Positions 1-32,368 of a stretch of 32,368 nt of DNA are shown piece by piece. The stretch is from IMG/VR virus record IMGVR_UViG_3300032315_001010, positions 1 through 32,368 of that record; one strand, 5' to 3'. The number at the start of each line of letters is the position of its first letter. Within the stretch, counting starts at the first letter, position 1. The notes beneath the pieces are model-generated. The model did no database searches. It worked only from the letters and a program-made list of their open reading frames with translations, and was not told the origin of the DNA. Made by a program: the position numbers and the translations under genes. Source of the DNA: a virus.

Positions 1-752
1 GGCGGCTCCATTGCGTCGAGACGGCCGGAACGATCCTTGGCCGGGAAGCCCCACTCGTTCGCGGGGTCAGTGACAAACGCCCGATAGGGCGGGCCTTCAT
101 CCGGGCGGATAATCGCAAGCGTGATAACCTCGTCCACGATGCCAGGCATCTCGCGCCCGGCCTTTGCGCCATCGACCTGCATTGCCCACGACTTGCGCTT
201 GAAGTCGTCTTCCTTCTCTTCCAGCAGCGCGACGAACACCACGTTTTGCGCGCGCGCGTGCTGCAAGCGGGTGATCCATTGGATGAGCTCGCGGCCGTGG
301 AGGCCGTAAGTGCCCAGCAGGTTCTTCTCGCCCTTCGCGTTGAAGCTCTCGGGCTGGTGCTCGCACCAGTTGAAGCACAAGCGGCCGGCGACCGTGATGC
401 TGTCGATGAAGATCGTGGAATACTTCGACAGGCTGTCAGCCGATCCGAACCGCGCAACAGCGCGGTCATAGTGGTCCTGCCCGTACTGGTCTTTCGGCCG
501 CACGTTCAGGTTCGGGCCCGCCAAGAAGCACGCCAAGTCGCGGCATTCTTCCCAAGTGCCGGGACGCATCTGGTCAACGCGCACATCCTGCACGGCGAGA
601 TCGCCGGCCTCGAGGTCCACGAACAGGGTAGACGCTGGATCGATAGTGCGAAGCAGCGATGTTTTGCCGACGCCGGGAGGGCCGAGGATGAGGGCCTTGA
701 CCCCCCTCGTTTGGCGCATCCGTTCGTCGGCCGAGATGATGGGCAAGCCCAT
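1..752 (-). CDS. RecA-like/AAA phage ATPase, 3' end cut by window edge
   Basis: This is a P-loop ATPase of the phage nucleotide-binding type (AAA_24-like), usually found beside single-strand annealing or replication genes. The Walker A motif GPPGVGKTS is at residues 24-32. A Walker B strand, STIFIDS, lies near residues 112-118 with Asp117 as the acidic residue. ATG at 752 is preceded by an AAGGAAAGGA ribosome site about 6 bases upstream. 250 codons are visible without a stop and the frame is still open at base 1, so the C-terminus is missing. It lies downstream of RusA on the same strand, so a role in replication or recombination is inferred. The exact substrate cannot be read from the sequence. 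Confidence 0.85.
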   Translation of the reverse strand, partial: MGLPIISADERMRQTRGVKALILGPPGVGKTSLLRTIDPASTLFVDLEAGDLAVQDVRVDQMRPGTWEECRDLACFLAGPNLNVRPKDQYGQDHYDRAVARFGSADSLSKYSTIFIDSITVAGRLCFNWCEHQPESFNAKGEKNLLGTYGLHGRELIQWITRLQHARAQNVVFVALLEEKEDDFKRKSWAMQVDGAKAGREMPGIVDEVITLAIIRPDEGPPYRAFVTDPANEWGFPAKDRSGRLDAMEP

Positions 753-849
753 GTTTCGGTCCTTTCCTTTTCGGCCCCCTGCCCTTGCTCGCGAGAGTTT
801 CGCGGCGACGGAAAGGAAAGGAGCCAGCGCGCCCACTTATTCGCGCGGC

Positions 850-1299
850 CTAAGCCGCCTTAGATCGTGGGTTTCCGCCGCTCTGCTCGTTGATCGCCAT
901 CACTGGCGAAATCTCGACGACAAGCCGGGGCTCGTCGCTCCAGAACTTCCTGACCGTGAGGTCCACAACCTGCACGTCATCGCGCCAGCAGACGCCGTTG
1001 AGCGCGTCCATGGTCAGCTTCGCGAGGTTGTCGCCATCTGGCTTCTTCGTGGGCCGCTCGATGCCCGCCAGCATGTCCGCCCGGCGCTTCTTCGATGCGC
1101 TCTGCGGGATGCGCAGGTATGCGGTGAGCCGCATATCAACCGGCCCTTCGATGATGCGTGCGCCGGCTTCCATCGCCCAAGCGGCAACGGCCTGCTTTTC
1201 CGACGCCGTCTTGCTGTCAGTGAAGAACCGCGCGCCTTGGGTGCGGGCCCTCGCCCAGCCGCGCGGCTCGCCTGGCACGGTGAACCAGAGGCGCGTCAT
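850..1299 (-). CDS. rusA: RusA-family Holliday junction resolvase
   Basis: This is an endonuclease that resolves Holliday junctions and branched phage DNA before packaging. The 149-residue protein has the RusA N-terminal strand (FTVPGEP, residues 6-12) and the signature KPDGDN (86-91). That supplies acidic residues Asp88 and Asp90, followed by WRDDVQV with Asp107/108, the usual metal-binding set. The frame could also open at GTG 1305. ATG 1299 is preferred because GCAGGGG lies about 5 bases upstream and the family usually begins a few residues before the FTVPG strand. It sits between the Cro-like gene and the ATPase on the minus strand, about 100 bases from the ATPase. The length is slightly above the typical 120-140 residues because of a short C-terminal tail. 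Confidence 0.9.
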   Translation of the reverse strand: MTRLWFTVPGEPRGWARARTQGARFFTDSKTASEKQAVAAWAMEAGARIIEGPVDMRLTAYLRIPQSASKKRRADMLAGIERPTKKPDGDNLAKLTMDALNGVCWRDDVQVVDLTVRKFWSDEPRLVVEISPVMAINEQSGGNPRSKAA

Positions 1300-1313
1300 G
1301 CGCACCCCTGCGA

Positions 1314-1340
1314 ATAAAAGGCCCGCGCTTGCGCACGGGC
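1314..1340 (-). terminator. Probable intrinsic terminator or attenuator upstream of rusA
   Basis: Read on the minus strand, a stem of GCCCGTGC and GCGCGGGC closes on a 4-base loop with one A/C mismatch and is followed by CTTTTATT. It stands just before the resolvase start. It would end or attenuate transcripts coming from the Cro-like gene, and partial read-through could set the level of RusA and the ATPase. The U-run is short, so efficiency is uncertain. Confidence 0.5.
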
Positions 1341-1482
1341 AGACCCGACCGGACCACGGACGGGGTTAAGGGTTACGCACACGGAACTGTAGCCGCGCGT
1401 GCGCGTTTTCATGTTTAGGATGGTTGCGCGCGACGTGGCGCGCGGTGATGTTGGATGTGTCATGTGTGCCCCGATTGACCGC

Positions 1483-1722
1483 TTACGCGGTCGCCCCGGC
1501 CTCCTTGCGTTTCTTGCTGCGGGAACGCGCGGAAGGCGGGTCGAGCTGGTTCAGACCGGCTTCAAGTTTTTCAAGCTTTTCAAGAACGCCGTCGCCCCAA
1601 CTGTTGTTCTTCATGTAGGAAAGCGTCGTGAGATTTATCCGGCTGGCTTCCGCAACCTGCGAAAGCGTAAAATGCCCGGCGCTCACGCCATCCCTGAACC
1701 GCTGAAGAACGTCCTGTGTCAT
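1483..1722 (-). CDS. Cro-like helix-turn-helix regulator
   Basis: This 79-residue basic protein is divergent from the S24-type repressor, the position of Cro in lambdoid switches. Residues about 19-40 (TLSQVAEASRINLTTLSYMK) read as helix-turn-helix, and the C-terminus is Lys/Arg-rich. No Shine-Dalgarno sequence precedes ATG 1722. A TTGACA-17-TTATCG promoter (1754-1759 and 1731-1736) would start transcription within 1-3 bases of the ATG, so the mRNA may be leaderless. The stop codon lies in the loop of a perfect GACCGC/GCGGTC hairpin (1477-1492). The Cro role is inferred from position and size; it could instead be a CII-like activator. Confidence 0.7.
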   Translation of the reverse strand: MTQDVLQRFRDGVSAGHFTLSQVAEASRINLTTLSYMKNNSWGDGVLEKLEKLEAGLNQLDPPSARSRSKKRKEAGATA

Positions 1723-1817
1723 GGGGCGGACGATAAGTACAAGAAATTGGACTTGTCAACCAGAAACCCAAAAACTTGTACAAGCGGCGGCCTGCAACTT
1801 TTTGTAAGCTGCCCGAA
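1723..1817. promoter_or_regulatory. Divergent repressor/Cro control region with operator half-sites
   Basis: This 95-bp AT-richer gap holds several related elements. They are ACAAG-8 bp-CTTGT at 1739-1756, the perfect palindrome CTTGTACAAG at 1775-1784, and CAACTTTTTGTA at 1795-1806. The last recurs at 2655-2666 and, with a changed end, at 2686-2697. A minus-strand promoter TTGACA (1754-1759), 17 bp, TTATCG (1731-1736) overlaps the first inverted repeat, so a protein bound there would block the Cro-like gene. A plus-strand promoter for the repressor is less clear; TTGTA-like hexamers occur near 1776 and 1802. Binding by the S24 repressor is inferred. Confidence 0.65.
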
Positions 1818-2438
1818 ATGAGCAGCAAAGCGTTGAAAGATCGAGTTGAAAAAATCGGCGTTCCGAGCGTCTCAAAAGAGTCCGGCGTCGGCAGAACTAC
1901 TCTTTACGAATGGTTGAAAAACCCTGCCGCTAACCTCGGCCTGGATAGACACAACGCAGTTGCCCGCGCGGTCGAGGCACTATCCGTTGTGTCGTCAGAA
2001 CCGATGAAAATTGCTGGCGAGGAGTTTTTGCCAGTTCCGGTTTATGACATCCGCGCGGCAGCCGGCGCGGGGGCTTTGGTTGAGGACGGCCCGCCCGTCA
2101 CGCATCAGGTTTTCAGATCAAACTTTTTGCAAAGACTAACCCGCGCGCCTCTTGAAAAGCTGTCTGTAATCGAGGTTGCTGGCGACTCGATGGAGCCCAC
2201 AATGTACGGGGGCGACCATGTGCTTGTTGATCTTTCAGTGCAGTCGGTCACGCACGATGGGATATACATTTTGCGGCTTGAAGAGACGCTTATCGTGAAA
2301 CGCTGTCACCGCGACATTTCATCAAGAGCAACGCATGTGATTTCTGACAACCCGAGATATCCAATCGACATCGTTAAGGCGTCTGACCGCTTGCAGGTGT
2401 TGGGCCGCGTCATCTGGATCGGCCGGGCGCTGCGGTAA
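1818..2438 (+). CDS. S24-family (LexA/CI-like) phage repressor
   Basis: This is the lysogeny repressor. An N-terminal DNA-binding domain (about residues 3-55, with a VSKESGVGRTTLYEWLK helix-turn-helix) is joined to a C-terminal S24 self-cleavage/dimerisation domain. The nucleophile Ser124 lies in GDSMEPT, the general base Lys161 in LIVKR, and an Ala-Gly cleavage point in RAAAGAG (79-85). These residues imply RecA-stimulated autocleavage and SOS induction, as in CI. A TTG at 1776 would extend the protein by 14 residues across the operator region. ATG 1818 is chosen because the domain begins there and the upstream residues are unlike the family. No Shine-Dalgarno is visible, which recalls the leaderless cI message. 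Its stop overlaps the next start (TAATG). Confidence 0.9.
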   Translation: MSSKALKDRVEKIGVPSVSKESGVGRTTLYEWLKNPAANLGLDRHNAVARAVEALSVVSSEPMKIAGEEFLPVPVYDIRAAAGAGALVEDGPPVTHQVFRSNFLQRLTRAPLEKLSVIEVAGDSMEPTMYGGDHVLVDLSVQSVTHDGIYILRLEETLIVKRCHRDISSRATHVISDNPRYPIDIVKASDRLQVLGRVIWIGRALR

Positions 2439-2608
2439 TGGATGAAGACGCAGCCAAGGCCTTGGTCTGGCTTCTGATCGGAGCGTATGCGCTAATTGTG
2501 GTGGGCTTCGTGTGGCTGTTGGGATGGCCCGCGCTGCTGATATCAATCGGCGCAACTGTCTGGCTGCTGGTTTGGATTTCTTCCTCAAGTAAAAACGAAA
2601 GACGATAA
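2438..2608 (+). CDS. Small two-helix membrane protein co-transcribed with the repressor
   Basis: This 56-residue protein starts at an ATG that overlaps the repressor stop by one base (TAATG), so it should be translated by coupling. After an acidic N-terminus (MDEDAAK) come two hydrophobic segments, about residues 9-27 and 29-47, and a polar basic tail ending SKNERR. No family was recognised. A small membrane protein expressed together with the repressor from a prophage is a good candidate for superinfection exclusion or an immunity accessory. That function is inferred from context only. Confidence 0.7.
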   Translation: MDEDAAKALVWLLIGAYALIVVGFVWLLGWPALLISIGATVWLLVWISSSSKNERR

Positions 2609-2642
2609 AACGAAGCGCAAAATCAGCGCGTTGAATACGCGC

Positions 2643-2703
2643 GCTTGCCTTGTACAACTTTTTGTACTTTGAGGCTTGCCTTGTCCAACTTTTTGGATAT
2701 TGT
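2643..2703 (+). promoter_or_regulatory. Tandem operator repeats and candidate promoter for the small-gene operon
   Basis: Two 29-bp direct repeats, 2643-2671 and 2674-2702, differ at four positions and have a 31-bp period. The first contains the perfect inverted repeat GTACAA-CTTT-TTGTAC (2652-2667). The second contains GTCCAA-CTTT-TTGGAT (2683-2698), one base from perfect. The same CAACTTTTTG core occurs in the divergent repressor/Cro region (1795-1804). A possible alphaproteobacterial promoter, CTTGCC (2675-2680), 17 bp, TATTGT (2698-2703), has the second operator in its spacer. This suggests that the repressor or Cro-like protein also controls the operon starting at 2738. Confidence 0.65.
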
Positions 2704-2737
2704 CTCCCCACGCCCAAGGACGGGCAGGGAGAGACAC

Positions 2738-3022
2738 ATGGCCTACCGCGATCACGGACCCGGCGACGCAAGCGAGACGCCCTACGCGCCCGCCCCGCGC
2801 TTTACGATTACGCAACACGACGAGGCTGGCCGCCAAATCTACCTCGCGAAAGTCGCCGCTGAAGGCGCGCGGATTGATCTTGAGCGCATGGCCGGATCAA
2901 TCGACCGCGCCACGATGTGGAAGGCGACGGACGAACAGCTTGAGGACGTGAAGAACGCCGCCGCTGATTGTGAGCGTGCGCTGGCTGCGGTCATCGCGCG
3001 GCTGTGCGGGGGTGCAGCATGA
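2738..3022 (+). CDS. Hypothetical protein, first gene of the small-gene operon
   Basis: This 94-residue protein starts at ATG 2738, which has GGGAGAG about 5 bases upstream. The N-terminal 25 residues are Pro/Asp-rich and look disordered. The rest is a charged, probably helical segment (roughly residues 38-90) with an Ala-rich C-terminus. No family was recognised. It is the first gene after the tandem operators, so it should be the first translated of the run leading to the integrase. Its stop overlaps the next start by four bases (ATGA). Confidence 0.7.
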   Translation: MAYRDHGPGDASETPYAPAPRFTITQHDEAGRQIYLAKVAAEGARIDLERMAGSIDRATMWKATDEQLEDVKNAAADCERALAAVIARLCGGAA

Positions 3023-3312
3023 GCCGCCTACGCACCCGCAAATTCTACCGCGAAAACGAGGATTGCGTGGTCATTACCTACACGCAGTCACCTTACGTGC
3101 CGTCGCAAACGTCAGGCCCCGCCGAGACTTGCTACCAGGCCGAAGGCGGCGAGGTCGAGGTCATCTCCGTGAAGCTGGCGAATGGCGAGCCTGACTACAT
3201 GGACAGCTCTGAGGAAGACGCGTGGATCACGCACATCATGGAAAACCCCGATGAAGACTTGGGGCCGGATGCGGACGACCTGCGCGATGCGATGCGGGAG
3301 CGTGACGCATGA
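3019..3312 (+). CDS. Hypothetical acidic phage protein
   Basis: This 97-residue protein starts at ATG 3019 inside an ATGA overlap with the previous gene. The N-terminal half looks beta-rich (VVITYTQSPYVPS, then VEVISVKLANG). The C-terminal third is strongly acidic (SSEEDAW, NPDEDLGPDADD), a feature of small phage inhibitors or DNA mimics but not proof of either. No family was recognised. It overlaps the next gene by four bases, so it belongs to the same coupled operon. Confidence 0.65.
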   Translation: MSRLRTRKFYRENEDCVVITYTQSPYVPSQTSGPAETCYQAEGGEVEVISVKLANGEPDYMDSSEEDAWITHIMENPDEDLGPDADDLRDAMRERDA

Positions 3313-3386
3313 GCTTCCTTCGCCGCCTTCTCGAATGGCTGACCGTACCCTTTCCCGAATTACCGAATGACGAGGATATCCCATGA
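3309..3386 (+). CDS. Very small hypothetical protein (25 residues)
   Basis: This short frame has ATGA overlaps with the neighbours at both ends (start 3309, stop 3384-3386). The peptide begins MSFLRRLLEWLTVPFPELP, a basic amphipathic helix followed by an acidic end (NDEDIP). It fills the gap between two coupled genes exactly, which favours real translation. It could also serve only to carry ribosomes to the next gene. No function is known. Confidence 0.5.
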   Translation: MSFLRRLLEWLTVPFPELPNDEDIP

Positions 3387-3643
3387 CCATCGCCACCGAC
3401 CTGCGCACTGAGTGCGCCCGCATCCTAGCCCGCAACTTCGGCCTGCCGAACGAGCTGGCCGCCATCAAGATCAGCACCGTCGCGCGCATCGACGCCTACA
3501 TCACCGAAGCCGAGGATCGCGCCGCTGCGTGTACGTGCGAGACGCCTGCCGCCTACGCCATTCCGACGCGCCGGGACAAGCCGGTCCACGCGATGTTCAT
3601 CGCGCGGCGTCTGGATCGGATGCGGATGGAGGATGCGCAGTGA
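3383..3643 (+). CDS. Hypothetical protein with a Cys pair
   Basis: This 86-residue protein starts at the ATG in an ATGA overlap. The first half reads as a helix (TDLRTECARILARNFGL), the middle has AAACTCET with two cysteines two residues apart, and the C-terminus is basic and Met/Arg-rich. No family was recognised. Its stop overlaps the GTG of the next gene (GTGA). Confidence 0.65.
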   Translation: MTIATDLRTECARILARNFGLPNELAAIKISTVARIDAYITEAEDRAAACTCETPAAYAIPTRRDKPVHAMFIARRLDRMRMEDAQ

Positions 3644-3891
3644 GCAACGATCTTCCCAACTTGCAGGTGAGCGTGTCGCCTCTCAGCAATCGCATCTTCG
3701 CAGGTTACTCGCGCGCCGTGAAGGGCAAGCCCGGCCTGATGAACTGGACGCGCAAACAGGACGTCACCCAGCAAGCGGTTGACGCTGTCCTTCGTCACCT
3801 TCTCGACGGCAAAAAACGAGCGCGCTGGGAATTTTTGAACGATGAAGACACGCTTGTCGTCACCATCAAGCGTGGAGCGGCGAAGCCATGA
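3640..3891 (+). CDS. Small conserved-looking phage protein (SPLSNRIFAG type)
   Basis: This 83-residue protein starts with GTG at 3640 in a GTGA overlap with the gene before. The pattern SPLSNRIFAGYS, then KQDVTQQAVDAVLRHL, then a strand DTLVVTIKR, resembles a widespread small phage family of unknown function (a DUF7446-like pattern, recalled and not searched). The order is strand-turn-strand, a helix, then a final strand. The stop overlaps the next ATG by four bases. No role can be assigned. Confidence 0.7.
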   Translation: MSNDLPNLQVSVSPLSNRIFAGYSRAVKGKPGLMNWTRKQDVTQQAVDAVLRHLLDGKKRARWEFLNDEDTLVVTIKRGAAKP

Positions 3892-4013
3892 GCAACGTTG
3901 TATCTCTCCGTCCCCACGCCCCGCGCCCCGTCGTTGACGACACCATCCGCGCCGACTGCGAGCGCCTGATGCGGATGGCGCGGACGTACAAGCCATCGAG
4001 GCAAGCAGCATGA
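3888..4013 (+). CDS. Small basic hypothetical protein (41 residues)
   Basis: The start and stop are both ATGA overlaps with the neighbours. The sequence opens MSNVVSLRPHAPRP and closes with a basic helix containing RLMRMARTYKPSRQ. The net charge is clearly positive, so nucleic-acid contact is possible but unproved. No family was recognised. Confidence 0.55.
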   Translation: MSNVVSLRPHAPRPVVDDTIRADCERLMRMARTYKPSRQAA

Positions 4014-4129
4014 CCCCCGCCGAAGCCTCGCGCCTCTATGAAAGCCTGATGCTCGCCGCGCCGATGGCGGGGCTTGGCGTGGTGATGTTTGTGGCGGTGT
4101 GGCTTTGGCCGATGGGAGGGAAGCGGTGA
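4010..4129 (+). CDS. Small single-helix membrane protein (39 residues)
   Basis: The ATG overlaps the preceding stop (ATGA) and the stop overlaps the following GTG (GTGA). One hydrophobic segment, about residues 14-35 and rich in Gly, Val, Met and Trp, ends with GGKR, which fits a single-pass inner-membrane peptide with its positive end in the cytoplasm. No function is known. Confidence 0.55.
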   Translation: MTPAEASRLYESLMLAAPMAGLGVVMFVAVWLWPMGGKR

Positions 4130-4482
4130 GTGCAAGTGACGTGATCGCGCGCCTGCGAGAGTTGCACGCAGAACACCTGAAAGCAGCGGGACCGTTCAAA
4201 ACGCCGCGCAACAGGAGGCCCCTCGACCATCTGCGCTTGGCCGACCTCGACCGCGATTTCGTGGCGGCTGCGTCTGTCGCCCTCCCCGCGCTGTTGGAGT
4301 GCGCGGAGGCTTTGGAGAAGGTTCTCGCCGCTTGCGATCAGGGTCGCATGGTTGAGCGCGGAGCGGGCGGCATGACCATCGCCGCGCAAATCCGGCGCAG
4401 CGTCATCAACGGCGTTCCGGCCATGCCGATAGAAGAAGCCCGCGCCGCACTTCAGGCGCTGGCGGGAGGGAGTGGGGAGTGA
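4126..4482 (+). CDS. Hypothetical helical protein
   Basis: This 118-residue protein starts at GTG 4126, four bases into the previous stop. An earlier in-frame ATG at 4099 lies inside the previous gene and is less likely. The protein is Ala/Leu-rich and mainly helical, with a short basic linker (TPRNRRPLDH) near residues 25-35. No domain was recognised. The stop overlaps the next ATG (TGATG). Confidence 0.65.
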   Translation: MSASDVIARLRELHAEHLKAAGPFKTPRNRRPLDHLRLADLDRDFVAAASVALPALLECAEALEKVLAACDQGRMVERGAGGMTIAAQIRRSVINGVPAMPIEEARAALQALAGGSGE

Positions 4483-4631
4483 TGAGCACAGAAGATGAAG
4501 CGGCAACAAGTCTGTGCCCGCGCTGCAAGGGTAGCGGAGAGGCAACGCTGTTCTCGGACTTCCCGTGTCCTGTGTGTGGGGGCGTCGGCTTTCTCGATGT
4601 GGATGAAGAAGAAGACGAGGACACCCCATGA
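4482..4631 (+). CDS. Small zinc-ribbon protein with two DnaJ-like CxxCxGxG knuckles
   Basis: This 49-residue protein starts at ATG 4482 in a TGATG overlap. It has CPRCKGSG (residues 12-19) and CPVCGGVG (residues 29-36), two half-sites of the kind that bind one zinc ion in DnaJ cysteine-rich domains. An acidic tail, DVDEEEDEDTP, follows. Such stand-alone knuckles are frequent in phage early operons; the partner or nucleic acid bound is unknown. It overlaps the next gene by four bases. Confidence 0.75.
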   Translation: MSTEDEAATSLCPRCKGSGEATLFSDFPCPVCGGVGFLDVDEEEDEDTP

Positions 4632-4909
4632 CCCACCCCCACGAACGCGCGCTGGAGGCGGCTACGGAAGAGATCGTAAAGCGCACAGGTTGGCTGCGTA
4701 GTGATTGTGAAGATATCGCCCGCGCCGCCGTCAGCGCGTATCTCGACGCGATGCCCCCGCTGGTATCGCCAGAGCTGATTGCCGGGCTCAAAAAGCTGGC
4801 AACGTACCTAACCGAACAGGGCGAATACGAAGCGGTCGATCTGATCGACACGGTCGTGGCGCGAGTGATCGACGCCGCCCCACCAGCAGCACAGGACCCC
4901 CGCCCATGA
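4628..4909 (+). CDS. Hypothetical helical protein
   Basis: This 93-residue protein starts at ATG 4628 in an ATGA overlap. It is predicted helical throughout (ERALEAATEEIVKRTGW, ELIAGLKKLATYLTEQGEY), with a Pro-rich end. The LKKLATYL..GEY.AVDLI pattern resembles the segment LKRLADYEDANDY in the next protein, so the two may be distant paralogues. No family was recognised. Confidence 0.65.
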   Translation: MTHPHERALEAATEEIVKRTGWLRSDCEDIARAAVSAYLDAMPPLVSPELIAGLKKLATYLTEQGEYEAVDLIDTVVARVIDAAPPAAQDPRP

Positions 4910-5169
4910 GCACGACGCTGATCGAAACGCTGAAGCGGCTTGCCGACTACGAGGACGCCAACGACTACACGAAGACGGCAACTGACCTCCGCGCCGCAGC
5001 CGCCCGCCTCTCCGAGCTGGAGCGGAGCGTCGAAGGGCTGCGAGCAATGCACAAGCTGATTGCTATTAACCTTGGCGAGTACATTGACCGCGAAGGATCG
5101 GTTGATGTGACCGTCGCTCTCGCGTTTGAAACCGCACGCGCAGCACTAGCGGGGAGCGGGGAGAGGTGA
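4906..5169 (+). CDS. Hypothetical helical protein
   Basis: This 87-residue protein starts at ATG 4906 in an ATGA overlap. A continuous helical, partly coiled-coil stretch (about residues 4-50, heptad-like in LRAAAARLSELERSVEGLR) is followed by a second helix. The end ARAALAGSGER resembles the end of the 4126-4482 product (ARAALQALAGGSGE), another hint of local duplication. The stop overlaps the next GTG. Confidence 0.65.
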   Translation: MSTTLIETLKRLADYEDANDYTKTATDLRAAAARLSELERSVEGLRAMHKLIAINLGEYIDREGSVDVTVALAFETARAALAGSGER

Positions 5170-5357
5170 ATCCGCGCTCCTTCGCTGCACAACTTCGACG
5201 CGCCATCGAAGCCTATACCAAGGCCACGGGCGTTGTTCCTGTTGTGGAATTTGAAGGGGGCGAGCGCTACACCCTACGCCATCCGGGGACAGGGGCGACA
5301 GAATCCGACGAAGGGCGTAACCTCCAGCGCGAGCTGGATGGGGCCTTCAAGCAATGA
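5166..5357 (+). CDS. Small hypothetical protein before the integrase
   Basis: This 63-residue protein starts at GTG 5166 (GTGA overlap). It has a helix (AAQLRRAIEAYTKATG), a strand pair (VVPVVEFEGGERYTLR) and a charged end. It overlaps the integrase ATG by four bases, so integrase translation may depend on this gene. An excisionase/RDF role would suit the position and size, but no helix-turn-helix is visible, so it is left as hypothetical. Confidence 0.6.
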   Translation: MNPRSFAAQLRRAIEAYTKATGVVPVVEFEGGERYTLRHPGTGATESDEGRNLQRELDGAFKQ

Positions 5358-6532
5358 CGCGGATCAAGCTGCCCTATTACGTTGTAAGGAATGGGCGCGG
5401 CTATTTTGAGATCGGGAAAGAGCGGGCGAAGGATACCGGCCTGCTGGCGAGCGAGCCTCTGGGCGAGGATGGGCCAGAGGCATGGAGGCGAGCGCGGGCC
5501 AGCTATGAGGCGTACCTCGCCGCCCGCGATCCAAACAGCAAGCGACGGCTGAACGGCTACCCGCCAGGATCACTCGGCGCTGCCTACACGCTCTGGCGTG
5601 GAACGCCTGACTGGAAGGAAAAGGCCGCACGCACGCGCGAGGAATACGAACGCGCATGGGACGATCACATTGATCCGAACTTCGGGAAGCGGCCAATCAA
5701 CAAAATCACGGTTGCGGATTCGGAAGCTTTTCATCGCAGGCTTCAACGGGACATTTCGGCATCCGACGCGCACCGCACCCTGAAGATATGGCGGGCGCTT
5801 CTGAACATGCTGGCGAAGAAACACCTGATTGCCCGCGCGCCCATCGGGGCTGTGACTAACCCAATGCCCAAAGGACGGGGCCAGTTCTGGCTGGCGTCCG
5901 AGGTCGCGCGCCTGCTGCGTGCCGCCCACCTGCTGCACCGCTTCACGAAGGACGACAAATGGCAGGCTATGGGGCTGCTGGTCTGGCTGGGATGGGAAAC
6001 CGCCCTTTCGCCGGCTGACTGCCGCACCCTGACGCTTGCCATGCTGAAGCGCGATCGGTCGGGCTGGTATGTGGAACGCGAGCGGACCAAGACCGGCGCC
6101 GCAGCCAAGCCGCCTATCAGCGACACTCTGGCGGATGCCCTGAGCGCCTACGCTACGCGCGGCGGTCGGACACCGCTGCCCTCCGCGAACCTGTTCCACA
6201 ACTCGGCAGGCGATCCGATGGACCGCTTTTACATGGCCGACAATTTCAGGGATCTGCGCCGCGTTGCGTTCGGCAAGGGCGAGATCAGACAGTTCATGGA
6301 TATTCGCCGGTCAGCCAACCTTGAGGCCGATCTGGGCGGCGCCAGTGCGCAGGACCGCGCGGCGGTCATGGCGAACGCGCTGGACAAGAACAAGTCTCTG
6401 GACGCCGTCTATACGCCCGTCACCGTCGCACGCGCCAGGAAGGCTCAGGAGGCCCGTGGAGCGGGTCGTGCGCTGCTGGCGCAGGAGCTTGGACGGGCCA
6501 AGAGTCGGAAACCTCCCGCAGGGGGAGTTTGA
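5354..6532 (+). CDS. int: Phage integrase (tyrosine recombinase) with altered active-site boxes
   Basis: This 392-residue site-specific recombinase has a SAM-like core-binding region (about residues 70-165) and a C-terminal catalytic domain. The nucleophile Tyr353 is in DAVYTPV, Lys246 is in the beta-hairpin RTKTG, and Arg318 of box II is in MDIRRSA. The usual box II His is Met315, and box I reads ETALSPADCRTL with Ser219 where Arg is normal. Both changes are real in the sequence. Relatives that lack box I Arg occur in some bacterial integrase families, so activity is not excluded. The gene ends 46 bases before a tRNA-derived attP core, as expected for int. A weak CTCCC/GGGAG hairpin with TTT overlaps its stop. 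It is co-transcribed with the small-gene operon. Confidence 0.85.
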   Translation: MTRIKLPYYVVRNGRGYFEIGKERAKDTGLLASEPLGEDGPEAWRRARASYEAYLAARDPNSKRRLNGYPPGSLGAAYTLWRGTPDWKEKAARTREEYERAWDDHIDPNFGKRPINKITVADSEAFHRRLQRDISASDAHRTLKIWRALLNMLAKKHLIARAPIGAVTNPMPKGRGQFWLASEVARLLRAAHLLHRFTKDDKWQAMGLLVWLGWETALSPADCRTLTLAMLKRDRSGWYVERERTKTGAAAKPPISDTLADALSAYATRGGRTPLPSANLFHNSAGDPMDRFYMADNFRDLRRVAFGKGEIRQFMDIRRSANLEADLGGASAQDRAAVMANALDKNKSLDAVYTPVTVARARKAQEARGAGRALLAQELGRAKSRKPPAGGV

Positions 6533-6546
6533 ACCGTGTTTGAATT
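6525..6546. repeat. Candidate integrase arm-type sites, left side of attP
   Basis: GAGTTTGAACC (6525-6535) is followed directly, one helical turn on, by GTGTTTGAATT (6536-6546). The exact first motif recurs at 6697-6707 beyond the tRNA core. Repeats spaced by about 11 bp on both sides of attP fit integrase N-terminal arm-binding sites. The first copy overlaps the int stop codon. Confidence 0.45.
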
Positions 6547-6578
6547 TCCCGCGATGTGCGAGCTAAGTCCTTGTAAAG

Positions 6579-6628
6579 TGGCGATCCCGGCAGGACTTGA
6601 ACCTGCAACCACCCGCTTAGAAGGCGGG
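6579..6628 (-). other. attP: attP core: 3' half of tRNA-Arg(TCT)
   Basis: Read on the minus strand, this is the 3' half of a tRNA. It has an anticodon stem CCCGC/GCGGG with loop CTTCTAA (anticodon TCT, Arg), a 5-base variable loop, a T-arm GCAGG-TTCAAGT-CCTGC, a 3' acceptor strand CGGGATC, discriminator G and CCA (6581-6579). No D-arm or 5' acceptor strand lies on the expected side (above 6629), so this is not a whole tRNA gene. It is the segment a temperate phage carries to restore a host tRNA after integration. It lies next to int, with phage genes on both sides, which identifies attP rather than a prophage end. Confidence 0.88.
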
Positions 6629-6696
6629 GCATTACGTAACGTCAACAAGGTCAATTCAGACATTTCAGGCGTGAACGGGCGGGCAACAGCCAGTCA

Positions 6697-6707
6697 GAGT
6701 TTGAACC
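6697..6707. repeat. Candidate integrase arm-type site, right side of attP
   Basis: This is an exact copy of GAGTTTGAACC, also found at 6525-6535 on the other side of the tRNA core. Nothing else gene-like is seen between 6629 and 6709, apart from the palindrome TTACGTAA at 6632-6639. An integrase or host-factor binding role is inferred. Confidence 0.4.
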
Positions 6708-6709
6708 CC

Positions 6710-6793
6710 TCAAAGCCGGTCAATCACCACAGCGAACCAGACCAGCGCGCTAAAGCTGGAGATGACCAGCAACAGCGTCTTGAGAAACGGCAT
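6710..6793 (-). CDS. Small single-helix membrane peptide at the end of the lysis block
   Basis: This 27-residue peptide starts at ATG 6793, which has GAGGT about 4 bases upstream; the site overlaps the stop of the preceding gene. After MPFLKT comes one hydrophobic segment to about residue 23, then DRL. The strong ribosome site and tight coupling favour a real gene. Such short peptides in lysis cassettes may act as holin partners or pinholin-like peptides; this is inference. Confidence 0.55.
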   Translation of the reverse strand: MPFLKTLLLVISSFSALVWFAVVIDRL

Positions 6794-6798
6794 GTACC

Positions 6799-7011
6799 TC
6801 ATTGGCGCACATGCACGCGGATGACCCGTTCGGGATACCAGCGCGAGCCCGCCTCAACCATGCATTGCCCGTCGCGGTAGTCCGCACGCAGGCCGCTCTC
6901 AGCCCACCGCGTTGCGCAGTCTTGCGCATGACCAGCGACAAACACGCACGCGCCAACAGCCCCGGCAATCGCGACGGCCGAGGCCGCCAGGACTGCCGGG
7001 GATAGGGTCAC
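6799..7011 (-). CDS. Small exported or membrane-anchored protein in the lysis block
   Basis: This 70-residue protein starts with GTG 7011, overlapping the end of the holin candidate by a few bases. Residues 4-27 are a hydrophobic Ala/Val/Gly signal or anchor. The remaining 40 residues are polar, with two further cysteines (HAQDCATRW, DGQCMVEAG) that could form a disulphide in the periplasm. GAVGAC resembles a weak lipobox, so a small lipoprotein is an alternative. No family was recognised. Confidence 0.6.
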   Translation of the reverse strand: MTLSPAVLAASAVAIAGAVGACVFVAGHAQDCATRWAESGLRADYRDGQCMVEAGSRWYPERVIRVHVRQ

Positions 7012-7012
7012 A

Positions 7013-7213
7013 CTAGAGGGCGTTGTTGTTCCGGCGAAAGAAGCGCCAGCCGATGATGCCGAACGTGCCGGCCGCGATGAACGGCACCACGTCCTTCAGC
7101 AGCGGGATGGGAACGCCACCGCTCCAGATCCAGCCCAGATACGCCAGAGCGACGACACCCACCACGTCAAGCAGGGTGTCGAAGTCAGGCACGGTTACAG
7201 TCTTTGCAGCCAT
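7013..7213 (-). CDS. Holin candidate, two membrane helices
   Basis: This 66-residue protein starts at ATG 7213 behind a strong GGAGGGACT ribosome site. It has two predicted membrane helices (about residues 14-33 and 42-59) and a short basic tail (WRFFRRNNNAL). That is the topology of class II holins, with both ends in the cytoplasm. It lies in the same transcript as the spanins and lysozyme. No holin family was matched by eye, so the function rests on size, topology and position. Confidence 0.6.
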   Translation of the reverse strand: MAAKTVTVPDFDTLLDVVGVVALAYLGWIWSGGVPIPLLKDVVPFIAAGTFGIIGWRFFRRNNNAL

Positions 7214-7243
7214 TGTAGTCCCTCCTAATGCGCCGAGGCGCGG

Positions 7244-7507
7244 TTAAATCAGGCACCCAGCGTCAAGCCATTGCTGCGCGTTGTTGCGAACGTATCGGCG
7301 TGAAAACTCGTCCAGCGTGTTGTAGATTTCGGGCGAGACTTCCTGCGGGGTCTGGCCCCGGCAGAATTCCAGCTTCAACGCGGCGGCATTGTCTTCAAGA
7401 GGTTTGACCGCCTCGCGCACTTCGGTTGAGGACGCGCTGGATTTCGTCTGGCAACTTGTCAAAAGTGGGAGCAGGAGTGCTATCGTCGCGAGCCTGAATA
7501 GCTGCAT
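7244..7507 (-). CDS. Rz1-like outer-membrane spanin lipoprotein
   Basis: This 87-residue protein has a signal peptide and lipobox LLTSC, with lipidated Cys19. The mature part is mostly helical and ends with two cysteines (FCRGQ, DAGCLI). Its start lies inside the Rz-like gene in another frame (113 bases shared), the overlapping arrangement typical of Rz/Rz1 pairs. It would link the outer membrane to the i-spanin and fuse the membranes in the last step of lysis. Unlike lambda Rz1 it is not Pro-rich, so identification rests on lipobox plus overlap. Confidence 0.7.
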   Translation of the reverse strand: MQLFRLATIALLLPLLTSCQTKSSASSTEVREAVKPLEDNAAALKLEFCRGQTPQEVSPEIYNTLDEFSRRYVRNNAQQWLDAGCLI

Positions 7508-7730
7508 CGGAATTTCCTCGTTCTTCGGTGATGATCTCTGCGCTACGCGTGGTGACTGCTTCGCGGGCTTGGGCTTGCTTGACTGCTGACGCCTCGCGCT
7601 CGGCTTTTCGACCGGCGTCCTTCAGGTGCCGCTTGACCGCCTCCCATCCGAGAAGCGCCACGAGCAGCGCCGCGATCCAGCGGGCCAACGGGTTGTCGGT
7701 GAAATACTTCCAGACGGTGTCGAACGTCAT
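7395..7730 (-). CDS. Rz-like inner-membrane spanin
   Basis: This 111-residue protein has an N-terminal membrane segment (about residues 17-30, WIAALLVALLGWEAV). A long charged helix (residues about 32-80, KDAGRKAEREASAVKQ) is typical of the periplasmic coiled coil of i-spanins. A short C-terminal domain contains DKLPDEIQRVLNR. The Rz1-like lipoprotein gene starts inside it in another frame. It lies 9 bases after the lysozyme gene. The assignment as i-spanin is strong by topology, overlap and neighbours. Confidence 0.72.
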   Translation of the reverse strand: MTFDTVWKYFTDNPLARWIAALLVALLGWEAVKRHLKDAGRKAEREASAVKQAQAREAVTTRSAEIITEERGNSDAAIQARDDSTPAPTFDKLPDEIQRVLNRSARGGQTS

Positions 7731-7739
7731 TCCATTCCC

Positions 7740-8939
7740 CTATTTCAACAAAGTCGTGGCTTCGATCATGCCCTTGGTCATAACCTTCGTGCCGCGCTTG
7801 CGTGTCAGCCAGCCGATGACGGCGACGACTGCGGTAGCAGCCAGCGCGATGACGACAGGGTCGCGGCTGAGATCGAAAAAGATCGCACCAACAGCCGTAC
7901 CGACGCCGAGGCGAACCGTCAGGATTTGCACAACGGAGCCGACGCCAACGATCACCATCCCGATGCCGCGCTGGCTTTCGGACATGTTCTTCGCGCCGTT
8001 CTCTGGCGCGACTTCGCCGTAAGGGATTGATCGAACGTCAACGCTTTTCGGCGCGATGATGACAGGCGCTGGAGGCCGCAGCGCAGGCAGGGCAACCGGC
8101 GGTGACGGAGGCTGGGGGGCCGGGGTCGTCACCGCCGGCCCTGCAACAGCGGGACCACTCGGCTGCACAGGAGGGGGAGCAGAGACAACCGGAGGCAAGT
8201 TGGGCGGGGGGGCCTTTGCCTCCGGTAGCTCCGCTTCGCCTGGCGCTTCAGCGGCGACAGGCTCAGTTTTCGCGATCACTTCGGACCACGGTTTTTTGAG
8301 GATGTGCGAGGTGTCAGGCGGGCGCGATGTGTCGAGCCGCGCACGCATGAGGGTATCCTCGAGCGACGTGCTTTCGTTCGGATCAATGTGACCGGCTTCG
8401 GTAATTTCCAGCTTGATCACCGAAACGCTGCACGCGTTCTCCCACGGGAGATCGGAGAACAGGCAAGCCTCGGCCAGCCTTCTCCGGTAGAGCCCTTTCA
8501 ACGGCTTGCCCGCCGCGCGGCAATTGCGCGGGAATTGCAGCAGCGCCGATCCATACGAACCCGGCGTCATCACCTTATTCGCGTCAGTCACCCCGCCGTT
8601 GAGGCAGGCTTTCAAGCTCTTCGGGACATACCCCAGGTTGAACGCCAACGATGACAGCGCGTCGAATTCCCCCTGTGTCAGCGGCACCGTGATCTGGTCA
8701 CGGACGATCTGCGCATGTCGCGCAACGTCCTCGTCCAGCAGCGCGTCGGCCTCTGACAGCGTGATGCGCTTCCCCACGACAGCAACAGGCCCGGTCCTGC
8801 CGTAGCCAATGGTCGGGATGCCGATGGGGTCGAGGTAGCCGACGAGGCTTAACCCCTCGAAATGCCGGATAAGGTCTAGCGCGGCCTTCGACGGGTACAG
8901 CTCACTCGGCGGCCTGCGGCGCAGAATTTCGATTGCCAT
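7740..8939 (-). CDS. GH24 lysozyme (endolysin) with Pro-rich linker and C-terminal membrane domain
   Basis: This peptidoglycan-degrading muramidase has the T4-lysozyme catalytic triad Glu28 (HFEG), Asp37 (YLDP) and Thr43 (IPTIGYG). Spacings of 9 and 6 residues match T4 lysozyme. The lysozyme domain spans about residues 15-175. A Pro/Ala-rich linker (about 225-305) follows, then two hydrophobic segments (about 325-356 and 361-378) and a basic end (LTRKRGTK). At 399 residues it is more than twice the usual endolysin length. ATG 8939 has GGAGGA about 7 bases upstream; upstream codons in the same frame belong to the overlapping gene. The fused membrane domain suggests a tethered or holin-fused endolysin. 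No N-terminal signal is visible. Confidence 0.9.
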   Translation of the reverse strand: MAIEILRRRPPSELYPSKAALDLIRHFEGLSLVGYLDPIGIPTIGYGRTGPVAVVGKRITLSEADALLDEDVARHAQIVRDQITVPLTQGEFDALSSLAFNLGYVPKSLKACLNGGVTDANKVMTPGSYGSALLQFPRNCRAAGKPLKGLYRRRLAEACLFSDLPWENACSVSVIKLEITEAGHIDPNESTSLEDTLMRARLDTSRPPDTSHILKKPWSEVIAKTEPVAAEAPGEAELPEAKAPPPNLPPVVSAPPPVQPSGPAVAGPAVTTPAPQPPSPPVALPALRPPAPVIIAPKSVDVRSIPYGEVAPENGAKNMSESQRGIGMVIVGVGSVVQILTVRLGVGTAVGAIFFDLSRDPVVIALAATAVVAVIGWLTRKRGTKVMTKGMIEATTLLK

Positions 8940-9960
8940 TGTCGTCCTCCGAGAGATCGGCCTTGGTTTCGGTGCGTGCTTTGCGTAAGTCCTCGATGAG
9001 ACGGCGGCGTGATGTCGTGCGCCCGCCCTTCGATCCGTTGTCTTGCGCCTTGCGCCTGCGAGCGTCCGCGAGGTGCATCTTGTAAAGCGCGTGAGGCATG
9101 AAGATGCAGATCGTGTCGCCCACCATGATCCAGAAGGCGAGGAACAGGACGCCAGCGACGTAAATCCACCAATCGTCAGGGTTCGGGTTCCACGTGAACA
9201 GTTGAGCGATGCCGACGAACAGCGGCGCCCACTTCTCGGTCGTGGCGATTTCCTGCGTGGCTTCCGTCTGCGCTGCACCGCCAGAGACGGTCAAATCCGT
9301 GATGCGCTTGTCGATTTCTGCAATGGCAGACCGCGCATTGTCGCGCTCGATCTTCTGGTCCTTGCGGTATTCATCCGCGAGGTCGTCATTGTCCAGGCCG
9401 TCGCCCGTGATCTTCTCGATGCTGGATTGCAGGTTCGTGAGCTGATTGTCCCGCGTTTCCTGAATGCCCCGTTTTTGTTCTTTGAGCTCGGCAATGACCT
9501 GGTCGTTGGACTTCGCGGCAACGTCTGCCGTCTGCTCAACGGCAATCGCATTGGACCGCTTGCCCTCAAGCGCCTTCAGGCCGAAGCCGAGCGCGTGAGA
9601 CACAACCAGCAGCGTAACGACTACGCCGATCACTTTGATCCACGCAGCCTCGTGATCCATGCCGAGCGATTTCAGCTTGACCGTGAAGACGAGAAACAGC
9701 GCGGCGAACAGCCGGAACATCCAGCCGATATGCATGAAAAGGTCAGGGTCTACGCCTGAGTTTTCCCCAAGGCCGCGGCTGAAATAGCCGTCCATTTGCA
9801 GGAAGCTGAAGAAGATCACGCCGACAATCAGCCAGCCAAGGATCAGCGCCCACGAGCCAATGACCCACTCTGCGGCTTCGTCCTTGGCCCACCGGCCAGC
9901 AGACGCCCACTCCGCTTTCGTGGGGGCTCTCAACGGCCCAGCCCTTGGAACTCGGCCCAT
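8902..9960 (-). CDS. Large membrane protein with a periplasmic or cytoplasmic coiled coil
   Basis: This 352-residue protein has three predicted membrane helices in the first half (about 30-55, 77-95, 108-130). A long charged, coiled-coil-like segment (about 145-245) follows, then a further helix or two near 265-300, and a strongly basic C-terminus (ARRRKAQ, RTTSRRRLIEDLRK). An upstream in-frame start at 10014 exists, but ATG 9960 better fits the overlap with the preceding gene. It overlaps the lysozyme start by 38 bases, so the two are co-expressed. No family was recognised; lysis control, DNA entry or host membrane modification are all possible. Confidence 0.7.
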   Translation of the reverse strand: MGRVPRAGPLRAPTKAEWASAGRWAKDEAAEWVIGSWALILGWLIVGVIFFSFLQMDGYFSRGLGENSGVDPDLFMHIGWMFRLFAALFLVFTVKLKSLGMDHEAAWIKVIGVVVTLLVVSHALGFGLKALEGKRSNAIAVEQTADVAAKSNDQVIAELKEQKRGIQETRDNQLTNLQSSIEKITGDGLDNDDLADEYRKDQKIERDNARSAIAEIDKRITDLTVSGGAAQTEATQEIATTEKWAPLFVGIAQLFTWNPNPDDWWIYVAGVLFLAFWIMVGDTICIFMPHALYKMHLADARRRKAQDNGSKGGRTTSRRRLIEDLRKARTETKADLSEDDNGNRNSAPQAAE

Positions 9961-10337
9961 CTCTCGAGGCCGAGTTGCATCACCGCGAAACAGCCGACCG
10001 CCATAAGAACCCATCCGGCGACGGGGATGCGCGACCAGCCGGAAATCTTCTGCGTGTCCTGCACCTGCGCGATTTCACGCTTGTGGACTGACAGGTCAGC
10101 ACGCAGATGCTCAATGGCTTCGATGAGCTTCTGAAGGCTGTGACGCACTTCCTGGCTGTCGGCTGACAAGGACGCAAATTTCGTCCGCATCTCGGTTTCG
10201 ATCGATGTCACCTTGGCTGCGATCTGTTCCACATCCTCACCATTGGCTTTGCGTTTCCGCAGTTGCTCGACGTCCTCCCCAAGCTCACGCAATTCACGCT
10301 TGAGCGCCTTGAAGCGCTCATTGAAATCTTCATCCAT
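9930..10337 (-). CDS. Coiled-coil protein with a C-terminal membrane anchor
   Basis: This 135-residue protein has two heptad-rich helices (about residues 5-30 and 37-95) and one membrane segment (about 105-122). That makes it a tail-anchored or bitopic protein with the coiled coil on one side. The start ATG 10337 has GGGAC a few bases upstream. It overlaps the start of the large membrane protein by 31 bases, so the pair may form a complex. No family was recognised. A spanin-like or membrane-sensing role is speculative. Confidence 0.68.
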   Translation of the reverse strand: MDEDFNERFKALKRELRELGEDVEQLRKRKANGEDVEQIAAKVTSIETEMRTKFASLSADSQEVRHSLQKLIEAIEHLRADLSVHKREIAQVQDTQKISGWSRIPVAGWVLMAVGCFAVMQLGLERWAEFQGLGR

Positions 10338-10359
10338 TGTCCCAGCCCCTCAGGTTGCG

Positions 10360-10821
10360 TCAGGCTTCGAGCCAACGGCCCAGCGTCTGCCGGCGCTCGA
10401 GGTCTTGCAGTTCCGCCTGCTCGCCAGCCGTGAGGCCGACAGAGCCGTCCTCATTCGGCTTGATCTCCGGGGCGATGAGATAGTGCCGTAGCTCACGGAG
10501 ACGCTGCGAGAGACGCGCCTTGGCGTCGTCAATCGTCTCGTCTGCGAGCATCAGGTCAGCGAAAAGGTGTTCCGGCTCTGGTGGCAGCAGTTGCGCGGGT
10601 TCGGGTTGTTCTAGCGGCTCGCCAATGACCCCAAGATGCGCAGCCGCCCAGAGATCAGGGGCGCTTTTCTCGGTAACGGCACACCACGTTTGACCATCAG
10701 GCATGTGAATGCGGAGCGAGTTTCGTTCCTCGCCCTCCCAACAGGCAGACACAATTGCCGAGTATCGCGGAGCTACCTCAATTGAGAGATTTGGCTTTGG
10801 CTGGCGCTGCGGGAGTGGCAT
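10360..10821 (-). CDS. Hypothetical phage protein, possibly tail-assembly or chaperone-related
   Basis: This 153-residue soluble protein has an N-terminal strand-rich part (SIEVAPRYSAIVS, then SLRIHMPDGQTWCAVTE), a Pro/Glu linker (QPEPAQLLPPEPEH) and a helical C-terminal half. ATG 10821 has AAGG upstream at a loose distance. It follows the tailspike on the minus strand, across the plus-strand methyltransferase. Small proteins next to tail-fibre genes are often fibre chaperones, but nothing in the sequence proves this. Confidence 0.62.
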   Translation of the reverse strand: MPLPQRQPKPNLSIEVAPRYSAIVSACWEGEERNSLRIHMPDGQTWCAVTEKSAPDLWAAAHLGVIGEPLEQPEPAQLLPPEPEHLFADLMLADETIDDAKARLSQRLRELRHYLIAPEIKPNEDGSVGLTAGEQAELQDLERRQTLGRWLEA

Positions 10822-10849
10822 GATTTGGGCCTTAGTGCTGGAGAGAAGA

Positions 10850-11545
10850 ATGAAGGCGCGTGAAGTCAGATACGGCGATCAGGTTGTGACGCGGGAGATG
10901 GTCGAACGGGTCTGGTGGCCGCAGGAACGCCACCATATGGCGGAGATGATCCCCGTCATTCACGCAATGATGAGAACGGTTCCTGTTGCTTCTTATCCGG
11001 CCCCTACGCTGACAGTTCTTGACGTTGGCGCGCGTGCGGGTCGAGGAGCCATGATGCTGGCCAGCCTTCACCCGCCTACAGACGTCTGGCGCAAGCCGGG
11101 ACTGAAAGTGACCGCGCTTGATAGCGAGGGGAACCAGGCCGACACGGTTGACGACAGCATAGAGTTTCGGGTTGCGAGCCTCTTTGATCTTCCGCCCGAT
11201 GAGCGCTGGGACATCGTCATCTGCTCGCACGTTGTTGAGCACATTCCCGATCCGGCGCCCTTCGTGGCTGAACTGAAACGCCGCGCCCGCATGTTCGCGC
11301 TTGTCTACACGCCTTGGGAAGAATGCAGCCTTATTCCCACTCACCATCGCATTGACCGCGAGACTTTGATGCGAATGCAGCCCGATCATTGGAGCGTCTG
11401 GCCAAGCTGGGGTTGGCGGCATGAACACGATGAAGCGTCCGACTGTCTCATGCAGGTGTTTGACGTGCGCCGCGGCAAGGCTCCAAGCCTGCGGCTTCCC
11501 GGCTTCAACTCAAAGCTCCGCACTGAGAAGCAGCAGGCCGCTTGA
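10850..11545 (+). CDS. Class I SAM-dependent methyltransferase, isolated plus-strand gene
   Basis: This 231-residue protein has SAM-binding motif I VLDVGARAGRG (residues 56-66), an acidic residue at the end of the next strand (ALDSEGN, Asp91) and the post-strand-4 motif DIVICSHVVEHI (121-132). The latter is typical of Methyltransf_11/23-type small-molecule, sugar or lipid enzymes rather than DNA methylases. No DPPY or PCQ motif is present. ATG 10850 has GGAGAGAAG about 5 bases upstream. The gene runs against the surrounding minus-strand block and overlaps the tailspike 3' end by 36 bases. Position next to the receptor-binding gene suggests host surface modification or a lysogenic conversion moron; this is inference. 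Confidence 0.85.
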   Translation: MKAREVRYGDQVVTREMVERVWWPQERHHMAEMIPVIHAMMRTVPVASYPAPTLTVLDVGARAGRGAMMLASLHPPTDVWRKPGLKVTALDSEGNQADTVDDSIEFRVASLFDLPPDERWDIVICSHVVEHIPDPAPFVAELKRRARMFALVYTPWEECSLIPTHHRIDRETLMRMQPDHWSVWPSWGWRHEHDEASDCLMQVFDVRRGKAPSLRLPGFNSKLRTEKQQAA

Positions 11546-14104
11546 TCCGCTTTCCTGCCGCCCTATCGTTCCAGCGGACAGGCCGTGAGCTGTTAGCGTA
11601 AAGCGAAGGACAGCGGCCTCCGTCCCGATCTGCACAAGCGTTGGCGAGCTGTCACAGTTGCCGCCGTTCGCGCCTGAGTAGTCTCTGATCTGGTAATCGG
11701 ACGCCGCTCCGCTCACGACTAGAGACGGCGTTGTCCGCATCGCGGGGAAATTTACGATGCTGTCCAGAAGATTGGCGGTCGAGACCACCGCGAAATCGTT
11801 ATAAACGCGGTTCAATGTTCGTGGGATTGTGCGAAGATAGCGGGCGCAAGACGTCTCTTCTGCTGTAAAATCCCTGCACTGGCGATCCCACGGTGAATCC
11901 GTCAAGCCGTACTCAAATTGCGGCTCTGCAAGGTCCAGCGTAAACCCGGAATTGAGCGGAAGCGACAAGATGACATCCGTGTGGTCGTTTCCTCCAGAGC
12001 CAAGCGTCTTGCCGCTGATCGAAGGAACAGCAAACCGGAATCGGAATCTCTGCCAGGTCGTCGTGACTGTCTGGCTTGCGTCTTCGGTGTTGCAGTTTGT
12101 CACCACGTTGGAGGAAGGCGAGCCGCCCGTCCCGAAATCCTGATCCACCCTGCCCGAGAGCGCTATTGTTCCGCTTGAAACCTTCGCCCACACGGACAGA
12201 CAGCAATTGCGGCCTGAGAACCTCCTCACGTCTTCAACACGCTGCGAAAAGCCAAACGAAGTCATGCCGCTGCCAGATGTCACGACAATGCGCGCATAAT
12301 AGCGCGGCTCCCACGGCACATCCGTTTGACCAATCGTGAAGGTCTGCTGCGATATGGTCAGCCCAACAGGAGACCCGTTATAGTCAATTGCCCAGCCGTC
12401 GAGCGTGTAGGTATTGGCGGATGGAGACGCGATTGATGCGCCACGCGTTGCCCGCCAGAAGCCCGAATTTAGCAGATGATTGCGGCGCTCGTCCCGAATA
12501 CGCTGAAGGCCGTATTCAGACACATAGTTGATTTCCGCGTCACTATCGACCGACTCCGGGTGATAGCCGTTTATGACTTTGGTTTCCGGCCACTTGGGAA
12601 CATACTCGGTGTCAACCTCGCCAATCGGAACGAACATATTCCCGCCCGGCGATGCAGAAGTTGCATCGCGTGTGACTTTAAGGCTTTGGCCGCGCTGCAG
12701 CTTCCCGGAGAATGAGTTGTTGATCGGATAGTTGGCGCCGCTGACCACTACGCCTTCGAGGTATATCCAGCTTGCAGTCGTGGGCGCAGCCGGCGTTCCA
12801 AGCCCTTGGAACCATGTGTCATGCCAGTTGTTGGAATCGACAAAGCGAAGCCAGATACCAACGCCAGCGCGACCAGCGCTGACGCTGTGGTTAAGGTTGA
12901 CGATGAATTTGGTGTTTATCGACGTGTTGCGAACAGGGTCAAGGTTGGCGGCATCCCAACCGTCCCAGTAATCGCAGATCGCTGCGTAAGACGTAACGCC
13001 CGTGTATCCGTCAAACTCGCAATTGATGAAGACGTTGTCAGAAGGCGAGCGGATGGCGTATGCGAAATTCGCGGTGTCCAGCGTTGCGTTTGGAATTTGA
13101 ACAACCGACAGCTCGCGCAGCCTTTCGCGAACGCGATAAACCGCCACGTTTTCAAATGTTCCAAATGAAGCCGATGCAAGCCGATATCCGAATGACGCAT
13201 CGCCGCCACCATCAAGCACGATATTCTTGAGGCCGCATCCGCGAACGGGTCCGCGAATGTCCAGCATCCGACCAGCGGCAGCACCGACCCATACAAGCGT
13301 CGTCGCCGCTCTTGGTCCGTCGAAATCGTAGTTGATGGCCGACTCGCCACCACGTCCGCATAGCGTGACGTTGTTATAAGTCGATACTTGAGCCGTTGAC
13401 CCATCGCCGATGTTTATGGTGCTGGAAATGCCAATACGAGCGTCGGTCGCGTGGGGCAGCCAAACGCTTCCACCTCCTGCCAGGCCACAAGCTGCGATCG
13501 TGCTGTTGATGGCCGTGGCTTGGTTAGCAAGAGAGACAATGCAGCCGAACCATGCGGCCTCAAAGTTTCTACCGTCGAACTGTCGGAAGAAGCGCCCCGC
13601 GGCGCCGCCGTCAATCGCCAGGATTGTGCCGCCGTTTGCGGTTGCCGTAGACGCGCTGTCATAGCGCCAGAAGCCAGCGCCGCCGTCTTCTTCAGTGGCG
13701 CGGGCGTAAGTGTAATAGATGCCGTTATCAACAAGGCCGGTTGCTGCCGTCAGCGCGGTCAGCGCCGCATATGTCGCCACATTCAAGGGCGTGAGGACTG
13801 CCGCGCCGGCCGCGTCCAGTTCGGCCGGAACATAGATCGTGTCATACGTCACCGCCCCGGCAGCGTCCGTGATGGTGAACGCATAGGACAGCGCGGGGTT
13901 GACGTAGACGACACGACCAGCGGCACCCAGCGTGGCCGGGTTTGCGGCAGGCGTCGTCAGCTCCGGGTCGGTGTAGAACGTGCGGCGCGTGGCGGTCGGT
14001 GCGCCGGCAGAGGTCGGAACCCAGCCATTGACCTTAAACGAGGACGCGACTGTGCCGTTAGCTGCGACAGCGGGGATAAACAGCGGGGCGCCAGTTGCGG
14101 CCAT
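11510..14104 (-). CDS. Tailspike / receptor-binding protein with beta-helix
   Basis: This 864-residue virion protein should bind and possibly cut host surface glycan. The N-terminal 120 residues (FYTDPEL.., then AAGRVVYVNPALSYAFTIT, TYDTIYVP) recall the head-binding domain of P22-type tailspikes. Residues about 155-560 have the Pectate_lyase_3 beta-helix pattern (AINSTIAACGLAGGGSVWLP, then repeated short strands). From about residue 565 (LLNSGFWRATRGASI, QRVEDVRRFSGR, FGTGGSPS, WQRFRFRF, TLGSGGND) comes a carbohydrate-binding jelly roll common at the ends of phage fibres. ATG 14104 has GGAG about 9 bases upstream. It is the last virion gene of the block, as gp9 is in P22. Confidence 0.87.
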   Translation of the reverse strand: MAATGAPLFIPAVAANGTVASSFKVNGWVPTSAGAPTATRRTFYTDPELTTPAANPATLGAAGRVVYVNPALSYAFTITDAAGAVTYDTIYVPAELDAAGAAVLTPLNVATYAALTALTAATGLVDNGIYYTYARATEEDGGAGFWRYDSASTATANGGTILAIDGGAAGRFFRQFDGRNFEAAWFGCIVSLANQATAINSTIAACGLAGGGSVWLPHATDARIGISSTINIGDGSTAQVSTYNNVTLCGRGGESAINYDFDGPRAATTLVWVGAAAGRMLDIRGPVRGCGLKNIVLDGGGDASFGYRLASASFGTFENVAVYRVRERLRELSVVQIPNATLDTANFAYAIRSPSDNVFINCEFDGYTGVTSYAAICDYWDGWDAANLDPVRNTSINTKFIVNLNHSVSAGRAGVGIWLRFVDSNNWHDTWFQGLGTPAAPTTASWIYLEGVVVSGANYPINNSFSGKLQRGQSLKVTRDATSASPGGNMFVPIGEVDTEYVPKWPETKVINGYHPESVDSDAEINYVSEYGLQRIRDERRNHLLNSGFWRATRGASIASPSANTYTLDGWAIDYNGSPVGLTISQQTFTIGQTDVPWEPRYYARIVVTSGSGMTSFGFSQRVEDVRRFSGRNCCLSVWAKVSSGTIALSGRVDQDFGTGGSPSSNVVTNCNTEDASQTVTTTWQRFRFRFAVPSISGKTLGSGGNDHTDVILSLPLNSGFTLDLAEPQFEYGLTDSPWDRQCRDFTAEETSCARYLRTIPRTLNRVYNDFAVVSTANLLDSIVNFPAMRTTPSLVVSGAASDYQIRDYSGANGGNCDSSPTLVQIGTEAAVLRFTLTAHGLSAGTIGRQESGSSGLLLLSAEL

Positions 14105-14120
14105 TGCTCAGGCTCCAATG

Positions 14121-14148
14121 CGAAAAGCCCCGCTGCGATGAGCGGGGC
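14121..14148 (-). terminator. Probable terminator before the tailspike
   Basis: This is a perfect 8-bp stem, GCCCCGCT/AGCGGGGC (14127-14134 with 14141-14148), with a 6-base loop. On the minus strand it is followed by TTTTCG. It lies 17-44 bases upstream of the tailspike start, so it could lower expression of tailspike and lysis genes relative to the head genes or isolate them under another promoter. The U-run is only four bases. Confidence 0.55.
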
Positions 14149-14169
14149 CGGGTCGTTTGTGGTGGGGGT

Positions 14170-14206
14170 GGGTTAGGTGTTAGCTTGCGCGCCTGATTAG
14201 GAGGCG
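14170..14206 (+). repeat. Leader repeat, copy 1
   Basis: This 37-bp element ends in the GGAGG ribosome site of the 41-residue gene. It matches 14350-14386 at 31 of 37 positions with no gaps, at a distance of exactly 180 bp. The invariant blocks are GGGTTAGGTGT at the start and GCGCCTGATT plus GGAGGCG at the end. It may hold a promoter or regulator site shared by both small genes. Confidence 0.7.
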
Positions 14207-14213
14207 GGGGAGT

Positions 14214-14339
14214 ATGGGACTTATCGGGCTGGGCTTGTTACTTTTCGGGCTATACTGGGGCCTTGGCGTGGGGCCGTTTTTCTTCTGCCTTGTCGGCATC
14301 GTCCTGCTAGTGGCGGAAGATCATAACCGGCGTCGTTAG
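14214..14339 (+). CDS. Tiny two-helix membrane protein (pair member 1)
   Basis: This 41-residue protein starts at ATG 14214 behind GGAGG. It has two hydrophobic runs (about residues 2-15 and 18-33) separated by a Gly pair, with a charged end AEDHNRRR. It is on the plus strand inside a minus-strand late block and lies just after a terminator-like hairpin. No family was recognised. It may be a separately controlled moron. Confidence 0.65.
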   Translation: MGLIGLGLLLFGLYWGLGVGPFFFCLVGIVLLVAEDHNRRR

Positions 14340-14349
14340 CAGTCTGCGC

Positions 14350-14386
14350 GGGTTAGGTGTAAGGATATGCGCCTGATTTGGAGGCG
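14350..14386 (+). repeat. Leader repeat, copy 2
   Basis: This is the second copy of the 37-bp leader (see 14170-14206). It lies directly upstream of the 59-residue membrane protein and ends in its GGAGG ribosome site. The downstream coding sequences are only loosely similar, so the control segment has stayed better conserved than the genes. Confidence 0.7.
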
Positions 14387-14390
14387 CGAG

Positions 14391-14570
14391 ATGAAGCTAT
14401 GGTTGGCTGGCCTGATGTGCGTGGTGTTTGGCGTCTACGGGTTCTTCCCCGCGTCGTTTCAGACTTGGATCATGCCGCTTTGGGTTAGCGTCGTTCTGAT
14501 CGTCTCAGGCGGCGCCATGATGCTGTTCTCACGGGATGTTGGCGCTGCGCCGGATAGCGTCGAGGATTAG
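14391..14570 (+). CDS. Small two-helix membrane protein (pair member 2)
   Basis: This 59-residue protein starts at ATG 14391 with GGAGG about 8 bases upstream. An earlier in-frame ATG at 14367 would lie inside the leader repeat and is less likely. It has two predicted membrane helices (about residues 3-19 and 25-46) and an acidic C-terminal tail (APDSVED). The last 42 bases overlap the end of the 1128-residue ejection protein on the other strand. It shares topology and leader with the 41-residue gene. Superinfection exclusion or membrane toxin/immunity is possible but unproved. Confidence 0.65.
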   Translation: MKLWLAGLMCVVFGVYGFFPASFQTWIMPLWVSVVLIVSGGAMMLFSRDVGAAPDSVED

Positions 14571-17500
14571 GGCCTGATCGGCCTGCGCCTTTTTGACGTT
14601 AGGTCGTGTATACTCGTAGGGCATCTTGAACGCGCCAGCCGTTCGTGCGAGCGCCGCCACCTGGCCGAAGCGCTGGAACGCGATGGCCGCAGCTTCGGCG
14701 TTCTTTGCGCTCTCAAGTCGGGCCATAGCGATTTCAAGGTTGGCCGCGTTGCCTTCGGCCTGCGCCTTGTCCACCGCTGCCTGCGCCTGTTTCGCTTCCT
14801 CGTGGAAGCCCTTCGCAAGATTTCCGGCAAACTCGCTCTCAGCCATCGATGCCCCGATGACAGCCATGTCCATCATCTTAAAGTGCTTGGTTTCCGGCTT
14901 GAACAGGTCAAACGCATCTTTGGCATTCGGTCGGGCCATCCAGTCGCCGCTGTTATCGGTCATGAACGGGACGCCTTGCTTTGGCTCAAGGCCAACGCGC
15001 TGTTTCAGGTTGTCAGGCTTCCCGGCGCCGCCCTGATAGAAGAACTCATTGAGATTGGTTGCGCGTTTGCCCATCGCTTTGCGTCCGGTCATTATGTCGG
15101 ACGTTGTCGGCGTTGCATCGGACAGAAGCCTGTTGAGCGATGCGGCGCGCGTTGTTGACTGTGCTGCGGTTTTGTTGACGGCGCCCTTCCGCATCAGCGC
15201 GCCGGCCAGAAAGCCTGCACCGATGCCGACCCACGGTCCCAGTTCGCGTGCAAGTTCAACCATGCCGTCAGGCTTGGTGCGATCAAAAGCGCCTTTCATC
15301 TCGATTTCAGAGCGGCGCTGTTCGGCTTTGCCTGAGATGCTCTTTTCGCGGTTGCGACCTTCGTTTATAGCCGCCTCAAGGTCTTTGCGTGCAGTCTGAA
15401 TAGCGGCGCGAGTATCAGGCCCAAGATTGCCGTCTGGCCTTCCGCTGGCGCTGACCTTCAAGCCGCGCGTCTCTGCCAGATACGCCTGCTTTTCTTCAAT
15501 CGTGCCGTTGAGGATGATATTAAGCTCGGCTTCCAGCCCTTTGATGCGCTCGCGCTCTTGAGCCAAAGGAGCCAGAAACTCGTTGTTTGCGTCTGCTTCC
15601 TGCGCAGTAGCAATGCCGCCAAGCCCGCCTGCCACACCGCCTGCGGCAGCGCCTGCAACCACACGCGGAGCTAGCGCATTTGTCGGCGGTCCCTGCGGCG
15701 TCGGGGGCGGCTCCACGTTCAGTGGGTTGCGCGGGGGGCGAGCGCCGTAGATGCGGGCGAGGTTTTCGTCTGTCGCTCCGCCGTAGAGCATCTGGGCAAT
15801 GCGGTCGCGCTGGTCCTGCGTGTAAGCCCCGGAGCGGGACAGCGCGGCCAAGGCGGCTTCCACGGGACTGCGCACCGCGCGGAACGCATCGGCCGCCGCT
15901 GCGCCGAGGCCACGGTCAGCCATTCCAGCTTGCGAGGTTGCAGAGCCAAAATCCGGGTCACGCCTCTGGGCGTTCTTGAACATGGTCTGATCGGCACGAA
16001 TGCGGGCCGTAAGCTGGTCAGCGGTTTGCTGGTCAAACACCGCGCCGAACACCTGGCGCATCCGTTCGCTCGACAAACCATCGATGCCGCGACCTTTTTC
16101 TATGTCCAGCACGATCTTTTCGACAGTTCCCATCTGCAAGGCTGTCAGCGGCTTGCCCGTGAGCCCTGATGCAATGGCGCGAACCTTCTCGACCGACAGG
16201 CCGCCGCCGGCGACTTGTGCGCCTTGCTTTCGCGCCTCCCGCATCCGGGGAGCATCGGCTCCGTCGCGGACGGCTTTGTAGTCTGGCATCAGCGCGTCAA
16301 GTTCTTCCTTGATTGCGCCGCGGGCCTTCTCGAGTTCATAGGCTGCCTGCCCGCCCGATCGCTTTTGGCTTTCAATGGTGCGGTCAAGGCCACGCTTCAC
16401 GAGGTCCCATGTCCGCGCGTTGCTGGGGGCTTGGCCCGCTGTCGTCTGAAGGCTTTCAGACGCCTGGATGGCGCGCCGCACGTAGGGGCCAACGATGGGG
16501 TCGTCTGCGAGCTGCATCAGGCGCTCAGAGTTGACGCCTGCGTGCCGTGAAAACAGCGCCTCGTAAGCCGGGCTGATCTGCTCAGACGCTTGCTTGATGG
16601 CAACGTCCATGTCGCCGGTTACCGTCTCAGGGTTGATCTTCGTCGTTGCCTGAACGTCCGAGAACAATCGGCCCGTGCGTGTGCGGGCAAGATCGCCCAC
16701 CTGCTCGCTTGCAAGTTCCGCAGCTACACCAGGCTGACGCGACAGACCAACGCTGATGTTTTGCGCGTTCTGCGTCAGGTTTGCCAGCGATGCCGGTTTG
16801 TCGCCAAATTGCGCTAGATTGGCTGCTCTGATTTCATCAGCCGAACGGCCTGCCGGAGCCAGCGCATTTCGCGCGGCACGCACGGCAACCGCTTCATTAA
16901 ACCCGCCGCCACGGATGGCGCTACCTGCGGCTCGATAGCCACGCATTGCCGCACGGGGAAACAGCACCCCAGCCGCTGCACCCGTCACCGGGTTGATGAT
17001 ATCCGGCCCGCCATTGCCGTCCCCGCCAGAGGCAGCGAAGGCATCGCCTGCGCCTCCCAGAACTCCACCGACACTGCCGCCAACGATCCTGTCGGCATTG
17101 TTCTGCAAGAAGCTGCTCGCCTTGGGCTCTGCGGGGGCGCTGAAGGGCGCGGGCTGCGGCTGGGGGGCTGCGGCTTGCGCGACAGGCTTGCCCACAGGCG
17201 GGGCTCTGGTGGCCTGCACGGCCGCACGTTCCAGATCGGCCACGTTCAGCGCAAGCGTGTTTTTCGGCACGGTCAGGCCACGCGCTGTCATTGAGCCGGG
17301 AAGCATCTGAAGCGCTGCAAAGCTGCCATCAGTTGCAAACTGCTGCGCGCCTTGCGCGGCTTTGCCCATGTCGTTATCAATGAGGCCAGCGCCAGCGTCA
17401 CGCAGGCCCAAATAGGCGCGGCCCGCCTCGTCCACGGGGCTGATGAAGTCCACAGCCTCGACAGCGCCGCGCACCGGGTCGCGTGACGTGGTCTTAGCCC

Positions 17501-17915
17501 AGCCTTCCAGCCCGCCACCCGTCAGCCCTGCAATCGGAGCCTCGAGGCCGCGCATCACATCGGTGAAAACATTCGGCTGGGACGTGTCGCCCGTAAGCGG
17601 TCCTGTGACTTGCTGCGGTTGCGCCCTCGGCTTGGAAAAGCCGCCAGTGCTAGCGGGGGCCAACGGGTCAGGCACATAGCCCATTGCCCTCATGCGCTCG
17701 GCATTTGGCGGCTTGGCAATGAACGCTTCGTATCCGCCAGGAATAGCCGCTGCGGCTTCCTCGATGATGGCGTCAGTCTCGGAGCGGAGGGACGGGGCGG
17801 CGGGCTGTCCACCCGCCTTCGCCTCAAGCTCACGCAGCCGCTTCATCTTGCGCAGCCGCTCAAGTTCAACGCGGGGGTCTGGCGCTGTCTGCATCTGTGG
17901 TTCTTGCGGGGGCAT
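14529..17915 (-). CDS. Large internal virion / DNA ejection protein candidate
   Basis: This 1128-residue protein lies in the place of the last P22 pilot protein (gp16) before the tailspike. It is largely helical, with several Gly/Ala-rich glycine-zipper segments (for example GGSVGGVLGGAGDA near 275-290 and AGAAAGGVAGGLGG near 745-760) that could insert in membranes. A motif like half of a peptidoglycan-binding domain (GRPDGNLGPDTRAAI) lies near residue 830. The N-terminus is charged and helical. ATG 17915 follows the previous stop directly (TAGATG). These traits suit a protein ejected with DNA that helps cross the cell envelope. No catalytic lysozyme motif was seen. Confidence 0.72.
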   Translation of the reverse strand: MPPQEPQMQTAPDPRVELERLRKMKRLRELEAKAGGQPAAPSLRSETDAIIEEAAAAIPGGYEAFIAKPPNAERMRAMGYVPDPLAPASTGGFSKPRAQPQQVTGPLTGDTSQPNVFTDVMRGLEAPIAGLTGGGLEGWAKTTSRDPVRGAVEAVDFISPVDEAGRAYLGLRDAGAGLIDNDMGKAAQGAQQFATDGSFAALQMLPGSMTARGLTVPKNTLALNVADLERAAVQATRAPPVGKPVAQAAAPQPQPAPFSAPAEPKASSFLQNNADRIVGGSVGGVLGGAGDAFAASGGDGNGGPDIINPVTGAAAGVLFPRAAMRGYRAAGSAIRGGGFNEAVAVRAARNALAPAGRSADEIRAANLAQFGDKPASLANLTQNAQNISVGLSRQPGVAAELASEQVGDLARTRTGRLFSDVQATTKINPETVTGDMDVAIKQASEQISPAYEALFSRHAGVNSERLMQLADDPIVGPYVRRAIQASESLQTTAGQAPSNARTWDLVKRGLDRTIESQKRSGGQAAYELEKARGAIKEELDALMPDYKAVRDGADAPRMREARKQGAQVAGGGLSVEKVRAIASGLTGKPLTALQMGTVEKIVLDIEKGRGIDGLSSERMRQVFGAVFDQQTADQLTARIRADQTMFKNAQRRDPDFGSATSQAGMADRGLGAAAADAFRAVRSPVEAALAALSRSGAYTQDQRDRIAQMLYGGATDENLARIYGARPPRNPLNVEPPPTPQGPPTNALAPRVVAGAAAGGVAGGLGGIATAQEADANNEFLAPLAQERERIKGLEAELNIILNGTIEEKQAYLAETRGLKVSASGRPDGNLGPDTRAAIQTARKDLEAAINEGRNREKSISGKAEQRRSEIEMKGAFDRTKPDGMVELARELGPWVGIGAGFLAGALMRKGAVNKTAAQSTTRAASLNRLLSDATPTTSDIMTGRKAMGKRATNLNEFFYQGGAGKPDNLKQRVGLEPKQGVPFMTDNSGDWMARPNAKDAFDLFKPETKHFKMMDMAVIGASMAESEFAGNLAKGFHEEAKQAQAAVDKAQAEGNAANLEIAMARLESAKNAEAAAIAFQRFGQVAALARTAGAFKMPYEYTRPNVKKAQADQALILDAIRRSANIP

Positions 17916-19346
17916 CTATTGCATTCCCAACTCTGCCCGCAGGGCCTCAAGTTCGGACTGTTCGTCAGGGCTCAAGGTTCCCGCTGCCGTGGCCTGCGGC
18001 TTGGCAAGCAGGAACGGGACGCCCTCTCGCGTCTTCTTCGCGTTAGGCCGCGCACGTTCAAGCAGTTCTGTCGGTATCTGATTGCGTCCGCGCGAGATGT
18101 AATCTGTCAGCACGCTCAATTGCGCCTTGGCTGATGCGGCAGACTTTCCGATAGCTTCGGAGCCGGTCACATCGGGAACAGCCGAGCTGATAATCTCGAG
18201 GTCAGGGCCGTTCAGCACGCCGAGGTTAAACAGTTCTTTAGCCTGGATGAGAATGGCGGTGCGAGCGGCGTCCAGTTGCTTGGCTTTCGGATTGTCGCCA
18301 CCGATGCCGGTCGTCCAGAGCTGCGGCCCGGCACTGTCAATCAGGTCGATGTATGCCTTCAGAGCGCCATCGACTGCATCAAGCGTTTGGGCTTGCTGAA
18401 TGAACTTGCTTTGCTGCGTCGGCGTGTATTCCGATGCGGGCTTTGCGCCAGAGATAACCTGCGGCTCGCCAGTGCGGTTGTTAATCTTGACTGCGGTGCC
18501 AGCGGGAATGCCCCACGCTTGCAAGTCTTGCGGCGTGGCAGGCCGATAGGTGTCTCTGGCAGCCTCGCTGCCACCCTCACCCGGCACCCGCGCGCGTGGT
18601 ACGTCGGCCTTCTTGCTCTGGCCCGTGTACGGGTTGCGGTCCCAGACCTGTCCCGTGGCGTCCGTGTATTGCTCCATCTTCACGGGCGCTGCGGTCGGCT
18701 GACGGATCATGTTCAGGCGACTGCCTTCCGGGGCGGTCGGATCGTATTCAGCGAACGCGCCGTCGCCAAGGTTGAACGGGGACGGCTGGCCGGCTTTCGC
18801 TTCCTGCTGCTTCAGCACCGCCGCTTGATATGCCGTCATCGGCTCAGGCACGACAGGCCCAATCCCGGCCTGCGCCGACAGCGCCGCGATCTGGCCGTCT
18901 AGCTCTTGATCCGAGAACTTCGACACATCCAGCGGCATCTGCGAGACGTCCTGCCCGATGATCTGGGAGATCGTCGGCGCGTTCTGTTGCCACCATTGGC
19001 CGCGCTGCGCTTCGGGGATCGCGCGTTGCTGCTGCATCAGCGCGAGCGTCTGTTTCAGCTTGTCGCCTTCTGCGGCCTTGTTCGTCGCCTGTCGCTTCTC
19101 AAAACCTGCGGGATCGAAACCACGCTGGAAGCCATCAAGCGCAGACGCCAGAAGCGCATTGCTTGGCGGTCCTTGCGGGGGCGAGAACGGACTGCCTGCG
19201 GACGGCGCCATGGGCGCTTGCATCTTGGGCGCAGCCGACATCGCGCCAGGCTGATAGGCATCAGCCGAGACGTCATAAGCGGGCGCAGGAGCGGGCGCAC
19301 CCGTCGCCATCGCCAGCGGGTTTTTCCTTGCGGTGTAAGCAACCAT
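17916..19346 (-). CDS. Internal virion / ejection protein candidate
   Basis: This 476-residue protein has a Pro/Ala-rich disordered N-terminus (about residues 15-65), a helical Gln-rich region (80-190), a central strand-rich part (225-305) and a helical C-terminal half (310-430). Its neighbours and order (third from last before the tailspike) match P22 gp20/gp16-type ejection proteins. ATG 19346 lies two bases after the previous stop. The motif PQGPPSNALLA near residue 57 recurs as TPQGPPTNALAP in the 1128-residue protein. That suggests a shared short peptide, perhaps a packaging or ejection signal. Confidence 0.65.
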   Translation of the reverse strand: MVAYTARKNPLAMATGAPAPAPAYDVSADAYQPGAMSAAPKMQAPMAPSAGSPFSPPQGPPSNALLASALDGFQRGFDPAGFEKRQATNKAAEGDKLKQTLALMQQQRAIPEAQRGQWWQQNAPTISQIIGQDVSQMPLDVSKFSDQELDGQIAALSAQAGIGPVVPEPMTAYQAAVLKQQEAKAGQPSPFNLGDGAFAEYDPTAPEGSRLNMIRQPTAAPVKMEQYTDATGQVWDRNPYTGQSKKADVPRARVPGEGGSEAARDTYRPATPQDLQAWGIPAGTAVKINNRTGEPQVISGAKPASEYTPTQQSKFIQQAQTLDAVDGALKAYIDLIDSAGPQLWTTGIGGDNPKAKQLDAARTAILIQAKELFNLGVLNGPDLEIISSAVPDVTGSEAIGKSAASAKAQLSVLTDYISRGRNQIPTELLERARPNAKKTREGVPFLLAKPQATAAGTLSPDEQSELEALRAELGMQ

Positions 19347-19348
19347 GT

Positions 19349-20539
19349 TCAGGACCAGCTCTGACCGGGATAAGCAGCGCGAGAAGTATCGACATAGCCG
19401 GGTTGGCCGTAGGTCGGCGTTCCGGGTTTCTTGAACATATCACCCAGCGACCCAGCCGCCGCTGAGAGGCCTTGCCCATAGCCCTGATATGCGGACGTAA
19501 GCGCATTGGCTCGAGCATTACCCGCCTGCATCATGGCGTTTCCAGCGTTCGCGCCGTAGTTGCCGGCCGCAGTTGATGCGAGCTGCGAATTGGTCTGGCC
19601 CATGCCCGCGAGGTTGGACAACTGGTTCGTGTAGTCACCAAACGCGCCGTAGGTGTTCCCGGCTAAGGTTTTCGCATAGCGCCCCTCTGCGGCCCCGCTG
19701 ATAGACTTGCCAGCCGCGCCGAGGTTGCCCTTGATCTGGTCGAACTGGCCGTCACTGATCGTCGTGGCGAGCTTGGCATAGGGGCTGGCGTAGAACTCCG
19801 CGAGCGGGTTGGACGGCCCGCCCTGCATCTGCTCCGCACCGCCGCCAGGCATGTTGGTCTGGTCAGACGTCGCAGAAAGCGTGCGGCCCTCGTTCTTGCC
19901 GAATTGATTGAAATGCCAGTTGGCGTAAGCGTCCTGATTGCCGCCAAACAGCGCCTTGATGTCCGGCTTGGCCCACTCGGCCTGAAGATCCGGCTGCTGC
20001 ATGTAGGTGCCGTAGTCGAAGCCGCCCGGAGCCTGCGTTGCGACCGTCTTCCAGTTGTCGCCGCCGCTGCGGATCATGCCGCCCAGCGCGCCACCGACAG
20101 CGCCGCCGAGAGGACCGCCTAGGAATGTTCCGGCGATGCTTCCTATCGCGCCCGCAGCCGCGTTAGGCCCGCCGCCGCCCGAACGCCCCTGCACCGGCTG
20201 TCCCGCGCCGAGGTTGGGCAGCATCTGAGAACCGCCGCTCATGCCACCGCCAGAGAAGCCGCCACCATAGGCCGCCTGATAGTTTTGCGGTGCGATGCCA
20301 AACAGCGCCGCGAGCTTGTTGGAGGCCGCACCGCCGGTCATGTAGCCAGGCGCTGCAAGCCCGCGCTGATCCATGTAAATCTGGCGCTGCAATGCGCTCG
20401 TCTGGTTGGCAGCGTCCTGCTGCGCTTTGGCTGATGCCTGCCCGCCTTGGCCCGACATATAGCCGCCGGCCAGTGACGCGCCCGCATTGATCAGCGCAGG
20501 CGCGTTATCAAGGGCAAACTTGGCGATCTGATCCCACAT
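19349..20539 (-). CDS. DNA transfer / ejection protein candidate with glycine zipper
   Basis: This 396-residue protein begins with a short amphipathic helix (MWDQIAKFALDNAPALI) and has a Gln/Ala helix near 30-55. A glycine-zipper membrane segment follows at about 128-157 (GAIGSIAGTFLGGPLGG...). Then come a central acidic part and a long Ala/Gly/Asn C-terminal helix region (about 255-370). This pattern fits the small P22-type pilot proteins (gp7/gp20) ejected to form the transenvelope channel. It starts at ATG 20539, two bases after the previous stop, with a poor ribosome site, so translation is probably coupled. Confidence 0.65.
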   Translation of the reverse strand: MWDQIAKFALDNAPALINAGASLAGGYMSGQGGQASAKAQQDAANQTSALQRQIYMDQRGLAAPGYMTGGAASNKLAALFGIAPQNYQAAYGGGFSGGGMSGGSQMLPNLGAGQPVQGRSGGGGPNAAAGAIGSIAGTFLGGPLGGAVGGALGGMIRSGGDNWKTVATQAPGGFDYGTYMQQPDLQAEWAKPDIKALFGGNQDAYANWHFNQFGKNEGRTLSATSDQTNMPGGGAEQMQGGPSNPLAEFYASPYAKLATTISDGQFDQIKGNLGAAGKSISGAAEGRYAKTLAGNTYGAFGDYTNQLSNLAGMGQTNSQLASTAAGNYGANAGNAMMQAGNARANALTSAYQGYGQGLSAAAGSLGDMFKKPGTPTYGQPGYVDTSRAAYPGQSWS

Positions 20540-20541
20540 GG

Positions 20542-21246
20542 TTATGCCGTCCAGACTACAGACATTGACCCGGAAAGGCCGGGTGCCGTGATTTCGTTAG
20601 TTCCAGATGCGCGCTGTATCTCGAGCCGGATGTCCGACTGCGCGGCGTTGTTCGCCGCGATCAGGACCGATGGAACCGGAAGGCCGGTGAACGCCACAAC
20701 CCACATCGCCGGGATTGTGAACGTAATTCCCGCCTCAGTCTCGGTAATCGGCGGCGTGTAATCCACAGTGAACGTCCCGCTATCCAGCGTGTATTCCGTG
20801 CCGCTTGCTGTCAGCTCTTCCCTGATCCGCCAGTTGCCCGCGAACGTCGTGCCCGCGCTGAGTTCGCCGCCGATCAACTCGTCCGCGTTGACCGTGATAG
20901 CGTAGTCACCGCCTGCACCGCCAGGCGTTAGCGTCACGGTCGAGACTACAACCCACGTCGCAGCGCTTGTGACGCCATTGCTGAACGCCGCACCGTTGCT
21001 TGTTGATGCGCCACCACCGCTTGCCGCAGCCTGCACCGCCGCATCGTTCGCAATCCGCGCCGCGCGTTCCGCCGCAAGAGCCGCTTCAGCCGCCGCCGTC
21101 TGCTGCGCCAGGAGCGCCACGCCGCTGTTGACGTTGGTCGAGAACGTCACGCCGCCGGTCAGGTACTTGTACCATTCGTTCGTGAGCCGCCCGTCCTTGT
21201 CCACCAGAGGCACGCCCAGCGATGGCGGATTAGGAGCCCTCGCCAT
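20542..21246 (-). CDS. Virion-associated protein in the tail-needle position
   Basis: This 234-residue protein lies directly after the gp10-like plug, where P22 encodes the gp26 needle. The N-terminus (PNPPSLGVPLVDKDGRLT, then EWYKYLTGG) is a common opening of phage tail or fibre proteins. An Ala-rich coiled coil (about residues 42-75) and a beta-rich C-terminal domain (about 90-234) follow, consistent with a trimeric fibre. ATG 21246 overlaps the previous stop (TAATG) with GAGGAT upstream. Function as needle or fibre is inferred from order and shape only. Confidence 0.6.
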   Translation of the reverse strand: MARAPNPPSLGVPLVDKDGRLTNEWYKYLTGGVTFSTNVNSGVALLAQQTAAAEAALAAERAARIANDAAVQAAASGGGASTSNGAAFSNGVTSAATWVVVSTVTLTPGGAGGDYAITVNADELIGGELSAGTTFAGNWRIREELTASGTEYTLDSGTFTVDYTPPITETEAGITFTIPAMWVVAFTGLPVPSVLIAANNAAQSDIRLEIQRASGTNEITAPGLSGSMSVVWTA

Positions 21247-22670
21247 TACAGATCCTCGTTCACAAGGACGCCCAGATAGGCAGCTGGCGCGGGGTCGCTC
21301 TTCTGGAACTGAAACACCATGCCCGCGAGCTTCGTGCGCCCGCAACGATGCCAGACCGTGCGCTGGTCGTAGACGCCCTGCGCGCCCAGCTTGCGCGAAC
21401 GCCACGCGGTCCACGTATTGCCGCCATCGATTGACGCACGCATCTGCACAACAGGGTTGACACCCTGCCCGGTCGCCACGCCAACGCCCTTGGCGCTCTC
21501 AAGCCGCAGCGTCGTGACCGGCAGGCTATCGGGAACGCCCGACAGGTGCGCGGTGAACTCGCGGACGATCTCCGTCCCCATCGTTGAGGCCGTCGCCATG
21601 CTTTCGGAGGCATAATCCCGGCTTAGTTCGTCGAATTGTCCCGTGCCGTCGCAGACAAACACGCGGCCCGCTGCCGTGATGATATCCGTGTATCGCCACG
21701 AGTTTTGCAGGTTCGTCGCGCGCGTGTGCCATTCCTGCGTCAGCACGTCGAAAATCATGCAGGCGGTCGGCGTCCGGTAGCTGACGAAGATGTGGCCCCG
21801 GTCCTGGTACGTCTTGCCGATGATGTTTGCAGCGCCTGCACTGCGCAGCGCAGCAGATACCCACGGTTCCGAGACGATGGGCGAGCCGCCCTGACCCAGC
21901 CTGCGGACGTTGAAGGCCTCGTCCACGAAGAACAGCGAGTTGTCAGCCTTGACGATGCCATCACGGCACGCGCAGCCGATTTGCTGCGTCATGCCTCCCT
22001 GCATGGCAAACGGATCGGCGCTGTCGCCCGTCTGCGACCACACTTCAATCGTCTGCGAGCCCAGCAGGTAGTAGAACTCGCCCAGCACGCGGCCTGCGAT
22101 GATGTCGTCAGGCGAACTCTCGGCCGTGTAGTAATTCAGCGCCGTGACGTCATCGAGGTCCAGCACGGCCGTAAAGCCGAACCGGTTCTTGTACGTGAAC
22201 AACCCGCGCTGCCCGAGCGTGTCCACGCTGGTAAACGCCGTGGCGCTTGCATCGCTCAGAAGCGTTGCAAACTGCGCATCCGTGACCGCCGCGATAGCCG
22301 CTCCCGTCGAGACGTACAGCCCGCCATTGAACAGGCCAAAGCCCTCGGTTTCCGTGAAAGCGAAATCCCCGCGATCCGTCCCGGCAATGGTCCCCGTAAG
22401 GCTTCCCGTCGTGTTGCCCGATGGCGTGAACGTGGACAGGGTCGTCCCCTGCGCGATCAGCACATTGCCCAAGGCGTGGCCGTCTGCCTGCCACATCCCA
22501 CGGCACGCGCCGGCGAAGTCCGCACGCTGGAGACTGCCAGGCGCTTCGATCAGCACGTTCTCGCGCTGCGGATCGTTCGGATGCGGTTCGCGATAGACGT
22601 TGTGGCACTTCTTCTCGGCAAGCCCCGTGACAACAGCGGAGGCTGCGGAAGTCGCCATCGGAACGCGCAT
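21246..22670 (-). CDS. P22 gp10-like packaged-DNA stabilisation (tail hub) protein
   Basis: This 474-residue protein has beta-propeller-like repeats. Matches to the P22 gp10 pattern include RYxAExxPDDIIAGRVLGEFYYLLGSQTIEVWSxTG near the middle and VYDQRTVWHRCGRTKLAGMVF at the end (P22: YDKRVLWKRVGR). It would close the portal channel below the gp4 ring after packaging and carry tailspikes. ATG 22670 overlaps the stop of the previous gene (TGATG). A TTG one codon earlier and a Met five codons later are other possible starts. Normal length for the family is about 470. Confidence 0.85.
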   Translation of the reverse strand: MRVPMATSAASAVVTGLAEKKCHNVYREPHPNDPQRENVLIEAPGSLQRADFAGACRGMWQADGHALGNVLIAQGTTLSTFTPSGNTTGSLTGTIAGTDRGDFAFTETEGFGLFNGGLYVSTGAAIAAVTDAQFATLLSDASATAFTSVDTLGQRGLFTYKNRFGFTAVLDLDDVTALNYYTAESSPDDIIAGRVLGEFYYLLGSQTIEVWSQTGDSADPFAMQGGMTQQIGCACRDGIVKADNSLFFVDEAFNVRRLGQGGSPIVSEPWVSAALRSAGAANIIGKTYQDRGHIFVSYRTPTACMIFDVLTQEWHTRATNLQNSWRYTDIITAAGRVFVCDGTGQFDELSRDYASESMATASTMGTEIVREFTAHLSGVPDSLPVTTLRLESAKGVGVATGQGVNPVVQMRASIDGGNTWTAWRSRKLGAQGVYDQRTVWHRCGRTKLAGMVFQFQKSDPAPAAYLGVLVNEDL

Positions 22671-23026
22671 CAAAAATACTCAGCCCGCGTCGGCTTGTTG
22701 AACCGCTCGCCGCTGGACACCAGCCGCCGCAGGTTGCGCTCCGCTGTCGGCTCGTAGGTCTGACGGAAGGACGCAGCCTGCCCGCCGTCCATGTAATCGT
22801 CTGCCGCATGACAGGCCACATACATGGCGAGGTCCTCAAGCATCGACTGCGGGCAAGCGCTGTCGGACCAGTAGGCTATGCCGAGTTCACGCAGCTTCTC
22901 GTTCACAGAGACGATAAGCCCCTCGATCAGCACGGTGTCTTCAGCTTCCGCCGTCTCGCCTGCTTGCAATACCTTGAGCTTCTGGAGCACGCGGTTGCGC
23001 AGCTCTGCCAGTGTCGCGTCAGCCAT
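22670..23026 (-). CDS. P22 gp4-like head-tail adaptor
   Basis: This 118-residue helical protein has an N-terminal helix (TLAELRNRVLQKLKVLQAGE) and an Ala/Asp-rich centre. The position is between coat and gp10, as in P22 tail accessory factor gp4. It should bind below the portal after packaging. ATG 23026 has GAGC-rich sequence upstream and overlaps the end of the 108-residue gene by 8 bases. The family call rests on size, helix pattern and order; sequence likeness by eye is moderate. Confidence 0.7.
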   Translation of the reverse strand: MADATLAELRNRVLQKLKVLQAGETAEAEDTVLIEGLIVSVNEKLRELGIAYWSDSACPQSMLEDLAMYVACHAADDYMDGGQAASFRQTYEPTAERNLRRLVSSGERFNKPTRAEYF

Positions 23027-23345
23027 CGATTGTCACAGGCTCCGCACTGGTCGCGCCTTCCAGCGCCGCGCGGAGGCGTTCGATGCCCCAGCGCTTGTCG
23101 AATATCACGCCCATGTCCTCGAGCTGCTGCTTGATCATGGCGCGCTCATCCATTTCCGGTGAGCCTTTCGGCTCCGGCGCGTCCTCCGGAACTTCCGTAA
23201 AATACGGATGGTTCCGGAGCTTGTTGACCTGCCACGGGAGAAGATGGCCAACGTCAACAGGAGCGCCAACCGGAAACACAACGCCGTAGAGGGAGGCGAA
23301 ATCATCGCCCCCCTCGTCGTCACCCTTCCAGATGAAGGTCGTCAT
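23019..23345 (-). CDS. Small head-module protein of unknown function
   Basis: This 108-residue protein starts at ATG 23345 in a TGATG overlap with the decoration candidate. The first half has YGVVFPVGAPVDVG, then LLPWQVNKLRNHPYFTEV, a pattern often seen in small phage proteins encoded after the coat gene. The second half is a charged helix (ERAMIKQQLEDMGV) followed by RWGIERLRAALEG. That C-terminal part resembles a HeH/LEM-like or SAP-like helical tail. No role was proved; head completion is a reasonable guess. Confidence 0.65.
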   Translation of the reverse strand: MTTFIWKGDDEGGDDFASLYGVVFPVGAPVDVGHLLPWQVNKLRNHPYFTEVPEDAPEPKGSPEMDERAMIKQQLEDMGVIFDKRWGIERLRAALEGATSAEPVTIDG

Positions 23346-23845
23346 CAGGCGATGATCGTCGGGTCGATGTAGTAATGCACCACACCCGCGACCTTGCCTG
23401 TACCCGTGGCGTTCGCCGTCACGTTCACTGTAAGCTGAACTTTCGTCCGCTTCGAGAACTTCGGGAAAACGCCCGTCGCCAGGATGCCGGCAAGTATCCA
23501 GCATTGGCCGGCGATGTTCCACAGGTTGCCCGTGGCAAACGCATCACCATTCCAGACGCCGAAGTTGCCGAGGCCGTCCGCATCGACTGCGTCATGGGTC
23601 AGTGCGCCGCCATTGGCAGCCCAGCCGAGGTCCATGTCCAGCGCTTCGGTGCCGGTATCGAGGTCCGTTGCGTAGATGAACCCACCGACGACAACAGCGC
23701 CGGGAGGCAGAACGCAGCATTCCACGACATCCGCAGCCGTAGGATTGACCAGGAAGTCATAGGTCCACGGAGCGACATGCAGGACGCCAGGTTGAGGCGT
23801 ACCGGATGCAGGCACCGCAGAAGAGACAGTTTGAAGGATAGCCAT
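23345..23845 (-). CDS. Coat-associated (decoration-like) protein
   Basis: This 166-residue beta-rich, acidic protein directly follows the coat gene. It is Gly/Ala/Val-rich with motifs such as LPPGAVVVGGFIYATDLDTG and TKVQLTVNVTANATGTG and has no charged helices. That fits a surface jelly-roll or Ig-like capsid decoration protein. ATG 23845 has AGGAAA about 9 bases upstream. The family was recognised only by context. Confidence 0.65.
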   Translation of the reverse strand: MAILQTVSSAVPASGTPQPGVLHVAPWTYDFLVNPTAADVVECCVLPPGAVVVGGFIYATDLDTGTEALDMDLGWAANGGALTHDAVDADGLGNFGVWNGDAFATGNLWNIAGQCWILAGILATGVFPKFSKRTKVQLTVNVTANATGTGKVAGVVHYYIDPTIIA

Positions 23846-23869
23846 ATTATTCGTTTCCTATTCTGGCGA

Positions 23870-24979
23870 TCAGCTATCAGCGGCAGCGACGAAATAGGCT
23901 TGCAGGACGCCATGCTTCTTGCCGTTGAAGGCAAGGCCCTTGACGCCAAGCAGCTCTTCGATCGCCACACCGGGACGGAACTGGAAGTCTTTTTGCAGGT
24001 CCGTGCGCGGGGTCGGTTCCTGACCCCATGCAATGCCGACAGCTTGAGCACCGCAGAGATAAACGCCGCGAATGTCTGCCGTGGCAGCGCCCTTGCCATC
24101 CAGCGAGTACGTGCCAGTTGAAAGAACGTCATCGATTTCCGGCACTTCGCGATGGATGATCCCGTCAAACAGGAGGTCGCCATCCTGAAAGAGCGGGTTG
24201 TCATCCATGCCGTTGCCTTCACGCGAGCGAGCCTCACGGTTCGCTTGCGTCATCGTGGTGTCGGCCTTCAGGTCGCGGAACGTCCGTGACCCGTGAAACG
24301 CAACGAAATATTCGCGGCCGTCTTCAGTCTTGAACGGGCGAATATGGGGATCGGCCTGCTTCGCCATGCGCTTTGCCAGCGACATCGAAGCAACCGTGCA
24401 TTTATCGTCGGTTGCGTCGAGGTTGCCCATCGCGGTTGCCCACGTTGCCGAGTAGTTCGACTTGACCTTGCCGAACAGCAGGCGGTCCTGGTTGGCCGCA
24501 GCGAAGGCGTTGCGGTTGGCAGTCGATGTGTCGCCAATGTTGACGGTCGTGTCGCCAGTGGTGACGTGCGAGGCCATCGCCTTGATGATATCGTCGCGAA
24601 GCTTCTCGGCTTCCCAGACGCGAAGCATCTCTTTCGCAGCGCCATAAAGGTCAATCTCCGTTTTGTAGGAGGTGGACTTGGGGATACGAACGCCGTTCCT
24701 GCGCCAATCGACAGAGATCGAGCAGTTGTAGTTTCCAAGCTGCTCTTCGTTGCCGTCGAGCATCGTGGCGCCGGAAACGCCTTGGCCCGTCAGCTTGGTG
24801 ATCAGCGGGATGTTGATGGTCTTTCCCGCTTCTTCCTGAAGCTCGTATTTGGACATGATGATGGAAGACGCCGATTTCCCCATGTACGGCATGAAGCCGG
24901 AGGCTCGAACGTATTCCGCGAAATATTTGCTGATCCACATCTGTTTTTCAGATGCGGAGGCAAGGGCAACTTCAGCCAT
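23870..24979 (-). CDS. Major capsid protein, N4-gp56 (DUF4043) family
   Basis: This 369-residue coat protein forms the icosahedral shell. The N-terminal half has the family pattern GFMPYMGKSASSII, GKTINIPLITKLTGQGVSG, LDGNEEQLG, then NCSISVDWRRNGVRI. The central part has AEKLRDDIIKAM, and the C-terminal part includes IDDVLSTG and GAQAVGIAWG. ATG 24979 has AGAGGATAAA upstream and lies 3 bases after the scaffold stop, so the two are tightly co-translated. The length is near the family norm (about 350-400). Confidence 0.9.
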   Translation of the reverse strand: MAEVALASASEKQMWISKYFAEYVRASGFMPYMGKSASSIIMSKYELQEEAGKTINIPLITKLTGQGVSGATMLDGNEEQLGNYNCSISVDWRRNGVRIPKSTSYKTEIDLYGAAKEMLRVWEAEKLRDDIIKAMASHVTTGDTTVNIGDTSTANRNAFAAANQDRLLFGKVKSNYSATWATAMGNLDATDDKCTVASMSLAKRMAKQADPHIRPFKTEDGREYFVAFHGSRTFRDLKADTTMTQANREARSREGNGMDDNPLFQDGDLLFDGIIHREVPEIDDVLSTGTYSLDGKGAATADIRGVYLCGAQAVGIAWGQEPTPRTDLQKDFQFRPGVAIEELLGVKGLAFNGKKHGVLQAYFVAAADS

Positions 24980-24982
24980 TGT

Positions 24983-25711
24983 TTATCCTCTGAATAGGTT
25001 GTCGAAAGCATTGCCTGGCCCCACGGGGACAGAGCCTGCTCTCGCTGCCGCTGGTCTTCCGACCACTGACGGCGGGGGTTGCTGTGACGATCGGGCCGGC
25101 TGGACGCCTTGGCCCTGAAGTTCAGCCAATACCTGCGCGCGGATCTTCTCGGCTTCGCTCTTGCGCCAGGCTTCCGGGTCTTGCCCGATCTCTGACATCA
25201 GCTTGTGCTGCTTGTGCCATTTCACCACGAAATCATAAGGGTGGATTTGGCCTTGCAGTTGCTGTTGCAGCATCGGGTTTTGACCGACAGCAGACAGAAA
25301 CGCCTGTTGCGCCTCGCTCACGATGTCCTCGCCGTGGGCCTGTCGGGCCATCAGCTCGGATGTGTTGAGACGCTCATTGAAGGCGACACGCTGCTGTTCA
25401 GCGAGTGCGTACTGGATGATCCCAGAAGGATCGGTCGGCACATACTCTGGCTGTTGCGGTTGCTGGTAACGCTGTAGCTGTTGCTCAAGGTCTTCCCGCT
25501 TGCGGGTTTCGGCTTGTCGTTTGTCGCGCTCGTCTAGAAGCGCGGAGATGGGGACGAAACGCCCTGTTTCCGGATCACGCGCCCTGCCATCGCCTTGCGG
25601 CTCGGGTTCGGGTGCGGCTAGTGGTGCGGCTTCCACGGTCTGAGGCGTTGCCCCAGGCGCTACGGCTGCCGGTTCTTCAGCGTCCAGAAAGTCCAGCTTT
25701 TCATCACTCAT
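24983..25711 (-). CDS. Scaffolding protein candidate
   Basis: This 242-residue protein is Gln/Glu/Pro-rich. It has a disordered acidic N-terminus (about 1-40), a charged helix (LDERDKRQAETRKREDLEQQ, about 60-80), Gln-rich helices to about 205, and a Pro-rich end with a short terminal motif (GNAFDNLFRG). Position between portal and coat and the composition match phage scaffolds, which are lost before or during packaging. ATG 25711 has AAAGGTCG upstream; an in-frame start 8 codons earlier lacks support. An intrinsic terminator lies upstream, so the scaffold-coat transcript probably has its own promoter in 25712-25795. Confidence 0.78.
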   Translation of the reverse strand: MSDEKLDFLDAEEPAAVAPGATPQTVEAAPLAAPEPEPQGDGRARDPETGRFVPISALLDERDKRQAETRKREDLEQQLQRYQQPQQPEYVPTDPSGIIQYALAEQQRVAFNERLNTSELMARQAHGEDIVSEAQQAFLSAVGQNPMLQQQLQGQIHPYDFVVKWHKQHKLMSEIGQDPEAWRKSEAEKIRAQVLAELQGQGVQPARSSQQPPPSVVGRPAAARAGSVPVGPGNAFDNLFRG

Positions 25712-25795
25712 CGTTCGACCTTTCGTCGTCGTCACGCAATCGCCCGATACAGCGGCGTCCTGTTTGACGCCCGATTGACCCCGGCGGCGGGTACG

Positions 25796-25821
25796 AAAAA
25801 ACCCGCCTGATCAGGGCGGGT
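25796..25821 (-). terminator. Intrinsic terminator after the portal gene
   Basis: On the minus strand, a perfect 7-bp stem ACCCGCC/GGCGGGT encloses CTGATCA and is followed by six T. This is the best terminator in the window. It ends the terminase-portal transcript before scaffold and coat. The remaining 25712-25795 gap carries two copies of CGCCCGAT (25741 and 25768) and should contain the head-gene promoter, which could not be fixed. Confidence 0.85.
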
Positions 25822-25846
25822 CTTGCATCTCAAATTGTGGTGGTCG

Positions 25847-25936
25847 CTATTTCTGCTCTGGCCTTCCGAGCACCATCAGGGCGCACGTCAGGAAGCCCAG
25901 CAGAAACGCTGCGACGTGTGTGAGGTAGGCGGTCAC
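25847..25936 (-). CDS. Very small membrane peptide after the portal
   Basis: This 29-residue peptide starts with GTG 25936, which overlaps the portal stop (GTGA). One hydrophobic segment (about residues 7-23, VAAFLLGFLTCALMVLG) is followed by RPEQK. The frame ends 26 bases before the strong terminator. It fits exactly in an otherwise empty gap, but its short length and lack of a ribosome site keep confidence moderate. No function is known. Confidence 0.5.
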   Translation of the reverse strand: MTAYLTHVAAFLLGFLTCALMVLGRPEQK

Positions 25937-27852
25937 TCTGCCTGCGCTTTGTTCTGCATCGCCATGAACCGGAACGCGCGCTCCTGCTGGCTGCCGATCG
26001 CTTCCTGGCCCATCATCTCGCGTTCGTGGCCCATCTTGATCAGCTCGTGCTCACGGCTCGCCGCGGCATCTGCCAGCTTCATGCGCTCCGTCTCGATCTG
26101 TAGCGGGGCCATCTGCGCATCCATCTGCGCCTTGCCGATCGTCGCCTGCGCCTGCGCCTGCTTCAGCCCCACTTCGGCTTCTTTGCCTGCAATCTCGGCT
26201 TCCGCAGCGCGCTTCTGCATCGCCATCGCTTCGGGGTCTTGCTGCTGGCCTTGGCCTGACAACAGCTCCGTCATCTTCTTCTTGCGCTGCGCCGGCAGAG
26301 AAGAGGCTTCGATGAGGGCCAGCGCGTAAGGTGGAGGCAGCGCGGCCAGTTGCGGCATGATCTGCGCAAGCTGCTCAAACTCTTCGGACTGCAACGTGAC
26401 CGTGTCGGGTCCCGTCTCGAGGATCACGTCCACGTCCATCTGCGCCACGGGGTTCGACACCTGCGGCTGCATGGTCATCGGATCGATGCCCTGCACCTGA
26501 TTGAGCCCGATGAACTGCGTGGCCTGCTCGTCGTCCGTGATGCGTATCCACTTCGGGCTCGTCCAGAATTGCTTGATGCGCGCCCACGTCGCCCGGTAGA
26601 CGCGCAATTTGAAATCATTGAAGCGGTCATACAGCGGCGCGAGCTCGGCAAGCCCCGCCTGCTGCTGGGCGATGATCGCCCTGCCTGATTGGCCCTCAGT
26701 GTTCTTCCCCTGCAAGGCGTTGTTCGGGCCGAGAAGGTCGATTTCCGACTTGGCCTCTTGCAGCATGTTCAGGTTGCCGGTCGTCTCGGCCTGCGTGTCG
26801 AGTACCTGCACCGATTGCGGGTCTACAACCTCAACCCAGCCGTCCGGGCGGGCAATCTCGCGCTTGGCCTGGCCTACATCGGCAACAGCGCCCTGTTGCG
26901 CCATGACGCGGCGTGAGTGCAGGAAATGGACAGCCTTTGAGCGCCTGTGGTTGATCTCGTCCTGCGGGCCGCGCATGTCGGCAACCACGCCGTATCGGTT
27001 GTTCTCGCGGTCCACGTAGGCCGAGAATGCCTCAATCGGGCAGACCGTGCGGCCTTTCTCATCGCGGTAATAGCTCGGCCCGTCCATGACGAGCGTTGAG
27101 CCGACAACGACTGCGTAGTTATGCTCGCTGCCCTGCTTGTAATACAATTGGCAGACCTGGACCCTTCTCCTTTTGCGGTCGATCCACGTCCCGGACGAAG
27201 GCTTGTCGTCAACGCTCTGGTCCGCAACGAAGGCTTTCTCTGAGCCCGTGATGCCCGCCTCGATCTCCTTGCCCTTGTCGGGGTAGAGCGCAATCGCGTC
27301 GTCCGCGTCCATCCACTTCAGCACGCCGAGATAGCGCGCATCGCTGAAATCGTGCCTGCTTGAGCGCGGGTCGAATATGAACTCATCCCAAGGGATCAGG
27401 TTGACCTTGATGTCCTCAGGGCCGTCCATGATGACTTCGGCAGCGCCAGCGCCCTCGATCATCCCGTTTTCAAAAGCGCCTGAGAAGATGTTGTTCAGCC
27501 GCGTCTGGTCCGACACGAACCGCAGCGCCTGCGTTACGATGTCGGCGCTTTGCTCGTCCTTGGGCGTCCGTGGGTAAGCCTTGGGATCGGTGCGCCTGTT
27601 GCGCTCAACGCCGAGGATGCTGTCAACCTTGCGCTTGATGCGGTTGAACACAATCGGAGGCTGACCGCGCTGCTTGAGGGTCGCGATCTCCTCACGGGTC
27701 CATTGCTTGCCGTCATAGTAGTCACGCGCAAGGCTGGCGCGGTCGCGCGCTTCCTCCATCGTGTCCAGATACTCGCGCACCATCTTCCGGATGCGCTCGG
27801 CACCGTCCTCGCCCACTTCGGGCTTGGCCGACATGCTTACAATGTTCGCCAA
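25933..27852 (-). CDS. P22-like portal protein
   Basis: This protein forms the dodecameric DNA gate at one capsid vertex. The N-terminal region (LARDYYDGKQWTREEIATL, QPPIVFNRIKRKVDSILG, NRRTDPKAYPR) is the typical opening of P22-type portals. The middle includes FEGAGAAEV-like and EFIFDPRSSRHDFSDARY segments. The C-terminal 120 residues are a Gln/Ala/Met-rich helix, which may form the barrel. It is 639 residues from TTG 27852, which has AAAGG upstream. ATG 27834, just after the terminase stop, would give 633 residues; the choice is open. It overlaps the large terminase by 16 bases if TTG is used. Confidence 0.9.
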   Translation of the reverse strand: MANIVSMSAKPEVGEDGAERIRKMVREYLDTMEEARDRASLARDYYDGKQWTREEIATLKQRGQPPIVFNRIKRKVDSILGVERNRRTDPKAYPRTPKDEQSADIVTQALRFVSDQTRLNNIFSGAFENGMIEGAGAAEVIMDGPEDIKVNLIPWDEFIFDPRSSRHDFSDARYLGVLKWMDADDAIALYPDKGKEIEAGITGSEKAFVADQSVDDKPSSGTWIDRKRRRVQVCQLYYKQGSEHNYAVVVGSTLVMDGPSYYRDEKGRTVCPIEAFSAYVDRENNRYGVVADMRGPQDEINHRRSKAVHFLHSRRVMAQQGAVADVGQAKREIARPDGWVEVVDPQSVQVLDTQAETTGNLNMLQEAKSEIDLLGPNNALQGKNTEGQSGRAIIAQQQAGLAELAPLYDRFNDFKLRVYRATWARIKQFWTSPKWIRITDDEQATQFIGLNQVQGIDPMTMQPQVSNPVAQMDVDVILETGPDTVTLQSEEFEQLAQIMPQLAALPPPYALALIEASSLPAQRKKKMTELLSGQGQQQDPEAMAMQKRAAEAEIAGKEAEVGLKQAQAQATIGKAQMDAQMAPLQIETERMKLADAAASREHELIKMGHEREMMGQEAIGSQQERAFRFMAMQNKAQAE

Positions 27853-29384
27853 TTGTCAGCCTTTGCTGCTGGCCGATAGTCGCGGGGTCGCGTCAGAGGG
27901 AGAGGCGCGGCAGGCGTGAAGCCTGGGTGCGCCATGTCGATCACCATGCCCATCAATGCGCAGGTATCGACCAGATCGTCGTGCTTGCCGGCCGGGAAGC
28001 TCAGAAGCTGGTTAAGCACCTTCTCGCCCAGATCCGTCTTCGGCAGGCTTACCTTGCCCATCGCAGCGCGGGCTTGGAACGCGCGGGCGCGGGTCGGCTT
28101 GTCCGAGATGGACGGTATCCATTCCGTGCGTGCGAACACGCGGAGCTCGTTCATGCGCCGGGTCAGCATCGGCTTCACCGCCTTCACGATGACGCCAGCC
28201 TCCCCGAAATAGCACAACGGCTTGTGCTGCTTGAACAGCCGCAGCAGTTCCTCAATCCACACATCCGCCGAGGTCTGGCCTGTCCAACCGTCAATCAGCG
28301 TCAGCGTGTCCTCGTGGTAGTTCCACACAAGGTGCGCGGTCCAATCCCCGCCGTCCTCTGTCACCGCGTAATCGCTGGTGATGTAGATGTGGCCCAGCTT
28401 CGGGGGCTCGTCGTGGCGCTTGAACCAGTCCCGCAGGAAGAACGTGCCTTCTTCTGGCGCTGGACGCTGTTGATATAGCGCCGACCAATCACGCGGGCCA
28501 ATCGCAGCCTTGATGCGATGCAAACGCTCGGTTGAGTATTTCTCAGGCCAGAGCGCTTCGCCTTGATCATTCAGCGCGGGAAGATCGAGAACCTCCCACT
28601 GGTCGCCGCCCGTGTCCTGCGCAGCTAACAACCTGCCGGCAAGGTCATCTTCGTTCCAGCGGGTCATGATAACCACTATTGCGCCCTCAAAGGGCTCGGC
28701 CTCGCCGCTGGCTATCTCGTGCTGGAAGTCCTGCCAGATGTCGTCATCGTCCAGAACCGAAGTCCGCACGTCGCCCTCAAGGCGGGTGTAGGCCGTTGAC
28801 GTATACCAGCGCCAAACCTTCTCGCGGGTCGTTTCACTGTCAGCCTCAACCCGATCCTTGAAAGGGTCATCGATGAGGAGGACGTGAGCGCCACGGCCTG
28901 TGACCGCCGTTCCCACACCGGCTGCAACGTATCCGCCGCGCCCGTTTGTGTGCCAGCGGCCAGCAGCCTGGCTGTTCTCTGATAGCTTGGTGTCGAAAAT
29001 GTTGGAATAAAGCTTGCTCCCAACAACGTCCCTGACTTCCCGGCCAAAGTCCGTCGCCAGTTCGCTGTTGTAGCTCGCCGCGATAACCGACCGATCTGGG
29101 TTCCGACCCAAAAACCACGCCGGGAAGCGCCTTGAGGCGAGTTCCGACTTGCCATGCCTCGGCGGCATGAAGATCATCAACCGCTTGCACTCGCCCCGCT
29201 CAACCCGTTCCAGCGCCTCGGCAATGAGCTTGTGATGCCCTGCCGGCCGATAGTCGGGCTTAGTGTAGCGGGTGAACGCTATCAGGCTCTCCTCGGCCAT
29301 TTCCCGGCGCAGCAATTCCCTTGCGGCCTGATCTGGCGATATCGAGAAGCTGCGCTCTGGTGAGATCAGACGGCTCATTCGCAT
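27837..29384 (-). CDS. terL: Terminase large subunit
   Basis: This DNA-packaging motor and headful or cos nuclease is 515 residues long. The ATPase domain has Walker A MPPRHGKS (73-80), Walker B HVLLIDDP (167-174) and coupling motif VVIMTRWNEDD (237-247). The RNase H-like nuclease has Asp338 in ITSDYAV and Asp469/470 in HDDLVDT. A segment of about 29 residues (about 204-232, acidic, with LDDDDIWQDF) lies between Walker B and the coupling motif, longer than in many relatives. ATG 29384 or ATG 29378 could be the start; the second has CAGGA upstream. It overlaps the small terminase gene by about 125 bases in another frame. Confidence 0.93.
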   Translation of the reverse strand: MRMSRLISPERSFSISPDQAARELLRREMAEESLIAFTRYTKPDYRPAGHHKLIAEALERVERGECKRLMIFMPPRHGKSELASRRFPAWFLGRNPDRSVIAASYNSELATDFGREVRDVVGSKLYSNIFDTKLSENSQAAGRWHTNGRGGYVAAGVGTAVTGRGAHVLLIDDPFKDRVEADSETTREKVWRWYTSTAYTRLEGDVRTSVLDDDDIWQDFQHEIASGEAEPFEGAIVVIMTRWNEDDLAGRLLAAQDTGGDQWEVLDLPALNDQGEALWPEKYSTERLHRIKAAIGPRDWSALYQQRPAPEEGTFFLRDWFKRHDEPPKLGHIYITSDYAVTEDGGDWTAHLVWNYHEDTLTLIDGWTGQTSADVWIEELLRLFKQHKPLCYFGEAGVIVKAVKPMLTRRMNELRVFARTEWIPSISDKPTRARAFQARAAMGKVSLPKTDLGEKVLNQLLSFPAGKHDDLVDTCALMGMVIDMAHPGFTPAAPLPLTRPRDYRPAAKADNWRTL

Positions 29385-29730
29385 CCTGATTTACATTGTG
29401 GCGTGTTTCGATGCGCTCTCCGGTCAGAACGCCGAGTTCTTTGATTGCCGCCACAGAGGCCGCGTGAGCGCGATCTTCCTTTGAGGCGACCAGCACCTCT
29501 TGAGCCTGCTCGATGAGCCAGGCGGCCGTCACAGCGGCTTTCAGGGCCAATGGTTTGCGGAGTTCGGCAATCCTTGCGGCGACGCTATCATTTGCTATCA
29601 GCCTCGCCGCATTGTCCTTCAGGGACTTGTACGCGCCCTTGTAGCCTGCCGCTTTGTAAGCGTCAGTCTGGTTCATGCCTTCGACGATGTATCGGCAGAA
29701 GCGTTCCTGCTGTTCGCTCAGGTCACTCAC
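29260..29730 (-). CDS. terS: Terminase small subunit
   Basis: This 156-residue protein recognises phage DNA to start packaging. The N-terminal part has the Terminase_2-like pattern LSEQQERFCRYIVEGMNQTDAYKAAGYKG, a helix-turn-helix, then a central helical oligomerisation domain (about 60-115) and a basic, Pro/Gly-rich tail. GTG 29730 makes a GTGA overlap with the previous stop and is preferred to TTG 29745. The 3' 125 bases overlap terL, so the C-terminal tail is coded in a region constrained by two frames. Confidence 0.88.
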   Translation of the reverse strand: MSDLSEQQERFCRYIVEGMNQTDAYKAAGYKGAYKSLKDNAARLIANDSVAARIAELRKPLALKAAVTAAWLIEQAQEVLVASKEDRAHAASVAAIKELGVLTGERIETRHNVNQDANEPSDLTRAQLLDIARSGRKGIAAPGNGRGEPDSVHPLH

Positions 29731-30101
29731 GACGCGTACGTCCAACCGTAATCGCTGCGCCAGTTCCCGTTCACCTCGACGTAACGCAGCTTCTCGATCC
29801 TCACGCGGCCGTCGCTGAACGTCACGGTTATGTCCGTGTCGCCGTAGCCCATGCCGAGACCAGTCGTGGTCAGCGTGACCTGGCCGGATGAGACGGCGAC
29901 AGAGCCGCTGATATTGCTGTCAGTGACAGCGGCAGTAATCGTCGCGCCATTCAACACGTCGGTGAAGTCTAGAACAGCTTTGCCTGTCTCGTCTTCACGT
30001 TGCTGCAAGACGAACCTCCCAACACGATGGTCTTTTGTGACGCCGCGCAAGACTTCGCGGTTGTTTTCGCGGTATCGGATGATCGGGTTGGGATAGGCCA
30101 T
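29727..30101 (-). CDS. Beta-rich virion-associated protein upstream of terminase
   Basis: This 124-residue protein starts at ATG 30101 with GAGGAAGGCGAG directly upstream. The first 40 residues are charged; the rest forms Ig-like strands (GATITAAVTDSNISGSVAV, SGQVTLTTTGLG, DTDITVTFSDG, RIEKLRYVEV). This resembles small fibre-adaptor or decoration proteins of phages, recalled and not searched. It is the first gene of the terminase transcript and overlaps terS by four bases. Confidence 0.65.
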   Translation of the reverse strand: MAYPNPIIRYRENNREVLRGVTKDHRVGRFVLQQREDETGKAVLDFTDVLNGATITAAVTDSNISGSVAVSSGQVTLTTTGLGMGYGDTDITVTFSDGRVRIEKLRYVEVNGNWRSDYGWTYAS

Positions 30102-30241
30102 CTCGCCTTCCTCTGCGTCACTTCACGAACTGTTGATTTGGAGACAGCCATGTAACTTGAAGCGGTAACGTATCCCGCAACAGGCGAATGCGTATGTTTG
30201 GGACATGCGCTGTGAAGCGCTGTGATGTTTGACAATCAATC
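30102..30241. promoter_or_regulatory. Divergent intergenic region between the late minus operon and a plus-strand membrane gene
   Basis: With the hairpin leader, the gap between the divergent genes is 196 bp. It carries a tandem direct repeat GCGCTGTGA at 30208-30216 and 30218-30226, and TTGACA at 30229-30234. No good -10 lies 16-18 bp after that TTGACA, so it is not called as a promoter. Late promoters for the terminase block must lie here, because the divergent gene has its own direction. No sigma-70 box pair was convincing on the minus strand. Confidence 0.4.
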
Positions 30242-30277
30242 GGGGCTGGCACGGCAGCAACCGTGTTCTCCAGCCCC
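30242..30277 (+). promoter_or_regulatory. Nested RNA hairpin in the leader of a membrane-protein gene
   Basis: An outer 8-bp stem GGGGCTGG/CCAGCCCC (30242-30249 with 30270-30277) directly continues into an inner stem CACGG/CCGTG (30250-30254 with 30261-30265) with loop CAGCAA and a TTCT bulge. Thirteen base pairs without mismatch are unlikely by chance at this site. No U-run follows on either strand, so it is not a simple terminator. The ribosome site of the 155-residue gene lies 10 bases further on. A regulatory leader or protein-binding RNA is inferred. Confidence 0.6.
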
Positions 30278-30297
30278 TAACGGGAAAGGACCCCGCT

Positions 30298-30765
30298 ATG
30301 ACCAAATATACCGCAGAAAAGCCTTTTGAACAGCAAGCCTGCCTTGCTTTCGTGGCCCTGTCTGTTGTCACAGCCACCCTCGGCTTCTGGGCCAAGGGTT
30401 GGCTTCCCGGAATGCTTCTCACCGTTGCGATGGTGGTGATCGTGTTCTTGCTGTCCCGCGCTGTGGAGCGTGTGATGGAAGCCTGGGAGACACGCAACTA
30501 CGCCACGGCGACCATCGCCGCAGTCCTCGGCGTAGGTTTCGGCTGCATCGAGGCCGGGCTTAACCACGTAGGCCTGGAACACCTCAACGCAGAATACGCC
30601 TTGGCCCCTGATTGGGCTCTCTGGCCCGCCTGTTTCTTCATCTCGCTGGTGAATGTGTTTGCCAGCTTCGGGTTCGCAAGGGCCATGAAGGACCACAGGC
30701 AGGTGGCTCCGGTTACAAATCCGGCCCGCCAGCTTGCCAGCATGCGCTGGAACAAAGTCGCCTAA
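30298..30765 (+). CDS. Four-helix membrane protein, separately expressed
   Basis: This 155-residue protein starts at ATG 30298 with GGGAAAGGA about 7 bases upstream. Predicted membrane helices lie at about 14-31, 35-53, 68-87 and 105-125, with a basic polar C-terminus (HRQVAPVTNPARQ...). The gene stands alone on the plus strand, with a structured leader before it and an intrinsic terminator after it. That is the usual design of a moron expressed from the prophage. Superinfection exclusion or host membrane change is inferred; no family was recognised. Confidence 0.75.
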   Translation: MTKYTAEKPFEQQACLAFVALSVVTATLGFWAKGWLPGMLLTVAMVVIVFLLSRAVERVMEAWETRNYATATIAAVLGVGFGCIEAGLNHVGLEHLNAEYALAPDWALWPACFFISLVNVFASFGFARAMKDHRQVAPVTNPARQLASMRWNKVA

Positions 30766-30766
30766 A

Positions 30767-31192
30767 TCAGACGCCCTCGGAGAAATCCGGGGGCGTTTTG
30801 CTTTCTGGCCCTATCCATTCCGACCGCTCACGAAGCAGGTTCAGCGAGTATCTGCGCTTTGCCTTTCGTCGGACGTCTTCGCGGACAATCGGCCGGTCGC
30901 TAAGAACCAGATGAAAACTACACCAGCCATCATCGGGACAGTCCGCCATCAACCAGACGTAGACGTGACGCCGACGCGCTGCTGCCAGCTTGAAGCCGAT
31001 GGCCCCGACAGCCTCGTCGCGTTCGGCCTCGAATGCGCAGCGTTGGTAGATGCGTTGAAGCTCGCTGGTTCCGGTATCGTCGGCAACCGTCAAAGAACTA
31101 ACGATGAAATCGAGGGTTGCGACGGTTTCGGGATCGGGTGACCAGCGCGCGGTTTCGATCTGCGTGACCATTTCGCGGCTGGGCAGGATCAT
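30767..31192 (-). CDS. Hypothetical protein, convergent with the membrane gene
   Basis: This 141-residue mixed alpha/beta protein starts at ATG 31192, which has AGGGG about 5 bases upstream. The order is a helix (SREMVTQIETARW), a segment VATLDFIVSSLTV, a charged helix (ERDEAVGAIGFKLAAARRR), strands (HVYVWLMADC, WCSFHLVLSD), and an Arg/Lys-rich end region (REDVRRKAKRRYS). No family was recognised. A terminator lies upstream, so it probably has its own promoter in 31193-31309. Confidence 0.62.
   Translation of the reverse strand: MILPSREMVTQIETARWSPDPETVATLDFIVSSLTVADDTGTSELQRIYQRCAFEAERDEAVGAIGFKLAAARRRHVYVWLMADCPDDGWCSFHLVLSDRPIVREDVRRKAKRRYSLNLLRERSEWIGPESKTPPDFSEGV
30771..30800 (+). terminator. 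Intrinsic terminator of the plus-strand membrane gene
   Basis: An 11-bp stem (30771-30781 with 30786-30796, one G-T pair) is closed by a GAAA tetraloop and followed by TTTTGCTTTC. It starts 5 bases after the stop of the 155-residue gene and overlaps the end of the convergent minus-strand gene. It mainly serves the plus strand; on the minus strand only CTGATTT follows. Confidence 0.85.
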
Positions 31193-31205
31193 GGCGCCCC
31201 TGAAT

Positions 31206-31235
31206 CAAAAATGGCGGCTCCACACAGGAACCGCC
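31206..31235 (-). terminator. Intrinsic terminator after the 35-residue membrane gene
   Basis: On the minus strand, a 9-bp stem GGCGGTTCC/GGAGCCGCC (one T-G pair) with loop TGTGT is followed by ATTTTTG. It lies about 75 bases after the stop at 31310-31312 and separates the right-end minus operon from the gene at 30767-31192. An inverted repeat CGATTT/AAATCG lies in the AT-richer stretch between. Confidence 0.7.
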
Positions 31236-31309
31236 ACTCTGAATTTACCAAGTAAAGCGATTTGTTGGCGTTGTAAATCGCAACTAGCAAATATGGCAGA
31301 ACTGGCAAA

Positions 31310-31417
31310 TCAGGTATTCCCGCCCGATCCGTGCTGGATCGCTTTCCACACGATCCACCCCAGAAGCGGCGCGACCGCAATCACCCCGATTAACAGCGCG
31401 ATTTGATCGATGCTCAT
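31310..31417 (-). CDS. Small single-helix membrane protein (35 residues)
   Basis: The ATG 31417 overlaps the stop of the 179-residue gene (ATGA). One hydrophobic segment (about residues 5-24, IALLIGVIAVAPLLGWIVW) is followed by a short polar tail (KAIQHGSGGNT). It lies just before a terminator. Coupling and position favour a true gene; function unknown. Confidence 0.55.
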   Translation of the reverse strand: MSIDQIALLIGVIAVAPLLGWIVWKAIQHGSGGNT

Positions 31418-31953
31418 GCCGCATCCGCCCGTGTGTAGCCTAGATGATCCGCCAGCGCGGTAAGCCCCACACACAGCACGTCAAGCGAGCGGGGCGGGGA
31501 CCCGTGCATGACGCGTTGCACCTCAAGGAGCGAGCGATACGAATAGCGCCGGATCGCTGTTACTGCGTCGAGGTACTCGGCAACGGCGGCGCGGGCCTGG
31601 TCGTAAGTCATGCCCCCTTCGCCGCTGCCTTGCACGAAGTCGCGAAGCTGGCCGGCAGTCAGCCTAGGCGCGCGGATGGCAACGACATACCGCGCATAGA
31701 CCGCGCGGGCGTAGCGGCCCGCGTGGTACTGTTCTTCAGTGAGGCGGGCGGCCACCCTATCGACGGGACAGACTTCCTCACGGACGGCCCTGTAATCGCC
31801 AAACAGGGCCTGTCTGCGGGCGATGGTTTCGGGCGTTGGTTCGACCGTCTCGCCGCGTGGTGTCTTGCGGCGTTCAATTTCGGCATCGGTTGGACGCAGG
31901 CCCCCTGACGGGTAGCGTGCGCCTGCCTTACGTGGTCTCCCCAATCGCCCCAT
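31414..31953 (-). CDS. Hypothetical phage protein (MGR.GRPRK.GARYPSG type)
   Basis: This 179-residue protein opens with a basic tail (MGRLGRPRKAGARYPSGGLR), followed by a helical core containing LTEEQYHAGRYARAVYARY and ending LCVGLTALADHLGY. A protein with this opening and a GRxTxxQYxAG core is common in temperate phages of alphaproteobacteria, recalled and not searched. Its role is unknown, but the basic N-terminus suggests DNA contact. It starts at ATG 31953, four bases after the preceding stop. Confidence 0.68.
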   Translation of the reverse strand: MGRLGRPRKAGARYPSGGLRPTDAEIERRKTPRGETVEPTPETIARRQALFGDYRAVREEVCPVDRVAARLTEEQYHAGRYARAVYARYVVAIRAPRLTAGQLRDFVQGSGEGGMTYDQARAAVAEYLDAVTAIRRYSYRSLLEVQRVMHGSPPRSLDVLCVGLTALADHLGYTRADAA

Positions 31954-31957
31954 TGGA

Positions 31958-32239
31958 TTACTCCGCTGCGCCGTTGGAGAGGGTCGCCTCGACGAACGTC
32001 ACGCCATCAAGGAAGGATACGGGCGCCACGACTTCCGGTGCGTCCTTGACCAGTACCATCGCCTCGTCGGCGCGGGACAGGCGATCCTGCGCTGCGAGGT
32101 ATGCGTCAGAAGCGGACGTGTAGTTGCGGTTTGCCGTGATCTGTTCAGCGCGGGCTTCCATCTGTGCGGCGAAGGCGTGTCGCACTGCGGCGCAGGCTTC
32201 CTTGAATTCGTTCAGGGCGAGTTTGTAGGCTTCGGTCAT
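31958..32239 (-). CDS. Hypothetical helical protein
   Basis: This 93-residue protein starts at ATG 32239 with AAGGAGCT about 5 bases upstream, a near-ideal ribosome site. Residues about 3-62 form an Ala/Glu/Arg-rich helix, probably a coiled coil. The rest is beta-like (MVLVKDAPEVVAPVSF, GVTFVEATL). No family was recognised. It lies 18 bases after the incomplete gene at the right edge. Confidence 0.65.
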   Translation of the reverse strand: MTEAYKLALNEFKEACAAVRHAFAAQMEARAEQITANRNYTSASDAYLAAQDRLSRADEAMVLVKDAPEVVAPVSFLDGVTFVEATLSNGAAE

Positions 32240-32257
32240 AGGTAGCTCCTTGGGTTG

Positions 32258-32368
32258 TTAGGACAGTCGCCGGGAGACATCCCCGGTGACGTAGGACCGC
32301 TTGCGCTTTGTTTCGGGCGGTCGGGGTACGCTGGTTACAATCGGTGCGGGCTGCTGACGGCCTTTGAC
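32258..32368 (-). CDS. C-terminal end of a gene cut by the right edge
   Basis: An open frame enters from the right edge and stops at TAA 32258-32260, giving 36 visible residues. The piece is basic and Pro-rich (VPRPPETKRKRSYVTG) and looks like the disordered tail of a DNA-acting early protein. The product cannot be named. It is on the same strand as the ATPase cut at the left edge. If the genome is circular, this belongs to the early/replication operon that starts at the Cro-like gene. Confidence 0.5.
   Translation of the reverse strand, partial: VKGRQQPAPIVTSVPRPPETKRKRSYVTGDVSRRLS

Follow-up and report, generated by a model that had tools for sequence, protein, structure and literature searches.

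Directly beside the integrase gene of this phage lies the 3' half of a tRNA gene with short repeats on both sides, and the question that the locus raises is whether this arrangement forms the site at which the phage recombines with the chromosome of its host. The window, that is, the whole stretch of DNA analysed here, is the IMG/VR record IMGVR_UViG_3300032315_001010, which comprises 32,368 bases and is classed as linear. We consider it very probable (roughly 0.93) that positions 6503-6707 represent the attP of a temperate, podovirus-like alphaproteobacterial phage whose host is probably a member of the Hyphomonadaceae, and that this site is used by the integrase encoded at 5354-6532 on the tRNA-Arg(TCT) gene of the host. 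An attP in the 3' half of tRNA-Arg(TCT) had been proposed in an earlier, sequence-only reading of this DNA, and it is upheld by the identity of the core to host genes, by the flanking phage genes, by constant spacing and by the attL and attR sites of two relatives.

The core of the site (6579-6628, with the tRNA on the minus strand) reaches from the CCA end as far as the 5' strand of the anticodon stem. Followed along the minus strand from 6628 to 6579, it contains a perfect anticodon stem with a TCT anticodon (CCCGC-CTTCTAA-GCGGG), a T-arm (GCAGG-TTCAAGT-CCTGC), the acceptor strand and CCA, all of which the sequence-only reading had named. The same reading had stated that the 5' half of the tRNA is absent. 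This agrees with the behavior of two programs: ARAGORN called no tRNA gene at the core, while the Rfam tRNA model gave a score of 31.8 bits, where the cut-off is 29, and matched the 5' half poorly.

A pattern of the core with three free positions was scanned against a collection of 84,980 species genomes. Nine genomes matched, all of them labelled Hyphomonadaceae or Alphaproteobacteria, and in each of the nine the matched locus is an intact tRNA-Arg(TCT) gene that carries the letters of the attP even at the free positions of the pattern. Identity to the host genes spans exactly 6579 to 6628 (50/50 bp) and ends at 6628 in 9/9 cases, the very boundary that had been proposed for the core. The 3' tRNA part carried by the phage is therefore identical to that of intact host genes, and because this identity covers 50 bp, integration would leave the sequence of the tRNA unchanged. 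Judging from the nine matching genomes, the host is likely to lie in or near the Hyphomonadaceae.

In lambda, a 7-bp spacer (the overlap) separates the inverted core sites. The core of the window has the same design, since the anticodon loop (6617-6623 on the minus strand; TTAGAAG when read on the plus strand) is a 7-bp spacer flanked by CCCGC and GCGGG, the inverted halves of the anticodon stem. By analogy with the lambda-type 7-bp overlap, this loop is likely to be the region of strand exchange. Similar sites are used by the tyrosine integrases of islands and prophages that target tRNA genes, where the 3' tRNA part brought in by the phage restores the gene and the breakpoint lies at the anticodon arm. 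From these the site of the window does not differ in principle; what is particular to it is the target, tRNA-Arg(TCT) in Hyphomonadaceae-like hosts.

One arm of the lambda attP carries tandem arm sites together with an IHF site, and the other carries further sites. In the window, too, arm repeats flank the core, with tandem sites and an IHF-like site on one arm, and the attP is in itself of an ordinary, well-known kind with a lambda-type layout. It differs from that of lambda in its core, the 3' half of tRNA-Arg(TCT), and in its repeat word. The word GAGTTTGAACC occurs exactly twice in the whole window, both times on the plus strand: at 6525-6535, where it overlaps the stop codon of the integrase gene, and at 6697-6707, as the outer right arm site. 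A related copy, GTGTTTGAATT, directly adjoins the first at 6536-6546 in tandem, 11 bp from start to start. The exact repeat on both sides and the related copy 11 bp on had been described before, and as far as sequence comparison goes these three sites are confirmed as real. To them we add two weaker plus-strand sites, AGTCGGAA at 6503-6510 within the end of the integrase gene and CGTGAAC at 6670-6676 on the right arm, together with a plus-strand IHF-like site, TAAGTCCTTGTAA, at 6564-6576 between the core and the left arm sites. When the 231-bp region was dinucleotide-shuffled 2000 times, 15 of the shuffles contained an exact 11-bp direct repeat, and among real 231-bp segments of this phage 20 of 643 contain one; in view of the latter figure, the GAGTTTGAACC repeat taken alone is modest evidence. 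What lifts the repeats beyond chance is that relatives conserve them at fixed distances from the core.

Four phages have the tRNA-Arg(TCT) core, namely the window, L002, L026 and L027, and their integrases are 60-99% identical (67% for L026 and about 60% for L027, in both of which the core adjoins the integrase gene as it does in the window). In a four-way alignment the core hardly varies, and divergence of the arms spares only islands that coincide with the repeats. Counted from the CCA edge of the core, the left islands lie at -76 to -79 (AGTCGGAA), at -53 to -56 (the GTTTGAA-type repeat, GAGTTTGAACC in the window) and, 11 bp on, at -42 to -45 (the tandem copy). On the right, CGTGAAC, with diverged flanks, and AGTTTGAAC, at the outer site, stand at exactly +91 and +119 in 4/4 phages. 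Repeats on both arms thus keep their spacing to the core, and the earlier suggestion that they are candidate arm sites of the integrase is well supported by this comparison across relatives. The IHF-like site is found at -15 to -17 in the window, L002, L026, L027, L028, L029, L031 and L046. It agrees with the consensus at 8/9 positions in the last six of these, a score with a background of 0.31 per kb, and at 7/9 in the window and L002; that the window itself reaches only 7/9 was counted against the attP reading.

L002 shares with the window a plus-strand block of 95% identity over exactly 5167-6709, starting at a 63-aa open reading frame that overlaps the integrase gene and ending two bases past the outer repeat. 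Outside this stretch there is no further match between the two, as would be expected from the exchange of a complete unit of integrase gene and attP. Megablast of the phage collection returned no matches.

Wider searches for relatives of the integrase gave 28 viral loci and nine genomes. The more distant relatives target other tRNAs, mostly tRNA-Asp. The integrase gene adjoins the 3' end of an intact tRNA-Asp(GTC) gene in L028, L029, L031, L044, L070, L071, L073, L074 and L075, of a tRNA-Trp gene in L043 and of a tRNA-Ser gene in L072, while 3' fragments of tRNA-Asp occur in L046 and L052, a tRNA-Pro-like fragment in L032 and, seen by eye, a tRNA-Arg(CCT)-like 3' half beside the integrase gene of L019. 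Integrated relatives with both ends visible are present in G792 (copies at 471 and 18,099) and in G603 (6.7 kb apart). Their attL and attR are direct repeats of about 50 bp, with the CCA end at one edge and the 5' strand of the anticodon stem at the other, the stretch equivalent to 6579-6628. Comparison of attL and attR with 6579-6628, a check proposed along with the original reading, was therefore positive for these tRNA-Asp relatives, and it rests on them because no integrated tRNA-Arg(TCT) relative was found. No integrated close relative came to light in the genome scan with the integrase, in the nine tRNA-matching genomes or, with a strict cut-off, in 385 genomes belonging to the class, and searches of the family and order yielded more distant integrated relatives only. 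That none of the genomes searched holds an integrated copy in tRNA-Arg(TCT) counts against the attP reading. With the patterns used, no second core copy (attR) was found for G753, G749, G634, G562 and G540, and larger stretches around the distant integrases of L017-L021 yielded neither a tRNA call nor any copy of the repeats.

In nine att sites, we determined the longest word common to both arms and compared it with shuffles. The shared words of most sites exceed nearly all shuffles; the weakest is that of L027, whose left and right arms share a word of 9 bp only, matched by 10.7% of shuffles, which counts against our reading. The tRNA-Arg clade uses GAGTTTGAACC and variants of it, and elsewhere the words are AGTCGGAACGGC (G603), AAGTTGAAACCG (G792), TTTGGAAAGC (L032) and AAGTGTCACA (L046 and L052). 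The start of the right copy lies between +116 and +120 in 8/9 of these sites; in G603 it is at +129. A comparable site is present in the Microcystis phage vB_MweS-yong2 (OM681334), which has an integrase about 30% identical to that of the window, the same convergent arrangement of integrase and lysozyme genes and a tRNA-Arg(TCT)-like 3' half, beginning at L023:4209, with repeats around it. Its repeat word, AAGTCGGATG, is unlike that of the window, and the outer right copy stands at +118; the stretch of the OM681334 record that was viewed has no att site annotated. Taken together, these are ten att sites with six repeat words, and in all of them the distance from the CCA end to the outer right-arm repeat is 116-129 bp. 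The arm word varies between members while the outer right position stays put.

The integrase gene (5354-6532, plus strand) encodes a protein of 392 aa, which PHROGs, Pfam and its predicted fold identify as a divergent arm-binding tyrosine recombinase. Recognition by sequence is weak (PHROGs phrog_216, integrase, E 5e-5; Pfam Phage_int_SAM_3). We created an AlphaFold model from 29 homologues (mean pLDDT 84, pTM 0.62), residues 1-371 of which align with residues 8-356 of full-length lambda Int (Z 18.0, rmsd 14.2). The large rmsd is probably due to a differing orientation of domains in the model, and the value against the core-binding and catalytic part of lambda Int alone is 3.0. The model thus predicts arm-binding, core-binding and catalytic domains, and its N-terminal region matches the fold of full-length lambda Int.

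The catalytic residues depart from the canonical pentad RKHRH plus Tyr. At the position of lambda R212 all 38 relatives have S, A or Q, and at that of H308, the His of HxxR, none of the 38 has H, the residue being M, L, Q, A, T, R or K; unlike lambda Int, the window integrase has S for R212 and M for H308. Lambda K235, R311 and Y342 are kept in 38/38 relatives, and five residues beyond the lost Arg, at lambda position 217, an Arg is invariant in 38/38. HMMER against XerA and hhalign against lambda placed the first-Arg position alike. The downstream Arg may act in catalysis. Two precedents make such a variant plausible: in IntCTnDOT the first Arg is displaced and a downstream Arg substitutes for it, with biochemical support, and in IntDes, described from Desulfovibrio only, the first Arg is displaced and another residue stands in for the first His as well (Smyshlyaev et al. 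2021, PMC8138268). The window integrase resembles both as an arm-binding tyrosine recombinase with a displaced first Arg, being likened to them by this shifted-Arg feature alone, and the family shares with IntDes the replacement of the first His. It differs from IntDes in the residues that replace the His, given above, and in its mainly alphaproteobacterial hosts.

With the first Arg and the HxxR His replaced throughout the 38 relatives, and with the repressors YopR and SroF among the fold matches, one might suppose that the integrase-like protein is non-catalytic, as in the integrase-fold repressor YopR, and that another recombinase uses the site. We consider this very improbable, however, as the Tyr, Lys, second Arg and displaced Arg are invariant in 38/38, the integrase gene adjoins the att core in most relatives examined, and the scanned ORFs of the window include no other recognisable recombinase. 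Moreover, the integrated elements of G792 and G603, with their matching attL and attR, carry the same catalytic variant, which argues for its present or recent activity. The integrase variant, for which IntDOT and IntDes offer precedents, is worth testing. We would give slightly less than even odds to the proposal that it belongs to an undescribed, mainly alphaproteobacterial subgroup of arm-binding integrases that lacks the first Arg and the HxxR His and uses an Arg five residues downstream, the attP geometry being fixed, with some 118 bp between the CCA end and the outer right arm site, and the arm word and target tRNA varying. A literature search with partial coverage gave no description of this subgroup.

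The position of the site in the phage map bears on a second alternative. An S24-type repressor is encoded at 1776-2438, to the left of the att site, and genes for an endolysin, tail fibre, head closure, major head protein, portal and terminase follow to the right on the opposite strand; on this far side L002 and L027 also have an endolysin gene, and L026 has a DNA methyltransferase gene. Since the convergent integrase and lysis genes flank the att site, it is interior to the phage map. Together with the flanking genes of the relatives, this supports the earlier view that the window depicts an excised circle or virion DNA, and a tandem prophage would give an identical map. The tRNA fragment might instead be a junction with the host chromosome (an attL or attR scar) or between tandem prophages, rather than the attP of one phage, and a single linear contig is compatible with tandem prophages. 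This seems to us even less probable than a non-catalytic integrase: the tRNA has no 5' half, no host genes adjoin it, phage genes flank it in the window and likewise in L002 and L027, and both arms recur at conserved spacing in four phages. A tandem-prophage junction, moreover, would still hold this same att site.

Least probable of all is a decayed or chance piece of tRNA flanked by chance matches, as the 20/643 frequency might suggest, or by leftover pieces of tRNA, as might be thought because the repeats are alike to the complement of the T-loop (TTTGAACC) and 6586-6603 is 72% alike to 6690-6707, whereas all 50 core bases match host genes, the islands are conserved at fixed distances, and relatives with other tRNAs carry an unrelated repeat sequence at the same distance.

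If 6503-6707 is indeed an attP used by the adjacent integrase, the N-terminal domain of the protein would bind the repeats on both arms and its core-binding and catalytic domains the anticodon stem, and bending of the DNA at 6564-6576 would fall to the host's IHF or a protein like it. In the host tRNA-Arg(TCT) gene, strand exchange would take place within or beside the 7-bp anticodon loop. After integration, the 50-bp core of the phage would rebuild the 3' half of the tRNA, leaving the integrase gene beside the restored gene. The attP gives a precise clue to host range and a candidate integration site for Hyphomonadaceae. Its relatives allow integrases to be matched with arm-site words at a fixed geometry; such a set is useful for studying how arm-binding domains choose DNA and, if the subgroup proposal is true, would be a natural series for reading the recognition code of the arm domain. 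The integrase family also offers a test of a tyrosine recombinase working with the first Arg and first His of the pentad moved or lost.

The 63-aa open reading frame upstream of the integrase gene (5166-5357, plus strand) overlaps its start codon by 4 bp and is conserved in L002 (100% identity), L026 (76%) and L027 (67%). L028, L029, L033, L036 and others have in its place a protein of about 96 aa with the look of a helix-turn-helix protein. As a guess, either could be a directionality factor.

Some further observations concern individual relatives. The stretch 4209-4436 of yong2 (L023) has a tRNA-Arg(TCT)-like 3' half that matches alphaproteobacterial relatives although the phage is named for a cyanobacterium, and it may lysogenise an alphaproteobacterium instead of Microcystis. 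Just outside this half, yong2 has a match to the Rfam mmgR (suhB) sRNA of 47 bits; an attB in this sRNA was considered and dropped because the tRNA-Arg(TCT)-like half stands nearer the integrase gene. L019 contains tandem repeats at 13499-13887, with offsets in multiples of 12 bp, near its related integrase. In G019, a segment of at least 10.7 kb that includes a related integrase occurs in two copies of 100% identity, one on contig C13 and one on contig C36 (L017 and L018); one copy reaches the end of its contig, and the pair is either a repeated element or an assembly duplicate.
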